Positions 1 to 64,000 of a DNA stretch of 64,000 nucleotides are shown here, piece after piece. Source of the DNA: Cytophagaceae bacterium. GTDB taxonomy: Bacteria > Bacteroidota > Bacteroidia > Cytophagales > Cytophagaceae. Both the position numbers and the translations under genes were made by a program. The notes beneath the pieces were generated by a model. That model was not told the DNA's origin. It worked only from the letters and a program-made list of their open reading frames with translations, and did not search any database. The first letter of the stretch is position 1, and every line of letters begins with the position of its first letter. The stretch spans positions 1-64,000 of the forward strand of contig JALONM010000009.1 of NCBI GenBank assembly GCA_025454925.1, given 5' to 3'.

Positions 1-13
1 ATCCATGAGCTTT
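1..13. repeat. Partial copy of a dispersed hairpin arm at the window edge
   Basis: The first 13 bases are identical to 30115-30127, which is the right arm of a 14-bp hairpin directly behind dispersed repeat copy A. The match resumes a few bases later (ATTGTGC in both). The rest of this copy would lie to the left of the window, so it may be the tail of a fourth copy of the repeat family. This is inference from a short match. Confidence 0.4.
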
Positions 14-50
14 TTCCATTGTGCGTATTGCTTCTGTTGAGAAAAGCCGG

Positions 51-79
51 TTAAACCTTCTTTTTTTAAGAAGGTTTAA
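51..79 (-). terminator. Hairpin over the prfC stop codon
   Basis: Perfect 12-bp inverted repeat (51-62 and 68-79) with a five-base loop. The prfC stop codon (76-78) lies inside one arm. In the prfC direction the stem is followed by a weak U-rich stretch (CTTTTC), so it is probably an inefficient or processing-type terminator. Confidence 0.5.
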
Positions 80-1674
80 CGCTGAAAGGATTTGCTGTTA
101 TGCTCTGAAATAAAGGAGAAATTGAGATCTTTATAAATCTCCATGATACTATTGAGTGTAAAACGGGTATCTGCCAGGAATACAATGTTATCGTCCTTAT
201 CACGCGCAATAGAAGACGCTTTATAATTGCAGAATCGTTCTAGTTCTTTTTGATTGGTAGAGCTTACCCAACAAGCTTTATACAAACTCATAGAATGATA
301 GTCGCAGGTAGCACCGTACTCGTGCAAGAGTCGATGTTGAATAACTTCAAACTGAAGTTCCCCAACGGTACCAATAATCTTTCGATTACCAGGCTGTTGA
401 ATAAACAACTGAGCAACGCCCTCTTCGGTCAACTGCATCAATCCCTTTTCCAATTGTTTGGCTTTCATAGGATCTTTATTGATGACTTCACGAAAAAGCT
501 CCGGGGAAAAATTCGGAATTCCCTTAAACATAAAATCTTCGCCTTCCGTAAGTGTGTCTCCGATTTTAAAATTACCTGTATCATACAAGCCTACCACATC
601 GCCGGCATAGGCCTCTTCAATCACATTTTTTTCCTGTGCCATAAAATTCACAGGCGTGTTAAACTTTAACTTTTTACCCAAACGCACATGGTGAAAATTA
701 TTATTCCGCACCAACTTACCCGAACAGATGCGAATAAATGCGATGCGATCGCGATGGCGAGGATCAAGGTTGGCATGAATCTTAAACACAAACCCAGAAA
801 ATTTCTCCTCCATAGGCTGTATCTGACGAGCATTACTTTCCTTTTCTTTAGGTGGCGGAGCAATTTCCAGAAATGCCTCTAACAATTCTTTTACACCAAA
901 GTTATTGACCGCACTTCCGAAAAATACAGGAGCCAGGGTTCCATCCAGGTATTGTTGTCTATTGAAAGGTTCATAAACTCCTTCAATAAGTTCTACGTCT
1001 TTGCGACATTGCTCGGCATATTTCCCAGTGTATTCATCAAATAATGGATCCTGAAGATCCGAAATCTGAATAACATCCTTTTCTACTGCCGTTTTGTTGG
1101 GTCTGAACAAGTGCAGATTTTTGCTATACAAATTATATACTCCTTGAAATGTCTTTCCCATGCTGATGGGCCAGCTTAAAGGGCGCACTTTGATATTCAG
1201 TTTGGATTCGAGTTCATCGAGAAGATCGAAGGGATCTTGTCCGTCTCGGTCCATCTTATTGATAAAAACAATTACTGGGGTATTTCGCATACGGCAAACT
1301 TCCATAAGTTTTTCCGTCTGCATCTCAACACCTTTTACACAGTCAATCACTAATATGACACTGTCGACAGCGGTAAGCGTGCGGTAGGTATCTTCAGCAA
1401 AATCTTTGTGACCGGGAGTATCGAGTAAATTCACTCTATAACCATTATAATCGAATGCCATTACCGATGTGGCAACAGAAATTCCACGCTGACGTTCGAT
1501 TTCCATAAAATCAGAAGTGGCACTCTTGGTAATCTTATTAGATTTAACAGCACCCGCCGTTTGTATCGCCCCACCAAAGAGTAATAGCTTTTCGGTAAGC
1601 GTGGTCTTTCCGGCATCGGGGTGACTAATGATACCAAAGGTGCGACGGCGTGAAATTTCTTCTTTTGTAGTCAT
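76..1674 (-). CDS. prfC: Peptide chain release factor 3 (RF3)
   Basis: RF3 is a cytoplasmic translational GTPase that recycles RF1 and RF2 from the ribosome after peptide release. The 532-residue length fits the family (about 530). The GTPase motifs are in place: the P-loop HPDAGKTT at 18-25, the switch I region with RGISV near 63-67, DTPGH at 85-89 and NKMD at 139-142. These are followed by the EF-Tu-like domain 2 and the RF3 C-terminal domain. The sequence resembles RF3 more than EF-G because it is short and lacks the EF-G domains IV and V. It starts at ATG 1672-1674. It is transcribed alone and divergently from the TPP-riboswitch operon. Nothing is unusual apart from the hairpin overlapping its stop codon. 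Confidence 0.96.
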
Positions 1675-1866
1675 AATTGGGAAGATTCCTTGTGTAGATC
1701 TTCAAATATTCAGGCCGCAAAAATAAGGAATAATTTCCTGGCATCCAATGAACTCAGGTTTTGCGATCAGGCAATGGAGCGACCATCATAATGGTTAAAA
1801 CCCTACAAAAATGCAGTCGTGTTATGGAGCCAGCTTGGTTACCTAAAAAGAAATTCTGCTCAACCC

Positions 1867-1899
1867 TTGGTATTCGAATACTTTTATCGCTTATATTTG
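1867..1899 (+). promoter_or_regulatory. Bacteroidota-type promoter for the riboswitch operon
   Basis: The -7 box TATATTTG at 1892-1899 matches the Bacteroidota consensus TAnnTTTG exactly. A TTG at 1867-1869 could be the -33 element, although the 22-base spacer is slightly long. The start site expected a few bases beyond 1899 would place the RNA 5' end at the first base pairs of the aptamer, which supports the assignment. Confidence 0.65.
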
Positions 1900-1906
1900 T
1901 TTCGTT

Positions 1907-1986
1907 ATTGCACGGGGTGCTTGATGCAGATCAGGCTGAGAAATACCCGAAACCTGACATGGGTAATGCCAACGTAGGGATGCTGT
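1907..1986 (+). promoter_or_regulatory. TPP riboswitch (THI element)
   Basis: The conserved core of the thiamine pyrophosphate aptamer is present in order: GGGGTGC (1914-1920), CTGAGA (1936-1941), ACCC (1945-1948), a slightly expanded GAAACCTGA (1949-1957), and the block from GGGTAATGCC to CGTAGGGA (1961-1980). ACCC can pair with GGGT at 1961-1964, and GCA at 1910-1912 can close P1 with TGC at 1981-1983. TPP riboswitches bind thiamine pyrophosphate and normally repress thiamine synthesis or uptake genes. This one lies just before a four-gene operon. I see no intrinsic terminator between aptamer and gene, so control is more likely at translation initiation. Confidence 0.95.
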
Positions 1987-1992
1987 CTTAAA

Positions 1993-2070
1993 ATATTCAT
2001 TTTATGCTCCATTCATGTTGGCTATTCCCTGAATGGAATTTTTATTTTATACCAAACATAAAATGAATAT
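1993..2070 (+). promoter_or_regulatory. Start-codon-sequestering hairpin after the TPP aptamer
   Basis: A perfect 14-bp inverted repeat (1993-2006 with 2057-2070) encloses a second perfect 8-bp hairpin (2008-2015 with 2030-2037). The ATG at 2063-2065, the likely start of the methyltransferase, lies inside the right arm of the outer stem. The alternative upstream ATG at 2033 lies inside the inner stem. The structure begins seven bases after the aptamer and is a good candidate for the riboswitch expression platform. How ligand binding would switch it is not evident from the sequence. Confidence 0.6.
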
Positions 2071-2794
2071 CGAAGAGTCCAAAAGCCAACATGGCCTTTT
2101 AATTCCCGCTAGCCGAACCAACTGGCAAAACAGACCAGAGTGGTTTTTTAACCGAGCCCATACCGACACCTACGAAAGCTGGTACGAAGGACGTTACAAG
2201 CGTGCTGAAATCTGGCAGAAGAAAGTAATGGAGCAATTAGTATCAACGGATACACGTTTGAAAACCTTGCTGGAATTTGGATGTGGCACTACCCGTTTTA
2301 CACGCTGGTGGAAAGAAATAGGCATAGAAGCAAGCGGTGGAGACATTTCTCCTCTTATGCTTTCTCAAGCGATCCACTTGTTTGACGGAGACCTGGTAAT
2401 GGCCGATTCTCACCATATGCCCTTCAAAGACCACAGCTTTGATGCGCTTGCGTTCATCACTACGTTTGAATATTACAAGGATCCAGTTCAAGTAATACGG
2501 GAAGCGTCACGTGTAGGAAAATACGGTATTGCTATGGGTATGATGAACCGTAACTCCACAAAAGTACTGCGCAGAAGAGTGCAACAATTTTTTGGTAAGA
2601 ATCCTTTTTATGTGACGGCCACGTTTTACACACCCAATAGGCTGATGCAAGTAATTGATGAGGCCCTGCAAGGCCGCGAATATACCGTGCGCTGGACTTG
2701 CACTGGCTTACCCGCCTGGTTTCCTGTACAACAATGGAGTGTGCCCGTTGGCGACTTCTTCGGTTTGTATATTCAATTTCATGATGTAGATTAA
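2063..2794 (+). CDS. Class I SAM-dependent methyltransferase under TPP riboswitch
   Basis: A 243-residue cytoplasmic protein with a Rossmann-type methyltransferase fold. The SAM-binding motif EFGCGTTRF is near residues 71-79, the acidic end of strand 2 (GGDIS) near 92-96, and a motif-IV-like stretch (DHSFDALAFI) follows. It resembles the broad Methyltransf_11/UbiE-BioC-like group, but I cannot name the substrate. I prefer ATG 2063 to ATG 2033 because the upstream ten residues overlap regulatory hairpins and add no fold element. It is the first gene after the TPP riboswitch and ends two bases before the HypE-like gene. The operon's last gene encodes a Trm112-like protein, a family known to activate methyltransferases, so the two may form a complex; that is inference. 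Confidence 0.85.
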   Translation: MNIEESKSQHGLLIPASRTNWQNRPEWFFNRAHTDTYESWYEGRYKRAEIWQKKVMEQLVSTDTRLKTLLEFGCGTTRFTRWWKEIGIEASGGDISPLMLSQAIHLFDGDLVMADSHHMPFKDHSFDALAFITTFEYYKDPVQVIREASRVGKYGIAMGMMNRNSTKVLRRRVQQFFGKNPFYVTATFYTPNRLMQVIDEALQGREYTVRWTCTGLPAWFPVQQWSVPVGDFFGLYIQFHDVD

Positions 2795-2796
2795 GC

Positions 2797-3846
2797 ATGG
2801 CAGATGTAGTTGGAAAAGTAGGGCATCAATTGGTAGACTCCTTTCTGGCAAACCATTGCGGAGCCACCAGGGAAGAAGTGCGCATTAAACCTCAGTTTGG
2901 CGTGGATGTTTCCCTGGTGGAACTTCCTGGAGGCTTAAGCATGGCACTCACCAGCGATCCATTATCGCTCATTCCTGGAATAGGGCTGGGAGAATCTGCG
3001 TGGCTGTCGGTGCATCTAATGGCCAACGACATGGCCACCACCGGCATAGGTCCTATGTACGCACAAATGGTTTTGAACCTCCCTGCTGAATTAAGTGAAT
3101 CCGATTATAAAACTTATTGGCAATACATAGACCGCTATTGTAGAGATATTGGATTAGCCATCACTGGTGGTCATACTGGATTTATTCCCGATCAACGTTC
3201 CACCATTGCGGGAGGAGGTACCTTTATTTCGATCGCACCATCGGGTTCCTTCTGTTGCAGTACTATGGCTCAAGCAGGAGATCGACTTCTTTTAACAAAA
3301 TACCCGGGCATGTCAAGTGCAGCCTTACTTGCTATGTGTTTTCCGGATACTGTGAAAAAACATTGTGGTCAGGAAATTTACCAATTGGCTTGTGAATCGT
3401 TTTATCAAACCACATCGCTGCCCGATGCACTGGCCGCTGCCTCCCACGCACCTCAGCATGTGCATGCCATGCACGATGTAACAGAGGGTGGTGTAATGGG
3501 AGCTTGCTATGAAATGGCTTGTGCCTCTCAAAAAAAAATTACGTTAGTAGAAGCATGGCTACCTTCCGGAGAAGTGCAGAAAAGTGTTTGCCATGCCTTC
3601 CAACTCGATCCACTCGAGTGCATTGGAGCTGGGTCCATGCTAATTTCCTGTGCCAGCGAAGGATATAAGGACCTCATTCTTCACCTCCAAAATTTAGGCA
3701 TCCCCTGCTTCGAAATTGGATTTGTAGAGACCGGAGAACCCGGTCTGATGTTGCAAAAAAAAGGAGTCCTTACACCCTTACCATACCAAGCCACAGATCC
3801 CTACTGGGCTGCTTTCTTTAAAGCCAAACTATCCGGATGGAAATGA
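2797..3846 (+). CDS. AIR synthase-superfamily protein (HypE/ThiL-like)
   Basis: This 349-residue protein belongs to the PurM/HypE/SelD/ThiL superfamily of ATP-using enzymes. Visible signatures are VHLMANDMATTG at 72-83, AITGGHTG at 121-128 and the HypE-type MHDVTEGGV at 225-233. It is closest in pattern to HypE-like AIR synthase-related proteins. However, it lacks the C-terminal Pro-Arg-Ile-Cys ending that HypE uses to carry the carbamoyl group, and no hydrogenase genes are present, so hydrogenase maturation is unlikely. Its position under a TPP riboswitch, overlapping a ThiE-like gene by ten bases, suggests a role in thiamine synthesis or salvage, perhaps as a kinase or phosphate-transfer enzyme analogous to ThiL. 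That role is inferred from context only. Confidence 0.85.
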   Translation: MADVVGKVGHQLVDSFLANHCGATREEVRIKPQFGVDVSLVELPGGLSMALTSDPLSLIPGIGLGESAWLSVHLMANDMATTGIGPMYAQMVLNLPAELSESDYKTYWQYIDRYCRDIGLAITGGHTGFIPDQRSTIAGGGTFISIAPSGSFCCSTMAQAGDRLLLTKYPGMSSAALLAMCFPDTVKKHCGQEIYQLACESFYQTTSLPDALAAASHAPQHVHAMHDVTEGGVMGACYEMACASQKKITLVEAWLPSGEVQKSVCHAFQLDPLECIGAGSMLISCASEGYKDLILHLQNLGIPCFEIGFVETGEPGLMLQKKGVLTPLPYQATDPYWAAFFKAKLSGWK

Positions 3847-4496
3847 AACAACAAGATCCTCTTTCTTTGCGCAAAGGCATATACCTGATTTTAAATCCGG
3901 CGTTCAGACCTACTTATGTATTGGATGTCCTGCCAGGTTTATTAGAACTAGGACTTGCAGCCATTCAATGCTGGGATCATTTTCCGGAAGAAAAAATAAA
4001 TACTACATGGCTCGAACAGGTTTGTGAAGTAGCTCACCGGTACGACACCCCCGTATTGATTAATAACCGATGGAATTTATTAATGGAAATACCAGCAGAC
4101 GGAGTACATTTTGATACGCTGCCAGAAAACCTCGAAACAATACAACAACAATTAGGGAAAAAATATATTTACGGATTGACCTGCCAAAATAATTTGGATC
4201 AAGTACTTGTGGCTGAAAGAAAAGGGATAGATTATATTTCCTTTTGTTCGCTGTACCCAAGTACCACCAGCAACAGTTGTGAGCGCGTTGAGTTGTCTAC
4301 GTTAAAAAAAATGCGTGCACTCAGCTCTTTACCGTTCTTTCTGGCAGGAGGCATCCGACCACATCATTTAACCGATTTAAATTCCTTTGACCATGCAGGC
4401 ATAGCACTTGTATCCGCCATATGGGAAGCTTCAGACCCTATACAAGCGTTAAAAGAATTTCAACAACAGTTAGCAATTACATCGCATGAAAGCTGA
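3837..4496 (+). CDS. ThiE/TenI-like TIM-barrel protein, altered active site
   Basis: A 219-residue protein with the thiamine phosphate synthase/TenI fold. Family landmarks can be followed: INNR at 75-78 where ThiE has N-D, ADGVHF at 87-92 where ThiE continues with Gly-Gln, YPSTTS at 140-145 where ThiE has FPTxTK, and LAGGI at 169-173. ThiE joins HMP pyrophosphate to thiazole phosphate; TenI is a thiazole tautomerase. The Asp of the ND motif, the Gln after DGVH and the Lys after the Thr pair are all missing, so canonical activity is doubtful. The start overlaps the preceding gene by ten bases; an ATG at 3843 gives a tighter ATGA overlap and is an alternative. The 3' end overlaps the Trm112-like gene by 11 bases, implying translational coupling. 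Confidence 0.8.
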   Translation: MEMKQQDPLSLRKGIYLILNPAFRPTYVLDVLPGLLELGLAAIQCWDHFPEEKINTTWLEQVCEVAHRYDTPVLINNRWNLLMEIPADGVHFDTLPENLETIQQQLGKKYIYGLTCQNNLDQVLVAERKGIDYISFCSLYPSTTSNSCERVELSTLKKMRALSSLPFFLAGGIRPHHLTDLNSFDHAGIALVSAIWEASDPIQALKEFQQQLAITSHES

Positions 4497-4761
4497 AACT
4501 ATTAAAAAACTTTGCTGCCCCTTTGATAAGGCGGAGCTAAGTCTGACCGTTATTACCACCGACTTGAATGGATCAATCCTGGAAGGCTTTTTAGTATGCC
4601 AGGAATGCAAACGTATTTACCCTATTATCAAAGGTGTTCCCATTATGAATCCGGATGAATACAGAGAGTTTGAATTGGAAAAACCCATATTGGATCAATG
4701 GAATAAATACCTTGAAAATAAAACCATTGAAAATTTCAAACTCAGAGAACTAAATTCTTAA
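4486..4761 (+). CDS. Trm112-like small zinc-ribbon protein
   Basis: A 91-residue protein of the Trm112/UPF0434 type. It has an N-terminal Cys pair (Cys10, Cys11), a CQEC knuckle (Cys38, Cys41) and the typical YPIIKGVPIM segment at about 45-54. Trm112 proteins bind and stabilise class I methyltransferases, while bacterial UPF0434 members are mostly uncharacterised. It is the last gene of the riboswitch operon, overlapping the ThiE-like gene by 11 bases. The operon's first gene is a class I methyltransferase, so partnership is a reasonable inference. About 30 residues after the zinc knuckle (EYREFELEKPILDQWNKYL) are charged and probably helical. Confidence 0.82.
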   Translation: MKAETIKKLCCPFDKAELSLTVITTDLNGSILEGFLVCQECKRIYPIIKGVPIMNPDEYREFELEKPILDQWNKYLENKTIENFKLRELNS

Positions 4762-4810
4762 CTGGGATTCTATGTGAATCAGAAGAAATAGTTCCAAGCA
4801 TATCGGTATT

Positions 4811-5794
4811 CTACGATTCCACAAATTTTCCATGAACATTGGTGCACGGACAATCTAAACAATAACTTGCTTTCTCAAGTGCTCGTTTTTGAGAAAACTG
4901 TAAGGGAAGTTGATCCATGTCCAGGGACGTTTGCAAGCGTTCGATCTTGTGTCCATATTCTTGGCAGGTATAAGGGCAAGGTGCCATGCGACCTTCTACA
5001 TCCACGAAAAAATAAGATCGACCAGGATAGCATTCCTCTACTGGAATTTTCTGATCGGTTGCAGAAGCATAAAACCGGCGATAGTAGGCATCATTGAACA
5101 CAAGAGGTAAGAGAGGATATGCCTTGCGAAGTTCCTGCACCATCGCTGGCAATTTCTTGACTTGCTCCTGCAACAAACGATTTTCAGGATAAAATTCAGG
5201 ACGATCCCTTCCGCCCAATTGATTGATGGTTACTTCTTGTATTCCCCATTGATGAAGTTCCTGACATAACAACGGAAACATTTCAAAATTAGAGCGCATC
5301 AACACCACATTGACGCGAATGCGTAATCGAGGAGCCTCGTTTCTAAGCAATGCCAATGTATGTTTCAGGAAATCAAATAACCCTTTTCGTCCGCGCATTT
5401 CATCATGAAAAGATGCCAAGCCATCAATACTGAGTGTCAGCTCATAGAAATGTTCGGCTATTTGCTTTCGAACAAATGATTCCTGCAAGGGAGTACCATT
5501 GGTAGTTCCACTGAAATAAAGAGGATAGGTAGCACGGGCTGACTCTGTCCATTGCATTACTTCCTTTTGCCAAAACGGTTCGCCTCCTAACCAACTAATC
5601 AGCACGTGCTTTTGATGCTGCATAGCCCATAGTCCCAAACTATCTATCAGACGATTAACATGAGCCTGGTCAATATTTTTTCGTTTTATTTTTAGGCGGT
5701 GATCATATGCGCAAAAAGGACAACTTAAATTGCAGAGGGTAGTTGTTTCTACCACTACAACTTTATCAAATACAATAGGATGAGCAGGAATCAT
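4811..5794 (-). CDS. Radical SAM protein with SPASM-like C-terminus
   Basis: A 327-residue protein. The [4Fe-4S] radical SAM motif CxxxCxxC is at Cys21, Cys25 and Cys28. A WLGGEPFWQ segment near residue 70 is the family's GGEP motif. The C-terminal third has a further Cys cluster (ECYPGRSYF, APCPYTC, YCLDCPC), consistent with a SPASM or twitch domain holding an auxiliary Fe-S cluster. Such proteins modify peptides, mature enzymes or act on small molecules; no peptide substrate gene is visible beside it. It converges on the TPP-regulated operon with 49 bases between, so a link to that pathway is possible but not shown. It starts at ATG 5792-5794. Confidence 0.85.
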   Translation of the reverse strand: MIPAHPIVFDKVVVVETTTLCNLSCPFCAYDHRLKIKRKNIDQAHVNRLIDSLGLWAMQHQKHVLISWLGGEPFWQKEVMQWTESARATYPLYFSGTTNGTPLQESFVRKQIAEHFYELTLSIDGLASFHDEMRGRKGLFDFLKHTLALLRNEAPRLRIRVNVVLMRSNFEMFPLLCQELHQWGIQEVTINQLGGRDRPEFYPENRLLQEQVKKLPAMVQELRKAYPLLPLVFNDAYYRRFYASATDQKIPVEECYPGRSYFFVDVEGRMAPCPYTCQEYGHKIERLQTSLDMDQLPLQFSQKRALEKASYCLDCPCTNVHGKFVES

Positions 5795-5873
5795 GAATTA
5801 AAAATAAACAACTTTTAGCATCAACGAAGGTAATGACCATTAGAATTTATTGGCTCTATTCCCTATTTGGCCG

Positions 5874-5943
5874 TCAAACCTCCAAGGATTAGAATTTCGT
5901 AAGATTGTATAAGGCATTAAGCCTCGTATTCTTGGAGGTTTGA
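5874..5943. repeat. Long inverted repeat between radical SAM and DUF1016 genes
   Basis: A perfect 13-bp inverted repeat (5874-5886 and 5931-5943), extendable to 16 bp with one G-U pair, encloses a small AGGC/GCCT hairpin. It lies about 150 bases downstream of the DUF1016 stop and upstream of the radical SAM start. It could be a terminator for the DUF1016 gene or a small palindromic element. The 5795-6089 interval holds nothing else I recognise. Confidence 0.55.
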
Positions 5944-6089
5944 AGAAGAACAACCATTTCCAAAAATTGAGTCAATTTATTATAATGGTTCTCGATTTTC
6001 AAACACGTCCTCATGACTTCAACCAGGCTAAATTATATGAATTCTCGTCACATTGTATCCATCACTTGCTCCCGACTATTAAATACCAT

Positions 6090-7190
6090 TTATTTCCCTT
6101 TCAAAAGTTTCAGCAACTCATTCTTGGTAGGCAGATAGAGTTTATACTCTTTTGCAAAAATTGTTTTATTGTTTTGCGGAAGAGTAATTTCAACCATGGC
6201 GTCACTTTTGTCTTTGCAAATAATAATCCCGATGGTCGGATGCTCTGAAGCTGTTCGAATGAAACGATCGTAATAATTGACATACATTTGCATCTGACCT
6301 AGATCCTGATGTTTGAGCTTTCCAATTTTTAAATCAACGAGCACAAAACAACGCAGCAATCTGTTGTAAAGCACCAAGTCTACAAAGTAATCATCTCCAT
6401 CAAATGAAAACCGCACTTGTCTCCCTCCGAAGAGAAACCCTTTACCCATCTCAAGAAGAAACTGTTCTATTTTGCCAATAATAGCCGACTCAAGATCACT
6501 TTCAGAAAAATTCGCTTGGGCCTCAAGCCCAAGAAAATCCAGAATATAGGGAGCCTTAATGAGATCTTCCGGACGTTCAATTACCTGACCCCGGGCAGCT
6601 AAGGCCTTCATCTGCTTTTTATTTTTGCTTAAAGAAAGACGTTCGAAAAGTCCGGAGTCTATTTGTCGTTGAAGTTCTCGTTTACCCCAATTACCCTGCA
6701 CAGCCTCGATCTCGTAGAATGAACGTTCCTGAGAATTCGATAAGCGAGAAAGTAAAACATAATTAGACCATGAAAGAGGAAAAAGCTCCGAAAAAGATTT
6801 CCGAGACAGTGGCTCGGAAATCTTCTTTCGAGGAGATACCGATTTGGTATGAGCCAATTTCCGAGACAGTGGCTCGGAAATTGAAAGAGAAGGATCCCTC
6901 TCCTGATAAGCAAGGTAGAAAGAACGCATATGTTCGAGATTGTCTACCGAAAAACCCTTTCCGAATTTTCGAATAAGGGCGCGACTGAGTTTTTCAAGTG
7001 TTTCATTCCCGTAGCGAGCTTTACTCCTGCCAGCTTGCTCATGCTCTACAATGAGCTTACCTAACTGAAAGTATGTAAAGACAATGAGATGATTGGTTTG
7101 TCGGAGCGACTGCACGCGAGCGGATTCCAGAAGCCGAATGGCTTCCTGTAAAAGACGAGCAGACGAACGAACGGGTGTTGTATTAGCCAT
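6090..7190 (-). CDS. DUF1016 / YhcG-type PD-(D/E)XK nuclease family protein
   Basis: A 366-residue protein with the two YhcG parts: an N-terminal helical DUF1016_N domain (about 1-150, containing RKFGKGFSVDNLEHMRSFYLAY and the LSWSNYVLL segment) and a C-terminal PD-(D/E)XK-like nuclease domain. In the latter, FSFDGDDYFVDLVLYNRLLRCFVLVDLK gives the D...DLK catalytic pattern, followed by GQMQMYVNYYDR and PTIGIIICK. YhcG proteins often sit in mobile or restriction-modification loci; here there is no methyltransferase partner, so it stands alone. Between the two halves of the N domain the protein carries two copies of the peptide ISEPLSRK, 20 residues apart, encoded by near-perfect DNA palindromes. 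These look like in-frame insertions. It starts at ATG 7188-7190. Confidence 0.9.
   Translation of the reverse strand: MANTTPVRSSARLLQEAIRLLESARVQSLRQTNHLIVFTYFQLGKLIVEHEQAGRSKARYGNETLEKLSRALIRKFGKGFSVDNLEHMRSFYLAYQERDPSLSISEPLSRKLAHTKSVSPRKKISEPLSRKSFSELFPLSWSNYVLLSRLSNSQERSFYEIEAVQGNWGKRELQRQIDSGLFERLSLSKNKKQMKALAARGQVIERPEDLIKAPYILDFLGLEAQANFSESDLESAIIGKIEQFLLEMGKGFLFGGRQVRFSFDGDDYFVDLVLYNRLLRCFVLVDLKIGKLKHQDLGQMQMYVNYYDRFIRTASEHPTIGIIICKDKSDAMVEITLPQNNKTIFAKEYKLYLPTKNELLKLLKGK
6796..6883. repeat. Two palindromic elements inside the DUF1016 gene
   Basis: Copy 1 (6796-6822) has 10-bp perfect arms and copy 2 (6855-6883) has 11-bp arms. Both share the stem core TTTCCGAG/CTCGGAAA and the loop ACAGTGG. 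The outermost pair of the shared stem is G-C in copy 1 and A-T in copy 2, a compensatory change that preserves pairing. The copies lie 60 bases apart, so both stay in frame and encode ISEPLSRK. The flanking DNA is not repeated. Confidence 0.8.
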
Positions 7191-7413
7191 ATTGTGATAC
7201 TTGCTGGTTTTATTAAAGCTGGATTAATGAAGTAGATTTTATAGAATTCTTCAAGTAGGAAGAATGTACAATTCAATTACTTTCTGAATTCTTTGAAATT
7301 TAGAATATTTAGCTCAAAATCACAATAATGGCAAGGTGGTCAATCCGAAGGGGTATTCATCTTCACTAATTGCTGAATCATCTTTCAATGATAGAAGAGT
7401 CTTCATCACTGCA

Positions 7414-8808
7414 TTAGGCCTGATATATTTCAATATCTCCACGTTGCACTAATCTAGATTTTTTCAATTGAGATTGAACGATCGATTGACTGTCGGTTGT
7501 ATCGTAGCAGGCTATCAGAAAGCCTTTCAATTCTTCTATTGATAATATAGTTTGATCTTTAGAAAGGAAGCCATAACCAAGGAATTTCCCCTTCTCTACA
7601 TATGCAAAACCGTCTTCGTCAAGGGTCCTTCCTTTTGTTTTTATAACGTACGAACGCTCCGATCGACTACCAAGAAAGGCTTCTGAAAATCGCTGATTGT
7701 ATACCTCAGGAGTTTCACCACCATGGCATACCGGACAAAAATGTGTATGTACTTCCTCTTTTCCTTGTCCGCAGTACTGACCTTTAGCCAGTAAACTACA
7801 CAAACGTAAACAAAGGGAGTATTTATTGACCCGTAGCAACGCATGTGTGATTGCTTCCGTTTGATTGGCAAATGTGAGTACCGGCTTATCACGTTTACCA
7901 GCTTGTGCTATGGATAAGCGCAAGTAGCCGTTTTGATCTTCGTAGGTATATAAGCCAACATTAAGTTGGAAGGTTTTATTAGACTTGTTATAGCGGGGAT
8001 AATATTTTTTAATCGCTTCATTTTCCATCAACAGCGCAATAAACTCACTGCCTGCCAATTCATAACGTACGTCACAAATAGATTCATGAAAACGTTGTCG
8101 CTCTTTGGTGTGCGTATTTCCACTGAAATGTTCTGCGACACGATGTCTCAGATTTTGTGCTTTACCGACATACATGACCTTTCCCTTTTGGTCGTAAAAA
8201 AAATACACACCGGTTTCTTCTGGGATGGCATCAAGCAATTCCCTACTCACATGGGGCGGCAAGGTAGCTTCTTTGGAGCGAGGATTAAGCGCGTGCTGCA
8301 ACATGGCTTTCCCTTCATCAAGCCGTAAAAGTCGTTCAAATAAAACGGTAGTAGCAGTAGCATCACCAAAAGCCCGATGTCGATCCTGAACAACGATCCC
8401 CAGGGATTGACAAAGATTACCCAGACTATAGGATCTATGTCCTGGAAGCAGCTTGCGGCTAAGTCTCACCGTACACATTTTTTTTCTTTGGAAACGAATG
8501 CCCAACGCTTCGAATTCCTGCTTGACAAAACCGTAATCAAAATTCACATTATGCGCTACAAATACCGCATCTTTGGTTAATTCCTGGATGGTATCCGCTA
8601 CTTCAGCAAATACAGGGGCTGTCGCTACCATTTCATTGGTAATGCCGGTCAATAAAGTAATAGAAGGAGGAATGGAGCGCTCCGGATTGACCAAGGTAGA
8701 ATAACGATCCACTACTGAATTGCCGTCGTGCAAGAGAATGCAAATTTCAGTGATCTTGTGCCACTTGGCGCTTCCGCCGGTAGTTTCAATATCTATGATA
8801 GCGTACAT
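7414..8808 (-). CDS. DnaQ-like exonuclease fused to GIY-YIG nuclease domain
   Basis: A 464-residue two-domain nuclease. Residues 1-165 form a DEDD 3'-5' exonuclease like the DNA polymerase III epsilon subunit: ExoI motif IIDIETTG at 4-11, then VAHNVNFDYGF, and a HRAFGDATAT ExoIII segment. Residues near 195-280 form a UvrC/Cho-type GIY-YIG endonuclease domain (GVYFFYDQKGKVMYVGKA, with the Arg of LRHRV). The C-terminal part contains a Cys-His cluster (GQYCGQGKEEVHTHFCPVC). The same architecture is widespread in bacteria and is usually annotated as an exonuclease domain-containing or Cho-like repair protein. It is monocistronic and starts at ATG 8806-8808. The role is presumably DNA repair. Confidence 0.92.
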   Translation of the reverse strand: MYAIIDIETTGGSAKWHKITEICILLHDGNSVVDRYSTLVNPERSIPPSITLLTGITNEMVATAPVFAEVADTIQELTKDAVFVAHNVNFDYGFVKQEFEALGIRFQRKKMCTVRLSRKLLPGHRSYSLGNLCQSLGIVVQDRHRAFGDATATTVLFERLLRLDEGKAMLQHALNPRSKEATLPPHVSRELLDAIPEETGVYFFYDQKGKVMYVGKAQNLRHRVAEHFSGNTHTKERQRFHESICDVRYELAGSEFIALLMENEAIKKYYPRYNKSNKTFQLNVGLYTYEDQNGYLRLSIAQAGKRDKPVLTFANQTEAITHALLRVNKYSLCLRLCSLLAKGQYCGQGKEEVHTHFCPVCHGGETPEVYNQRFSEAFLGSRSERSYVIKTKGRTLDEDGFAYVEKGKFLGYGFLSKDQTILSIEELKGFLIACYDTTDSQSIVQSQLKKSRLVQRGDIEIYQA

Positions 8809-8882
8809 CTAATGATTCATTAGGTGACACCAGTGCTGCTAAAATAAAGCTACGCAAATATTCCTGTTTATAAAAATATTCT

Positions 8883-11318
8883 TTAAAACTCAATAATAAA
8901 TCCGATGGTGGGTACAGGAATCGGATCGTCATTTACCAGAAGCAACGGAATAGCATTTGAACCATCCGGATTTACTGGTTTACCATCAACGGTAGCAAAG
9001 TCCGTATTGGCTTCGTTACGTTGGAATGTATATTGTGGGTAAGCGGGATTTTTAAATACTAGTGCATTGGTAACATCAAGATACAAATCCATTGTCCATC
9101 TTTTAAAGTTCCATTTTTTATCAATTCTAAAATCAAACTGATTAAAACTACCCAGGCGCAACGAATTCAATTGGGTTACATCCAATATTCCAGTCCCTAG
9201 ACTGAGGTAATTTTGACGAGAAGCCAATTCATTAAACGGCGTATATGGGGCTCCTCCTGCAAAACGATATTTCAACCCTATTTCCCATCCGCGTTTAAAC
9301 TTGCGGCCTAACAAGCCGGATATCAAATGTCTGTTATCCCAGGCTGAAGGCAATAACTTCCCATCACTTCCACTAAATTCGCTTCTTACCCAGGTATAAG
9401 AAAAGACAGCAAAGATCGATTTTATCAACTTTTGCTGCACATAAAACTCTAGTCCATAAGCACGACCTTTCCCATTACTACGCACTTGTTCGTTTCCGAT
9501 GGCACCGAACTCTCCGCCTTGATTGGCTAAAGAAATACCATCGCGAACAGACACCGGATAGTTCCCATAATCTTTATAAAACCCTTCCAAGGTAAATCTC
9601 AAATCTTTCCGTGGCAAAAATTCTACTCCGGTAACATAGTGCGTAGCGCGAATGTACTTCATATTTTTATTTGAAAATTCACCCTCCGAATTTTTGAATC
9701 CTAAACTGGTATAAATCGGAAGCTTAAAATAATTTCCAACAGAAGCATTCCAAGTCCAGCTTTCTGTCAAAGGCAGCGTGAGAGACATTCTTGGAGAAAG
9801 AGTATTCAATGGATTCATACCTGCAGTGGTAAATGAATTCATATCGGAACGTAATCCTACGGTAACACCTAATTTACTATTGAATATAAAGCGCGAAACC
9901 TGAGCAAATGCACCATACCTCCATAAATTAAGATTGGTCGAATAGGCTAATTGAACTGCCGGTTGTATCTGATTTCCCAACGTATCAAAAAGTTCTTTTC
10001 TGATTTTCGAATTGATTGCATTATCAAACTGTACCAACTGTGCAACGGCACCAGCAGAATAACGCCAGCCATTTTTATTTTTATTCAATTCCCACCGCAA
10101 TTTATTTTCGGTTTCGTTGGAACGAATTTTGAGCAAGCGAAATGCTTCGTTATCTTCTTGTTTGCCTTCAAAACGATCGACGGAGTTATCAAAAGCATTT
10201 CTACTCACAGACAATCTCCAATTTCCATTCGGAATGCTTCGTTTGATACTTATCCCGCCAGTATAATTCCATTGATTAATGCTGGGCTGAGATCGTAAAA
10301 TATATTCTTTATCAGCACTGGCCTCCCGGGGCACTGCAAAACTAAATTCATCGATGGCTCCGAGGCCAATAAAAGAAATACTCATTTTTTTATTAATCTT
10401 ATGAGTGACCTTCACTTGAAAGTCCCAATAATTAGGGCGAATAGGAAGATCGATGGCAGAAAATAAAAATTGCAAATACGATCTACGAACTGAAGATAAA
10501 AAAGTAGTACGTTTGCTCAAAGGGCCTTCAACAGTAGTAGCAAGCTCTGTAGAGGAAAGACGCACGTTGCCCGATATGCGCTCAGGATTTCCATCGCGTT
10601 GTTTAAATTGAAAGACCGAAGCAAGAGCATTGTCATATTTAGCATCGAAAGCTGATGAACTTAATTTAACATCTTCAATAAAAGAGACGTTCAACAAGCC
10701 AACCGGACCGCCTGCGGAACCTTGTGTCTGGAAATGATTTAATACAGGAATTTCTATACCATCCAGGTAATACACATTTTCGTTGGGAGCACCGCCGCGT
10801 ATAATGATATCATTCCTAAAACCACCGACACCGGAAGTTCCCGCCACACCAGGCAACACCTGCACTACTCTGGATATATCAAAGTTACCACCCGGATTCG
10901 AACGAATTTCCTCGGTGGTTAAACTTTGAACGGAAAGTGGAGTAATGACATCTCCGACCGCAGCTGTTTTAATTTTTTTAGATTTTACAACCACTTCTTT
11001 CAACATGGTGGCAGCCTCTTCTAATTCAAAATTGAGGATAGAAGCATTTCCACTCGTGACATTTATATTAAAAAGCGTTTGAGCTTTATAAGCAGAATCG
11101 GAAGCTTTGACATTGTAACTTCCAACGGGGACTTTTAATTTAAATGAGCCGGAAGAATCAGTATAGGTAAGAATGCTTGTATTTTCGACTTCCACTTTTA
11201 TTGCTCTCAGGGCGATACCGGTAAACTTATCCTTTACTGTCCCTAAAATGGTCCCCTCGTTTTGAGCCTGAATCGCAACACTTGAACAAATAAATAGAGT
11301 TAAAATCAATATCCTCAT
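8883..11318 (-). CDS. TonB-dependent outer-membrane receptor
   Basis: An outer-membrane transporter of about 811 residues. A signal peptide (ILILTLFICSSVAIQAQ) follows the ATG at 11316-11318; a TTG further upstream would add nine residues in front of the signal and is less likely. Next comes a CarboxypepD_reg-like domain (GTILGTVKDKFTGIALRAIKV onward), then the plug domain (VITPLSVQSLTTEEIR, VVQVLPGVAGTSGVGGFRNDIIIRGG) and a 22-strand barrel ending in FIIEF. The barrel has no SusD partner next to it, so it is not a typical Sus pair. No cobalamin or other riboswitch is visible upstream, and the substrate cannot be named. It lies 90 bases downstream of the muramidase module on the same strand. 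Confidence 0.92.
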   Translation of the reverse strand: MRILILTLFICSSVAIQAQNEGTILGTVKDKFTGIALRAIKVEVENTSILTYTDSSGSFKLKVPVGSYNVKASDSAYKAQTLFNINVTSGNASILNFELEEAATMLKEVVVKSKKIKTAAVGDVITPLSVQSLTTEEIRSNPGGNFDISRVVQVLPGVAGTSGVGGFRNDIIIRGGAPNENVYYLDGIEIPVLNHFQTQGSAGGPVGLLNVSFIEDVKLSSSAFDAKYDNALASVFQFKQRDGNPERISGNVRLSSTELATTVEGPLSKRTTFLSSVRRSYLQFLFSAIDLPIRPNYWDFQVKVTHKINKKMSISFIGLGAIDEFSFAVPREASADKEYILRSQPSINQWNYTGGISIKRSIPNGNWRLSVSRNAFDNSVDRFEGKQEDNEAFRLLKIRSNETENKLRWELNKNKNGWRYSAGAVAQLVQFDNAINSKIRKELFDTLGNQIQPAVQLAYSTNLNLWRYGAFAQVSRFIFNSKLGVTVGLRSDMNSFTTAGMNPLNTLSPRMSLTLPLTESWTWNASVGNYFKLPIYTSLGFKNSEGEFSNKNMKYIRATHYVTGVEFLPRKDLRFTLEGFYKDYGNYPVSVRDGISLANQGGEFGAIGNEQVRSNGKGRAYGLEFYVQQKLIKSIFAVFSYTWVRSEFSGSDGKLLPSAWDNRHLISGLLGRKFKRGWEIGLKYRFAGGAPYTPFNELASRQNYLSLGTGILDVTQLNSLRLGSFNQFDFRIDKKWNFKRWTMDLYLDVTNALVFKNPAYPQYTFQRNEANTDFATVDGKPVNPDGSNAIPLLLVNDDPIPVPTIGFIIEF

Positions 11319-11408
11319 ATTGGCTGTTTTTTTGATTGTAAACAACCAAGCGGGGCCAAGGTTTAAACACAGTCACCTTTTACCTAAAAAAAAATAAGGT
11401 ATTCTTCT

Positions 11409-11543
11409 TTAATTTTGTGGGGCCTGATGTCCAGTCTTGGCACCATTCGACCCATTTCCGGAATTGCCTGAAGTCAATTTTTTATACAACCAATATGCGC
11501 CCCAGAATAATAATCCGATAACCAGAATTCTAACGATTGCCAT
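11409..11543 (-). CDS. Small single-pass membrane protein
   Basis: A 44-residue open frame from ATG 11541-11543 to TAA 11409-11411. It encodes one hydrophobic segment (about residues 3-20, IVRILVIGLLFWGAYWLY), then a Lys-Lys stop-transfer signal and a Gly/Asn/Ser-rich hydrophilic tail (KLTSGNSGNGSNGAKTGHQ). It starts 12 bases after the muramidase stop, in the same direction as three preceding membrane or envelope genes, and so looks like the last gene of that operon. Its size and topology resemble small holin- or spanin-accessory proteins, but I recognise no family. Confidence 0.6.
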   Translation of the reverse strand: MAIVRILVIGLLFWGAYWLYKKLTSGNSGNGSNGAKTGHQAPQN

Positions 11544-11555
11544 ATTAATACTGAA

Positions 11556-13289
11556 TTATGCGATTGTTAAGGTAAAAGTGTCGGGTAATATTTTAAGCAT
11601 TTTCTGCAAGGTCTCTTTGCTGTTGGAGATATCCAACACTCCGTCTCCATTCAAATCGATATGCTTAAAGCCAACAAGAATACAACCCCGAATATCGGAA
11701 TAGAAATTCCCGGAGTGAATCAAAATCCAGTTTCTACCAGGAACATCCTGGACATGAAAATGATATTGAAAACTTTCACTGTATCGTTTGGCGACCTTGT
11801 AGGTGCCCGGTGGTATGCAACTAATGTTGCGTTCATTATTTTTCCAAGGAAGCTCCAATGTTTTACATGTAAATACCGTACGATCTGCATTCTTTACTTC
11901 CAGCGTGCCTAAGGTTTCTACATCATTCCTTTCGGTACGGAGTATTTTCACCTGAATGGCTGGCTCTAATTTTTTTAATTGCTTGGCATATGCCTCTTCC
12001 AATTTAATATGATATTGGTTAGCCTCGTACCCAGGCCCATTGTACCTTCGAGCAAAATCACGCCATTGGTAAGCCTTGAGGTAGCCAAGTAAATTTTGAC
12101 TTTTGATAAACGCGATGAAAGCATTCAACTGTTCCTTTTCAGAAAGTTCGTGTGCTTTAACGAAATCCTCGATGGAAGTAAAACCGGCCGCTTTAAAATT
12201 TTCACCCAGAATTTGAAATAATCCCCAGGAGGCTGCTTGCCACGCTGTCTCTTTGTCAATCAACATTGCCTTCTCCATGCGCGCATACTCACCGGACTGG
12301 GTTCCGGAATAATACTTCTTCGTCCATTTCATATAGACAATATCGGGATGCTGCAAGGCATAAGGTGCGGGATCGATACCTTTATTTTTTAGCAATCTAT
12401 AAAACACATGTCCTTCAAACAGAATAATCGGGCGCCCATCAGCGCCAAAGCCTTTTCCGGAAGACTCCACAGACAACACCGTGTAAATCAAAGCGGGCTC
12501 CAATGAATTTTGAGTGGCGCATTCCTGCACATCTTCCCGGGAGATTCGTTTATTGGAAAGTTGAAGCGATGATTTCTTATCTACCAAACGACTACCGGTA
12601 GAAACTGGCTTGGAAATGGAAGTGGGAGCCTGAGATTGCGGAACATCTTCTTTCACAACATCTGATGGAATTTGTTTTGAAGGCGCTGGCTCAGTAGGCG
12701 TCTCAGGAGCGTCTTCGTCATCCTTGGAAGTAGGTTTTAAATACTTCAGAGACTGACTTCCAAAGTAGAATGCTATCATCATGAGGAATGCTGTTTTAAA
12801 GTACTCCAAATAAGCCTGATTCGCGGAAAAGGTTTTTATTGCCTCTGGATCAAAACTAACAAACAACATTGATATACCTGCCACTAATACCGTAATAGCA
12901 ATCGTTGCTCGTACAGTTCCGGGAGGCAATCCAAAAGTCTCATCCTTATATGGATTTTCTACCGGATGATTTAAATGTAATGAAGGGGGTTCAATATCCA
13001 TCGCCTTTAATTGCATGGCTTCTTCCTGATGCTTTTTTATCTTTTCCCAATCTTCATTCGTCATTCCGAAATTAACATTGTAGAAATAAATTGCCCATGC
13101 ATAAAAACCTAACATGAGACCTAGCCAAGCCAATAAAATAATTGCTGCTACTTTTACATAAATACTTCCGTTGAGCTTCCCGAAAAAAATTTCAGAATTG
13201 AGAAATAAAATCCCCAACTCAATGAATGCAATAATCAATACCAAAAGTCCATTGAGAATATACTTCTGGTGTTTCGCTGTTAATTTCAT
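11556..13289 (-). CDS. Membrane-anchored N-acetylmuramidase with DUF5675-like tail
   Basis: A 577-residue fusion. Residues 1-185 hold about four membrane segments (near 10-30, 43-68, 128-147 and 162-180), with a cytoplasmic-looking charged stretch between. Residues 185-240 are a Pro/Ser/Thr-rich linker. Residues about 240-425 form an N-acetylmuramidase (DUF3380) domain with VLSVESSGKGF and WGLFQILGENF, typical of phage endolysins. Residues about 435-577 resemble DUF5675 (TLGTLEV, CIPPGTYKV, ILIHSGNF, GCILVG). Peptidoglycan cleavage is the likely activity. The membrane anchor is unusual for a phage lysozyme and suggests a domesticated or controlled envelope enzyme. It sits five bases after a coiled-coil membrane protein gene and 12 before a tiny membrane protein gene. 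It starts at ATG 13287-13289. Confidence 0.87.
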   Translation of the reverse strand: MKLTAKHQKYILNGLLVLIIAFIELGILFLNSEIFFGKLNGSIYVKVAAIILLAWLGLMLGFYAWAIYFYNVNFGMTNEDWEKIKKHQEEAMQLKAMDIEPPSLHLNHPVENPYKDETFGLPPGTVRATIAITVLVAGISMLFVSFDPEAIKTFSANQAYLEYFKTAFLMMIAFYFGSQSLKYLKPTSKDDEDAPETPTEPAPSKQIPSDVVKEDVPQSQAPTSISKPVSTGSRLVDKKSSLQLSNKRISREDVQECATQNSLEPALIYTVLSVESSGKGFGADGRPIILFEGHVFYRLLKNKGIDPAPYALQHPDIVYMKWTKKYYSGTQSGEYARMEKAMLIDKETAWQAASWGLFQILGENFKAAGFTSIEDFVKAHELSEKEQLNAFIAFIKSQNLLGYLKAYQWRDFARRYNGPGYEANQYHIKLEEAYAKQLKKLEPAIQVKILRTERNDVETLGTLEVKNADRTVFTCKTLELPWKNNERNISCIPPGTYKVAKRYSESFQYHFHVQDVPGRNWILIHSGNFYSDIRGCILVGFKHIDLNGDGVLDISNSKETLQKMLKILPDTFTLTIA

Positions 13290-13294
13290 ATCCT

Positions 13295-13777
13295 TTATTT
13301 CAATAAAAGTAATATAGCCAGTACTCCACTCAATACACCACCTCCAATTGCCAGACGTCGATTGCGTTTAGCAAGCTTTAAGCAACGATCTGTATTTTCG
13401 GTTGCGCGATCTACCAGGGCTTTCATCTCCACTAATTGTTTATCTTTTTCGGAAATGTAAAGCTGCAAGGAATCTACGTGTTGTTTATGCCTATTTGAAA
13501 GTTCCTGCATAGACGTGGCTTGCTGTTTATACAGATCAATCTCTCTTTTCAAACTATTCTGAACCTCTTGTTGTCGAAATTTTTCTGTACTGAGACGAAG
13601 TCGATGTTGTTTGGTGATAAGAAATACCGTATCGCAAGTAATGACCGGCATGGGACGAGCACTTACCAATCTGAAGAAAGTAGAATCGTTCTGACATTGA
13701 TCGAAGGTAGGTGCAGACTGAGCATATGCGGCAACTGAAGCCAAACTTAGTAGCAGTGAAAGTAAAAAATGCTTCAT
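13295..13777 (-). CDS. Signal-peptide, coiled-coil, C-terminally anchored protein
   Basis: About 160 residues. The start at ATG 13775-13777 begins directly with a signal peptide (HFLLSLLLSLASVAAYAQ); a longer frame upstream overlaps the preceding gene and is unlikely. The middle is a helical coiled coil (RQQEVQNSLKREIDLYKQQ, then KQHVDSLQLYISEKDKQL). The C-terminus is one membrane segment (AIGGGVLSGVLAILLLLK) preceded by a basic patch. This i-spanin-like topology (periplasmic coiled coil with an anchor) recalls phage lysis accessory proteins, but no family is recognised. It is separated from its neighbours by one and five bases, so it is surely co-transcribed with the muramidase. Confidence 0.75.
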   Translation of the reverse strand: MKHFLLSLLLSLASVAAYAQSAPTFDQCQNDSTFFRLVSARPMPVITCDTVFLITKQHRLRLSTEKFRQQEVQNSLKREIDLYKQQATSMQELSNRHKQHVDSLQLYISEKDKQLVEMKALVDRATENTDRCLKLAKRNRRLAIGGGVLSGVLAILLLLK

Positions 13778-13778
13778 A

Positions 13779-14243
13779 TTAATTAATATCCAGAGTATGG
13801 TCATCCGCATCGGACTGGATGCGTTTTTTGTCAGCATCGGAAAGGGAATTGTAATAATCTTCCCATTTCATTTTTTCGAGTTGTTTTCTTTTTTCTTCTT
13901 CCAGTAAAATCTCCATGCGTTTTACCTCTATTTTCTGATTGAGCAATTCGATATCCTTTTCGTACAGCTGCTTTTCAGCCTCCATTCGTTTGTTGGTTAC
14001 ATCAATTTGATCTTGCAATTGCTTAATCTGATTCTTTATGGATTCATTTTCGGATTCAACACTTTTGATAGATGAACCGCCCGTAAACTTCGACCAAAGT
14101 CGTTTAAAAAACGCTGTTAATGTACCAAACAAACCGACCACCCATAACCAGGCATTCTGGATCCATTCCGGATGCCAGTGCAAAATAGCCAGCAAAAGAA
14201 CAGCTGCTATGACAAGAAGGACAATAAGAACGGTATGCTTCAT
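13779..14243 (-). CDS. Membrane protein with long charged coiled coil
   Basis: A 154-residue protein. The N-terminal hydrophobic segment (TVLIVLLVIAAVLLLAILHW) is followed by a second (AWLWVVGLFGTLTAFF), a basic patch and a strongly charged coiled coil from about residue 60 to 140 rich in Glu, Lys and Gln. No enzymatic motif is visible. It is the first gene of the four-gene envelope module, ending one base before the next start. It starts at ATG 14241-14243. It may scaffold the membrane-bound muramidase; that is inference from operon structure only. Confidence 0.75.
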   Translation of the reverse strand: MKHTVLIVLLVIAAVLLLAILHWHPEWIQNAWLWVVGLFGTLTAFFKRLWSKFTGGSSIKSVESENESIKNQIKQLQDQIDVTNKRMEAEKQLYEKDIELLNQKIEVKRMEILLEEEKRKQLEKMKWEDYYNSLSDADKKRIQSDADDHTLDIN

Positions 14244-14371
14244 TAAAAAAATACTAAAAATAAAAGTAAAGGTTTATACCCGTTGTACGTGATGGGCTAC
14301 AAAAAGGTATGAGCAAACTAAATAATTCTTTAAATTGCCTACCCAAGTGAAACAAAACTAAATCGAATCCG

Positions 14372-16240
14372 TTGAGAGCTTATTTTGTATTTTTACTAAA
14401 ACTTTGGATATTCTGGTTTGTTATTTTTCATCTTAACAGAATTTTGTTTTATGCTTCCGTCTGGCATCTTTTGAATGATGCTCCTATGGAATGGGTAATA
14501 TCGAGTTTTTATTATTCATTCCGGCTTGATTTATCCACTGCTGGATATTTTACAGTCGGATCCTTGATATTAACAAGCATATACCTGGTGTATCCCAACC
14601 TCAAACTTTTAAAAGCTGAGAAATACGCAACATGGTTTATTCTACTAATTTTTCAAATGATTGTACTGGGTGAATGCGGACTATACCGGGAATGGAAAGC
14701 TAAGTTGAATATTCAGGCACTCTCCCACTTTATTAATCCTGCCGAGGTGTTCAGAACGGCTTCAGGCCCATTAACTGTTTTCTTTTTGAGTGGTACCATA
14801 TTCACTGTATTCTTCTTTGGGTGGGCATATTCACGTTGGTTTTCTGCGGAAAAAACCTTTAAAAATATCTCCATTCAAATTTCATGGAAAAAATCGATTC
14901 CCACGTTCCTGATACTCGCAGCAGCATGGGTAATCAGTATACGAGGTGGCCTGCAGCAAATCCCTATCCAGAACAGTGATCCCTATTTCTGCTCCAATCA
15001 ACTCGTGAATGACGCAGCCGTAAACCCTTTTTGGAACCTAGCTTTCGAAGCGGTCTACTTTGCATACAATGAAAAAGTTAATCCTTATCAGTTTTATTCT
15101 AATGACGAATTAAAAACAATATATGAGGACCTTTATCAAATAGAGAAAGACACAAGTGTTTCAATTCTAAAAATAAAGAAACCTAATTTGGTGTTTTTAA
15201 TTCTGGAAAGTTGGAGTGCAAATTGCGTGAAAGCTTACGGTGGAGACGACTATGCACCATTTCTTGATAGTTTAAGTCATACGGGAATACGATTTACCAA
15301 TTTCTACCCGGCAGGATATGTTTCTGACCAAGGGATTTCGGCCTTGCTTAGCGGCTGTGCTGCGGCTCCCAGAGTAGCTTTGATCAATCAAAATTCCAAA
15401 CTTAAGGGAATTCCATGCATCAATCAGGATTTAAAAAAATCAGGTTACAGCAGCGGATTCGTTTTTGGAGGTGACCTCAATTATGGCAATCTAAGAAGCT
15501 ACTTATTTAACAAAGGATGGGAGCGTGTTGTAGAGGAAAAAGACTTATCCAACGCCGAGCAACAAGGATCCCTAGGCATTCACGATGGGTACATGGCTCA
15601 AGTTTTTTTAAAAGAACTTAACATTGCCAAGGCTCCATTTGTGTATTCGTGGTTTACTGTAAGTACTCACATTCCTTATGATTTCCCTGGAGAAAAGAAA
15701 AACTTAACTGAGCTGGAGAATAATTACACCAATGCTATCCAATATTCCGATAATGCCCTTCGCTCATTCTTTGATCAGGCTAAACGCCAAGGCTGGTACG
15801 ACTCTACGTTGTTTATCATTTGTGCAGACCATAGCCATGGCTCACACAAAGACCACAATCCTTGTACTCCGGAATACAACCAGATTCCATTTTGTTTGTT
15901 TGGGGAAGTAATCAAAGAAGAATTCCGTGACAAAGAAATAAAAGATCCTTTTTCACAATTAGATATCCCTTACACGCTGCTAAAACAACTAGGACTTCAT
16001 AAGGAAGCCAAATCATATGTTTGGAGTAAGGATATCTTCAATCCTTACTCCAAAAAATTTGCTCTATTTTGCACATTTAACACGGTAGGCTGGATGGAAA
16101 ATCAAAGTTACCTAACGTATAATTTTTCAAACAATAACTGTCCTATTGCCGACGTAAAAGATTCTGCTGAATATTACCAAATGAAGAAACATATGTTTGG
16201 ATTACAACAAATCACCTTTGAGGATTATTTGCGCCGGTAG
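14372..16240 (+). CDS. LtaS-like membrane sulfatase-fold enzyme
   Basis: A 622-residue protein: about five N-terminal membrane segments (residues 1-200) and an extracytoplasmic alkaline-phosphatase/sulfatase-like domain (about 265-600). The metal-site entry is NLVFLILESW near 270-280, the putative nucleophile region is YVSDQGISALLSG near 318-330, and the late metal motif is CADHSHGSHKDH near 485-497. LtaS-type enzymes move phosphoglycerol or phosphoethanolamine groups onto envelope polymers. The Bacteroidota relatives usually read T-D in the nucleophile motif, and here it is S-D, so Ser may serve instead. No ATG exists between the upstream in-frame stop (14348) and the first membrane helix, so TTG 14372 is the likely start. 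It converges with the GH88 gene, with eight bases between. Confidence 0.85.
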   Translation: MRAYFVFLLKLWIFWFVIFHLNRILFYASVWHLLNDAPMEWVISSFYYSFRLDLSTAGYFTVGSLILTSIYLVYPNLKLLKAEKYATWFILLIFQMIVLGECGLYREWKAKLNIQALSHFINPAEVFRTASGPLTVFFLSGTIFTVFFFGWAYSRWFSAEKTFKNISIQISWKKSIPTFLILAAAWVISIRGGLQQIPIQNSDPYFCSNQLVNDAAVNPFWNLAFEAVYFAYNEKVNPYQFYSNDELKTIYEDLYQIEKDTSVSILKIKKPNLVFLILESWSANCVKAYGGDDYAPFLDSLSHTGIRFTNFYPAGYVSDQGISALLSGCAAAPRVALINQNSKLKGIPCINQDLKKSGYSSGFVFGGDLNYGNLRSYLFNKGWERVVEEKDLSNAEQQGSLGIHDGYMAQVFLKELNIAKAPFVYSWFTVSTHIPYDFPGEKKNLTELENNYTNAIQYSDNALRSFFDQAKRQGWYDSTLFIICADHSHGSHKDHNPCTPEYNQIPFCLFGEVIKEEFRDKEIKDPFSQLDIPYTLLKQLGLHKEAKSYVWSKDIFNPYSKKFALFCTFNTVGWMENQSYLTYNFSNNNCPIADVKDSAEYYQMKKHMFGLQQITFEDYLRR

Positions 16241-16248
16241 CATATATT

Positions 16249-17430
16249 TTATTTTTTCATTTTTTTATACCGAAGTAATGCTTCCAAGAAATAATAATCA
16301 GCATAGATAATGGGCACATCAATTTCTGAACCTTCCGGTATATTACCAGTTGAATGTTTGAGTATAAACTGATTATTTCCTTCTGATGCAAAATAATCGG
16401 GAGATGACAAGCTTTTTAATATTTTTTCTGCTCGCTCCCAATATTGAATTTTATTTTGTTTGGAATATTGACTGAGTTCTAGAAGAGCCGAAGCTACAAT
16501 GGCTGCCGAGGAGGCGTCGCGTGGTGCACCGGGAAGCTTGCTCGCATCGTAATCCCAATAAAAAATATAATCTGCAGGAACTGAAGGATGGTGAATGATA
16601 AATTGAGCTATCCTTTCCGCTTGTGCTAAATAAGCTGGATTTTGGGTTTCCCTAAAGCTCATGGTAAAACCATACAAACCCCATGCCTGGCCTCGAGCCC
16701 ATGCAGAAGTGTTGGAATATCCCTGATGGGTGGTACAGTTTATTACTGCGCCCGTGAGTGTATCGTAATTCAACACATGACAAGAACTGTTATCTGCTCT
16801 AAAATGATTGCGCATAGTGGTATTGGCATGAGTAGTTGCCACCCTATAAAAAAGAGAATCCTTGGTTTCTTTAAAGGCAAAGAATAATAATTCCAAATTC
16901 ATCATATTATCAATGATTACCGGATATTGCCATCTGGAACTCCAATCATAACGATCCCAGGAACGGATACAACCAGTAACGGGATTAAATCGCTTGCATA
17001 AATTACGGGCGGTTTGAATTAGAATTTCTTTATATTTTTTATCGCCACTAAGTCGATAGGCATTGCCATAACTGCAATACATCATAAAACCCAAATCATG
17101 GGTATGCGTTTTTCCTTTCAGTGGCTCTAATACATGAGTCCAGGCTTTAGCCTGCTTCTTCAAACGCTTATCTTTGGTATACTCGTATAAATACCATAAA
17201 CTACCTGGATAGAATCCACTCGTCCAATCCATATAAGAAACCAATCGCTTCGAACCATCCTGATTGCTGGATCTTGGAATACTATCAGCATGAGGAGGAA
17301 GAAATGCGGTACGCTGGTACTGCTGCCAGGAAGAACGCAACGCATTGTCAGCCCAATCTTCTTGCTGCGCAAACAATTCGTGGGTGCTCCATGTAAAAGC
17401 ACAAAACAAAAGAATAATGATTGATTTCAT
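16249..17430 (-). CDS. GH88-family unsaturated glucuronyl hydrolase
   Basis: A 393-residue secreted enzyme with a signal peptide (IIILLFCAFTWSTHELFAQ) and an (alpha/alpha)6-barrel of the GH88 family. These enzymes hydrolyse unsaturated uronic acid-containing oligosaccharides released by polysaccharide lyases. Recognisable conserved stretches are YMDWTSGFYPGSLWYL, HTHDLGFMMYCSYGNAY (an Asp of the catalytic site), YPVIIDNMMNLELL, SAWARGQAWGLYGF and DASSAAIVASALLEL. There are no lyase, SusC/D or sulfatase genes next to it, so it is not in a classic polysaccharide utilisation locus. It starts at ATG 17428-17430. Confidence 0.92.
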   Translation of the reverse strand: MKSIIILLFCAFTWSTHELFAQQEDWADNALRSSWQQYQRTAFLPPHADSIPRSSNQDGSKRLVSYMDWTSGFYPGSLWYLYEYTKDKRLKKQAKAWTHVLEPLKGKTHTHDLGFMMYCSYGNAYRLSGDKKYKEILIQTARNLCKRFNPVTGCIRSWDRYDWSSRWQYPVIIDNMMNLELLFFAFKETKDSLFYRVATTHANTTMRNHFRADNSSCHVLNYDTLTGAVINCTTHQGYSNTSAWARGQAWGLYGFTMSFRETQNPAYLAQAERIAQFIIHHPSVPADYIFYWDYDASKLPGAPRDASSAAIVASALLELSQYSKQNKIQYWERAEKILKSLSSPDYFASEGNNQFILKHSTGNIPEGSEIDVPIIYADYYFLEALLRYKKMKK

Positions 17431-18041
17431 CGTAGCTTGATTTTCAATCTCAAAGTTGATCCATTAACTCGTTTAAAAAAAATTTAAAATTAAAAATTAC
17501 TTATGCAAACTTGTATCGAAAAAAGAAATCGTGTAAAAAAAAATACAACGATCAAAAATTCAAAAAATAGAAATAGACATTCTAGAAAAAAGATAAGCTC
17601 TACACGCTGACGATTTATAAAAATATCGCTCTTTTTCCATGCCATATATAATTTGCTGCCCCTTTTAGAATTGTTTTGACTAATTGGTGTTATGCCACCT
17701 AAATTAAACAACCACCCCAAATAGTAACCATTTCAATATAAAGTTGGATATTTTCAGAATAATCAGATAAAGATTAATCTTTTTAAAACTATTTCCTTAA
17801 AAAAATTTAAGACTTCGCTAATTTGCTGTTTCGATTCATCCGAACGTTTTATTGGCTGATGTAAATAGTAATACGAAACAACTTTTACTCTTACATTTAC
17901 TATTTATTAACGAATGAACTCGAAGATTTTAATTGGTGATGTATTCATTGATTAAATTGACTTTACCCCTAATGACCACATTTGTATTAAAAAGAAACCA
18001 CTGCTTGAAAACCATAGCTTGCCCGCTAGTAGTTTGACTAC
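17431..18041. other. AT-rich intergenic region without recognisable gene
   Basis: About 610 bases of very AT-rich DNA between the divergent GH88 and asparagine-synthase-like genes. Short frames exist on both strands, but their composition follows the base bias and they show no family signature. It must contain promoters for both flanking genes, but I find no clean TAnnTTTG box. No repeat, tRNA or terminator is visible. Confidence 0.5.
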
Positions 18042-19751
18042 ATGAATCAACCATCCCAACATGAATGGAATGCTGTGAAGCCCTCATCTTTAAAATTCAG
18101 AGAGGCGCTTCACTTTACTGTAGAGGGCGATACCGTACTATGCCTAAAAGGTGCACCCTGTGCGAAAAGTAAGGATGGCAACTTTGAAATTTATATTTAT
18201 GGAATTATATATAATTATTCCACACTCGAACTATTAAATGGGTTTTCTGATTCTATTAACGAAGAATTTATCAGAACCATAGAAGGAAGTTTTATTATTT
18301 TTATTAAAAAAACTGAAGAACTGACCTTAATAACTGACAAAACTAATTCTATACGAGCGTTTTACGGTTCTCATAATCATACCTGGCAAGTTTCTACACA
18401 ATTACAAGATCTACCTCTGGCCAGCAGCGCTATCAATCCAGATGGAATTGCTTGCTACCTGGCCAATGGAGCGATGTTACAAGGATTGACATTATATGAA
18501 TCATTCCGCTTTACCATGGGTGGAAATATTTATACTTACACAAAGCAAGGACTTCATTCCTATTCCTATTGGAAATTCAAATTTCAATATCCCTCGAACT
18601 ATAATACCAAAGATTATTTAACAAAGTTAAAATCCTTATTAGTTAGCCGCATTCAATCAAAAATGCCCGCCATAGAAAAACCTGTTTTTTCCCTTAGTGC
18701 GGGCTATGATGTACGCTGCATTGCCGGTATCATGAGGGCTTCAGGTGAACTAAACCCAGCTGAATCTTTTTCATATTCCCTTCCCGACAATCATCATCGC
18801 ATGTCCGATGCATTCCTTGCCACACAAATTGCGGAAAAGTTAGATTTAAAGCATCAAACCATGCCCTCTTACTCGGGGAAGTTCATGGAATTACTCTTCG
18901 ATAACGTACATTACGGACAATGCACAACCCACTTCTGCGAAGAGTTGGAAGTTTGGAAAAAGCTGGAACAAACACACCAAGGTTCTGATCTGATCGTAGG
19001 GGAACAAGTTTTCGGTTATTTCGATGTATCCTTGTATTCCAGAGAAAGTACTCAAGGCCTTTTATCTTTGATGGGATCTAAAGGAATTGAATGGCTAAAA
19101 AACTTTCTTAATGAATCTCAATACAACCAATTCGCCCAATCGATAGACACCCAATTGGATGATATTTGGAATGCATTACAGTCCTACCCCGATTACCACG
19201 ACAAAAAGGATTTGCTTTACTTCGAACAAAGGATACAGCACATATTACTTCCCTGGCGCGCTCAGATAGGATTCCAGACGGGTTTCGTGCACAACCCATT
19301 GTTGGACGGCAAACTATTGGATTTTGTTGCCAGCATGCCACCGGCCCTGAGAAAAAGTAAAAATTTATTTAAAACGGCGGTCCAGGAATTACTGCCAGAG
19401 CTCAAAGATGTTCCTTACGCAACAGTCTTAGGTTATTCCCTCAACCTTCAATTAGAAATCCGAAAACATCAAAAAGAAATTTTACAATACCTGCAAGACC
19501 ATAACAGCTTGCTGGAGGACTTCATTCCAAAGTCTGCTATTATTCAAATGGTAATGCAACAAGGCACTTGGAAAGAACGAATCCGAAAACAATCTAAGCG
19601 TATAACAATCTTTTTAAGAAAAAAATACAGCATGCTTGATTTTGTACTCTCCAAAATAGCAAGTCCTTTAGAAAGTCCAAAAGGGCACTGTACACATCCC
19701 GACCAATTAGTATTGCGCATTCTAATGATGCACATTCAACTGCGCAAATAA
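18042..19751 (+). CDS. Asparagine synthase-like protein without glutaminase nucleophile
   Basis: A 569-residue protein resembling class B asparagine synthetases: an N-terminal Ntn-hydrolase-like region (about 1-130, ending in ITDKTNSIRAFYG) and a C-terminal ATP-pyrophosphatase domain (about 190-480). The PP-loop is atypical: FSLSAGYDVRCIAG where AsnB has SGGxDSS. The N-terminal catalytic Cys2 of AsnB is absent (the protein begins Met-Asn-Gln), so it should not use glutamine by the normal route. Such orphan proteins occur in lasso peptide, beta-lactam and exopolysaccharide clusters, but no precursor peptide, transporter or glycosyltransferase is adjacent. The substrate is unknown. It converges with the desaturase gene. 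Confidence 0.82.
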   Translation: MNQPSQHEWNAVKPSSLKFREALHFTVEGDTVLCLKGAPCAKSKDGNFEIYIYGIIYNYSTLELLNGFSDSINEEFIRTIEGSFIIFIKKTEELTLITDKTNSIRAFYGSHNHTWQVSTQLQDLPLASSAINPDGIACYLANGAMLQGLTLYESFRFTMGGNIYTYTKQGLHSYSYWKFKFQYPSNYNTKDYLTKLKSLLVSRIQSKMPAIEKPVFSLSAGYDVRCIAGIMRASGELNPAESFSYSLPDNHHRMSDAFLATQIAEKLDLKHQTMPSYSGKFMELLFDNVHYGQCTTHFCEELEVWKKLEQTHQGSDLIVGEQVFGYFDVSLYSRESTQGLLSLMGSKGIEWLKNFLNESQYNQFAQSIDTQLDDIWNALQSYPDYHDKKDLLYFEQRIQHILLPWRAQIGFQTGFVHNPLLDGKLLDFVASMPPALRKSKNLFKTAVQELLPELKDVPYATVLGYSLNLQLEIRKHQKEILQYLQDHNSLLEDFIPKSAIIQMVMQQGTWKERIRKQSKRITIFLRKKYSMLDFVLSKIASPLESPKGHCTHPDQLVLRILMMHIQLRK

Positions 19752-19753
19752 CT

Positions 19754-20842
19754 CTAACCACCAAACCTTTTGAGTGTGGTTACATGAGACTTGAATGCTT
19801 CAATAAAACTATCATTTTGCAGATACGGTACTCCAAACTCCTGGGCAGTGGCTTTGACAATAGGTGCTATGGCAGGGTAATGCACATGGCAGATGGTTGG
19901 AAACAAATGGTGTTCAATCTGATAATTCAAACCTCCTACAAACCATGACAACCAGCGATTGTTCGGCGAAAAATTTGCAGTGGTATTCATCTGATGAATG
20001 GCCCAGGTATTCTCAATCTGATTGATTTCGTTAGGCAATGGATGCTCGGTTTCTTCTACCGTATGAGCCATTTGAAATATCACAGTCAATATTAATCCTG
20101 TAACGTTATGCATCCACAAATATCCTAACAAGTAACTCCACCATTCTTTTTCTAAGAACCAAATAGGCACTACTAAAAACACAAAAAAGTAAAATAATTT
20201 CCCTAAAATTAATTTCACAAACGAAACTCTAACCTCTTGAACAGAGCCTTTGCACACACCTTCCTTTTGGTAGGTGAAAAACTGAATGAAGTCTTTCAAA
20301 AAGACCCAATATACCGTCATTATGCAATACAATAAAAAAGCATACACCCATTGAAATTTATGAATCCATTTGGTAGGTGTATGAGGAGAAAAACGCAAAA
20401 TCAATTTATCCGCAATATCGTCGTCGACAAAAGCAATATTGGTATAGGTATGATGCAACAAATTATGTTGCAATTTCCAATTGTAAACACTGCCACCAAT
20501 TAATGTTAATGAGTGACCTATGCATCTATTAACAAAACTATTGGAAGAATAGGCTCCATGATTTGCGTCGTGCATAATACTCATGCCAATACCCGCTTGT
20601 GCTATTCCCATTATTGTCCACCAACCAAAAGCCATATACCAGGCCCAATCATAAAACAACACTGCAGCAAATGGAACCAGATACGCCAGCAATAACACTA
20701 CTGTTTTCACTACCATTTCAGCAGTAAAGAAACGCGTACGTTTGTTTTCTGTAAAGTAATGATCGATGCGATGACGTAGTGTAGAATAGAATTCTTGTTT
20801 GTGAGCATCTCGGGAAGAGAAGCGAATTTTTAAATTTTTCAT
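19754..20842 (-). CDS. Membrane fatty acid desaturase (front-end type)
   Basis: A 362-residue integral membrane di-iron enzyme. The three histidine boxes are clear: HDANH at 91-95, HNLLHH at about 126-131 and QIEHH near residue 310. The Gln in the third box is typical of acyl-CoA or front-end (delta-5/6 type) desaturases, which insert a double bond into membrane fatty acids. About four to six hydrophobic segments lie between the boxes. There is no fused cytochrome b5 domain. Bacteroidota often carry such genes singly, as here. It starts at ATG 20840-20842. It likely adjusts membrane fluidity. Confidence 0.93.
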   Translation of the reverse strand: MKNLKIRFSSRDAHKQEFYSTLRHRIDHYFTENKRTRFFTAEMVVKTVVLLLAYLVPFAAVLFYDWAWYMAFGWWTIMGIAQAGIGMSIMHDANHGAYSSNSFVNRCIGHSLTLIGGSVYNWKLQHNLLHHTYTNIAFVDDDIADKLILRFSPHTPTKWIHKFQWVYAFLLYCIMTVYWVFLKDFIQFFTYQKEGVCKGSVQEVRVSFVKLILGKLFYFFVFLVVPIWFLEKEWWSYLLGYLWMHNVTGLILTVIFQMAHTVEETEHPLPNEINQIENTWAIHQMNTTANFSPNNRWLSWFVGGLNYQIEHHLFPTICHVHYPAIAPIVKATAQEFGVPYLQNDSFIEAFKSHVTTLKRFGG

Positions 20843-20959
20843 TTAATCAAAATTTCAACAAATGGTACTGACAATGGTAAAAATAGATTCAGTATCAATG
20901 TTTGTCGATGAATCATATACAACAAGATCTTAAAACAAAAATCTAAGAAAACCTAATCC

Positions 20960-21079
20960 TTAATATTCCTCAATATACGCAAAATCTTCCAAAGTTCTTT
21001 GTTGGTTAGCAGGAAGATTAACTACTGAGTCTGAATAGAACCGATCCATTTCAATTTGGATAAACAATAACATAGGCAT
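20960..21079 (-). CDS. Possible 39-residue small protein after the MscS gene
   Basis: A short frame from ATG 21077-21079 to TAA 20960-20962, with further ATGs at 21071-21073 and 21047-21049. The encoded peptide is acidic towards the C-terminus (LPANQQRTLEDFAYIEEY) and has a mixed, protein-like composition rather than the base-bias pattern of the surrounding DNA. It begins 41 bases downstream of the MscS stop on the same strand. No family is recognised, and it could be chance. The rest of 20843-21119 shows nothing. Confidence 0.3.
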   Translation of the reverse strand: MPMLLFIQIEMDRFYSDSVVNLPANQQRTLEDFAYIEEY

Positions 21080-21119
21080 TTCCAACTATCTTCAGTTCTA
21101 TTGCAGCGTCTATTTTTCA

Positions 21120-21620
21120 CTAGGTTTTATGTTCTTTCACCAAAATCCCTTTTTGCAATATTAAAGAATTAGGCATAGTAAGAATCTGACCTTCTTCGGT
21201 TTTCAAATGTATAAAAAAGTACGTCAGCTCTACAATTTCTCCTTCAATGGGGTACTCTTTGTCTAATACCTTGATATGGTCTCCTAACTTTAAAGGGTGG
21301 TTAAAAAATAAAATGATGCCTGAGGTAATATTAGAAAGCAAAGACCATTGAGCAAAAAAAGCAATACCCAAGGCGGTAAGCAAAGTACTGGCAAATACGG
21401 CTAATTCATTTTGTTCTACACCCCAAATACCTGCGATAACAATGGCTACTGCAATGGCCACCATCAAATGAATTCCCTTGATGATAATTTTTCTTCTCGT
21501 TCGCTCCAACTGTGCTTTTTTCAAAGAATTGTTCAATACATATTTGGTAATAAAATACCCAACTACGTACAATGCCACCGTAATAAGAGTTTCTGCAATC
21601 TGAACTTTATATATTTCCAT
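21120..21620 (-). CDS. Small MscS-family mechanosensitive channel
   Basis: A 166-residue inner-membrane protein. Two N-terminal membrane helices are followed by the pore-lining TM3 region (ALGIAFFAQWSLLSNITSGIILFF, about 85-108) and the beta domain start (HPLKLGDHIKVLDKEYPIEGEIVEL), which is the MscS signature. The protein stops soon after the beta domain (LTMPNSLILQKGI), so it lacks the large C-terminal cage of E. coli MscS. It probably releases solutes on hypo-osmotic shock. It starts at ATG 21618-21620, divergent from a T9SS-cargo gene. Confidence 0.92.
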   Translation of the reverse strand: MEIYKVQIAETLITVALYVVGYFITKYVLNNSLKKAQLERTRRKIIIKGIHLMVAIAVAIVIAGIWGVEQNELAVFASTLLTALGIAFFAQWSLLSNITSGIILFFNHPLKLGDHIKVLDKEYPIEGEIVELTYFFIHLKTEEGQILTMPNSLILQKGILVKEHKT

Positions 21621-21758
21621 GGTTAAGCCTTTAACGAACTAAGTAGTAATGAATGCATTTAACTTGACTTGCTAAAATTACGAGTACTTTCCCAAGACAA
21701 AAAATATTGCGCAACAGATTCTAACCTTTGTATATTTACATATCAAAAAACAAAAGCT

Positions 21759-22868
21759 ATGAAGTCAAAATCATCACCTTTCTTTTTACTTTTCATCTTG
21801 GTAATTACGAGAAGTTGGGGGCAACTCTCCATCTCCGTTGCTCCTGAAACGCCGCTGGATTATTTATCGTACGAGCTTACTCTTCCTAAAATTTTGGATA
21901 CCTACGAAAGTCGAACTAAGTATTTTGGAACGAATTCAATGTTTCAGATTCAGAAAATCACACAATCCAAGTACTCCGGATTGCCATTGTACAATTACTA
22001 TTCTGAATTAACAGACTTTATAGACTTTTTGGAAACCCGCACAACTGTTTCCAAAACTACTAACTATATCGCCTACGAACTTAGCCTGCGCAACACTTCG
22101 AATGGAGTATTTGTTGTATATTCCAAAGATACATTCTTCTTGACTGGTACTCGCCTCGATTCTATTTCTCAAACGATTTATGATTTGGAATCCAGCTCTC
22201 CTAATGCATTAGACACCTATGCCAAGTACGATGTCTCCTACAATGCCAGCAATATACTCTATGCCATTCAACTTCGTAACGACTATAGCGGAAGAGATTT
22301 AAGGTTTGCCGGATTAACGAAAGTATTTGACAACACAGGAAAGCATGTTTCAGACACCATTTACAAATTTGGGTACGATGGCTTCGGCAACCGAAAGGTA
22401 ATCGTAACTCAATATCAAGACCATTATTACAATGCCACAACACCTCTTCAATTAGATTCTACCTACCAATATAGCAGCTCCACCACTCCTGCTTTAGATA
22501 CTAAATTCACATACACATCAAACACCTCTAATGAATTGCTTACCCAAAAAGGATTTACCAATAACAGTAGCAATCAACAATACGAACAAACCTTCTGGAA
22601 TAAGTTCGCTAATGAAATTATTACCTCAACAGAAAAAACCACATATTCTGCTTTATCCATCTATCCAAACCCGAGCAATGATGTTTTACATATTTCCGAA
22701 AAATTTGAACACGCTCCATGGAATATATGGAATGCAGATGGAAAATTAGTAATGCATGGAGTAAGTGAAACCGGCGATATTCCAGTGCATGAACTTAGGC
22801 CTGGATTTTATTCGCTACAGATTAGTCAAGGAGAAATGCAATTTACTAAAACCTTTATCAAGCAGTAA
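21759..22868 (+). CDS. Secreted protein with T9SS C-terminal sorting domain
   Basis: A 369-residue protein. The start at ATG 21759 gives a clean signal peptide (SPFFLLFILVITRSWGQ); a TTG further upstream is less likely. The mature part (about 25-290) is rich in Thr, Ser, Tyr and Asn and has no family I recognise; it may be beta-rich (repeated D-SxxYxYSSS-type stretches). The last 75 residues form a type A sorting domain (ALSIYPNPSNDVLHIS, then WNADGKLVMHG, PGFYSLQIS and a basic end), so the protein should cross the outer membrane by the T9SS. It is followed by a strong terminator. Confidence 0.85.
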   Translation: MKSKSSPFFLLFILVITRSWGQLSISVAPETPLDYLSYELTLPKILDTYESRTKYFGTNSMFQIQKITQSKYSGLPLYNYYSELTDFIDFLETRTTVSKTTNYIAYELSLRNTSNGVFVVYSKDTFFLTGTRLDSISQTIYDLESSSPNALDTYAKYDVSYNASNILYAIQLRNDYSGRDLRFAGLTKVFDNTGKHVSDTIYKFGYDGFGNRKVIVTQYQDHYYNATTPLQLDSTYQYSSSTTPALDTKFTYTSNTSNELLTQKGFTNNSSNQQYEQTFWNKFANEIITSTEKTTYSALSIYPNPSNDVLHISEKFEHAPWNIWNADGKLVMHGVSETGDIPVHELRPGFYSLQISQGEMQFTKTFIKQ

Positions 22869-22883
22869 TAATTCTTCTCTTTT

Positions 22884-22917
22884 AAAAGCAAGGATGGCCG
22901 TGCCTTCTTGCTTTTTT
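22884..22917 (+). terminator. Rho-independent terminator after T9SS-cargo gene
   Basis: Stem AAAAGCAAG/CTTGCTTTT (22884-22892 with 22907-22915) with an inner GGC/GCC pairing, followed by a T-run to 22917. It lies 15 bases after the stop of the gene ending at 22868. Confidence 0.85.
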
Positions 22918-23070
22918 CATTTTTCAGAAAAACGAGAACTACTTGGTGGCTCGTTCAGCAAAGGCATAAAAGCCTTACCAAAACCGTTGCTAAACTGCAA
23001 CAAATCAATTCTGCACGAAAACTATAAAGATCGTATATTGCAATAGTAAAACTATTCAAATGCCAGCGAA

Positions 23071-26000
23071 ATGAAAAAAATCCTTGGTAGACTCTTTGTT
23101 TGTTTGTCTTTGATGATTCTTTCGGGAAAATTTCTAAACGCCACCGGACTTCACTTAAACACACTTCCCTCTACCCTTTCCACTTGCAGTAATCATATTT
23201 TATCGTGGACAAGCGCCAACAGTTATCCTGCCTATGTGCTGGAATACACCCTCGATTCAGGTTCCACCTGGGTTGTCATAAAATCGAATCACCCCAGCAC
23301 ATCTTATGTCTGGACACCTCCTTCTGTTAATGCATCGTTGTTGATTCGGGTGAGTGTAGCTGGAAGCCCTGAAATATCAGACACGTCTGACACATATTTG
23401 AAATTAGAAAAGTTGTACGCTCGCATCCTAAATCCAGACACGACGGTATGTTATGGAGCCAAAATAACATTAAAAGCCGACCGGCCCTCTTATGTTCTCG
23501 GAGCTAACTGGTCCGGCAGTAATTATTTAACGACACTTCCTAATGGCCAATCTATCGTCACCATATATGAACAAAGCACTTTGATTTTTACTGCATCGTT
23601 TGGTAACTGTATGATCAAAGACACCTTGAGAGTTGGTGTAAATATGCAACCTGAGCCGACCGTAGAAATAAGAATGCCTCAACAATATTGTCCTCAACAA
23701 TCGGGAACATTTCAAGCATTAGTTACTAACTTTTCAAGTCCCCCAACCTACCAATGGTATTTAAATGGCACGTTGCAAGCGGCGACCAGCGATTCTTACA
23801 CTGGCTTGGTGGGACTTAGCGATACTTTAGTCGTAAGAGCTATAGGAAGCACCACTTGTCCAATCCATGCAGCTGCAAAGTCTGAAGCACTTGTCATACA
23901 GCAAGCCGTTAACATTGAACCTGATTTTTCATTATCCTATTACGCCACTCCTTGTGCAGATGGAAAAACTATAATGACACCAATCATATTCACCTATCCT
24001 ATTGGACGGCATGTTGGATATAATTGGTATGTAAATAACGTATTTGCTGGCTCTCGTTTGGGTGATTTCAAATTGACTGTCAATACCGGAGACGTAGTGC
24101 GTTATGCCATCAACTATGAAGTATATTGTGGAAACTGGAAGTATAAAGAACATAGCACTACTATTCAATTGAAGATCCCGACGGTAAACATCACCGCCTC
24201 TCATAGTGGTACTGTATGCGCTGGTACTTCTGTGCAATTCAATGCTGTCATTGCCAATTTCCAAAATCCCCGATACGAATGGAAGATAAACGGCATTGTC
24301 AGTGGGTCTAATGCTTCTACATTCAGCACCAATACCTTAAGTGGTAACAATGCCATTACCCTGACGGTGCATGAACAAAATTCTTATTGTTCAGACAAGC
24401 CGGTTGTTGTTTCAAACACTCTACAAATCCAGGTAGATCCAATTATTACTCCAAGCATTAGCATTGCAGCAAGTCCCTCTACCTCCGTTTGTGAGGGCAG
24501 CAACGTTAGCTTTACACCCACTGTTACACAAGGAGGCACCCCAATTATCCATTGGTATGTAGCAGGCAACCTTGTGCATACTGGAGCATCCTATAGTTCA
24601 TCAACATTGCAACAAGGAAATAGTGTATATGCTGTCATGAATTCTTCATTGAATTGTTCCTCTCAGGCTACGTCCAACAGTCTAAGCATGACGATTACCC
24701 CTTCCTCCACAGCAACCGCGAGCATCACCGCTTCGCCCTCTTCCACGATCTGTGCCGGCCAGCAGGTCACCTTTACTGCTACCCATACCAACGGAGGAAA
24801 TGCACCGCAATTCAGATGGAAAGTAAACAATACCATTGTGTCGTCTTCGACCTCATTTAGCAGTTCCACGCTAAAACATTCGGATGTTGTTTCTCTGGTA
24901 TTTACTTCCAATAAACAATGTGTATTGGGTAGTCCTGTTACCTCTAACAGCATTCCCATGACGGTAAACCCTTTGGTAACCCCTCATTTACAAATCACTC
25001 CTGACAAAGGTCCTACGGTGTGTGAGGGAACGGAGGTTACCTATACGGCCAACTATTCGGGCGGAGGAACCAATCCGATATTTCAGTGGAGTTTAAATGG
25101 AGCACCAGCAGGAAACAATGCCCCAACTTTTACCTATACAGCCACTTCAAGCAGTCAATATGTACATGTGCTTATGACTTCCAATAATGCCTGTGCTACG
25201 TTTCAAAACATTGATGTGGTTAATCAATATTTACAAGTAAGCCCCAAGATCAGCCTTGGCGTAAGCATGGAAGTAAGTCCAGCCAACAACATTTGTGAAG
25301 GTACAATGGTGCAATTCAACGCTATTCCAGTCAACGAAAACAATCCAGTCTATGAATGGAGATTGAACGGGAACGTCGTCGGAACCGGTTCTAGCTTTTC
25401 CAGCGCAACATTGCAAAATATGGACGAAGTAGTGGTAGCCATGACCAGCAGCAAACAATGCGTTACATCCTCTACGGTTCATTCCGATCCAAGCATCATG
25501 CAGGTGACACCTGTCAGCGCTGCTGCTGTCAGCATTAGTTCCGGCAGTCTGCCGTCTTGCCTGGGGACCAACCTCACATTTACAGCTACGCCCAACCATA
25601 TTCTAAATGCTCCAACCTATCAGTGGTACGTCAATAATATGCCGGTGGCTGGAAATTCCAGTTCCATCACCAGCGATACCTTAACTCAAGGATCCTTCGT
25701 TTGGGTTCGCCTTACGTCCGATAAGCCTTGTGTAACCATTCCTGGCACCAGTGACTCGATTCAAGTTTCCATTTATCCATCGGTAGGCGCCGTAACAAGC
25801 ATCAGTGGCAACAGCACCGTTTGTCGAGACAAATCAGAATCCTACCAGGCAAGCCCTGCGGTACATGCCCTTGGCTATTCCTGGAGCCTGCCGAATGGCT
25901 GGACAGGAAATTCTACCAACGACATCATTCAAACTATTTCCGGAGCATCAAGTGGAATCATTTCCGTTACTCCATATAATAATTGTGGATTGGGCACGGC

Positions 26001-26511
26001 CTTTACCCTGGCAGTAACAGTAGAGCCCTCTCCAAGTATAGTGATCTTGCATGAACAAACTATTTGCGATAACGCTTCCCCGATGAAATTGGAAGCTAGT
26101 CCTTCCGGTGGAAATTTTAGTGGAGCAGGTGTGGAGAACGGTTGGCTGAACCCTGCCACTATTCAACCAGGAGCGCACACGATTTCTTACACCTACACTT
26201 CTGCTTTAAGTTGCGCGTACCAGCATGATTTTGAAGTTACTGTTAGCCCCTGTTCCCCTACTCAGAAAGCTTCCGATGAGGAAAGTTTAGTGTATGTAAT
26301 GCCTAACCCTTCTACTGGATCTTTCCGGGTAAACACTCCATCGTCGGGATTTCGGATTCAACTATTCGATCTTCAAGGGCATGTGTTGGAAAGCCAGAAA
26401 AGCCAAGGTATTCCCGTTGAATTCATAAACATTCCTCCCGGCATTTATGTACTACAAGTCACCGACCCAATAAATGGCCGCGTACACAGTGAGAAAATTC
26501 TGATTCAATAG
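23071..26511 (+). CDS. Large T9SS-secreted protein with tandem Ig-like repeats
   Basis: A 1146-residue surface protein. A signal peptide is at the N-terminus. The first 370 residues contain Fn3/Ig-like material. From about residue 380 to 900 there are six tandem units of about 90 residues, each starting with a Cys-x-Gly motif (VCAGTSVQF, VCEGSNVSF, ICAGQQVTF, VCEGTEVTY, ICEGTMVQF, SCLGTNLTF) and containing a W/Y-rich core such as YEWKINGI and a VYAVMNSS-type end. Cys-to-Cys spacings are 261-273 bases. A PKD-like unit follows (VCRDKSESY ... WSLPNGWTG), then ICDNASPMKLEASPSGGNFSG, then a type A sorting domain (YVMPNPSTGSFRVN). It is probably an adhesin or gliding-related surface protein. Confidence 0.88.
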   Translation: MKKILGRLFVCLSLMILSGKFLNATGLHLNTLPSTLSTCSNHILSWTSANSYPAYVLEYTLDSGSTWVVIKSNHPSTSYVWTPPSVNASLLIRVSVAGSPEISDTSDTYLKLEKLYARILNPDTTVCYGAKITLKADRPSYVLGANWSGSNYLTTLPNGQSIVTIYEQSTLIFTASFGNCMIKDTLRVGVNMQPEPTVEIRMPQQYCPQQSGTFQALVTNFSSPPTYQWYLNGTLQAATSDSYTGLVGLSDTLVVRAIGSTTCPIHAAAKSEALVIQQAVNIEPDFSLSYYATPCADGKTIMTPIIFTYPIGRHVGYNWYVNNVFAGSRLGDFKLTVNTGDVVRYAINYEVYCGNWKYKEHSTTIQLKIPTVNITASHSGTVCAGTSVQFNAVIANFQNPRYEWKINGIVSGSNASTFSTNTLSGNNAITLTVHEQNSYCSDKPVVVSNTLQIQVDPIITPSISIAASPSTSVCEGSNVSFTPTVTQGGTPIIHWYVAGNLVHTGASYSSSTLQQGNSVYAVMNSSLNCSSQATSNSLSMTITPSSTATASITASPSSTICAGQQVTFTATHTNGGNAPQFRWKVNNTIVSSSTSFSSSTLKHSDVVSLVFTSNKQCVLGSPVTSNSIPMTVNPLVTPHLQITPDKGPTVCEGTEVTYTANYSGGGTNPIFQWSLNGAPAGNNAPTFTYTATSSSQYVHVLMTSNNACATFQNIDVVNQYLQVSPKISLGVSMEVSPANNICEGTMVQFNAIPVNENNPVYEWRLNGNVVGTGSSFSSATLQNMDEVVVAMTSSKQCVTSSTVHSDPSIMQVTPVSAAAVSISSGSLPSCLGTNLTFTATPNHILNAPTYQWYVNNMPVAGNSSSITSDTLTQGSFVWVRLTSDKPCVTIPGTSDSIQVSIYPSVGAVTSISGNSTVCRDKSESYQASPAVHALGYSWSLPNGWTGNSTNDIIQTISGASSGIISVTPYNNCGLGTAFTLAVTVEPSPSIVILHEQTICDNASPMKLEASPSGGNFSGAGVENGWLNPATIQPGAHTISYTYTSALSCAYQHDFEVTVSPCSPTQKASDEESLVYVMPNPSTGSFRVNTPSSGFRIQLFDLQGHVLESQKSQGIPVEFINIPPGIYVLQVTDPINGRVHSEKILIQ

Positions 26512-26548
26512 CACAACTATCTTCATCTTGCTTACGAAATTCAATTAA

Positions 26549-26566
26549 ACCGCAATTAGACAGTAG
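26549..26566. repeat. 18-nt repeat matching the hairpin at 30182-30223
   Basis: The 18 bases ACCGCAATTAGACAGTAG are identical to 30181-30198, and the inverse complement occurs at 30207-30223. Here only one arm is present. The copy lies 38 bases after the stop of the large Ig-repeat gene. Apart from it, the 26512-26888 gap holds no recognised element and presumably contains the promoter of the DUF4386 gene. Confidence 0.75.
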
Positions 26567-26888
26567 CAGAACCATTATCAGAAACTTCTGTTGGTGGCAG
26601 ATCAGGATATGGCTTCCTGAAACATCTGTTTTGGCTGACTTAATTTTTCTCATCAACCATCTCATCCGCTGATTCGCTCTATTTTATCAATATAAACTAG
26701 TTGCTTCTATGCCCCATTGGAAGCAAGGATAGGAGAATGGGAATCCCAATTATATTTATACTTCGTTAAAAAGTATACAGGCAACCCAACTTCTACAAAT
26801 CTCCAAGCAGACTGCTCTTTCTTACCCAACGTCAATGCATATAAATCAAATACATGGTAGGTTTGTTCGGAACTATTGATGTACTATA

Positions 26889-27737
26889 ATGTTGAACAAA
26901 CTTCCATGCATTGCATGGCTGCTACTAGCGTGCCATATGGCGGAGGCTTCTCCTCCAACCATGTACCCTCCAGAAAATAGGCTTCGTTTGAAACACAGTC
27001 ATTTACAACTTCCTTATAAGCAGTTAGGCAAGGATATACAAAATGATTCTGCCATGATTTTCCATAAAAACATTCAATCCTTAACTGTTCCTGATATGAA
27101 AAAAGAATTAGACAAAAATTCACCATTCACTGACTCGACTCACTTCGAAGAATCATTTAACCCATCAAATTCCAAGAGGACATGGGCAAAAATCACAGGA
27201 ATATCTCTTTTGCTAATGGCAGTTTTGGCTGGCATCGCGATTCCTGCGCTTGGATCAAAACTGGCTAGTATTGGCCTTGTAGGTATTTTTATTTTGGACA
27301 TCCTGGTTTCCATCGGCATCTATCGATTCCATCGCACCGAAAAACCAGATTTAGCGGGAGGCGTCAGCCTATTGCGAGTGCTGTATACTGCAATCTTTGG
27401 AATGGGTATTTTTCATCACCTGCAAGGCGACGTCGCTGCATTTTCTTACTATTGGGGAATTGGTCTGATTGTCTTTGGCCTGCACTTGCTAATGCTAGGA
27501 TTGCTCTATTCAAACAAAGGTGGGAACAAGTGGGTGCACATCTGCATCAAAGCGCTCCTGTTGCTGGCTGGCATTGGTTACTTGATTCAATACATAGGCC
27601 AATGGCTGGTACCCAATCCGCTTGTTTTTACATCTATGGTCAATTCCATTTTTCTATTTCCTATGATAGTATCCGAATTATCGTATGCTTGCTGGTTGTT
27701 GTGGAAAGGAATAAAAAGAAAAAAGTCCAACAGCTAA
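26889..27737 (+). CDS. DUF4386-family membrane protein with unusual N-terminus
   Basis: A 282-residue protein. The region from about residue 97 on matches DUF4386: six or so membrane helices with ILDILVSIGIYRFHR, LLRVLYTAIFGMGI, GLIVFGLHLLMLGLL and LLLLAGIGYLIQYIG, ending in SELSYACWLLWKGIK. The first 95 residues are unusual for the family: a signal-peptide-like start (LPCIAWLLLACHMAEAS) and a polar stretch rich in Lys, His and Pro. It may be a fusion of unrelated sequence, or the true start may be a later codon such as the Met at about residue 70 or one just before the first helix. DUF4386 genes frequently sit beside Crp/Fnr-like regulators in Bacteroidota, as here. The function is unknown. 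Confidence 0.82.
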   Translation: MLNKLPCIAWLLLACHMAEASPPTMYPPENRLRLKHSHLQLPYKQLGKDIQNDSAMIFHKNIQSLTVPDMKKELDKNSPFTDSTHFEESFNPSNSKRTWAKITGISLLLMAVLAGIAIPALGSKLASIGLVGIFILDILVSIGIYRFHRTEKPDLAGGVSLLRVLYTAIFGMGIFHHLQGDVAAFSYYWGIGLIVFGLHLLMLGLLYSNKGGNKWVHICIKALLLLAGIGYLIQYIGQWLVPNPLVFTSMVNSIFLFPMIVSELSYACWLLWKGIKRKKSNS

Positions 27738-27745
27738 CACAATGA

Positions 27746-28321
27746 CTACTTCAGCGCTAGACGTTTACGTATGCGACTGAGAGATTCAGGAGTAACGCCT
27801 AAGTAACTTGCCAGGATATGCTGAGGCACCCGCTGCACGAGTCCAGGTCGTTCTTGCAGTATATTTAAATATCGTTCTTCCGGTGAGGTAGTAATATAAC
27901 TGGCTAGGGTAGCATGTGATTTTGCCAACTCTATTTCCATCATGCGTCGTGTGATTGTTAGCAAAACAGGATAACGCAGGTACAACTCCTGATCTTTTTC
28001 AGGATCTCCGAGCAACAACACACAATATTCCATACTTAGCAACCAAGAAGCGGATGGCTCAGCTACTTCCTGACCAGAGTAATAATTAATGGCTTGTTCT
28101 TCGGTATAAAGTCCAATCGTCTTTTCTATTCCGTCCTGCAATATATATTGCCTTACACAACCTTGTAAAACGAAAAAGCACGACTGACACAATTGACCCT
28201 GGGTTACCAGCATAGTTCCACTGGACACCTCGATGACTCGCAACTGGAGTGCAAGTTCTTGTACCTCCGCAGGACTTAATTCCTGAAATTTAGATAGAAA
28301 ACGAATTACTACTTCATTCAT
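27746..28321 (-). CDS. Crp/Fnr-family transcriptional regulator
   Basis: A 191-residue regulator: an N-terminal cyclic-nucleotide-binding-like domain (about 10-120, with SSGTMLVTQGQLCQSCFFVLQG) and a C-terminal HTH region (SPEERYLNILQERPGLVQRVPQHILASYLGVTPESLSRIRKRL). Conserved cAMP-contact residues are not evident, so it is the ligand-unknown Bacteroidota type. It converges with the DUF4386 gene, eight bases away, and is divergent from the MATE transporter gene, the likeliest target of control. It starts at ATG 28319-28321. Confidence 0.93.
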   Translation of the reverse strand: MNEVVIRFLSKFQELSPAEVQELALQLRVIEVSSGTMLVTQGQLCQSCFFVLQGCVRQYILQDGIEKTIGLYTEEQAINYYSGQEVAEPSASWLLSMEYCVLLLGDPEKDQELYLRYPVLLTITRRMMEIELAKSHATLASYITTSPEERYLNILQERPGLVQRVPQHILASYLGVTPESLSRIRKRLALK

Positions 28322-28427
28322 ACACCAATATTCGTTCTTTGAAATATACGAAAATCAAAAGAGGAGTGTGCTTTAACAACAAAATAATCTTTCCTATAAA
28401 CCGATTTTAAAGTGCTCAATAAAATCC

Positions 28428-28435
28428 TACCTTTG
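28428..28435 (+). promoter_or_regulatory. Predicted -7 box of the MATE transporter gene
   Basis: TACCTTTG matches TAnnTTTG exactly and lies 70 bases before the MATE start codon, in the 183-base region shared with the divergent Crp/Fnr gene. No convincing -33 TTG is present. Confidence 0.5.
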
Positions 28436-28504
28436 TGATACTCGCCTGACATGGAAAGCAAAGCCGCTGCAATGCTTCAATGAACCTTTTTAAACAATGA
28501 ACCT

Positions 28505-29893
28505 ATGGCCCATCCCACTAAATTATCATCGTTCCTTGCTACCATCCGACTATCCTTAAACGGCGAACACCAGGATTTCACCCAGGGAAGTATTCCCAGA
28601 GCGGTGGTACTACTTGCAATTCCCATGATCTTAGAATTAAGTCTGGAAAGTGTTTTTGCGGTGGTGGATATTTTTTTTGTAAGCAAGCTGGGGGAAAATG
28701 CTATTGCTACGGTAGGGCTCACCGAATCAGCCATTACCATACTGTATTCTATTTCCATAGGACTCAGTACAGCAGCCACCGCCATTGTAGCACGACGTAC
28801 CGGAGAAAAAAATCCGGAGGCTGCCGCCCACGCCAGTGCGCAAGCGCTATTGCTTTCGGTTTTTTTAAGTGTATTGCTCAGCATCTCAGGCATTGTTTAT
28901 GCCGCAGACATTTTGCGTTGGATGGGCGCCAGCCCACAGGTGATTGATGAAGGAACTTCATTTGCGCAAATTATGCTAGGCAGCAGTATATGTATCATGT
29001 TATTATTTTTAATCAACGGTATTTTCAGAGGCGCCGGCAATGCCGCCATTGCGATGAAAAGTCTTTGGCTTGCCTGTGCCATTAATATTGTTCTTTGTCC
29101 TTTAATGATTAACTGGTACGGTCTGAAAGGAGCCGCAATCGCTACTGTGATTGGCCGGGGAATTGGCGTTCTGTATCAATGTTATCATATAATAGGCGGA
29201 AAAAGTGGTATTACGATTCAACGCAGGTATTTTAACCCTGATTTGGAACAGATAAAATCCATATACGCCATTGCCTGGCCTGGCACGCTGCAATTCATTA
29301 TTGCAAGTGGCAGTTGGATTGTTTTAACCCGGATGGTAGCAGATCTTGATGGTACTACCGCCTCAGCCGGATACCAGATTGCATTGCGAAACTTCATGTT
29401 TTTTATTTTACCAGCCTGGGGATTAAGCAATGCAGCTGCAACCTTGGTAGGACAAAACCTGGGGGCAAACCAAATTGAGCGCGCGCATGAGAGTGTCATG
29501 CTGGCAACTAAATACATTGCGTATTTCACCGCTGCAGTAATGATTTTATTTGTTCTTGGCGCTGGACCCATTATTCAACTATTCACTTCTGATGCCGGGG
29601 TGGCTTCCTTCGCCACATTATCGCTACGCATATTCGGATCTGGATATATTTTATATGGTGTAGCCATGGTACTAACATCGGCCTTAAACGGTGCCGGAGA
29701 CACCAAATCTCCTACATACATCAACCTGGTCAGCTTCTGGATTTTTCAAATTCCATTTGCCTGGTTCCTTGCCTTTTATTTAAACTTAAAATCTACTGGT
29801 ATTTTTATTGCTGTACCCTGCTCTCAATTGGTAGTGGTTGCGATGACCTGGTATTTTTATAAAAAAGGGAAATGGAAACACATTTCTATTTAA
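28505..29893 (+). CDS. MATE-family efflux transporter
   Basis: A 462-residue multidrug and toxin extrusion transporter with about 12 membrane helices in two similar halves. The family start is recognisable (GSIPRAVVLLAIPMILELSLESVFAVVDIFFVSKLG), as are the loop GIFRGAGNA and the second-half counterpart ALNGAGDTKSPTYINL. MATE proteins export cationic drugs or metabolites using Na+ or H+ gradients. Divergence from a Crp/Fnr regulator suggests regulated expression. The block DUF4386-Crp-MATE lies between matching short inverted repeats at 26549-26566 and 30207-30223. Confidence 0.94.
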   Translation: MAHPTKLSSFLATIRLSLNGEHQDFTQGSIPRAVVLLAIPMILELSLESVFAVVDIFFVSKLGENAIATVGLTESAITILYSISIGLSTAATAIVARRTGEKNPEAAAHASAQALLLSVFLSVLLSISGIVYAADILRWMGASPQVIDEGTSFAQIMLGSSICIMLLFLINGIFRGAGNAAIAMKSLWLACAINIVLCPLMINWYGLKGAAIATVIGRGIGVLYQCYHIIGGKSGITIQRRYFNPDLEQIKSIYAIAWPGTLQFIIASGSWIVLTRMVADLDGTTASAGYQIALRNFMFFILPAWGLSNAAATLVGQNLGANQIERAHESVMLATKYIAYFTAAVMILFVLGAGPIIQLFTSDAGVASFATLSLRIFGSGYILYGVAMVLTSALNGAGDTKSPTYINLVSFWIFQIPFAWFLAFYLNLKSTGIFIAVPCSQLVVVAMTWYFYKKGKWKHISI

Positions 29894-29989
29894 ACCCTGA
29901 TTTCCAAAAAAGTTGATGACCTGTGGTGATGCAACGAAGTCTCCTCCTGCGTTACCTTTAGTTAGCATTCAAACGTAAGACTTTATTTT

Positions 29990-30096
29990 GGGCGTGTCCC
30001 GAGTGGTTGCGCCATAGGCGCCACCACTCGGGCCGGGCTATCGCTGCAAGCCAAGGCGCCTGCGGCGCCTTGGCATTACGCTCTATCCCTCACGCA
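29990..30096 (+). repeat. Dispersed structured repeat, copy A
   Basis: This 107-base element starts GGGCGTGTCCC (29990-30000) and ends CTATCCCTCACGCA (30083-30096), the same ends as copies at 39611-39712 (minus) and 47124-47254 (plus). Between them is the conserved block GGGCCGGGCTATCGCTGCAA. It contains two hairpins: CCCGAGTGGT/ACCACTCGGG (10 bp, with a GCGCC/GGCGC extension) and GCCAAGGCGCC/GGCGCCTTGGC (11 bp). It lies between convergent genes. Its GC content is far above that of the flanks. Confidence 0.9.
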
Positions 30097-30127
30097 AAAG
30101 CTCATGGATCTACGATCCATGAGCTTT
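30097..30127. repeat. Perfect 14-bp hairpin directly after repeat copy A
   Basis: Arms 30097-30110 and 30114-30127 are perfectly complementary around a TAC loop. The right arm recurs at the left edge of the window (1-13). The hairpin could terminate transcription from the MATE side, or be part of a longer version of the dispersed repeat. Confidence 0.75.
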
Positions 30128-30181
30128 CTAATATTGTGCCCTTTCTTACTATGGAAAAAACCTGTTAAAAATTTAATTCAA

Positions 30182-30223
30182 CCGCAATTAGACAGTAGAA
30201 AATTTACTACTGTCTAATTGCGG
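30182..30223. terminator. 17-bp perfect hairpin, possible bidirectional terminator
   Basis: Arms CCGCAATTAGACAGTAG (30182-30198) and its exact complement (30207-30223) enclose an eight-base loop. It sits between convergent genes (MATE and a T9SS protein). There is no clear T-run, so it may be a processing hairpin or the end of a mobile element rather than an intrinsic terminator. One arm is repeated at 26549-26566. The 29894-30334 gap is fully accounted for by this, repeat copy A and the neighbouring hairpin. Confidence 0.5.
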
Positions 30224-30334
30224 ATCAACAATGTACTGATTTCGTATTCCTATAAAAATAACGTAGGCCAGTGATCTACTGGCCTACGGAAAGACAAACA
30301 ATAAAGCAATCAAAAAAATATACCCATTAACCTA

Positions 30335-32557
30335 TTAATACTTTATCACTTTCCGGGAGATGGTTTTGCCTGCATTTTCCATTTGCAGATAGTAAACTCC
30401 AGCCGGATGTTGTTCGAGCGAAAGTTGCATTTGAGTATTGTAATGACAGGGACTAGTAAAAACTAAATGCCCCATAGCGTTCAATACTTTCAACATAGCC
30501 ACACCTTCGTTTCGAGCTTGTACCTGAATGGAAACTATACCTTGAGTGGGATTAGGAGAAACATTTATCATCCAATCATCGCCAAGGCTCACTTCATTCA
30601 TTTCCTCCAAACTAAATCCAATTTTAGCTCTGTTGCCATTTAGATACGCTTCCGAAGAAGCAAATTGATCCCTGGTGAGAGGCAACTGACTACTCATGAC
30701 TAGTTGAACGAGTTGTGCGTTATTAGGCAATTCATCAGCAAAAGCTCCTAACAATAAGCGTTCTTGCTGATAGTTATTCCAAACAAACTGAAATCCTGCG
30801 CTCTCTTTGGCCAACTCATTGGATTGCACGTTTTTTACCTGCATGGAGCTCTTATCATAATTCGTCACCAAATCTAACGAAGTAAGTGTCTCCTCAGCAT
30901 AAAAGCTTACCGGAACTATTACCGAGTCACCTTGAACAATTTGATTTTTCAAATCAATCAACACAAAACCATTCTCTGACAATGTTCTCAAATTTCCGCC
31001 AGATAAGTTTGTCCAATTCCCATCAACATCGCCCAACAATATCGCCCTGTAATTGGAAGCGATAGAACTCACACAGGTATTGCCTGGTAAAGACACAGGA
31101 AGGCAGGCAGGTGGAGTTGGCACATTATTTACCGAGAAAGAAGTATTGGTGGCTATAAATGCATCGTCTACAAAAATCCAATCCTTGGAAAGGTCTGTTG
31201 CGTTTTTAGGAACTGCACCATTGTAATTCCAGGCTTGCGGAAACTCTGCTAATTGCAAGGTCGAACGCCATCCGATCAAGGACATATCCTGCGGAGCAAG
31301 CCTTCCATCCATATTAACATCGGCAGCTAATAATTGATAGATGGTAGGATTGGCAATTTTACCAGATCGAATATCCGAAGCCATTCGACTGTCCGCGGAA
31401 TTTATAACAGCGGTAATGGAAGGTAAATCGGACTTTTGATAATAAGAGCCTTTGGTGTCCCTAAACAAAGATACACTGCTATGTTGCCCCAATTCAAGAG
31501 AAAATACGCCCGTTGCATTGGTAAGTACCGGAGAGGATGCAGCCAGGCATTGAGCATCACGGGCACTCAATTGGGTCCTATTAAAAGTAGTCGGATTACT
31601 GGTATTATAATTTAAGGTAGTAGCAGTATTTCTATACATAACCTTTCCAGTCAGTAAGCTGCTATTAATCACTGACCACTCTGTCAGTTCACAAGGCTGA
31701 ACTACATGCACATCCACATAGCTTGCCTCTACAATTTCGCAGATGGAACTTTGGATCTTCTCTCCTACCTGAATAGCGTTTGTTTTAATATTCATATCAA
31801 AACTGATGATCATTCCTTTCCCTCTGAATTCAGTAGTCATGGGGCCTGTGCCGGTATAATAAATAGTTGCCGAAATTTTACCTGGCACACTGGCATTAAT
31901 AGAGGCTGTGCTCCAACTGGCATTTCCTTGATTTACAAGTGCACCGATGGAATAAGTGCCAGCTGGTGTAAACTTAGTAGCATCATAATTCACGCAAACA
32001 TCCATTCCTATGATTCCTGATGGCAAATCCTTTAGAGATTCTACTTCCAGGGTGGTAGTAATATTCTTGCATGGAATTAATTTTGAAACAACACGATAAC
32101 TGGAGGACACTGAATTAATACTCAATTGAGCTTCATCCGAAATACAAGAGCCTTGTTGTTCCACCACACGCACTATTCCTCCTTGAAAGTCGGCACACTG
32201 TACCACAATTTCAGGACCATTGGCTGCGGACAATAAAGTAAATCCATCAGGAAGAGTCCATTGATACACGGAGCCTGCATGAGCCTGAACACGATAGGTA
32301 ATGGAACTTGCATTTTCACATACCTGCAAGGGACCCGTGATGTCAGGTTTAGCCATGGCGCAAGGTAGAAAAGTAGAATTCAAAAAACCTTGCGAAAGTC
32401 CCCATGCAGCATTCGATACCGCCCCAACAATAGGTTCGCCAATGGAATACGATTGTTGCTGACTCAACACGCCTCCTGCAGTAGAAAAGAGTGTTTGAGC
32501 TTGTTGGGCAAACAATTGCCCAGCCACAAGCAGCCATAGTAATAGCAGGTTTCTCAT
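30335..32557 (-). CDS. T9SS surface protein with PKD, cohesin- and dockerin-like parts
   Basis: A 740-residue secreted protein. Signal peptide (LLLLWLLVAGQLFAQ), then a Bacteroidota N-terminal motif (STAGGVLSQQQSYSIGEPIVG). A PKD/Ig-like unit is at about 70-150 (ITGPLQVCENASSITYRV ... YQWTLPDGFTLL). A cohesin-like beta-sandwich is at about 155-290 (GIIGMDVCVNYDATKFTPAG, GKGMIISFDMNI). A dockerin-like calcium loop is near 410-425 (LLAADVNMDGRLAPQDMSLI) with a second GDVDGNW loop near 515. A type A sorting domain closes it (VSPNPTQGIVSIQVQ ... GVYYLQM). It is the last gene of a three-gene operon, two bases after the MopE-like gene. Confidence 0.87.
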   Translation of the reverse strand: MRNLLLLWLLVAGQLFAQQAQTLFSTAGGVLSQQQSYSIGEPIVGAVSNAAWGLSQGFLNSTFLPCAMAKPDITGPLQVCENASSITYRVQAHAGSVYQWTLPDGFTLLSAANGPEIVVQCADFQGGIVRVVEQQGSCISDEAQLSINSVSSSYRVVSKLIPCKNITTTLEVESLKDLPSGIIGMDVCVNYDATKFTPAGTYSIGALVNQGNASWSTASINASVPGKISATIYYTGTGPMTTEFRGKGMIISFDMNIKTNAIQVGEKIQSSICEIVEASYVDVHVVQPCELTEWSVINSSLLTGKVMYRNTATTLNYNTSNPTTFNRTQLSARDAQCLAASSPVLTNATGVFSLELGQHSSVSLFRDTKGSYYQKSDLPSITAVINSADSRMASDIRSGKIANPTIYQLLAADVNMDGRLAPQDMSLIGWRSTLQLAEFPQAWNYNGAVPKNATDLSKDWIFVDDAFIATNTSFSVNNVPTPPACLPVSLPGNTCVSSIASNYRAILLGDVDGNWTNLSGGNLRTLSENGFVLIDLKNQIVQGDSVIVPVSFYAEETLTSLDLVTNYDKSSMQVKNVQSNELAKESAGFQFVWNNYQQERLLLGAFADELPNNAQLVQLVMSSQLPLTRDQFASSEAYLNGNRAKIGFSLEEMNEVSLGDDWMINVSPNPTQGIVSIQVQARNEGVAMLKVLNAMGHLVFTSPCHYNTQMQLSLEQHPAGVYYLQMENAGKTISRKVIKY

Positions 32558-32559
32558 GT

Positions 32560-34194
32560 TTATTGAACATTAAGAGTAAAACTAACCTGTTCGGTGGTAT
32601 ATAAGTTAATTCGATTGATTCGAATTGAAGAAATGGGTGTAGTGGTAAGATAGGTTACGGTACCACTTTGCGTATCCTCCTTTTGGACTCTTGTGGATCC
32701 GTTAAAAAATTCGACTACATAAAATACATGAGGCGGAATAGATGGAAGATTTAGTGAAATAGATTTATTGGCTGCTACATTAACATTAAAGTATAAAGCA
32801 GAACCTTCATAATAAAACATATCCCCTCCACTTCGATAATCAAAGGCATTTGTGGTTTGCAAGGAAAGAAATGAATACGTATAATTGCTAGTTCCGTTTG
32901 AAAGCGCACCCAATGAAATCACATTATTAAAATCTCCTGAACAATCGGAATCTATTTCATCTCCTATTGATTCAGTAATAGATGGATTGATATTTGAGTT
33001 GTTGTCATTGCAATCTCCTCCAATCAACTTGGCAAAAGATGAGTTGGGATTAAATGATAAATCTGCGAACATATTCCCATCGCCAAATCCATCCCCATCT
33101 TTATCCAAATAATATCTAGTAACCGGCAGCCCTTCATCAATATTGCCATCACAGTCATTATCCCAACCATCTGCCAATTCAGGAGCCCCAGGATATACCA
33201 ATTTAGGGTGAATCATTGGAGCCGTAAATATATAAGGCGAAGTACCAACCATTAAACGTATTGGACTTATTAATTCCCCATTATTTATATCATAACAATC
33301 GGTAGAAGATGCTGAGTATTTAGGAATTAAATAATCCCTAAAAGAAATATTTGTAGAGTAAATAATATCGTCGGTAGAACTATTTGGATTAGATTTCCCA
33401 AATCCATCTTCGTCACTATCCAAATAATAAGCTGTGTAAGCAAAATTATTTATAAATGGAACTTCCACAAGATAGAATTCCCCATCAAAGGTTTGAAACT
33501 TAAAGGATATAGTGTACGTGGATCCATCCCCCGGCTCAGCGTTAGGTATGACTACAGAAATTAATTCTTCCGACAATCCTGTTTTATAATTTTGTACATT
33601 AGGTAAAAAACCCGAAATACTCCCTACTAACTGATCGTTTTTGTAAACGAAATATTTATGACTAGCCAAATTTTCATCTTTCAGTAATGGCTTCAATAAA
33701 TTACCCATCTTAAAATAAACCTTGAGATAGCTCATCTCTGTATGAGAAAACTGATAAGACATCTCAGATGCCGCAATTTTTATAGGTTCTGTTTTTCCTG
33801 CCCGCTCAGCATAGAGTGCATAGGGAACACTCATCAATTGGGTAGTTCCTAAATCTGTGTAATTCACTCCGCCATTGGGATCCATTTCTATTTTAGCAAA
33901 TTTATTTCCAGTACCCCACAAAATAGCGGCAAAAGTTCCGGAAACAACAGTCCCTTTACCTATGACTATATTGAACGCTCCGGCAATATTGGTGGTAGTA
34001 CTATGCGTTTCAGAATACTCTGAGGCTCCTGCTATTCCATTTAAAATAGAAATCCTCAATCGTATATTTTTATTGCTCAATGGACTTCCGGATGCGTCTC
34101 GGGCAACCCCTTGATAATTGATCCCTGCTGGCACTTGCGCCATCCCTTGGAGGGCTAACAAAGTGAAGCATACTAATGCTAGTAACTTTTTCAT
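32560..34194 (-). CDS. Secreted MopE-like metal-binding repeat protein
   Basis: A 544-residue protein with a signal peptide (LLALVCFTLLALQGMAQ). Residues about 20-135 are a widespread Bacteroidota N-terminal domain (VPAGINYQGVARDASGSPL, ending TQLMSVPYALYAERAG). The middle is unassigned. From about 250 to 420 there are MopE/thrombospondin-type acidic repeats: YYLDSDEDGFG, ADGWDNDCDGNIDEG, YYLDKDGDGFGDG and GGDCNDNNSNINP, which bind calcium or other metals. The C-terminus is a beta-rich stretch without a recognisable T9SS sorting domain, so export beyond the periplasm is uncertain. It lies between two T9SS proteins in one operon, with gaps of 16 and two bases. Confidence 0.83.
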   Translation of the reverse strand: MKKLLALVCFTLLALQGMAQVPAGINYQGVARDASGSPLSNKNIRLRISILNGIAGASEYSETHSTTTNIAGAFNIVIGKGTVVSGTFAAILWGTGNKFAKIEMDPNGGVNYTDLGTTQLMSVPYALYAERAGKTEPIKIAASEMSYQFSHTEMSYLKVYFKMGNLLKPLLKDENLASHKYFVYKNDQLVGSISGFLPNVQNYKTGLSEELISVVIPNAEPGDGSTYTISFKFQTFDGEFYLVEVPFINNFAYTAYYLDSDEDGFGKSNPNSSTDDIIYSTNISFRDYLIPKYSASSTDCYDINNGELISPIRLMVGTSPYIFTAPMIHPKLVYPGAPELADGWDNDCDGNIDEGLPVTRYYLDKDGDGFGDGNMFADLSFNPNSSFAKLIGGDCNDNNSNINPSITESIGDEIDSDCSGDFNNVISLGALSNGTSNYTYSFLSLQTTNAFDYRSGGDMFYYEGSALYFNVNVAANKSISLNLPSIPPHVFYVVEFFNGSTRVQKEDTQSGTVTYLTTTPISSIRINRINLYTTEQVSFTLNVQ

Positions 34195-34210
34195 AGTTAT
34201 TTTAGTTGAA

Positions 34211-37200
34211 TTAATACTTAACTATCTTATTCATTTTAGTAACTCCCAAATACTCTAGTTTGAGTAAATAGGTACCTGGAGGAATCGACGTGTCAATGAT
34301 TAGCTCATTCCCTTGTATTGTTTTCTGCATCATCACATGACCTTGCATGGAAAGAAGTTCAACCTGTATTTCGGAATTTCCTTCTACACCACTAATCATT
34401 ATTTTTTCATGGAAAGGATTGGGAGATACCGACCATGTTTGCATGTGTGCTTCTATGGTTTGTGCGAAGGCACCAATGCGAGTATTTTCACCATTGATGT
34501 AGGCTTGTATTTGACCCAAGCTAGAAAGTTCCGGAATATTTTTACTTTTTACTTTGACACGGAATTGTTTTGCATTTCCAAATCCATTCTCTGCATATGA
34601 ACTCCACATCACACGATTACCCTCGATAAAATTTACCGCCACAACAGACTCCTGCAACGATTCTATTTCCAATACTTCCGCATACTCTGGGATATAATCG
34701 ATGGTAAAATCAAGACTAGTTATTTTTTTATTGGAAGAAGCGGAAAGAGGAATCCAATAAATGCCTTCTTCAGGATTTTCCATTTCATCCATATGGAATT
34801 GTAGCTGGGCTAGCTCAGCTGTTTTGGCAGTGGAAGCACTGGCTGCATTCCAATTAGCATTTACATCGCCCAACAGGATGGCAATAAAATTCTGATTAAC
34901 TCCGGTATTGCAAGTGGTAGGCATAATACCCGACACGGTTAAACATGATGGAACTTTGGGGACTAAAGAAGCACTGGCATTGGCTTTGAATGCGGCACTA
35001 TTAAAATACGTAGCATCAATAAACAGCCAATCGGTAGAGGGAACGTATTGCGCATTTGGTTGTAAATTTCCATTAACCAGTGTATAGTTATGACTTTGCG
35101 GAAACTCACAATTAATGGCATTTACACTTCGCGTCTGAATTAGTGTGGCATCGGCAGCTGTCACTTTACCGTCCAGATTTACATCCGCTGCCAACAATTG
35201 AAACAAGGTAGGTGTAATGGTTTTAGAACTTATCTGTGATGCCAACAAGGCGTCTTGCCCGTTTATGAATGCATTTACTTGACTGCATGCTAAAGCCGAA
35301 TACGATCGATCCCCTGGAACATCCCGGTTAATGCGAAGTTTATTTAGGGTAGAAGTTCCAATGACTTTAAAGACGCCATTCGCATCAGTCTGTTGAGAAG
35401 AAGGATCGGAAACACAACTAGAATTGGCTAAGGAAATGAACGTAGGACGTTGCGTTCCCCCACCTGCCAATACCAGACTGCCGGAACCTTGATAAAATAT
35501 TTTTCCAGTAAAATAAGAAGGGTAGGTAATTTGAGCCGGCGAAGGGACACAACCTTCAATAGAACCAAGAAAGGTAGAAGCATGGATACCATCTGGACAG
35601 GTAATGCTTTGAGACGTATTGATAGCAAAGCCTGCTGCTCTCTTGAATCCTATGCGCACTATGGATCCGCTTCCGTTGAAGGTATTATTTAAACTAGATA
35701 AAAACATAGTCACACTTACCTGACCTGGAGTATTTTTATTGATGCTCACAATAGTGCCGGCAGGAGCTGTGGTACCCAATTGATAATTTCCACTGGCTAC
35801 CAATTTGTTCGCATCAAACTTCAGTGTAAAATCAATTCCTATAATTCCATTGACTAACGTTGAATTCGAATTTACAGAAACATACACCTCCGCTCCTGGC
35901 GAGCATGAAAACTCCGCATTCGACAAGCTGAATGACTGGGGATTTAATGCTAAACTAGCCGGCAGGGAATTTCCGCAGGAATTCCTCTCAGTCACTGTCA
36001 GTGAACCAAGGGCTGGAATACCTTGATTGATAAGTGTTACAGAAGAGGTTCCTTGTCCGGAAAGTATTGTATATCCTGCAGGAATTTCCCATTGATATTG
36101 AGAACCTGAGTGATTTTCAACCGAAAAATCCAAGGGCTGATTTAAACAAAAATCAGCATTTCCTGTAATTACAGGTGTTGTCAGCACTGATTTTTCCAGA
36201 ATAGAAAACGACTTTGTGATAACCTGTCCGCAAGAATTTACGGAAGCTTGTAACTGAGCGGGCAAACCTGTTGCTAATTTCTTAACCTGGACCACCGTGG
36301 TTCCTTGACCAGAAATAATAGAGCAGCCAGTGCAAGTCCATTGAATAGATTCCGAGGTGGAATTTACCTGATACATGGCGGAGGTATTGGCACATAGTTC
36401 GGCGCTGCCAGTAATTGGCCCAAGCGCTACAGGTCCTCCTTCCAAGGTCAGAATAAGAGGATGTTCTGTCAACACACAGTTCCTATCTACCCAAGACTCA
36501 CTTTGCAAGGCTTTCACAATTTGTTGATTGCTCCCTGGCTGCACAGAAACCTGAATGGTGCTATAGTTGGGGGAGTGAGAAGTAATGGAGAAATTCTCCG
36601 GCAATTCCCATTGATAGCTTCTCTTCCAGCTTGGGAAATCAGAGATTGCTTGATAGGTGGCAGTCGTTTCGCCATTGCAAAAAGTGGTTGGTCCGACAAT
36701 GGACTCATTTGTTCCTAATCCAGCTAGCGGTATTGTATATACTGGAGAGAAAAAATCATTGCTGTAAATATTTAATACCGCATTCATTTCTCCTATACGG
36801 GTAGGTTTAAAAACCAATTTACATGTGGTCCCTGAACTTTTAGAAATAGCTAAATTGGCCCCTCGCATATCCAAACTAAACTGATCTGCATCAGGACCCG
36901 ATATTTCCAATTGAGAAATTGATAAGTTTTGTAAAAAAGATGTGTTGGTTAAACGCAAAGACACCGGCAAAGGAGTATTGACCGCATTTCTGCAAAAATC
37001 TAACTTATCCCCAGATGTCCATGGGTATTCCTGAATTTCAACCGCCAATTTGGCTGCTGGTACATTATGATATTTGGTATAGATATCTCCAAATTCAGAA
37101 TAGAACCAAACATTGCCGTTTGTAGCAACTGTTGCTATTCTTGATTCTGTGCCTGCGGCTTCAGGAAAAAACCTGAAGTCGTCAAAAATCCACATCTGAA

Positions 37201-38113
37201 CAAAGTATTGCGAATTATAATAAGAACAGACAAACATATTGGTTCCATCAAAACTTAAACCTTCTACTCCAATCCCTTTCATTCCTCGATCTGCAGTGAT
37301 GGTAGAAACAAACTGTCCGTCATTAAATATTGAAATCCCTTCATTGGTACCAAACCAAATTTGTCCATCAGGACCTGCCTCAATACAATAAACATCATTA
37401 GAAATTAATCCATTTTCCTTCGTGTAGATTACCCAGTCAGATCCATCAAACCTGGCGAGGCCTTGAGCTCCATTTTCAGCATATCTCCTTACCATCCAAA
37501 TATTCCCTAGCGGATCTATTTCTAAATCAGCATCCACTCTATCGATATATTCATTAATGGTGATTGAAATCGGATACTGAATAATGGTGTTTCCTACTAC
37601 CTTACATAATAAATTTTGAGACTCTGAGGTTCGATACGTAAACCAAATCGTGTTCTGATAATCTGATTTGATATTGATGATATCGCCAGCTCCTAGTTGA
37701 GAATAGGTATCACAAACAACTTCCCATGAATTATTTTTATATCGAAGAATCTTAGTAAAAGTACCCACAAGGAGATCGTGGTTACGATCGTTTGACAGGA
37801 AACTAATATTCTCATCGGTAACTGTTGTTAGCGTCCCTTGAGATTCTATTTGATAAGTCAACAAATCGGACGGCAAACTAACTTCTTCGAGCACATCGTT
37901 TGATCGAGCAAACAACCGATGTTTATAAACATCCTTATAAGTACCCGTATAATAAAATTTACCATGCGCAGAAGTTTTGGAATCTAAACCTGAGATATTC
38001 AAATTTCCAATTTGCTCTGCATCCTCCGTAAATGAATAAGAGGTAAAGTATTGTGCTGATAAAGCAAAATGTAGGCAATAACAAGCTATTAGCAAGACTA
38101 ATCGTGCTTTCAT
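34211..38113 (-). CDS. Giant T9SS protein with propeller, PKD, cohesin- and dockerin-like parts
   Basis: A 1300-residue surface protein and first gene of a three-gene operon. Signal peptide; then residues about 80-340 with two-component-regulator-type propeller repeats (NIWMVRRYAENGAQGLARFD, ENGLISNDVYCIEAGPDGQIWFGTNEGISIF). A choice-of-anchor/ASH-like Ig domain is at about 370-470 (GPDADQFSLDMRG, KLVFKPTRIGEMNAVLNIYSND). Three PKD/Ig-like units follow (VGPTTFCNGETTATYQ, ITGSAELCANTSAMYQV, ITGNADFCLNQPLDFSV), then a cohesin-like domain near 780-880 (IIGIDFTLKFDANKLVASG) and a dockerin-like pair (LLAADVNLDGKVTAADATLI and ILLGDVNANW). A type A sorting domain ends it (WSVSPNPFHEKIMISG). It starts at ATG 38111-38113. 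Confidence 0.87.
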   Translation of the reverse strand: MKARLVLLIACYCLHFALSAQYFTSYSFTEDAEQIGNLNISGLDSKTSAHGKFYYTGTYKDVYKHRLFARSNDVLEEVSLPSDLLTYQIESQGTLTTVTDENISFLSNDRNHDLLVGTFTKILRYKNNSWEVVCDTYSQLGAGDIINIKSDYQNTIWFTYRTSESQNLLCKVVGNTIIQYPISITINEYIDRVDADLEIDPLGNIWMVRRYAENGAQGLARFDGSDWVIYTKENGLISNDVYCIEAGPDGQIWFGTNEGISIFNDGQFVSTITADRGMKGIGVEGLSFDGTNMFVCSYYNSQYFVQMWIFDDFRFFPEAAGTESRIATVATNGNVWFYSEFGDIYTKYHNVPAAKLAVEIQEYPWTSGDKLDFCRNAVNTPLPVSLRLTNTSFLQNLSISQLEISGPDADQFSLDMRGANLAISKSSGTTCKLVFKPTRIGEMNAVLNIYSNDFFSPVYTIPLAGLGTNESIVGPTTFCNGETTATYQAISDFPSWKRSYQWELPENFSITSHSPNYSTIQVSVQPGSNQQIVKALQSESWVDRNCVLTEHPLILTLEGGPVALGPITGSAELCANTSAMYQVNSTSESIQWTCTGCSIISGQGTTVVQVKKLATGLPAQLQASVNSCGQVITKSFSILEKSVLTTPVITGNADFCLNQPLDFSVENHSGSQYQWEIPAGYTILSGQGTSSVTLINQGIPALGSLTVTERNSCGNSLPASLALNPQSFSLSNAEFSCSPGAEVYVSVNSNSTLVNGIIGIDFTLKFDANKLVASGNYQLGTTAPAGTIVSINKNTPGQVSVTMFLSSLNNTFNGSGSIVRIGFKRAAGFAINTSQSITCPDGIHASTFLGSIEGCVPSPAQITYPSYFTGKIFYQGSGSLVLAGGGTQRPTFISLANSSCVSDPSSQQTDANGVFKVIGTSTLNKLRINRDVPGDRSYSALACSQVNAFINGQDALLASQISSKTITPTLFQLLAADVNLDGKVTAADATLIQTRSVNAINCEFPQSHNYTLVNGNLQPNAQYVPSTDWLFIDATYFNSAAFKANASASLVPKVPSCLTVSGIMPTTCNTGVNQNFIAILLGDVNANWNAASASTAKTAELAQLQFHMDEMENPEEGIYWIPLSASSNKKITSLDFTIDYIPEYAEVLEIESLQESVVAVNFIEGNRVMWSSYAENGFGNAKQFRVKVKSKNIPELSSLGQIQAYINGENTRIGAFAQTIEAHMQTWSVSPNPFHEKIMISGVEGNSEIQVELLSMQGHVMMQKTIQGNELIIDTSIPPGTYLLKLEYLGVTKMNKIVKY

Positions 38114-38334
38114 AAGATTGTATGTTTGTTTTCGAGATTAGATCTGGAAATCCAAAAATGGTTTCCGTACTATACAAGAATCTTTACAAAATCAAATAAG
38201 TACATTCCTTAATACCATTATCTAATGTATATCGAATTTAAAAAGAACTAACCAGACCCAACAAGCGGCATATTTCTAAAGACCCCGGAAACCTTTTTGG
38301 CTGTAATGTGATCCAATACTCAAATTCTAAAAAA

Positions 38335-39009
38335 ATGAAACCCGTTAAGAGTCTCTACTTTCTTTTATTTGCACCTCTTATTTTATTTTTTTTATCTGGA
38401 TGCAAAAAGTCAGACATTGAACCCATTGAAACGAAAACTATTCAAGAAGAAAGAATAAACTATTACCCGTTAAACGTAGGCAACTGTTGGGTGTATGAAA
38501 CTCATATTGTCGAAGACGAAAAAGTTAAAAACCTCCTATCCCGCGATAGCATAGTAGTTGACAGGGCGTTTTGGCAGGATGGGAAACTCGTGTATGTAGT
38601 AAAACAATTCAAATTCCAACCTTTCTTATCGGAAGAACTAAGTTTCTTTTATCATAAAAAAGACGAAGAAGTATGGGATAATTTTAACAAACAAATATTC
38701 AGATACCCTTCTCCCCAATATACCAAAACAGTTCATATTGAGGATCCTTCCATGAGTCGTACCTACCATTATTCGGATGTATGGCAAACTGGAACCATTG
38801 AAGTTGGAGCATTTCAATTTCAACAATGTGTCGACATCGATCATGCTGTGATCGATATCTCAGGAGAACAATTCCCGATGGGTATTACTAAGCAAATCCA
38901 CCATTTTTATGCGCCGAAAATTGGTCTTGTAAAATCTTATTGCCCGTTTGCCAGAGAGCATTCCTTAGGTGAATTAAAAACGTTGGTTTATTATTCCATA
39001 AAGGAATAA
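38335..39009 (+). CDS. Hypothetical lipoprotein
   Basis: A 224-residue protein from ATG 38335; a GTG further upstream would only lengthen the signal peptide. The N-terminus is a lipoprotein signal (SLYFLLFAPLILFFLSGC) with the lipobox Leu-Ser-Gly-Cys followed by Lys-Lys-Ser, so it is lipid-anchored. The mature part begins YYPLNVGNCWVYETHIVEDEK, a pattern common in Bacteroidota lipoproteins of unknown function, and is beta-rich. It is divergent from the giant T9SS protein gene and followed by a tRNA-Cys. Confidence 0.83.
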   Translation: MKPVKSLYFLLFAPLILFFLSGCKKSDIEPIETKTIQEERINYYPLNVGNCWVYETHIVEDEKVKNLLSRDSIVVDRAFWQDGKLVYVVKQFKFQPFLSEELSFFYHKKDEEVWDNFNKQIFRYPSPQYTKTVHIEDPSMSRTYHYSDVWQTGTIEVGAFQFQQCVDIDHAVIDISGEQFPMGITKQIHHFYAPKIGLVKSYCPFAREHSLGELKTLVYYSIKE

Positions 39010-39221
39010 CAAACCAACATCTCAGCTAAAATGAAGAAATGTATGATGTATCAGTCATTTCCTATGGAGCATGATTTCAGGTTACATACGACTGACAAAA
39101 TGCATTTTCATCTTTATCGTATAATTCAAAACTCCGAATAAATTATTTTTTGAGTTTACACAAATTTAGTATATGTTTGTACACTTCGGTACATTCCAGA
39201 ATAGGTCATGTGCGCAAGTAT

Positions 39222-39292
39222 GGTCGCGTGGCCGAGTGGTCAGGCAGAGGTCTGCAAAACCTTGTACAGCGGTTCGAATCCGCTCGCGACCT
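39222..39292 (+). tRNA. tRNA-Cys (GCA)
   Basis: Acceptor stem GGTCGCG/CGCGACC (39222-39228 with 39285-39291), a T-arm with GGTTCGAATCC, and an anticodon arm GAGGT/ACCTT around the loop CTGCAAA, giving anticodon GCA. No CCA is encoded. A rho-independent terminator follows immediately. Confidence 0.95.
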
Positions 39293-39296
39293 CACC

Positions 39297-39330
39297 AAAT
39301 CTTACCTTCACACGGTAAGATTTTTTATTT
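39297..39330 (+). terminator. Rho-independent terminator of tRNA-Cys
   Basis: Ten-base arms AAATCTTACC (39297-39306) and GGTAAGATTT (39314-39323), followed by TTTTTTATTT. It begins five bases after the tRNA. Confidence 0.93.
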
Positions 39331-39610
39331 TAGTCTTTTACAAGCTTGCCTGTAGAAGCTCCTTCCAGACCATACTCGTCAACTTATTTTTCTTCTATAT
39401 TGGCTCCTCTTTGCTGGGGGCGCTGACTACCTTACTGGCATTTAGTTTTTAAACCTCTTTATAAAAGCGGAGGATTCAATCTGGATAATCTTATAAAAAC
39501 ATTTTGCAAATACAGAAACAGCCGGTAAAAATGGAGCTTAGCCAGTTACTGAAATTTCATATTCTTAAACTGCCAGTAGTATACACGATGATTAAATTTT
39601 TGTTTTGAGC

Positions 39611-39712
39611 TGCGTGAGGGATAGAGCGGAAAGCCCGGAGTGGTGGCGCTGAAGGCGCCACCAGGAGGACTTGCAGCGATAGCCCGACCCAAGCGAAGCG
39701 CGGGACACGCCC
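39611..39712 (-). repeat. Dispersed structured repeat, copy B
   Basis: Read on the minus strand this 102-base element begins GGGCGTGTCCC, carries GGGTCGGGCTATCGCTGCAAG in the middle and ends GCTCTATCCCTCACGCA, as in copy A. Its main hairpin is GGTGGCGC/GCGCCACC (39642-39649 with 39655-39662); the first hairpin position holds a shorter GCG/CGC stem. It lies between the tRNA-Cys terminator and the minus-strand tRNA-Ser. The rest of 39331-39902 shows no gene. Confidence 0.9.
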
Positions 39713-39902
39713 ATGCCTCTGAAATCATGGACGATCCAAGTTTATTATTGACATTTGGTATATCCTGATCAAGGGTTAGAATTCAGAAAGTAACAAGTGG
39801 TCGTCAAGTTGTTATTTTACTGGTGTGAAAATGAAAAATCCTTTCAAACGTTACATCTGAAAGGACTTACATCTACCTGGAGGTAGTTAAAAATAAACCT
39901 GA

Positions 39903-39988
39903 GGAGAATGAGGGATTCGAACCCTCGAAACGGTTTCCCGTTTACACACTTTCCAGGCGTGCCAATTCAACCACTCTTGCAATTCTCC
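39903..39988 (-). tRNA. tRNA-Ser (GGA)
   Basis: On the minus strand the acceptor stem is GGAGAAT/ATTCTCC (39982-39988 with 39903-39909). The T-arm has GGTTCGAATCC, and there is a long variable arm (AAACGGGAAACCGTTT) as expected for serine tRNA. The anticodon loop CTGGAAA gives GGA. No CCA is encoded. The base after the acceptor stem is U rather than the usual G discriminator. Confidence 0.94.
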
Positions 39989-40083
39989 ATTAAAGGGCTA
40001 CAAATATAGCCATCCCAAATGAATTTCGCAACGCTTTCGATTAAGTTTTCAAAACGCTGAATTGACGGGCTTTTGGCAGTGTA

Positions 40084-40659
40084 TTACTTATTTTTCACCC
40101 GGTCTTTATTTTCTTCGAGAAAGGTAGCCCATCCTTTGGACGCTTTTTTGTTTTCTCCTTTGTTGAGGTAATGGCATAGGGCCACCCCGAGGGCATCGGT
40201 AGCATCGAGAAGGCGGTTTTGGCGTTCGTCGCTAAAGCCGAGCAAGCGCTGTAACATGGCGGCAACCTGCTCTTTGGAGGCATTACCGTTGCCGGTTACT
40301 GCCTGTTTTACTTTTTTAGGAGCATATTCCACAATCGGCACCTGACGCGATATGGCTGCCGCGATTGCCACGCCCTGTGCCCGGCCCAATTTGAGCATGG
40401 ATTGAATATTTTTTCCATAAAACGGAGCCTCAATAGCCATTTCATCGGGATGAAATTCATCGATCAATTGCACCATTCGCTCGTAAATTTTACTGAGTTT
40501 AAGCGCATGACTGGAGTATTTGGAAAGATGTATTACTCCGTATTGAACTAAAATTAATTTCTTTTTTTCTACCGCAATGATGCCATAGCCCATGACTGTG
40601 GTGCCCGGATCAACGCCCAACAAAATTCTTTCGGCGGTTATAGGGGAAGTTTTAGCCAT
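40084..40659 (-). CDS. ruvC: Holliday junction resolvase RuvC
   Basis: A 191-residue endonuclease that resolves four-way DNA junctions with RuvAB in recombination repair. The RNase H-fold acidic residues are visible: GVDPGTTVMGYG (first Asp), AIEAPFYGKN (Glu), and DATDALGVALCH (two Asp). The Lys-rich C-terminus is typical of Bacteroidota RuvC. The start is ATG 40657-40659; an upstream TTG would add 14 residues not seen in the family. It is divergent from the flippase-like gene. Confidence 0.95.
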   Translation of the reverse strand: MAKTSPITAERILLGVDPGTTVMGYGIIAVEKKKLILVQYGVIHLSKYSSHALKLSKIYERMVQLIDEFHPDEMAIEAPFYGKNIQSMLKLGRAQGVAIAAAISRQVPIVEYAPKKVKQAVTGNGNASKEQVAAMLQRLLGFSDERQNRLLDATDALGVALCHYLNKGENKKASKGWATFLEENKDRVKNK

Positions 40660-40843
40660 ATATGCGACCGGGGTTAATCTCCTTTGAACAATGGTAGCCA
40701 ATATGCGTTTCTGGTACAGATAGAATGTTACACAACACCAGGCGGCGTTGGAACCTTATAGTTAAATGAGGAGTGACTATCGTCATGGTGTTTATTGCCT
40801 TTCTTTACAAGCCAAAGAAAGCTATTTTTTAGTACCTTGTAAT

Positions 40844-41788
40844 ATGCAAAAGAAGTCGATACTTTTCAAGGCTCTTTCTTTTGGTTTGGTGAGTGTTGGA
40901 ATTGCATGGAGCCTGAAAGAAAGACAGGAACAATGGCCGGATTTTTTTTCTGCCTCCACCTGGGCAATGATTCATCCGGCAGGACTTATTACCGCGTTGC
41001 TGCTGTTACCGTTCAACATTGGGCTGGAGGCCAGGAAGTGGATGTTTTGTTTACAAAATATCACCAACATTTCGATGTGGCAGTCTATTCAAAGTGTACT
41101 TTCCGGGTATGCCCTTGCCTTTGTTACGCCTCATGGCATTGGAGATTATGCCGGCAGAATTTTCCACTTACGTCAAACGCCACCGATGGAAGCCGCTGGC
41201 GCACTATTGTTGTGCCGCATGAGTCAGTTTTACATCACCTTGTATACGGGAACAATTGCCCTGGTATACTATCTATATTTTCAGATTGAGGCCATGGACG
41301 CACAATACTGGACCTTGGTAGGTTTCATAGTAAGTCTTACCATTTTGTTGATCGGCTTGTTCAGCCAGCGGGATATGCTTGCTGATTTTTTACATCGCAA
41401 CATTCCATGGTCTTGGTTTCAATCGTTTTTAAAACCCATACGAACGTTTTCTCACGGCTCAGTAATGCCATTGTTTGGCATGGCCTTGCTGAGGCATTTG
41501 GTGTTTTGCTTGCAGTTTGGCGTGTTGCTTTGGGCGGCAGGTGTGCAAGTGTCCATTTTTGTCATGCTGATGGGTTGCAGCTTTGTGTTTCTGATTAAAT
41601 CAATTGTTCCTACCTTACTGGAATTGGGTGTGCGGGAGGCCGCAGCCATTGTATTCTTCGGCATGTTGATAGAAAACCATCAATTTATTTTGTTGGCCAG
41701 TATTTCTTTGTGGGTAATTAATTTTGTATTCCCGTCTCTGGTAGGGGCTGGATTTATTTTTGTCTGGAAAAATCAATGGTTACGATAA
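40844..41788 (+). CDS. UPF0104/LPG-synthase-type membrane protein
   Basis: A 314-residue polytopic membrane protein of the lysylphosphatidylglycerol synthase TM-domain (UPF0104/AglD) family, with about eight helices. Family-like stretches are GLEARKWMFCL, SVLSGYALAFVTPHGIGDYAGRIF (the conserved G-x-x-x-P-x-x-x-G-E/D region) and PTLLELGVREAAAIVFF. Members flip or transfer lipid-linked groups and commonly sit next to glycosyltransferases, as here. I prefer ATG 40844 because the 26 residues after the earlier ATG 40766 are polar and not family-like. It ends ten bases before the GT2 gene and heads a five-gene operon. Confidence 0.85.
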   Translation: MQKKSILFKALSFGLVSVGIAWSLKERQEQWPDFFSASTWAMIHPAGLITALLLLPFNIGLEARKWMFCLQNITNISMWQSIQSVLSGYALAFVTPHGIGDYAGRIFHLRQTPPMEAAGALLLCRMSQFYITLYTGTIALVYYLYFQIEAMDAQYWTLVGFIVSLTILLIGLFSQRDMLADFLHRNIPWSWFQSFLKPIRTFSHGSVMPLFGMALLRHLVFCLQFGVLLWAAGVQVSIFVMLMGCSFVFLIKSIVPTLLELGVREAAAIVFFGMLIENHQFILLASISLWVINFVFPSLVGAGFIFVWKNQWLR

Positions 41789-41798
41789 AGTCATAAGG

Positions 41799-42908
41799 AT
41801 GGAGTGGCTATTGGGATTGGTCTGGCTCCTGTATGTGGTATTTCTGAGCGTCATTTTATTTTATCTTAGGAAGTCGGCTTTCATGGATGAAGAAGATACG
41901 ACGTTCCCTTATATCCATTGTACGGTGGTTGTAGCCTTTCGCAATGAATTAAAACATCTTCCGGATTTATTTTCTGATTTCGAACAGCTTCGCTATCCCG
42001 ATGCCTTGGTTGAATTTATATGGATTGACGATCATTCGGAGGACCAGGGTGCTGATTGGCTTGCAGCGGCCATACAAGATTCGCCTCGCCATACACTAGT
42101 GCGGGCGGAAAAATGTGGAAAAAAAAATGCACTTGCCCAAGGAATAGCCAAGGCTCAGGGCAGCTGGATTGTATGTACGGATGCCGATTGCAGAGTATCG
42201 CCGGAATGGCTCTGGCAACTTAACAGGGCTCAACAAATGCAGCCCAAAAAGCTGTGGAGTGGAAGGGTGAGTTTTACAGCCTCCTCCGCGTGGACTCAAT
42301 TGCTGAGTTATGAGTTTAGCACAGTAATAGCCCTAGGGGGAGCCTGCATACGAGCAGGACATCCGACGATGTGCAACGGAGCTAATCTGGCCTTTGAGCG
42401 ACAAAGCTTTGAAGAACTGGGAGGCTACCGTTCTCACGAACATATTCCCTCTGGCGATGACGAGTTTTTAATGCATCAAATGGCGCAAAAATATCCTGGG
42501 CAAGTTGGGTTCTTAGATCATCCCAAACACTTGGTACAATCGGCAGCACCCTCTTCCCTTTCTGAATTTATAGACCAGCGTTTGCGCTGGGCCAGCAAAT
42601 GGCAACATTATCAAAACAAAGCTTCAACGGTATTGGCTCTGGCCGTTATGCTTTTGCAGGCAGGCATGCTCATTTTGTTTCCAGCGGCAATACTGGGTTG
42701 GATCAGCGCCCCCTTTGCCTGCGCATTATTTTTAGCTAAACTGTTGTTCGACAGTGTTTTTATTTATAAAATAAGGGAGGATTTTGACGGTAAATTAAAC
42801 TTGGCTATTTTACTAATTCTGGATTTACTATATCCAATCTATGTGCTATATATTGGATTGGTTTCCCGGATGAAAACGTATGAATGGAAAGGCCGACGAT
42901 ACTCATGA
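41799..42908 (+). CDS. Membrane-bound GT2-family glycosyltransferase
   Basis: A 369-residue glycosyltransferase. An N-terminal membrane helix (LLGLVWLLYVVFLSVILFYL) precedes the GT-A domain (about 40-260): TVVVAFRNE, FIWIDDHSED (first Asp region), CTDADCRV (DxD), PSGDDEFL and the QRLRWASKWQHY motif of processive or polyprenol-linked GT2 enzymes. Two to three C-terminal helices follow. It probably transfers a sugar to a lipid carrier or envelope polymer. The start is ATG 41799; an in-frame TTG at 41760 overlaps the previous gene and is less likely. It overlaps the next gene by four bases (ATGA). Confidence 0.93.
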   Translation: MEWLLGLVWLLYVVFLSVILFYLRKSAFMDEEDTTFPYIHCTVVVAFRNELKHLPDLFSDFEQLRYPDALVEFIWIDDHSEDQGADWLAAAIQDSPRHTLVRAEKCGKKNALAQGIAKAQGSWIVCTDADCRVSPEWLWQLNRAQQMQPKKLWSGRVSFTASSAWTQLLSYEFSTVIALGGACIRAGHPTMCNGANLAFERQSFEELGGYRSHEHIPSGDDEFLMHQMAQKYPGQVGFLDHPKHLVQSAAPSSLSEFIDQRLRWASKWQHYQNKASTVLALAVMLLQAGMLILFPAAILGWISAPFACALFLAKLLFDSVFIYKIREDFDGKLNLAILLILDLLYPIYVLYIGLVSRMKTYEWKGRRYS

Positions 42909-43159
42909 GTGATGAAGAATACCAAGTGCTGGACGAATTGTATTTTACAATACCTTTTAGCAAGCTCATAAAAAGGCTAGAATGGGAAGAAAGCAAAACC
43001 TTAGCGGTAATCCTTCGTTTGTTAGAGAAGGGTTGGGTAAAAGGCATAGAAATTCAATCGGAAATGGAAATTTCTGATCCGGAGTTCATCCGGAATAATT
43101 TTTCGGACATGCACTTTCTGGCGACCAAAAAAGGACTGATGGCCCACAATACCTTGTAA
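42905..43159 (+). CDS. Small hypothetical protein, winged-helix-like
   Basis: An 84-residue acidic protein; the ATG at 42905 overlaps the GT2 stop (ATGA), while an earlier ATG at 42884 is possible. The sequence EEYQVLDELYFTIPFSKLIKRLEWEESKTLAVILRLLEKGWVKG looks like a helix-turn-helix or winged-helix fold (helix, turn, helix, then a beta wing). No DNA-binding family can be named. Conserved linkage between a GT2 and an OppC-like permease suggests an accessory role in that operon. Confidence 0.78.
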   Translation: MSDEEYQVLDELYFTIPFSKLIKRLEWEESKTLAVILRLLEKGWVKGIEIQSEMEISDPEFIRNNFSDMHFLATKKGLMAHNTL

Positions 43160-43166
43160 GCTTTAC

Positions 43167-44423
43167 ATGACCAAACAAGATAAAAAACAAATACACTCAC
43201 CCTCGTATTACGTACGCATGAGGCTACAAAGAAACAAGCCAGCCATGTTTGGCTTGTGGGTTATTGTAGTGGCTCATATGGTAGCTTTGATGGGATACTT
43301 GTTGATGCCTGACGACACTCCTAACGCCGACGATCGTTCCGCCCACATCAAAAAGCAGGCACCTGGTTTTAAGGTATTGCTGCTTAAAACGGTTAAACAA
43401 CGCGAAGTACAGGATGTCAATATCCTGGAATATATATTCATGGGTCAGGAAAGCCGGTATATTATAGAACCGATTAGTTCCTATACCATAGAAGGCTATT
43501 CCATCCGGTATAAAATTTTTGGCAGGGAAAAAGAGTCGTTCTCTCAACCATTGGTCAGCACTGTAAAAAAACTTTATTACGGAGCATCCAACAAATTAAA
43601 GCCTGACTCTGCCACTGGCTACAACTTCAATATTCGCGGAAACCAGGTGAGGTACCTGGATCTGAACGAAGAACTGAAGGAAATTTCCTATCAAGACCTG
43701 ATCAAAGAATTCGAAGCCAACAACCTGGAATGGAGGAGATATTGGCTAGGTACCAGCATTGATGGGCGCGACCTGTTGAGCATGCTTTTGTTCGGTACAA
43801 AAATTTCGCTTTCCATAGGTTTCATTTCTGTGATTATTTCACTTATCGTAGGCGTTACGCTTGGCGCTATAGCAGGGTTCTTTGGCGGATGGGTAGACAA
43901 TTTGGTGCAATGGCTGATGACTGTTGTATGGTCTATACCAAGTATTATGCTGGTCATCGCAATCAGTTTGGCCCTGCAAAGCAAAGGGGTGTGGGTAGCC
44001 TTTGTGGCGGTGGGATTAACCATGTGGGTAGAAGCCGCGCGGGTGGTTCGAGGGCAAATCATGGGAATCAAAGAAAAATTATTTGTGGAAGCAGCCAAGG
44101 CATTGGGTATAGGAAATTTAAGGATCATCTTCAGACACATTATCCCAAATTTGGTGGGTCCGATTATTGTCATCGCCACGGCCAATTTTGCTACTGCTAT
44201 TCTAGTGGAAGCCGGCCTTAGTTTTCTTGGATTGGGCGTACAACCTCCCATGCCTTCCTGGGGCAAAATGGTTTTTGACGGCTATAATTCCAACTGGGAG
44301 GCCGATGGCGGCTACCTGGTATTTTTACCAAGTTTTTGCATCTGTTTGTTGGTATTTGCCTTTAATTTGTTTGGCAATGGGTTGAGGGATGCGTACGATC
44401 CTCAAAGTGCTGGCAAATGGTAA
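43167..44423 (+). CDS. OppC/DppC-type ABC transporter permease
   Basis: A 418-residue permease. The first helix (about 27-47) is followed by a roughly 150-residue extracytoplasmic insertion, longer than in E. coli OppC. The BPD_transp_1 domain comes next: YWLGTSIDGRDLLSMLLFGTKISLSIGF, the EAA-type loop EAAKALGIGNLRIIFRHIIPN near 310-330, and EAGLSFLGLGVQPPMPSWGKM. The usual partners (OppB permease, OppD/F ATPases, OppA binding protein) are not in the window, so it presumably assembles with proteins encoded elsewhere. It overlaps the phosphatase gene by seven bases. Confidence 0.92.
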   Translation: MTKQDKKQIHSPSYYVRMRLQRNKPAMFGLWVIVVAHMVALMGYLLMPDDTPNADDRSAHIKKQAPGFKVLLLKTVKQREVQDVNILEYIFMGQESRYIIEPISSYTIEGYSIRYKIFGREKESFSQPLVSTVKKLYYGASNKLKPDSATGYNFNIRGNQVRYLDLNEELKEISYQDLIKEFEANNLEWRRYWLGTSIDGRDLLSMLLFGTKISLSIGFISVIISLIVGVTLGAIAGFFGGWVDNLVQWLMTVVWSIPSIMLVIAISLALQSKGVWVAFVAVGLTMWVEAARVVRGQIMGIKEKLFVEAAKALGIGNLRIIFRHIIPNLVGPIIVIATANFATAILVEAGLSFLGLGVQPPMPSWGKMVFDGYNSNWEADGGYLVFLPSFCICLLVFAFNLFGNGLRDAYDPQSAGKW

Positions 44424-45619
44424 ATGAAGATCAGAATATACAAAAACGGTTACACCTCAAAGATCTTGAATTACGCTCTTTGCTGGAAATCACGCAGGCA
44501 ATCAACTCCAATTTGCCGGAAGATTCGTTGTATAAAATTTACCATTTCACAATCCTATCCAATCTCAACATTAAGAAACTCGCCCTTTATGTAAAAGATG
44601 AGAGCTGGGAATGCAAGGTACACTATGGTACAAGCACTAATTTCAAAAAAACCGAATTGCCCGTATCCATCACCCGAATTGCGCATACGGGGCCTCTGCC
44701 CGAAGATGTTACCGACGAATTCAAACACTTTGAAGTCTGCATCCCCGTTGCCCATAAATCCAATGTATTAGCCTACCTCCTCATACATCAGGAAGCCGGA
44801 AACGATACCATTAACTTTTTGCAAACGTTCACCAACATCATCATTGTGGCGATTGAAAACAAAAAGTTAGCCCGTAAAGAATTATCCCAGCAAGCCTTGC
44901 GCAGGGAATTGGAAATAGCAGGACAAGTTCAATCGTTTCTCTTTCCTAAAAAACTGCCTAATACCAAGGAGCTATCTATTAAAGCCACCTATTTTCCTCA
45001 CGATAATATTGGAGGGGACTATTACGATTATTTGCCTATTTCAGACACTGAGTTTATTCTTTGCATCGCCGATGTATCGGGCAAAGGCATACCTGCCGCA
45101 TTACTCATGTCTAATTTTCAGGCGTGTTTAAGAACGCTGCTTCGTCATTCGCAGGATTTGAAATACATTGTGAGTGAGTTAAATCATCAGGTAATGATTA
45201 ACACACAAGGAGAGCGCTTTATTACATTTTTTATTGCCAACATCAACATGGCCACTCAACGAATTACCTATGTGAATGCTGGGCACAATCCACCGATGTT
45301 GTGGGATGGTACTGAAATGTATTTCCTCGACAAAGGAAGTACGATGCTTGGAGTATTCAACAAATTGCCCTTTCTAAATGAGCAAAATATTGACCTTAAA
45401 AAAAATTCATTATTGCTGGCTTATACGGATGGCCTGACAGAAACTGTTAATGAGCAGGAGGAAGAATTTGGAACCGAACCCCTGGAAGAAAATATACGCT
45501 TGTATCCGGAAAGAGCAGTAGAGTCCATTCACGAAAATATTTTCACCTCCGTAAATTCCTTCAAAGGAAAAAATAAATTCCCGGACGACATTACCTACCT
45601 CACGGTGGCCATGAACTAG
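44417..45619 (+). CDS. GAF-containing PP2C/SpoIIE-type serine phosphatase
   Basis: A 400-residue cytoplasmic signalling protein. The N-terminal part (about 15-155) looks like a GAF sensor domain. A short helix (LARKELSQQALRRELEIAGQVQSFLFPKKLP) links to the PPM/SpoIIE phosphatase domain (about 190-400) with GGDYYDYL, CIADVSGKGIPAALLMS, YVNAGHNPP, LLAYTDGLTE and a terminal DDITYL, covering the metal-binding Asp residues. RsbU-type enzymes dephosphorylate anti-sigma-factor antagonists. No STAS or anti-sigma gene is adjacent. Overlap with the permease gene suggests co-expression with envelope synthesis genes. Confidence 0.93.
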   Translation: MVNEDQNIQKRLHLKDLELRSLLEITQAINSNLPEDSLYKIYHFTILSNLNIKKLALYVKDESWECKVHYGTSTNFKKTELPVSITRIAHTGPLPEDVTDEFKHFEVCIPVAHKSNVLAYLLIHQEAGNDTINFLQTFTNIIIVAIENKKLARKELSQQALRRELEIAGQVQSFLFPKKLPNTKELSIKATYFPHDNIGGDYYDYLPISDTEFILCIADVSGKGIPAALLMSNFQACLRTLLRHSQDLKYIVSELNHQVMINTQGERFITFFIANINMATQRITYVNAGHNPPMLWDGTEMYFLDKGSTMLGVFNKLPFLNEQNIDLKKNSLLLAYTDGLTETVNEQEEEFGTEPLEENIRLYPERAVESIHENIFTSVNSFKGKNKFPDDITYLTVAMN

Positions 45620-45747
45620 GTAGCACTTCCTACACCTTCCAAAAATCTGACAATTATCAAGTAAATCGTTTTTACTTACCGCTTTTTTACTTCATTTTTT
45701 TTATCCACTTACGATTTTATACTGAAAAAAGACGAGTCGATAGTTTG

Positions 45748-45755
45748 TAATTTTG
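45748..45755 (+). promoter_or_regulatory. -7 box before a short ORF
   Basis: TAATTTTG is an exact match to TAnnTTTG, placed 18 bases before the ATG of the 37-codon frame at 45774. No clear -33 element is seen. Confidence 0.45.
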
Positions 45756-45773
45756 GACACTGCTATTAACACT

Positions 45774-45887
45774 ATGCGCTTTACTCGACAGTTCTACTGG
45801 ATCAAGAAAAATATTAAGCAAACTTCTGTTGTGCTGGCTCTGCTGGGAATTCGTTGGCCTTGGATAAGGAATTACCAGAATAAGTAA
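45774..45887 (+). CDS. Possible 37-residue basic hydrophobic peptide
   Basis: A frame from ATG 45774 to TAA 45887 in a 470-base gap. The peptide is basic and amphipathic (RQFYWIKKN, then TSVVLALLGIRWPWIRNYQNK) with Trp residues near a short hydrophobic core. A -7 box lies upstream, and a perfect UUCG hairpin starts at the last base of the stop codon. It could be a small membrane-active peptide, a leader peptide, or part of a non-coding RNA. No family is recognised. The remainder of 45620-46089 shows GC-rich patches but no gene. Confidence 0.4.
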   Translation: MRFTRQFYWIKKNIKQTSVVLALLGIRWPWIRNYQNK

Positions 45888-45906
45888 AATTGCCTTCGGG
45901 CAATTT
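45887..45906 (+). terminator. UUCG-tetraloop hairpin after the short ORF
   Basis: Perfect 8-bp stem AAATTGCC/GGCAATTT closed by TTCG (loop at 45895-45898), directly at the stop codon of the 37-codon frame. Only three Ts follow the loop-side arm and there is no T-run, so it may stabilise an RNA 3' end rather than terminate. Confidence 0.5.
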
Positions 45907-46089
45907 CAGGGACGGCAATGACGGACCAACATTGCCGGCCCCTGGAAATATATTCGGCACATTTACATCTCCTGTTGCCCAAACCAGAAATATCCCCCGC
46001 GTTTTGCGAGAGTTGGCAACCTAGCTGTTTTATACATTTCAAAAAATGATATTTATTAGTTATTTTGAAAGTCCACAAACTTTTATTGC

Positions 46090-46851
46090 GTGTCACAACT
46101 AACTGGCATCACAGGCATCATTGCCCCGATGCATGAAGAAATTGAGCTCATCCTGGAACATACCGAAGTTCATTCTATTGTAAAATCCGGCCAACGCGAA
46201 TACCACTGCGGCCGCATTCATAACAAAGAGGTGGTGGTAGCGCTCTCCCGCATTGGCAAAGTTGCGTCGGGAGTAACGGCTGCTGTAATGATTGAAAAGT
46301 TTGGAATTTCACAACTCATTGTTACAGGGGTAGCAGGAGCCATTTCCGAATCCTTGCGTATTGGAGATCTGGTGGTGGCAACAGAATGCGTGCAACACGA
46401 TCTCGATGCCCGGCCTATGTTTTCTCAATTTGAAGCGCCATTGCTGGGAAAAGCTTTCTTCGAATGTCATGAACCCTTGCAGCGTAAAGCCATGGAATGC
46501 TGTCAGGCATTGCTCGAAAATAACTTTAATGGACTGATCCATCCGGATGACATTGAAAAATTCCAGCTGAACCAAGCGAAACTTCATCAGGGGCAAATAT
46601 GTTGCGGCGATCAATTTATTGGAACAGATGAACAATTACAACGCATACGTGCCGATTTGCGCGAGGTCCTGGCTGTTGAAATGGAAGGTGGTGCCGTAGG
46701 GCAAGTGTGTTTTGAATACGATGTTCCTTATGTTGTGATGCGTTCCATTTCCGACACAGCCAATCATCAGGCCACGGTAGATTTTAATGCCTATATAAAA
46801 AGAGTAGCCAGGCATTATACCTGGGGCTTGATTGACCAATTGCTGCGTTAA
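46090..46851 (+). CDS. mtnN: 5'-methylthioadenosine/S-adenosylhomocysteine nucleosidase
   Basis: A 253-residue cytoplasmic enzyme that cleaves adenine from MTA and SAH, the by-products of SAM use. Family motifs: GIIAPMHEEIELIL (catalytic Glu), LSRIGKVASGVTAAVMI, VTGVAGAISESLRIGDLVV, VEMEGGAVGQVCF (ribose-binding Met-Glu) and MRSISDTAN (catalytic Asp). The catalytic Glu segment begins at about residue 8, so the start must be near the GTG at 46090. It is a little longer than E. coli Pfs (232) because of an insertion near 130-165. It is transcribed alone. Confidence 0.95.
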   Translation: MSQLTGITGIIAPMHEEIELILEHTEVHSIVKSGQREYHCGRIHNKEVVVALSRIGKVASGVTAAVMIEKFGISQLIVTGVAGAISESLRIGDLVVATECVQHDLDARPMFSQFEAPLLGKAFFECHEPLQRKAMECCQALLENNFNGLIHPDDIEKFQLNQAKLHQGQICCGDQFIGTDEQLQRIRADLREVLAVEMEGGAVGQVCFEYDVPYVVMRSISDTANHQATVDFNAYIKRVARHYTWGLIDQLLR

Positions 46852-47123
46852 ATCTACTCCACATCCCTCACTTCGGTTGTAAAGCATCCACCTCAACAAT
46901 GGGCTTCAGAAGAAGTTGATGCACTTTTTTTTTTACAACCCTCCGATTTTCTTATCAGGATTTCCGGCCATTGATCTACGGTGCATACCATTCTCCTTGG
47001 TTTGCTTTGCATTTAGGTAGAAAAGCCCATGGATCCTATAACCAAACGTTCCTATCATTTGGTTTTCTTGCTGCATCCTCTTTTTCGAAAATAGATGTAT
47101 GCAGAGTCCTATGCAAACATTTT

Positions 47124-47254
47124 GGGCGTGTCCCTTGTGGCGCCTGTAGCGCCACTGCGGGCCGGGCTATTCGTTGGTACTCCTCGTGGTGGCGCCTGCT
47201 GCGTGGCGTTATGTGGGCCACCACTGCGGGGTACCAACTTCTATCCCTCACGCA
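47124..47254 (+). repeat. Dispersed structured repeat, copy C
   Basis: A 131-base copy with the same ends as copies A and B: GGGCGTGTCCC (47124-47134) and CTATCCCTCACGCA (47241-47254), and the middle block GGGCCGGGCTAT. Hairpin 1 is GTGGCGC/GCGCCAC. Hairpin 2 is larger than in the other copies: GTTGGTAC/GTACCAAC encloses GTGGTGGC/GCCACCAC. It lies between the convergent mtnN and the secreted-protein gene at 47463. The rest of 46852-47462 has a T-run near 46926 and a long stem-loop at 47327, but no gene. Confidence 0.9.
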
Positions 47255-47326
47255 ATTACTAGCACTGAAATAAAGATGAAATTTTTCCATCTGAATTTTT
47301 CTCATTGAAAAAATATTCCCGAATAG

Positions 47327-47385
47327 AAATCAAAGGCTCCACCATGAATTACTTATCAAGTAATAGCCTTGGAAGCCTTTGATTT
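47327..47385. terminator. Long stem-loop before the secreted-protein gene 3' end
   Basis: A perfect 12-bp stem AAATCAAAGGCT/AGCCTTTGATTT (47327-47338 with 47374-47385) encloses an ATTACT/AGTAAT inner hairpin. It sits downstream of the minus-strand gene ending at 47463 and may terminate it. It has no strong T-run. Confidence 0.45.
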
Positions 47386-47462
47386 TATTAGTCAATTTTC
47401 AATTGTAGATTTCCTTTTAAAGAATCCGGAATTAATCACCTGCGATGACAACCCCGCGTATA

Positions 47463-48566
47463 TCACCAGCGTTTGGGAGTAGATGGACCGGTCAGTTTTT
47501 TTTCTGCCAATATATTTCCCCTTTCATCTTCTACTCTCAGCAGAAATTCAGCCTGAGGCCCCTTGAAATGGAAAAAAGAATTATTGAGCTGACGTCCACC
47601 TGCGGGCAAATTTCTTTTCTCAAAAAATACATCCAACAAGTTCCCCTGAGCGTCGTAAAGTTTCAACGAGGCCGATGCTACTGGCTCTTTTAATACATAT
47701 TGAAAATTAAATTTTTTCTCGTACACTACCGGTGGAGCTTCATTGACAGAAGCCGCACACAAGCGTTCCTGCAATATTCTTCCTGATTCATCACTTAGTT
47801 TAAAAACAAACGCACTTCCTTTTTCATCAACACGGTTAATTCCCATAGTGGATACATAGGCTCCAGCAGCGACCGCTTTGTTTTCAAAATAAGTGCGTAT
47901 GATTTTTCCTTCCTTATCATACACCCGAAGGGTAAGACGTTGGGGTTTCATGAAATACTCCGAGAAACTAAAACGAATGGCATACAACAGATGTTCTTTG
48001 GGTGTAATAATGGCAGGACGCTTTTGGCCGGTGGCTTTGCATACAACATCGAGTAACTCGGAAGCCATAGTAGTATCGGTAGCGTAAATATCCCCAATGG
48101 AAGATTTGTCGGTAATGGCCCACACAGCACTTTGCGCCGTGGAATTCTGATAATTCTTGCGTGCGAGTAACTGGGCCAGCTCCAATAAATATCCTTGTGC
48201 CATGGAAGCGTACACAAAGGCATCGCCCTGGGCAGGCGAATAATCATGGTGTTCAATACACATGGTTTGTGCATCCAGGGATTGCTTTTGTTTGGGTTTC
48301 AGAAGTACCATGTACTCTTCTACGAGCATGAGATTCTGCGCACCCAGGTCCTGATCTTTAAAAATAGCACCTGGATCCATTTTAATTGAAATGGGAGCCT
48401 GTGTGAGGTTATTCAGTTCCAGGTGCAGGCAGGATCCCTGAAAACCACCATTGCCTTTTGCCGATAGCGCAACTTTTTTCTGCTGTAATGCCTCTTGCAA
48501 ACTCACTTCTGCCGACCATGCCGGTAAAAACAGGGCAAGTAGCCCACCAAACAACCAATTCTTCAT
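47463..48566 (-). CDS. Secreted protein of unknown function
   Basis: A 367-residue protein with a signal peptide (WLFGGLLALFLPAWSA). Residues about 20-175 form a beta-sandwich-like region: LHLELNNLTQAPISIKMDPGAIF, then MVLLKPKQKQSLDAQTMCIEHH, then QNSTAQSAVWAITDKSS, a pattern I have seen in bacterial exported proteins but cannot name. The second half has two similar repeats with LRVYDKEGKIIRTYFENKAVAAGAY and LKLYDAQGNLLDVFFEKRNLPAGGR, resembling FlgD-type Ig folds. There is no sorting domain or barrel signature. It is divergent from the PorP/SprF gene. Confidence 0.78.
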   Translation of the reverse strand: MKNWLFGGLLALFLPAWSAEVSLQEALQQKKVALSAKGNGGFQGSCLHLELNNLTQAPISIKMDPGAIFKDQDLGAQNLMLVEEYMVLLKPKQKQSLDAQTMCIEHHDYSPAQGDAFVYASMAQGYLLELAQLLARKNYQNSTAQSAVWAITDKSSIGDIYATDTTMASELLDVVCKATGQKRPAIITPKEHLLYAIRFSFSEYFMKPQRLTLRVYDKEGKIIRTYFENKAVAAGAYVSTMGINRVDEKGSAFVFKLSDESGRILQERLCAASVNEAPPVVYEKKFNFQYVLKEPVASASLKLYDAQGNLLDVFFEKRNLPAGGRQLNNSFFHFKGPQAEFLLRVEDERGNILAEKKLTGPSTPKRW

Positions 48567-48777
48567 AATTTCCGCAATAAGATTTTAAATACATAATGAT
48601 ACGGCATCATAAAAGATACAGTTTTTTGTTATATTTATAAATTAGGCCGTATATACTGTTAGGTATACTGGTTCGTACCAAGTGTTATCGGAGAAAACCG
48701 AAAAACAACGAAATAGGGATTTAGAAAATCGAGTTCATTTTCTTGTTGAACTATCTCTGTGTTTCGGTATTTTCTTC

Positions 48778-48785
48778 TACGTTTG
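48778..48785 (+). promoter_or_regulatory. Predicted -7 box of the PorP/SprF gene
   Basis: TACGTTTG matches TAnnTTTG exactly, 32 bases before the ATG at 48818. A -33 TTG is not evident. Confidence 0.45.
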
Positions 48786-48817
48786 CAGGCGATGCGGCCA
48801 TCAAGGAATTTAGCGTA

Positions 48818-49864
48818 ATGTACAAAAGGGCAGGCTTCATATTACTTTTTATCGGCATCAACCTGATGGCTCAGGACCCTCAATTTTCTCAATACTATAA
48901 TAATCCTTTATACCTGAACCCTGCTTTTACTGGCACAGGTGAAGACACCCGGCTCGGCCTGAATTACCGTTCTCAATGGCCCGGCCTGGATCCTGCGTTC
49001 ACTATTTCCAATATCTGGTCAGACTTTTTCTTTCCCAAGCACAACACTTCGCTGGGCTTCATCATGCGAAGAGACCTCAACAGCAATACAAAACTTCGCT
49101 CCATGGAATTAGGTGTTTCTTCTGCTTATTCCATTATGCTTACAAAAGGCTGGGCCATTCGTCCCGGATTGATGCTGAGTTATAATCAGCGGGATTTAAA
49201 TTTTGCCAATGCCATTCTGGGTGATGCGTTAGACGATGATGGAAATATTGGCTCGAGCGCAGACCCTATTCTGCAATCCAAAGAGCAATACGGATACCTG
49301 GATGTATCTGCCGGGCTACTCACCTATTCTTCCCGCGCCTGGCTTGGCTTTTCGGCCTACCACCTCAATACGCCTGACCAATCCATCACTCAGAACACCA
49401 GCAGTCCGCTGCCAACGCGATTTTCACTGCAAGGTGGCTATAAATTCATTCTGGAAGAACGCTATATTGCTTTCGGGGCGCCCATGCGCGAAACCAGCCT
49501 TACCCCCACCTTTCACTACCTGAGTCAGGGCGAGTTCGATCAATTGGATGCTGGCCTTTATTACCGCTGGGACCCCGTGATGGCCGGACTATGGTATAGA
49601 GGCATTCCGATCCGGCAATACCGCTTAGGATATAGCAATACCGAGGGAATTATTCTGATGGGTGGCGTGCGATATCAGGGACTTTCATTTTTTTACAGTT
49701 ACGATATTAACATTGGCCAACTGCGCACCATAGCTTCCGGCTCCCATGAGATATGCGTGCAATACAGCACCTTATTGCATAAGAAAATTAAAAAGAGAAA
49801 AACCGGATTTTCAATACCTTGTCCAAACCTGGACAAGCGATTCAAAAAAAATCGAATCGGTTGA
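48818..49864 (+). CDS. PorP/SprF-family type IX secretion membrane protein
   Basis: A 348-residue outer-membrane beta-barrel protein. The start at ATG 48818 begins a signal peptide (AGFILLFIGINLMAQ) followed by DPQFSQYYNNPLYLNPAFTG, the hallmark of the PorP/SprF family. Barrel-like alternating stretches follow (LGLNYRSQWPG, LGFIMRRDLN, AYSIMLTKGWAIRPGLML, WLGFSAYHLN) to GSHEICVQYSTL. PorP/SprF proteins link T9SS cargo to the cell surface, often paired with a giant adhesin. Here no adhesin gene is adjacent, so it may serve the T9SS substrates elsewhere in the window. Confidence 0.92.
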   Translation: MYKRAGFILLFIGINLMAQDPQFSQYYNNPLYLNPAFTGTGEDTRLGLNYRSQWPGLDPAFTISNIWSDFFFPKHNTSLGFIMRRDLNSNTKLRSMELGVSSAYSIMLTKGWAIRPGLMLSYNQRDLNFANAILGDALDDDGNIGSSADPILQSKEQYGYLDVSAGLLTYSSRAWLGFSAYHLNTPDQSITQNTSSPLPTRFSLQGGYKFILEERYIAFGAPMRETSLTPTFHYLSQGEFDQLDAGLYYRWDPVMAGLWYRGIPIRQYRLGYSNTEGIILMGGVRYQGLSFFYSYDINIGQLRTIASGSHEICVQYSTLLHKKIKKRKTGFSIPCPNLDKRFKKNRIG

Positions 49865-49959
49865 TTTTTATCATTTTGCATCTTCTGCTTTTTATCCAGC
49901 TTGGTTCTTCACAGAACCCAAAGGTGAAGAGCTTCGTACACGTGTAAAAACAACATGCC

Positions 49960-50889
49960 ATGATACATATCGACAAACTCATCAATTTTAAAAAGTACCA
50001 TGTAAAACCTGGTAAAAAAGTTTCTACCAAGGATTTTGACACTGGATATGATGGAAAAGAGATTACTAAAGCAGAGGCAGAAGAATTACTAGAAGAAGGA
50101 CGAAACTTACTGGCGGAAATTCAGGACAAACTTTACGCACATAACCAATACCGCATTCTAATTGTATTTCAAGCCATGGATGCGGCCGGAAAAGATGGAG
50201 CCATCAAGCACATCATGTCGGGCTTTAACCCACAGGGTGTAAAAGTACACAGTTTCAAAGCTCCAACGGCGCAAGAGCTGGACCACGACTATTTCTGGCG
50301 TCATTACACGGCTTTACCAGGCCGGGGGGAAATTGGGATATTCAACCGTTCTCATTACGAAAATGTGCTGGTTACCAAAGTTCACCCCGAATGGATTTTG
50401 AATGAGCGCCTGCCTGAGGTGAAATCTGTAAAAGATGTAAACGATAAATTCTGGCAGGAACGCTATAAGCAAATCAATCGATTTGAGAAGAACCTGGCCG
50501 ACAACGGGACCATTATTTTAAAGTTCTTTCTTCATGTATCGAAAAAAGAGCAGAAAAAACGATTTATGGAACGAATCGACGATCCAGCCAAAAACTGGAA
50601 GTTCTCACTCAGCGATTTAAAAGAAAGAGCTTTCTGGGATCAATATCAAAAAGCTTATGGGGATGCACTTTCTGCTACCAGCACGGATTACGCGCCTTGG
50701 TATGTGATTCCTGCCGACGACAAATGGTTTAGCCGCCTGGCCATTGCAGGAATTATTTACAAAGAATTTGAAAAATTAAAATTATCGTATCCTGTGGTGA
50801 ACGCCACACAAAAAGCAGAACTTCAAAAAGCCAAGGAAATACTGAACAACGAAGAAGGCTCCAAAAAACCGAAGAAATCTAAGAAATAA
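49960..50889 (+). CDS. Polyphosphate kinase 2 family protein
   Basis: A 309-residue PPK2-family kinase, which moves phosphate between polyphosphate and nucleotides. The Walker A-like motif is FQAMDAAGKDGAIKHIMSG (about 69-87), the Walker B region GIFNRSHYENVLV, and the lid module RIDDPAKNWKFSLSD, followed by APWYVIPADDKWFSRL. It has a single PPK2 domain, and the extended N-terminus is like class III-type enzymes, which phosphorylate AMP or ADP. The C-terminal tail is Lys-rich. It is followed by a strong bidirectional terminator. Confidence 0.94.
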   Translation: MIHIDKLINFKKYHVKPGKKVSTKDFDTGYDGKEITKAEAEELLEEGRNLLAEIQDKLYAHNQYRILIVFQAMDAAGKDGAIKHIMSGFNPQGVKVHSFKAPTAQELDHDYFWRHYTALPGRGEIGIFNRSHYENVLVTKVHPEWILNERLPEVKSVKDVNDKFWQERYKQINRFEKNLADNGTIILKFFLHVSKKEQKKRFMERIDDPAKNWKFSLSDLKERAFWDQYQKAYGDALSATSTDYAPWYVIPADDKWFSRLAIAGIIYKEFEKLKLSYPVVNATQKAELQKAKEILNNEEGSKKPKKSKK

Positions 50890-50906
50890 AACCGGATGAT
50901 GAATAA

Positions 50907-50940
50907 AAAACGCCCGCCTGATAACTCAGACGGGCGTTTT
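50907..50940. terminator. Bidirectional rho-independent terminator
   Basis: Ten-base arms AAAACGCCCG (50907-50916) and CGGGCGTTTT (50931-50940), extended by CTGA/TCAG inside. A-run and T-run flank the stem, so it serves both the ppk2 gene and the convergent M48 protease gene. Confidence 0.93.
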
Positions 50941-50957
50941 CATATAGAAGTACCTAT

Positions 50958-51761
50958 TTATTTTTTATAATACTTCAAGGCTTCAGGCATTTGTTTTTTC
51001 AAATCGCTGATGCGGCGGGTGTCGCTGGGATGAGTAGAAAGAAACTCTGGCGGTGCTGCACCGCCGCTTTTTTTACTCATACGCTCCCAGAAAGAGACTG
51101 CGGCTTCCGGATTATAACCAGCCATTGCCATAAAGATGAGTCCCATTTTATCGGCCTCCGATTCATGCATGCGAGAAAATGGCAACATTACACCTACGTT
51201 AGTTCCTACGCCGTAAGCGGTATTAAACAGTGCTTGAGTTTGCGCTGGTTTATCGCGCATGGCTACCGAGAGAGCCACCCCTCCCATTTGTTGCACCAAG
51301 CCCTGGCTCATTCGTTCCCCTCCGTGATTCGCGATGGCGTGGGCAATTTCGTGCCCCATCACAACAGCCAAACCGGTTTCGTCCTGGGCAACAGGCAAAA
51401 TGCCCGTATAAACTACAACCTTCCCTCCGGGCATGCACCAGGCATTTACGGTTGGATCTTCCACAACATTGAACTCCCATTTAAAGCCATTCAACTGCGA
51501 CTCCATTTTGTTTTGTTTCATATACGCTTCAACGGCACGCTGTATGTTCAATCCGCAACGCTTTACCATATCTACCTGAGCCGTATTCGTAGATAATTTA
51601 TTCTGACTTAAAAACTGCGAATAACTGGTATAGCTCATCGATTGCATCTCCGAGGAGGGAATCAAATTCAATTGACGGCGACCCGTTACCGCCACCTTGC
51701 GACAAGAACCTATTACCACACAAGTGATCAAAATGATCGCAACACTTTTCAACAACTTCAT
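50958..51761 (-). CDS. M48-family metalloprotease lipoprotein
   Basis: A 267-residue zinc protease of the BepA/LoiP type that degrades or assists outer-membrane proteins. Lipoprotein signal with lipobox VIGSC (Cys about 20). The peptidase domain contains VVMGHEIAHAIANHGGER (HExxH near 138-142) and the third ligand in SRMHESEADKMGLIFMAMAGY. LSTHPSDTRRI near the C-terminus is the usual M48 ending. It lacks the C-terminal TPR region of BepA. It is 11 bases downstream of the TerB-like gene, so co-transcription is likely. Confidence 0.94.
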   Translation of the reverse strand: MKLLKSVAIILITCVVIGSCRKVAVTGRRQLNLIPSSEMQSMSYTSYSQFLSQNKLSTNTAQVDMVKRCGLNIQRAVEAYMKQNKMESQLNGFKWEFNVVEDPTVNAWCMPGGKVVVYTGILPVAQDETGLAVVMGHEIAHAIANHGGERMSQGLVQQMGGVALSVAMRDKPAQTQALFNTAYGVGTNVGVMLPFSRMHESEADKMGLIFMAMAGYNPEAAVSFWERMSKKSGGAAPPEFLSTHPSDTRRISDLKKQMPEALKYYKK

Positions 51762-51772
51762 TGTACAACGCT

Positions 51773-52147
51773 TTAAAATTTAACCATATCTTTTTTGAAC
51801 CGATCTATCACATCTTGCTCTTCCCTGGAAATACCTTCAAAAGAGACGGATATCTTTTCCAGAAACCGGATGCATTTTTCTTTTACTGAATCTGTAAAAT
51901 CAAAATCATGCCTGTTTGCCTCCAAGGTATCCAATGCATAACGATAGGCTTCTTCCAGTGATATATTTTCCTTTTCCAAAGTGGAAAACATAGTCACGAT
52001 GTATTCCTGATTCATATCTGAAATTTCCAACTCCTGCTGCGCGATGCGTTGAATCATCAGCTTTTCTTCTTTTTGTATTTCGCCATCGGCCTTTGCTATG
52101 GCATAAGCCAAACTTCCCATGGCTTGATGAATATTCTGAAGCGACAT
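51773..52147 (-). CDS. TerB-like small helical protein
   Basis: A 124-residue all-helical protein resembling the TerB/DjlA-N fold: AMGSLAYAIAKADGEIQKEEKLMIQRIA (the acidic metal-binding DGEI region) and FLEKISVSFEGISREEQDVIDRF. The start is ATG 52145-52147; a TTG two codons earlier is also possible. TerB-like domains act in stress and envelope processes, but their function is not settled. It is the first gene of a two-gene operon with the M48 protease. Confidence 0.82.
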   Translation of the reverse strand: MSLQNIHQAMGSLAYAIAKADGEIQKEEKLMIQRIAQQELEISDMNQEYIVTMFSTLEKENISLEEAYRYALDTLEANRHDFDFTDSVKEKCIRFLEKISVSFEGISREEQDVIDRFKKDMVKF

Positions 52148-52357
52148 ATGCAAAAAAAATTAGTGACTATTATTACTTTAATAAAAAGGCGATTCTAATA
52201 TATCTTTATTCTCCTATTGTATCGACTATGAAATCTTAGGAAAAGAGTATAAAACCACCAATATCCGGATTGTACCAGATAAACAAAGATATTAGAAATT
52301 TAGTCTAGGTAGCAAACGTTATGGATACAATTCTTCCCACTGGAAAAGAAGGGTGAC

Positions 52358-53533
52358 CTACCAGGGATCTTGGAACACGCCGAAGGCTACTCCAAAACGA
52401 AAAACGAAGATACTCTGCTGAAAATAAATATTATACGGATCGCTGCCATAATACCCCAAACGGGCAAAAAGGGCATAATCCGATTGTGTACCTACGCGTT
52501 CGTACCAGGTAAGGTCAATGTTTAGTCTCTTTTGAATATTCCACAAGGCAATAGGGTTCTGCACATAAAGCCCTCCATCGTTATAACGACCATCAACGAT
52601 GTATGAAACCTGGAGCGCCAATCGACTTAATTCACGAGATTGAAACTTCTGGTCTGTAGTTGCCCAACAAGATTTACCCCTACAAACCAAATCTTTCAGT
52701 TGAGGCATACGCAAGCGACTGCATTGAAAAAACAAACGCTTGCGTGCATATAAATGATGAGCCAGAAACTTTGGAGAACTCAACAAACGTGGGTGGTATT
52801 CATAACCGCCTCTCCAATGAAACAAATGCATCCGCGCGGCTTGCAGGAAACTTCTGGCACCACGTTTTACTAATTTGGGCACACCTTCCTGATGTATTTT
52901 TTGATAAAATCCTCCCATAAAAAAATCCACTACCGCCTCTTCTGAAAAATTACCATCGTAGGTATTCAATATTCCAGAAGCATAATCGAACTCGTAAGTA
53001 TCCTGGCCATTAGAATGATGATAGAGGGAAATGCCCAGATAGGTACCGGGCAGGCCGCTTTCCTTCACCCACCGCTGATGTGCCAAGGCATAAGTGCCTC
53101 GAGCAATAAAAGAGGGGGTGCGAATAGGCAATGAATGATCGTTTTGAGTTGAGTCGTTGGAAAAAACGCGAGCCGTAATGCTTGGCACTACCTGAAACGT
53201 ATGAATCCACTTATTAAAAAACCAACGCTTTCCTCCCAGATTTAATACCGGTTGAATAGTAATATTGAGCGCGTATGATTTTTTTTGTAAAGACGATGAG
53301 GTATTGCGATGAAAATCTGTTCCTTTCATGGATGCCAGACTAGGCTCACTTACTTTTTTAAAAAAGGAACTGAATGCATACGCCTGCTTACTTCGTATAG
53401 AAAACGATTCGTCGGGCTGAGCAAGTATTGAGTCCACGGCTATTTCAGTTTGTGCATGTAGAATATTTCCTGCCATATACAGCAAGAAAAAAAACACTCT
53501 ACACAACAAGAAAAAACAGCAATGTTTTGTCAT
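52358..53533 (-). CDS. Outer-membrane barrel, phospholipase A-like
   Basis: A 391-residue exported protein with a signal peptide (CRVFFFLLYMAGNILHAQ), the beta-rich pattern of a 12-strand barrel and a C-terminal aromatic end. The segment YLGISLYHHSNGQDTYEF resembles the active-site His-x-Ser-Asn-Gly of outer-membrane phospholipase A (OMPLA); a later Asn (SGILNTYDGNF) could be the third catalytic residue. Such enzymes hydrolyse outer-membrane phospholipids. The similarity is visible only around that motif, so it is tentative. It starts at ATG 53531-53533. Confidence 0.6.
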   Translation of the reverse strand: MTKHCCFFLLCRVFFFLLYMAGNILHAQTEIAVDSILAQPDESFSIRSKQAYAFSSFFKKVSEPSLASMKGTDFHRNTSSSLQKKSYALNITIQPVLNLGGKRWFFNKWIHTFQVVPSITARVFSNDSTQNDHSLPIRTPSFIARGTYALAHQRWVKESGLPGTYLGISLYHHSNGQDTYEFDYASGILNTYDGNFSEEAVVDFFMGGFYQKIHQEGVPKLVKRGARSFLQAARMHLFHWRGGYEYHPRLLSSPKFLAHHLYARKRLFFQCSRLRMPQLKDLVCRGKSCWATTDQKFQSRELSRLALQVSYIVDGRYNDGGLYVQNPIALWNIQKRLNIDLTWYERVGTQSDYALFARLGYYGSDPYNIYFQQSIFVFRFGVAFGVFQDPW

Positions 53534-53712
53534 GGTTTGGAAATTAACGAATGCGAAGGGTGACCTATTCGAAATTAAAATATTCCATTCGCATGAGAGA
53601 TACAGCTCAGTATGTATGCAAGTTGATCTCTGAGCAGAAATTTACCTAAAATTATTTAAAAGTGTACAAGCGCTGCAAGACAAGGTTTCGTTCCGCAACA
53701 AAAAAAGAAAAG

Positions 53713-53752
53713 AAACTAACAATCCTTTTGCAAGCAAAAAGATTGTTAGTTT
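53713..53752 (-). terminator. Strong terminator of the YiaA-like gene
   Basis: A 19-bp stem with one mismatch (53713-53731 with 53734-53752) and a two-base loop. On the minus strand it begins eight bases after the stop at 53760 and is followed by a U-rich stretch. Confidence 0.88.
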
Positions 53753-53759
53753 TTCAAAA

Positions 53760-54179
53760 TTACATCGAAGGATTTTTAGGATTATTATCGAAGGACGATG
53801 CGTCGCGGGTATTTTTCTGGACAGCGATAGCTCCAAACATGGCTAGAATAAAGGAAAAAACATAAAAACCCTTTTCACTAGGCAATAAGGTAGCATTCCA
53901 TAAACCAACAATAAGCAGTACTATGGCTAGCAGGGTAGAAATCCAACTAAGCGCGTAATACAAATCCGTTACCGGAATTCCTTCCAAACGGTCACGCACT
54001 GATTTTTGAAGAGAGATTACAGAAAACACGCCAAACATGAGGATGGAGAAATAATACCCTTTCTCGTTTAACAACATTTCTGCGCGCCATAATCCAACGC
54101 AATAGCCAATCATTCCGATGCCGAGGGCAAGCCAAGATGCGCCCACAAAGGCGGCTGAAGGTTTCTGAGTCATATTCAT
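53760..54179 (-). CDS. YiaA/YiaB-type inner membrane protein
   Basis: A 139-residue protein with two similar halves, each having two membrane helices: ASWLALGIGMIGYCVGLWRAEMLLNEKGYYFSIL and LSWISTLLAIVLLIVGLWNATLLPSEKGFYVFSF. The repeated GLWxAxLLxxEKGxY motif is the signature of the YiaAB domain; the protein has two copies, as in E. coli YiaA. The function is unknown. The start is ATG 54177-54179 or the ATG two codons later. It is 55 bases downstream of the ceramidase-like gene on the same strand. Confidence 0.93.
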   Translation of the reverse strand: MNMTQKPSAAFVGASWLALGIGMIGYCVGLWRAEMLLNEKGYYFSILMFGVFSVISLQKSVRDRLEGIPVTDLYYALSWISTLLAIVLLIVGLWNATLLPSEKGFYVFSFILAMFGAIAVQKNTRDASSFDNNPKNPSM

Positions 54180-54234
54180 ATATAGGTTAAATTTAATATT
54201 ACTAAATTATTCTATCATTCTAGTACTCCTTGGA

Positions 54235-55011
54235 TCAGGTTTCGTTGATTTCTTGAACCAGTTTTGAGGAAGCAGAAGCATACACCTTGGTCCATTGTAC
54301 TACCGGCACTACCGCCGCGGCAGCCAGTAAATGTTTGAGCGGATGACCACTCAGTCCGATTCCCCAATTCCAAAGGGTATGATCTGCCAATTCCAATCCT
54401 TTGGCAAGTGCATAGCACAGCAATATCGGAAGCCAGATAGATTTCCATGCCCCTGCGCGCTGGTACATGATAAGCAAAATAGGTATGGCTAGCATTGGAT
54501 AAAATTGAACCCAGGCATACCAGCGCAAATCCCCCTTTCCAGCCTTTTCCGATAGATACCAATGCACTACCGATATTACCCCGGCTGCGAGCAATGGAAT
54601 CCAGATGCGTTTGGCGAGCCTCGAATGAACATGCTCGTTGATGGCAAGTGTTAGCAAGGTCATAAAAGCCAGACTCATGGGAATCCGGTCCCAGACCAAG
54701 CGCGCATGATTCGGGCTCCAATGGTAATAGGCAGAACCCAATCCAGTCAATATCATGGCAAACCAAAAAAACATTAACATGGGTCTACGGGCATCCACCA
54801 GTTTACTGCTATGCAAAAAGCCAACGACCCCTACCAATATAAAGCCCAGGTTAGATACTACATTGGCCGCACAAGGAATACCGAAGATCGTATTATCTCC
54901 TGCAAAGCAATGGTAATGCGGATCTTGTGAGATAGGCGGCAAAAAAGCCAATACCAGTAAACTCATCAGCGAACACGCCAGGAATATCCATAATTTCCAT
55001 TCGTTTCTCAT
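54235..55011 (-). CDS. Ceramidase-like (CREST family) membrane protein
   Basis: A 258-residue protein with seven or so membrane helices resembling alkaline ceramidases and other CREST-family hydrolases. Key motifs: CAANVVSNLGFILVGVVG, GSAYYHWSPNHARLVWDRIPMS (with the zinc-site His and Asp) and SGHPLKHLLAAAA (two His). Ceramidases cleave the amide of sphingolipids; many Bacteroidota make sphingolipids, so the activity would fit, but other CREST substrates are possible. It starts at ATG 55009-55011 and is divergent from a helical-repeat protein gene. Confidence 0.88.
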   Translation of the reverse strand: MRNEWKLWIFLACSLMSLLVLAFLPPISQDPHYHCFAGDNTIFGIPCAANVVSNLGFILVGVVGFLHSSKLVDARRPMLMFFWFAMILTGLGSAYYHWSPNHARLVWDRIPMSLAFMTLLTLAINEHVHSRLAKRIWIPLLAAGVISVVHWYLSEKAGKGDLRWYAWVQFYPMLAIPILLIMYQRAGAWKSIWLPILLCYALAKGLELADHTLWNWGIGLSGHPLKHLLAAAAVVPVVQWTKVYASASSKLVQEINET

Positions 55012-55075
55012 ATTTTTAGATGTTATGTACCAAAGGTATGTTAGGATCTTGGTCTTGCCAATTCAAAATTGAGGT

Positions 55076-55155
55076 ATAAAGGACTTTTTATTTATGATAC
55101 TTTTAAGCAAATTAAGGGTACAAAGAGCTTTTTAAGTAAAATAAAGGACTTTTTA
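55076..55155 (+). promoter_or_regulatory. Direct repeats upstream of the helical-repeat protein
   Basis: The 15-base sequence ATAAAGGACTTTTTA occurs exactly at 55076-55090 and 55141-55155, the second ending one base before the ATG at 55157. A third, degenerate copy (ACAAAGAGCTTTTTA) lies between them. Each copy is nearly palindromic in its centre. They could be binding sites for a regulator or remnants of slippage. Confidence 0.55.
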
Positions 55156-55156
55156 A

Positions 55157-56665
55157 ATGGACCGCATTCAAGAGATAGGAAATTTATTAACCCCTCAGGA
55201 ACAAGAAGATTTTATACAGGGATTGCATCGCAATCAAGCCAAACATCCTGGCAAAATCATTCAGCTATTTCAACATATTGTGCAACATCAACTTACCGAC
55301 CGAACCTTACTCCTGGCACACTTATATCCGGAAAAGGAAAATGTAGACGCCTATTTAGCCACGCGCAAAAGACTTTTGAATGAGCTAACCATATTCTTAT
55401 CACAACTGCAGCGAAAAAAATATGGCAGTAAATTCCAGGAAACTGAAACTAACTTTTCTGCCGCCAATTATCTGTTTGCACATCATGCAAACAAGCTTGC
55501 CTGGGAATATCTTCGGGAAGCAGAACGCCTGGCCTCCCAGATGGAAGCCTTGCCCCTTTTGAATGCCATCTATTCGTATCAAATAGAAAAAAGCGATACG
55601 GAATTTGCTCCGCCCATATTGGAGATCGTAAAAAAGAAAGAAAAATGTTTACAACTAAACCAGGCACACGATAAAGCTTATCTGGGTTTACAACTGCTTA
55701 GAAAGAAAATTCAAGAAGCACTTCAAGATGGCAAAGCACTGGCTTTAGAAAAAGAACTTCGGGAAGTTTGGGAAAAACTGCAAATGAGCGAAAACATCCT
55801 CGAACACCCCAGAATTTTGTTGCAATACATCGCCATGATTCGAAATTTCTATTTATTACGAAAAGATTTTCAACAGCTATTACCCTTCATTAAAAAATAC
55901 TATCAACTACTAACCGATCAAGGTTTCGAATCAAATCAATTAGATGTAAAAATTCAACTACACTATTACACTGCTCATGCGTTGTACCGTGCCCATCATT
56001 TTGAAGCTTCCCTGCAAGTATTAGCATCCATGAAATCCTGCATGGAAGAACAAAGCGGCAGGTATTCAGGACAATATTATACTACCTATAATCTATTACT
56101 AGCCAATAATCTTAATTTTACAGGCCAAGCGCAAAAAGCCATCCAACTTTTGCAGGAAGTTCAACATCTATCCGCATCCAAAAGCGGTAAGAAGAATTAC
56201 TATAATTCGCTCCTAACCCTGTCTCTGTTGTATTTACAACAAGAACAAATTCACAGTGCGGTTCTGGTTTTTCGTAGTATTCATCACAGCGATGAATGGC
56301 TAAGAGGGCAACTAGGAAAAGAATGGCTAATAAAGAAAACTTTGCTGGATATCATTTTACAATGTGAACTTGGAAATACTGAAATTGCCCTAACCAGAAT
56401 AAAAAACAGCAGAAAAAAATTCAAAGAGTTTTTTCTGCAAGAATTCTACCAGAGAATAGAAATATTTCTACGCTTGGTGGAAGCGTATTGTAAGAACCCC
56501 ATTATTGCCACTCAAAAAGAATTTTCCGATTCCATGGAATTGGCATTTACATTTGTTGAAACCGAAAAAGAAGATTTACAAGCCATCACGTATTATGCCT
56601 GGCTCAAAGCAAAAGTAAAGAAAGAGAAGTACTATTCTTGCTTGCTGAAAATTTTAAAAGCCTGA
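55157..56665 (+). CDS. TPR-like helical repeat protein, unknown function
   Basis: A 502-residue cytoplasmic protein made almost wholly of amphipathic helices: repeated hairpins such as YTAHALYRAHHFEASLQVLASM, YNLLLANNLNFTGQAQKAIQLLQEV and NSLLTLSLLYLQQEQIHSAVLVF have the TPR-like spacing of small residues. There is no signal peptide, catalytic motif or DNA-binding domain. It is Gln-, Leu- and Lys-rich. Similar 500-residue helical proteins are common in Bacteroidota. It is monocistronic behind three direct repeats. Confidence 0.82.
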   Translation: MDRIQEIGNLLTPQEQEDFIQGLHRNQAKHPGKIIQLFQHIVQHQLTDRTLLLAHLYPEKENVDAYLATRKRLLNELTIFLSQLQRKKYGSKFQETETNFSAANYLFAHHANKLAWEYLREAERLASQMEALPLLNAIYSYQIEKSDTEFAPPILEIVKKKEKCLQLNQAHDKAYLGLQLLRKKIQEALQDGKALALEKELREVWEKLQMSENILEHPRILLQYIAMIRNFYLLRKDFQQLLPFIKKYYQLLTDQGFESNQLDVKIQLHYYTAHALYRAHHFEASLQVLASMKSCMEEQSGRYSGQYYTTYNLLLANNLNFTGQAQKAIQLLQEVQHLSASKSGKKNYYNSLLTLSLLYLQQEQIHSAVLVFRSIHHSDEWLRGQLGKEWLIKKTLLDIILQCELGNTEIALTRIKNSRKKFKEFFLQEFYQRIEIFLRLVEAYCKNPIIATQKEFSDSMELAFTFVETEKEDLQAITYYAWLKAKVKKEKYYSCLLKILKA

Positions 56666-56950
56666 TCAACTCTTCATTGTAACGCTCTGCTAAAAGACCT
56701 ATTCCATTCCGGGCACATCATGCAGCCTTAATATTCTATGGGGCAGGCATCCCTTAGTTCGCTTGCAACGCATGGATATTTCATTTAGTATGCCCCACAC
56801 CAAACAAATAAAAAATAATTTTTCTTAAAAAACCGGTAGGGTCTAGGATCACCAGGCGTGTTTTATTGATGTCATCCGGTAGCTGTCTATTGAGCAGCAA
56901 TTCCGGTGAAGTGTAGAAATAAATTAATTCAAACCAAAACAAGTAACGCT

Positions 56951-57322
56951 ATGAAAAATTTAATTTTAATGTCGATCGCAGGTGCTGGATTAGCCCTACT
57001 TTTATCTTGCAGTAAAGATGCAGAATCGGTTTTACCAAGCACAGATGCATCTGCAATGTCCTTCTCCGGTTACAGTAGCGAGGATGAAGGAAGTGAAAGC
57101 GAAACCAGCACAGACAGTTGCCAGCATCCGGGTAAACCAAAAGGCAAACATCCCAAGCCAGAACAAATCATGACTGATCTGGACACGGATAAAGATCAAC
57201 GGATATCTACTTCTGAAGCGAAAGGACCATTGGTTAAAGAATTTTCCAAAGTAGATAGCAATCAGGATGGCTTCATCAGTTTGGATGAATTAAAAGCCAT
57301 CAAACCTCCTAAGAAGAAATAA
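56951..57322 (+). CDS. EF-hand lipoprotein
   Basis: A 123-residue protein from ATG 56951 (an earlier in-frame ATG at 56906 places extra residues before the signal peptide). Lipoprotein signal with lipobox LLLSC. A Ser/Glu/Asp-rich spacer precedes two EF-hand loops, DTDKDQRISTSEA and DSNQDGFISLDEL, each with the acidic ligand pattern for calcium. The C-terminus is Lys/Pro-rich. It is a likely calcium-binding envelope protein. A terminator follows. Confidence 0.88.
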   Translation: MKNLILMSIAGAGLALLLSCSKDAESVLPSTDASAMSFSGYSSEDEGSESETSTDSCQHPGKPKGKHPKPEQIMTDLDTDKDQRISTSEAKGPLVKEFSKVDSNQDGFISLDELKAIKPPKKK

Positions 57323-57370
57323 ACCCCTTATTTCTATAGAAATTTCTAATGAAGAAAAGTTGGTAAAAAA

Positions 57371-57397
57371 AACTCCAGCACAACTGGAGTTTTTTTT
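57371..57397. terminator. Bidirectional terminator between EF-hand and prohibitin genes
   Basis: Arms AACTCCAG (57371-57378) and CTGGAGTT (57384-57391), preceded by six A and followed by a T-run, so it works for both convergent genes. Confidence 0.93.
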
Positions 57398-57429
57398 ACT
57401 ATTAGTCTAAGGTTTCGTTTTTCTTTAAA

Positions 57430-58338
57430 CTAGTTGGTATTTAGCATCAATGGAGTACCCTTCCCACTGCCCATGATTATGATTTTGCTATTCGGCGAAT
57501 TAGCCAATTCCTTTTGCATTTTAATAGTTTCATATTGAAGTTGGCGTTCATTAAGTCCCGTGCTTATGATTTTGTGATAATCGGCAATCCCTTGTGCTTC
57601 CACACGTTTACGCTCGGCTTCTTGTTGCTCCTTCTGAAGCACGAATTGCATTTTCTGGGCCTCTTGCTCCGCATTGATTTTAGACTCAATGGTTGTTTTT
57701 ACGGAAGCAGGAAGATTAATATTCCGGATAAGAATTTGTTCTACCACCAATCCTCTGGATTTGAAATCAGCTGAAATACCACTAAAAATTTTATTCTGAA
57801 ATTCATCACGCTTCGATGAAAATAAAGATACGGCATCGTAATACACAGCAATATCGCGCATACGGGTACGAGTAATAGGGCGTACAATTTTATCTTTGTA
57901 ATCAATGCCAATCGTTTTCAAAATTTTCTGTGCTTCCGAAGGAAGCACTTTATACAACACCGTCACATCCATCGTTACTTCCAAACCGTCTTTAGAAAGC
58001 ACTACGATGGCATCGTTCCCCTGAACATCCCCTTCATTGTGAACGCCAGACATCGTATAGGACTGTGTTTTTACATCAAACTTTATCACATCCACCATAG
58101 GGTTTACTACATTCAAGCCTTCCGTAAGGAGATTATCTTCATCAATCTTACCAAAAAGTTTTTTAACTCCTACCTCTCCGGATTCAATCTGAACAATACA
58201 ACTCCAGAAAATCCCGATGATTACTAAAAGCGCGCCGAATACTTTAAAGCCTACGGCCAATTTTGTCAGAGAAGAATCTCCTTTGGAAAATACAAACCCT
58301 AAAATGAGTACAATGAGACCGATGATAAATAAAAACAT
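57430..58338 (-). CDS. Prohibitin/SPFH-domain membrane protein
   Basis: A 302-residue protein. One or two N-terminal membrane helices (about 1-55) are followed by an SPFH/band-7 domain (QIESGEVGVKKLFGKID ... VTVLYKVLPSEAQKI ... RTRMRDIAVYYDA) and a helical Glu/Gln-rich coiled coil (INAEQEAQKMQFVLQKEQQEAERKRVEAQG) typical of prohibitins. Such proteins form ring scaffolds that control membrane proteases and quality control. No FtsH or HflK/C gene is adjacent. It starts at ATG 58336-58338. Confidence 0.93.
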   Translation of the reverse strand: MFLFIIGLIVLILGFVFSKGDSSLTKLAVGFKVFGALLVIIGIFWSCIVQIESGEVGVKKLFGKIDEDNLLTEGLNVVNPMVDVIKFDVKTQSYTMSGVHNEGDVQGNDAIVVLSKDGLEVTMDVTVLYKVLPSEAQKILKTIGIDYKDKIVRPITRTRMRDIAVYYDAVSLFSSKRDEFQNKIFSGISADFKSRGLVVEQILIRNINLPASVKTTIESKINAEQEAQKMQFVLQKEQQEAERKRVEAQGIADYHKIISTGLNERQLQYETIKMQKELANSPNSKIIIMGSGKGTPLMLNTN

Positions 58339-58461
58339 AAGCGTAAGGATTTAAAATTAAAAATGAATTTAACGATAAATAAGATAAAAATGTTTTATAG
58401 ACCATCTTGCCATGCAGAACAAGATGATTGCTCAACACTGCATTCAAACTCGTTTCAGCCA

Positions 58462-60018
58462 TTATAGCTTAAAGCGCACTATGGAGGAGGTCTTCCCAAA
58501 CAAACCTCTTTTACCCACCAATACCATCGTACCGTCAGGGAAAAATAATGTGTACTCCCTGACTGGAATAAGCTTGGACTCATTGGGTATTTTTTGTTCT
58601 GTGATGGTACCGGTTTGTTTATCCAAGTATTTCATAGTAATAGAAGTAAGCGCACCGTCGAGGCTTTCCGAATAAGCATATAAAACCCCGAGTTGATTTT
58701 TACTTTCCTGAAGTACAAAAGAAACGGAATTTAAACCATCGCTGGCAGGATAGAGCTGATTTTTGGGTATATAATTCGACCAGGAAAACTCATCGTTGGG
58801 TGTAAAAGCAAAGACCAAAATCCCTTCGGCTTGTACATGTCCATTAATTTCAACCTGATGACTTACATCAAAAACATCGCGGCCAATATGAGGATATCCA
58901 TCGGCATACAAATGTCGTTTTTCCAATACAATAAATACCGCCCCACTGGCATCGCACACCAAATGGGTAATATCGTAATCCTTCCAATCTTCCTCCCCTT
59001 TCATGAATCCGGACTTTTTCCGGATATCAAGAATACGCGATGCTTTCGCCCCATTGATAGGTTCAAAAACAGGTTCCTGTACTTCCATTTTTTCAAAATC
59101 AAACCGGGTGTACATCACGCCCATAAATACTCCAGCAGAAAATTCAGAACAGGCTACCAACAGCTTCTTATCCTGAAGAAACTTCACCTGAAAATCATCT
59201 TTTACAAAATTGGAACCAGGTAGGTCTAACATTTCAAATTCTTTGGTATCCAGATTATACTGAATAATGACCAAACGTCCGCTGGTATTGGAATTAACGA
59301 TATACACCAAACCTTGGTCATTGAGGTAAATACCTTGATTGATGTAATTATCATCGATAGAAACTTTTCCTTTCGACAAAAGATTCGTGGAAGCATCGTA
59401 TACACAGAGACTGGCACTCAATTTTTTTTCGCCGTAATTATAAACATAAGAAATAAACTTTTTCCGGTCTGGCGAAAACTGAATGGTGTGTTTGTATTCA
59501 AAGGGAGTTATATAATTCTGATTAATATGCTCACAAACCACATCGGTAAAGGTTTCCTTTACATTTCCTTTATGCGGATGATTTTCCCACGCTCCAACCT
59601 GGTAGGTTTCCAGCACTTTGTTCCAATTCAGCTTACCACTTTGCGGATCAAATGCATAGGCCATGAGGGAAGTAGTTTTATCACTCAATTTATGCCAAAC
59701 AGAAAGCAGGATTATTTCCTTTCCATTAAAGAATAATTCTTTATAATCCTCCGCCGGATCAGCCACCAGAGGTACCCTCCAGGCAGCCTGCAGTTCATAG
59801 GAATAGCGTTCCAGCACGAAATCCGACTTACCGGATTGGTTTCCTTTAACTTTAGCCAGGGTCACAAAATCTTTGGCATTCAGCATCACAATATCGTGAC
59901 GATCATCTGGCTCAGAAAAGGGGCTGGCCAAACTGAATTCTGAACTGTGCACCTGGGCCCACAAGCCAGCAAAGCTTGTCCCAAAGACAAAAAACACTAA
60001 AGTAAAAAAACGTTGCAT
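58462..60018 (-). CDS. Secreted beta-propeller-like protein, unknown function
   Basis: A 518-residue protein with a signal peptide (FFTLVFFVFGTSFAGLWAQ). The mature part consists of repeated beta-rich segments with aromatic and Asp residues (YAFDPQSGKLNWNKVLE, QYNLDTKEFEMLDLPG, KYLDKQTGTITEQKIP), suggesting a beta-propeller. There is no sorting domain, barrel end or catalytic motif. It may be periplasmic or outer-membrane associated. It starts at ATG 60016-60018; the ATG overlaps no neighbour. Confidence 0.78.
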   Translation of the reverse strand: MQRFFTLVFFVFGTSFAGLWAQVHSSEFSLASPFSEPDDRHDIVMLNAKDFVTLAKVKGNQSGKSDFVLERYSYELQAAWRVPLVADPAEDYKELFFNGKEIILLSVWHKLSDKTTSLMAYAFDPQSGKLNWNKVLETYQVGAWENHPHKGNVKETFTDVVCEHINQNYITPFEYKHTIQFSPDRKKFISYVYNYGEKKLSASLCVYDASTNLLSKGKVSIDDNYINQGIYLNDQGLVYIVNSNTSGRLVIIQYNLDTKEFEMLDLPGSNFVKDDFQVKFLQDKKLLVACSEFSAGVFMGVMYTRFDFEKMEVQEPVFEPINGAKASRILDIRKKSGFMKGEEDWKDYDITHLVCDASGAVFIVLEKRHLYADGYPHIGRDVFDVSHQVEINGHVQAEGILVFAFTPNDEFSWSNYIPKNQLYPASDGLNSVSFVLQESKNQLGVLYAYSESLDGALTSITMKYLDKQTGTITEQKIPNESKLIPVREYTLFFPDGTMVLVGKRGLFGKTSSIVRFKL

Positions 60019-60094
60019 AATCGTAAAAGGTAAGTATTCTAATATATCAGATTCCTTTCAATCTATCAATAGTTCTGCTACAAGGTAGAAAGGT

Positions 60095-60643
60095 TTAGCT
60101 CAAATCAGGTCTGAACCGTGCGAAAATGGTTTCATCCAGAACGCGTCCGTCTTTCCAAAGTTGCTTTTTCAATAAAGCTTCCTGGTGAAATCCTGCCTTT
60201 ATCAGCACTTTTCCGGAGGCCGCATTGGATTCAAACACCCTTGCATAGAGCTTTAAAAATGAATGCTTATGAAAGATATAATCGACAAAAGAGGAAACTA
60301 CCAGGGAGGCAATTCCTTTTCCCCAATGTGGCTTACCCAACCAATAACCGATTTCAGCCGTATGGACATACACATCATCTCCTGGAATAAAGCTTATCAC
60401 ACCACAAAAAACATGGTCCGCGACGATGGCAAAATCTCTCACCTCGTTTACCTGATGACAATGATGGATATACCGAATCGCATGATCATACGAATACGGA
60501 TGCGGAAAATAATTACGCAACTGCCGCCACACTTCCACCTCATTGGCCAGTTGCGCCATACTGTACGCATCTTCATAGGCTACCGGCCTAAGCCAAATCG
60601 ATTCCGAACATACAATCCAATTTTCCACCATGTGCTTTTCCAT
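60095..60643 (-). CDS. GNAT-family acetyltransferase (RimJ/RimL type)
   Basis: A 182-residue acetyltransferase. The N-terminal WLRPVAYEDAYSMAQLANE pattern is typical of RimJ/RimL/SpeG-like members, and the acetyl-CoA loop is GYWLGKPHWGKGIASLVVSSF, followed by NAASGKVLIKAGFHQEALLKKQLWKDGRVLDE. RimJ/RimL proteins acetylate ribosomal N-termini; related proteins modify small molecules, so the substrate is open. The start is ATG 60641-60643; an upstream TTG adds nine residues and a second ATG at 60631 is also possible. Confidence 0.9.
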   Translation of the reverse strand: MEKHMVENWIVCSESIWLRPVAYEDAYSMAQLANEVEVWRQLRNYFPHPYSYDHAIRYIHHCHQVNEVRDFAIVADHVFCGVISFIPGDDVYVHTAEIGYWLGKPHWGKGIASLVVSSFVDYIFHKHSFLKLYARVFESNAASGKVLIKAGFHQEALLKKQLWKDGRVLDETIFARFRPDLS

Positions 60644-60776
60644 TGGTATCACCACCTGAACGAATTGCAACTTAGTTCCACACAGGAATCATCCTTCGCT
60701 TCAGGCAGTGATTGATACTTCGATTTCGGGAATATTTTTTTCAGGTAAAAGAAGTATATTAGAAAAATTTTAACGC

Positions 60777-61469
60777 ATGAAAATTCAAATTTACCGGGAT
60801 CCTGTTTTTCATATTATAATTGATGATTTTTTACCGCTAGAGGAAAATAAAAAGATACTAGAACACCTGGTATCACACGAAAAAGACTACGTGGCAGCAG
60901 CTCTGGGAGAAGGCCAGGAAACCAATGCTCAATATCGTTCCAATTTAAACCTTCACCTCGACAGACTTTATGCCTCTTCCGAAGATTCTACCCCGGAAGA
61001 AATTATAGGCAAACGCGGAAGTTCGCCTTTGCTGGCCAAGGTGGATGCATTCATACAAGATGAGCGGGTACTATCCATGCTGGATGCCGCTCCTGCGCCC
61101 CTAAACGAATTGCGTTACTGCAACTATTGGTCTACCCAGGTAAGCAGGTATGGTAATAAAGACCATTATCGCTGGCATTATGACCGCATTCCCTGGGACC
61201 AAACCCGGCTTATTACGTTCATTTACTATGTGCATGCTATTCCCAAACCCTTTGAAGGTGGCGAATTAGTGCTTAGCAATGGCTTATTGTGGGAAGATTC
61301 ACTTATCGGAAATGATTCTCAGAAAAGTATAGAACCTCTCAACAACCGTATCGTATTATTTGATTCCAGGTGCGTCCATACAGTAATGCCTACCCGCGCA
61401 CCAGAGGCTTTTGCCTCAGGACGTTTCTCTGTAAATGTTTGGATAGGAAAAGCGGAAGATTTTGAATAA
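60777..61469 (+). CDS. 2OG-Fe(II) oxygenase, prolyl hydroxylase-like
   Basis: A 230-residue non-heme iron dioxygenase. The iron-binding pair is HYDRIP (His-x-Asp at about 129-131), and the distal His is in RCVHTVMPTR with the 2-oxoglutarate-binding Arg in SGRFSVNVWIG. The core FEGGELVLSNG matches the prolyl 4-hydroxylase/PKHD-like fold. The substrate could be a protein side chain or a small molecule. It ends six bases before the metB-like gene and is the first gene of a four-gene operon. Confidence 0.9.
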   Translation: MKIQIYRDPVFHIIIDDFLPLEENKKILEHLVSHEKDYVAAALGEGQETNAQYRSNLNLHLDRLYASSEDSTPEEIIGKRGSSPLLAKVDAFIQDERVLSMLDAAPAPLNELRYCNYWSTQVSRYGNKDHYRWHYDRIPWDQTRLITFIYYVHAIPKPFEGGELVLSNGLLWEDSLIGNDSQKSIEPLNNRIVLFDSRCVHTVMPTRAPEAFASGRFSVNVWIGKAEDFE

Positions 61470-61475
61470 CAAGGT

Positions 61476-62624
61476 ATGAACCATAAAAAATTTGCAACCA
61501 AGGCAGTACATGCCGGTGTTGAACCGGACCCACACACTGGGGCCATCATGACGCCTATTTATCAAACCAGCACGTATGTGCAGGAATCACCAGGCAAACA
61601 TAAAGGCTATGAATATTCCCGCACGCACAATCCTACCCGGACTGCCCTGCAACAAAGCCTGGCCGCGCTGGAAAACGGAAAATATGGATTATGCTTTGCT
61701 TCCGGACTCGCAGCTACCGATGCTGTATTGAAATTACTCAAGCCCGGCGATGAAGTAATTGCGACCAACGATTTATATGGTGGCACGTACCGCATCTTCA
61801 CTAAAGTTTTTGAACGCTTCGGCATCCGGTTCAAATTTGTTTCTATGGATGACCCTTCCTCCCTGGAAAAAGAAATCACCGCCAACACCAAATTATTCTG
61901 GGTTGAAACACCCACCAATCCTCTGCTGAATGTGGTAAATATAAAAGCCATTGCAGCAGTGGCAAAAGCCCACCAGGCCTGGTGTGTGGTGGACAATACC
62001 TTTGCTACGCCCTACCTTCAGAATCCACTGGATCTGGGAGCTGACCTGGTCGTGCATTCCGTAACCAAATACCTCGCCGGACATTCCGATGTGGTAATGG
62101 GAGCCATCGTTACCAATCATGAAGCACTACATCAGGAATTACGTTTCTTGCAAAACGCTTGCGGTGCGGTGCCTGGCCCTCAAGATTGTTTTTTAGTATT
62201 AAGAGGAATAAAAACCTTGCATCTGCGCATGAAAGCACATGTTGAAAATGCAGGCATACTGGCGCAATACTTGCAACAGCACCCCAAAGTGGCTCGTGTA
62301 TATTATCCAGGTCTGGCCACTCACCCTCAACATGCCCTTGCTAAAGAACAAATGAAAGGATTCGGAGGAATGATTTCTTTTTGTTTGAAAAGCGATGACA
62401 TTCAAGACGCATTGAGGGTACTGGAAAAGTTGGAGCTCTTTTCCCTGGCGGAATCGTTGGGGGGAGTAGAATCCTTGTGCGGACATCCTGCCACGATGAC
62501 ACATGCCAGCATACCCAAAGCAGAACGCGAAAAAGCAGGACTGAGCGATACACTCATTCGGCTTAGTGTAGGCATAGAAGACAGCGACGACTTGATCGCC
62601 GACTTACAACAAGCCATAGGATAA
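61476..62624 (+). CDS. metB: Cystathionine gamma-synthase/lyase-type PLP enzyme
   Basis: A 382-residue Cys/Met-metabolism PLP enzyme. Visible features: KAVHAGVEPDPHTGAIMTPIYQTSTY at the N-terminus, YEYSRTHNPTR, FASGLAATDAV, LFWVETPTNPLLNVVNI, and the PLP-lysine motif SVTKYLAGHSDVVMGA (Lys near 200). The C-terminal SLGGVESLCGHPATMTHAS is typical of the synthase/lyase group. Whether it is cystathionine gamma-synthase or beta/gamma-lyase cannot be decided from the sequence alone; the symbol is the closest assignment. It is 16 bases before the patatin gene. Confidence 0.93.
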   Translation: MNHKKFATKAVHAGVEPDPHTGAIMTPIYQTSTYVQESPGKHKGYEYSRTHNPTRTALQQSLAALENGKYGLCFASGLAATDAVLKLLKPGDEVIATNDLYGGTYRIFTKVFERFGIRFKFVSMDDPSSLEKEITANTKLFWVETPTNPLLNVVNIKAIAAVAKAHQAWCVVDNTFATPYLQNPLDLGADLVVHSVTKYLAGHSDVVMGAIVTNHEALHQELRFLQNACGAVPGPQDCFLVLRGIKTLHLRMKAHVENAGILAQYLQQHPKVARVYYPGLATHPQHALAKEQMKGFGGMISFCLKSDDIQDALRVLEKLELFSLAESLGGVESLCGHPATMTHASIPKAEREKAGLSDTLIRLSVGIEDSDDLIADLQQAIG

Positions 62625-62640
62625 GTAGAAAAAAGACTTC

Positions 62641-63666
62641 ATGGGAAGAAAGATAAAAATACTGAGCATCGACGGAGGAGGCATACGAGGCATCATTCCG
62701 GGACAGATTTTGGTATACGTAGAAAATAAATTGCGTGAGCTCTCCGGAAATCCGGAGGCTATGTTGGCAGATTATTTTGATTTTTTTGCAGGCACCAGTA
62801 CAGGTGGAATTTTAACAGGCATATATTTATGTCCTGACGAAACCAATCCACGTCGCCCGCGCTTTACCGCTGAACAAGCCGTAGAGCTTTATTTGCGCAG
62901 AGGGCCAATTATTTTCAATAGCTCACCCTGGAAAAAATTTACTTCCATGGGAGGACTATCGGAAGAAATGTATTCGGAAGAAGCCCTGGAGACTTACCTG
63001 CGCGCGTATTTCCGAGACATCAAACTCAGTGAGCTGATTCGTCCCGCCATCATGACGGCTTATGAAATAGAAAAACGAAGGCCTTACTTTTTTTCGGTAG
63101 ACGACGCACGCACCTTAATCGGCAACGATTTCTTCCTGCGGGATGTAGCGCGCGCCACGTCTGCCGCTCCCATCTATTTTAAAGCTTCCAAAATTCAAAG
63201 CTGCGACAACCAAACCCCTTATTCCTTTGTAGACGGAGGGATGTTTGCCAATAACCCAGCCTTGTGTGCTTATACTGAAGCTACTAAAAAATTCCTTATC
63301 CATGGATCCAAACCTGCCTTCGACGACATTTTACTTTTGTCGCTAGGTACCGGCGTTAAGAAAAACCCATTCAACTACGAAGAAGCCAAAGAATGGGGAG
63401 CCTTGGGATGGGTAAAACCCATCATGCATATTTTCATGTCGGGTACCAATGAAATCGTCGATCACCAATTATACCACCTGTTCACCAATACAGGCGTAGA
63501 AAACCAATACCTGAGACTAACCCCGGAATTAAATTCTGCAAGTGCCGAACTCGACGATGCCAGTCCTGAGAACCTGCTGGCTCTCAAAAGAGAAGGCGAT
63601 GCCTGTGTAAGCAAACACCAGACAGAACTAGACCGTTTTATACAATTGATCATTGACAGCAATTAA
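62641..63666 (+). CDS. Patatin-like phospholipase
   Basis: A 341-residue cytoplasmic lipid acyl hydrolase. The oxyanion loop is DGGGIRG (about 11-17), the nucleophile elbow GTSTGG (Ser near 53), and the catalytic Asp is in VDGGMFANNP (near 200). It resembles the CapV-like group used as an effector in some cyclic-nucleotide defence systems, but no cyclase or cap gene is adjacent, so a housekeeping lipid role is more likely. It begins 16 bases after metB and ends 12 before the TrpF-like gene. Confidence 0.93.
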   Translation: MGRKIKILSIDGGGIRGIIPGQILVYVENKLRELSGNPEAMLADYFDFFAGTSTGGILTGIYLCPDETNPRRPRFTAEQAVELYLRRGPIIFNSSPWKKFTSMGGLSEEMYSEEALETYLRAYFRDIKLSELIRPAIMTAYEIEKRRPYFFSVDDARTLIGNDFFLRDVARATSAAPIYFKASKIQSCDNQTPYSFVDGGMFANNPALCAYTEATKKFLIHGSKPAFDDILLLSLGTGVKKNPFNYEEAKEWGALGWVKPIMHIFMSGTNEIVDHQLYHLFTNTGVENQYLRLTPELNSASAELDDASPENLLALKREGDACVSKHQTELDRFIQLIIDSN

Positions 63667-63678
63667 ACCTAACAGGAT

Positions 63679-64000
63679 ATGTCCGTTTCATTGGAAATAA
63701 AAGTATCTGAAATTAACAATCTCGCAGAAGCCCGTTACTGCGCAGGCATGGGAGTAACTTATATTGGGTTTTCCTGCGATCCTTTGCGCGAAAGCGTACC
63801 CATGTCCTCCATACAAGAAATGACAGGATGGCTTTCCGGCATTCAGCCGGTGCTGGAACTAGGCGATACTGGAGAAGTTCCGGCGGAAGCTTCTTCCAGC
63901 CAATACTCACTGGAACTTCCACTCCATCGCATAGGGATGCTATCCGACTGGAATGGATTTATCAAACTGAAAGATTGGACGCTTCCGCCTTTGTCACAAC
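63679..64000 (+). CDS. TrpF-like beta/alpha barrel protein, partial at window edge
   Basis: An open frame from ATG 63679 that runs off the window (107 codons visible). The N-terminus, IKVSEINNLAEARYCAGMGVTYIGFSCDP, parallels the start of phosphoribosylanthranilate isomerase (K-V-C-G-I-T-N), but the Cys-Gly after the first Val is replaced by Ser-Glu, so it is more likely a TrpF-related barrel protein than true TrpF. It is the fourth gene of the operon from 60777. Confidence 0.75.
   Translation, partial: MSVSLEIKVSEINNLAEARYCAGMGVTYIGFSCDPLRESVPMSSIQEMTGWLSGIQPVLELGDTGEVPAEASSSQYSLELPLHRIGMLSDWNGFIKLKDWTLPPLSQ

Follow-up and report, generated by a model that had tools for sequence, protein, structure and literature searches.

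The window, a 64,000-nt stretch of a Cytophagaceae bacterium (GCA_025454925.1, contig JALONM010000009.1, positions 1-64,000, forward strand), contains a TPP riboswitch followed by genes for a SAM-dependent methyltransferase, a HypE/ThiL-superfamily ATPase, a ThiE-like barrel and a Trm112-like protein, in that order (Table 1). We refer to these four genes together as the cassette. The ORF coordinates agree with the compact operon proposed in a first-pass annotation of this DNA, with a 2-base gap between the methyltransferase and HypE/ThiL-like genes followed by overlaps of 10 bases (HypE/ThiL-like with ThiE-like) and 11 bases (ThiE-like with Trm112-like). The four proteins match Pfam Methyltransf_11, AIRS plus AIRS_C, TMP-TENI and Trm112p, all above the curated cut-offs. 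The annotation had also stated that no standard thiamine gene is present in intact form, and the NCBIfam equivalog cut-offs for thiE and thiL are indeed missed widely.

Table 1. Coordinates of the riboswitch, leader hairpin and genes of the cassette in the window.
Feature	Position	Strand	Evidence
TPP riboswitch aptamer (RF00059)	1903..1997	+	cmscan 62.2 bits, gathering 54.3, full-length model match
Terminator-like hairpin and T-rich tail	2008..2046 (hairpin ~2008-2037)	+	TCCATTCA...TGAATGGA then ATTTTTATTTT
Class I SAM-dependent methyltransferase, 243 aa	2063..2794	+	Methyltransf_11 E 2.8e-16
AIRS-superfamily ATP-dependent protein, between HypE and ThiL, 349 aa	2797..3846	+	AIRS/AIRS_C
ThiE/TenI-like TIM barrel without diphosphate-binding residues, 217-219 aa	3837..4496	+	TMP-TENI E 5.8e-28
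Trm112-like zinc-knuckle protein, 91 aa	4486..4761	+	Trm112p E 6.2e-9; NCBIfam Trm112_arch E 1.8e-15

The TPP aptamer recognized on first inspection scores above the RF00059 gathering threshold (E 8.6e-10 in a scan of the 64 kb window). The hairpin that follows it is probably the transcriptional expression platform of the riboswitch. In the window this hairpin has a folding energy of -9.3 kcal/mol (z -1.56), and it was not listed by a terminator scan restricted to loops of 3-8. The equivalent hairpin is stronger in relatives (z -3.4 and -6.5), and terminator-like hairpins follow 28 of 38 sampled riboswitches, against 3.6 expected in shuffles.

The first-pass annotation had suggested a search of Bacteroidota for the same gene order and for a constant association with the riboswitch. 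The loci compared include L019-L098 (80 loci), L016, L018 and an even draw across the phylum (L219-L229, n = 11). The four-gene order is identical in all of the complete loci examined (about 90), which excludes a chance arrangement. A TPP riboswitch lies 5' of the cassette in the window, in L016, in 80/80 of L019-L098 and in 11/11 even-draw loci, with L018 as the sole exception; a search model, R1, places it upstream of the methyltransferase gene throughout L019-L098 and L219-L229. Hosts belong to the Cytophagales, Flavobacteriales, Sphingobacteriales, Chitinophagales and Bacteroidales, together with one family outside the class of the window. The tree of cassette genes implies 17 changes of taxonomic order where a minimum of 3 would be needed. 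Thus, the cassette has been transferred horizontally as one unit between many Bacteroidota. Viral contigs and plasmids that we searched held no relative of its methyltransferase, and a defence library returned a weak methyltransferase-domain match and nothing else. Lack of co-conservation with the riboswitch, or identity with a known thiamine variant, had been named as outcomes that would count against an undescribed route. Neither was found: the genes are co-conserved, we encountered no described system of such composition, and the open-access literature yielded no paper describing this gene set.

Two further genes were considered as cassette components and rejected. The radical SAM gene at 4811-5794 is convergent with the operon and is not conserved beside other cassettes, and an NMT1/THI5-like gene, which lies 3' of the other TPP riboswitch of the window genome, is missing from that position in most cassette genomes.

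The ThiE-like gene, for which an internal start at the ATG at 3843 is possible, encodes a protein whose predicted structure (pLDDT 92.8) has thiamin phosphate synthases as its top PDB folds. It shares the TIM barrel of Bacillus subtilis ThiE (2TPS/1G4T; TIGR00693), with a Foldseek E of 6.4e-14 to 2TPS, but scores 96.5 bits against the thiE cut-off of 145.1. It differs from ThiE in R59, K61, D93, D112 and K159, residues that we take from the B. subtilis enzyme to handle the diphosphate and Mg. The first three positions are replaced in 81/81 ThiE-like sequences (R59 by W, K61 by N/H and D93 by N); D112 is mostly P and K159 mostly A/S, with the ancestral residue absent among the residues listed for the same sequences. 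The losses originally read from the window protein, namely the Asp of N-D, the Gln of GVHxGQ and the Lys of TxTK, hold family-wide (81 sequences). In contrast, pyrimidine- and thiazole-phosphate-side positions are kept throughout the family (n = 81), and the positions retained relative to ThiE are Q57, N92, S130 (as T), G188 and S209. W44, D91, C135 and C146 are invariant residues new to the family.

The AlphaFold model of the HypE/ThiL-like protein (pLDDT 93.2) has HypE and ThiL as its top PDB folds. The hydrogenase maturation protein HypE (2I6R, 3WJP) is the best fold match (E 5e-24) and shares the N-D and D-x-T-x-G-G motifs. However, the C-terminal Cys that carries the carbamoyl/cyano group in HypE is missing, as the annotation had said; the protein ends in ...AFFKAKLSGWK and scores 55.8 bits against the hypE cut-off of 251.6. 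No hydrogenase genes are conserved beside it in cassette loci. Its resemblance to the thiamine-monophosphate kinase ThiL (TIGR01379; 3C9T) takes in the AIRS fold, an end-to-end profile alignment and the C-terminal W-x-x-F, which raises the idea that it replaces a thiamine kinase or pyrophosphokinase by phosphorylating imported thiamine to thiamine monophosphate for ThiL to finish. In keeping with this, the thiamine pyrophosphokinase TPK (PF04263) is found in 6/31 cassette genomes and a genuine ThiL in all of them. We nevertheless regard this as unlikely. The ThiL motifs GDD, GGDT and GGEDYE read G-V-D, GGHT and GAGSM in the window protein, which scores 67.7 bits against the thiL cut-off of 184.15 and does not classify as a ThiL kinase. 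Several genomes without the cassette, ThiC or TPK live with ThiL alone, and therefore another kinase must exist. Such a function would also leave no role for the other three proteins.

The methyltransferase, whose reading frame is open from 2033, is 65-80% identical to four relatives from the same order, and 134 of its positions hold the same residue in 97% or more of 82 sequences. Motif I (E-F-G-C-G-T) and the acidic motif II (G-G-D-I-S) are conserved across this set, as expected of a class I enzyme. The Trm112-like protein matches archaeal Trm112 structures and carries the signature [C/D]PX[C/D]X19-36CX2C defined for the family (PMC5372719) as C11-P-F-D14, X23 and C38-X2-C41. Given their genetic linkage, it is probably the partner of the adjoining methyltransferase. 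The function of bacterial Trm112 proteins has been described as unknown, and the characterized Trm112 partners have their targets in the translation machinery (PMC5372719); one of these, Bud23, is weakly matched by the methyltransferase profile. The pair might therefore modify RNA or protein and be linked to thiamine through regulation only. We consider this very improbable, since every complete locus that has the pair also has the ThiE-like and HypE/ThiL-like genes, for which enzymes acting on RNA would have no use.

We then considered the thiamine genes of the hosts in 58 genomes, 31 with and 27 without the cassette. ThiC and ThiG are present in 3/31 cassette genomes against 13/27 genomes without the cassette (Fisher p 0.0014), with absences called from draft genomes for many hosts and without counting the partial ThiG matches of 20-35 bits that other barrels give in many genomes. 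Across an even draw of 395 genomes, ThiC is found in 0/13 with the cassette and in 138/382 without it (p 0.005). No genome that lacks ThiC has a canonical ThiE; among cassette genomes, canonical ThiE occurs only in the three with ThiC and ThiG, which retain the full thiamine pathway. Thus, the hosts do mainly lack thiC and thiG, as the annotation had wondered, but not thiL, which is present in 58/58. Many thiC-lacking genomes have no cassette, so it is not a general answer to auxotrophy.

This distribution, together with riboswitch control of the kind found on biosynthetic operons, could mean that the cassette is a complete alternative route to thiamine, or to its thiazole, and that its hosts are prototrophic without ThiC and ThiG. 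Several observations make this unlikely. A set of four proteins is small for building both moieties and coupling them, and the ThiE-like protein, judging by its residues, would be unable to use HMP diphosphate by the known mechanism. Cassette genomes retain a TPP-controlled TonB uptake receptor and often also PnuT. Thiamine auxotrophy has been measured in an Arenibacter isolate (Ks ~0.17 nM; PMC12448291), and the cassette occurs in seven Arenibacter loci, the tie to that isolate being by genus only. In addition, all thiamine-prototrophic leaf isolates studied have thiC and thiG (PMC9666465).

That the cassette is a thiamine-linked module containing no canonical thiamine enzyme is supported by these results, and it looks like an undescribed route for obtaining or repairing thiamine. 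The riboswitch linkage and the predominance of hosts without thiC and thiG favour salvage or conversion over synthesis. The salvage or modification route first proposed is partly supported: it stands in its link to thiamine, no missing thiL is involved, and a methylated or damaged precursor would be a hypothetical substrate. Our specific proposal, a TPP-repressed module that lets auxotrophic Bacteroidota convert an imported or damaged thiamine-related compound for ThiL to finish to TPP, has in our judgement about equal chances of being right or wrong. At low TPP the riboswitch would permit transcription of all four genes. The ThiE-like barrel may bind a ligand that carries both a pyrimidine and a thiazole phosphate without displacing diphosphate, because the residues for that reaction are changed, and probably acts through its new invariant residues. 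The HypE/ThiL-like protein would carry out an ATP-driven reaction on this ligand, and the methyltransferase, probably in complex with the Trm112-like protein, would add a SAM-dependent step. By analogy, the shared substrate would most likely be a thiamine-monophosphate-like compound, since thiamine monophosphate is a ligand of both of the two nearest thiamine relatives, ThiE and ThiL. We hold more tentatively, and on balance doubt, that the methyltransferase-Trm112 pair, the ATPase and the ThiE-derived barrel act in turn on such a compound in a new thiamine chemistry beyond the known salvage enzymes, spreading as a riboswitch-bearing cassette.

The same gene content could instead serve to make, or protect against, an antivitamin resembling thiamine, namely an analogue altered by methylation or in some other way. 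The cassette sets a methyltransferase beside paralogues of the two final thiamine enzymes, the distribution is patchy with horizontal spread, and the best-known B1 antivitamin cluster, that for bacimethrin, likewise includes a methyltransferase. However, regulation by TPP is more in keeping with supply than with attack, the cassette has no pyrimidine-making enzyme, and neither an exporter nor a thiaminase is conserved beside it in the loci compared; we think this reading quite unlikely.

Little thiamine is available in water and soil, where many of the resident bacteria are unable to make it. A TPP-controlled module that spreads as a unit and marks auxotrophs points to an environmental B1-related compound outside current models. 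If the new-chemistry proposal is correct, a bacterial Trm112 protein would have a metabolic role. Two candidates for testing are the ThiE relative with its apparently rebuilt active site and the bacterial Trm112-like protein with an obvious putative methyltransferase partner.

Among known systems, SelD differs from the HypE/ThiL-like protein in its N-terminal C/U-x-x-K (the SelD Cys/Sec and Lys), which the cassette protein lacks; the latter scores 48.7 bits against the selD cut-off of 125. The thiazole tautomerase TenI (1YAD, 3QH2) resembles the ThiE-like protein in fold, in lacking the diphosphate-binding set and in the phosphate-side GGI and S, but the sequence match is weaker (E 7.1e-12 over half of the protein). 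Moreover, the position of the presumed catalytic His of TenI, aligned to B. subtilis ThiE H132, holds N/G/T/S/Q in the cassette family, and TenI works with ThiG, which is missing from nearly all cassette genomes. Like the Trm112/UPF0434 activators, the Trm112-like protein has the family signature and a gene beside that of a class I methyltransferase, but it is about 30 C-terminal residues longer and its operon is thiamine-controlled. The salvage modules ThiM-ThiD-ThiE-TenA, PnuT-Tnr3 and OMthi share with the cassette TPP-riboswitch control and occurrence in auxotrophs, whereas, superfamily folds apart, they have no catalytic component in common with it.

The window contains a single TPP riboswitch (62.2 bits against a gathering threshold of 54.3 in an Rfam search of the whole window), followed by four open reading frames (ORFs). 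The ORF coordinates bear out the compact operon of the first-pass annotation, with a 2-base gap and then overlaps of 10 and 11 bases. The products match the Pfam families Methyltransf_11, AIRS/AIRS_C, TMP-TENI and Trm112p, all above cut-off. They fall short of the NCBIfam equivalog thresholds, the ThiE-like protein for thiE (96.5 against 145.1 bits) and the HypE-like protein for thiL (67.7 against 184.15), hypE (55.8 against 251.6) and selD, in agreement with the earlier statement that the operon holds no intact standard thiamine gene.

A hairpin, TCCATTCA...TGAATGGA, with a T-rich tail separates the aptamer from the first start codon. Its stability is only moderate (z -1.56), but its counterparts in relatives are strong (z -3.4 and -6.5), and terminator-like hairpins follow 28 of 38 sampled riboswitches against 3.6 expected from shuffles. 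The cassette is therefore likely to be controlled by transcription termination. The window hairpin is missing from the output of a simple terminator scan, its loop being longer than that scan allows.

Searching 98 relatives with the HypE-like protein gave five strong matches, the window among them; the same gene neighbours are present at all four other loci (one contig stops after gene 2), and three have the riboswitch. Scanning GTDB genomes with the methyltransferase alignment gave 225 relatives; in the best 80 of these, profile searches recovered the full four-gene set with unchanged order and strand. The only gaps are at contig ends and in four loci in which the ThiE-like ORF was found by profile and removed by a non-overlap rule. 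The four-gene order that the first-pass annotation proposed to look for in other Bacteroidota is thus constant wherever the contig is complete. Other neighbours are conserved in at most 11 loci of the 80-locus set. A riboswitch model built in this analysis placed one copy directly 5' of the methyltransferase gene in 80/80 loci (E 2e-18 or better). When 395 genomes were drawn evenly across the phylum, 13 of them (9/171 genera) had the methyltransferase; nine of these 13 genomes come from one family outside the window's class, and all 11 loci taken from this draw have the four genes and the riboswitch. The association with the riboswitch holds throughout these two sets and fails only at locus L018, where no riboswitch was found.

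The cassette moves as a unit. In a tree of three concatenated proteins from 70 loci, with orders assigned from genus names, the order label changes 17 times, against a minimum of 3 and a mean of 34 for shuffled labels. Plasmid and viral searches found no cassette copies. Among relatives of the window's order, identity to the window's protein is 65-80% for the methyltransferase and 30-38% for the ThiE-like protein. The methyltransferase is thus exceptionally constrained; at 134 of its positions, one residue is shared by at least 97% of 82 sequences.

The predicted structure of the ThiE-like protein has a thiamin phosphate synthase fold (pLDDT 92.8; best matches 1XI3 and 2TPS). None of 81 family sequences keeps the residue of the B. 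subtilis enzyme at R59, K61 or D93, and most have Pro for D112 and Ala or Ser for K159; we take this set to bind diphosphate and magnesium in that enzyme. The positions of Q57, S130 (as Thr), G188 and S209, which presumably face the pyrimidine and the thiazole phosphate, are kept. W44, D91, C135 and C146 (217-residue numbering) are invariant and family-specific. The HypE-like protein is predicted to adopt an AIRS fold (pLDDT 93.2), nearest to HypE and then ThiL; it lacks the motifs of ThiL and, as first noted from the sequence, the C-terminal Cys motif of HypE. A profile alignment pairs its W-x-x-F tail with that of ThiL, which is suggestive only. The Trm112-like protein carries the published zinc-knuckle signature, and Bud23, which is known to partner Trm112, is a weak match to the methyltransferase profile.

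The gene content of 31 cassette genomes was set against that of 27 relatives lacking the cassette. Real ThiG (E < 1e-100) is present in 3/31 and 13/27, respectively, and ThiC in those same genomes (Fisher p 0.0014). In the even draw, ThiC occurs in 138/395 genomes and 0/13 cassette genomes (p 0.005). Both comparisons assume independent species, an assumption that does not hold. The lack of thiC and thiG that the first-pass annotation asked about is seen in 28/31 cassette genomes; that of thiL is not, ThiL being above cut-off in 58/58 genomes. Canonical ThiE is absent from every one of the 31 cassette genomes that lacks ThiC, and in nearly all of these the cassette's ThiE-like protein is the only ThiE-type protein. 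The Pfam thiamine pyrophosphokinase (TPK) occurs in 11/58 genomes and another TPK-like family, some of whose members have lost the active-site motif, in 27/58. The window's own genome has ThiL, with no ThiC, real ThiG, canonical ThiE or TPK detected. A Bacteroidota TPK-related family starting MSSHH (L194-L212) has lost the GDFD motif in several members, which may be pseudoenzymes; in this context ThiL is kept although the thiamine monophosphate that it would need has no known source.

Against the cassette encoding a full biosynthetic route, an Arenibacter isolate is a thiamine auxotroph (half-saturation ~0.17 nM; PMC12448291). Seven Arenibacter loci carry the cassette, two genomes having it twice (L032/L047 and L037/L044), so that the link to the isolate is at genus level. 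Also against such a route, all thiamine prototrophs studied among Arabidopsis leaf bacteria have thiC and thiG (PMC9666465).

Cassette genomes contain TPP-controlled uptake receptors. A TPP-controlled flavin monooxygenase of acyl-CoA-dehydrogenase fold, often behind PnuT, occurs in 14/31 cassette genomes against 3/27 others (one broken; p 0.008); it may take part in the same process as the cassette. The NMT1/THI5-like protein of the window's genome, paired with a TonB-dependent receptor, has 297 aa and no obvious signal peptide at its start; a similar pair occurs in genome G059 (L174). A TPP riboswitch at L153 precedes PnuT, and the NadR-like AAA_28 kinase that comes next may be the thiamine kinase that is missing. 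At L152, L159 and L180, a DUF6687 protein lies directly behind a TPP-controlled TonB receptor, with a TPK-like protein next in two. The riboswitch link at L132 may be accidental.

Features in the window and at compared loci
Location	Strand	Feature	Remark
Window 1903-1997	+	TPP riboswitch	
Window 4811-5794	-	Radical SAM/SPASM-type protein	Convergent with operon; adjacency to other cassettes not conserved
Window 14646-14719	+	Weak riboswitch-model match	15.8 bits, E 0.43; chance most likely
L018:2487-6602		Riboswitch-less cassette	Begins 24 bases behind dihydroorotase gene
L014:4392-7850 (window's genome, G000, contig C37)		TPP riboswitch, TonB-dependent receptor, NMT1/THI5-like protein	Only other TPP riboswitch in genome
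L132:540-2270 (Parapedobacter)		TPP riboswitch and terminator-like hairpin	5' of apparent NAD(P)HX repair gene
L135, L138, L147, L150, L155, L158, L160, L162		TPP riboswitch, then PnuT and flavin monooxygenase	

TPP control, spread as a unit, concentration in hosts without de novo synthesis, retention of ThiL and TPP-controlled uptake receptors make a module for salvage or remodelling the favoured reading. The salvage or modification route first suggested for the operon is retained in this form, with a chemistry that we infer. With canonical ThiE missing, the separate pyrimidine (HMP) and thiazole (HET) moieties could not be joined in the known way, and we therefore favour a substrate that would already resemble thiamine phosphate.

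The four-gene set is undescribed in the open-access literature searched, and may be described elsewhere. At the regulatory level the cassette belongs to the TPP regulon, a known kind. Known thiamine modules share no enzyme with it beyond superfamily folds, and its proposed function is read from the context described here.
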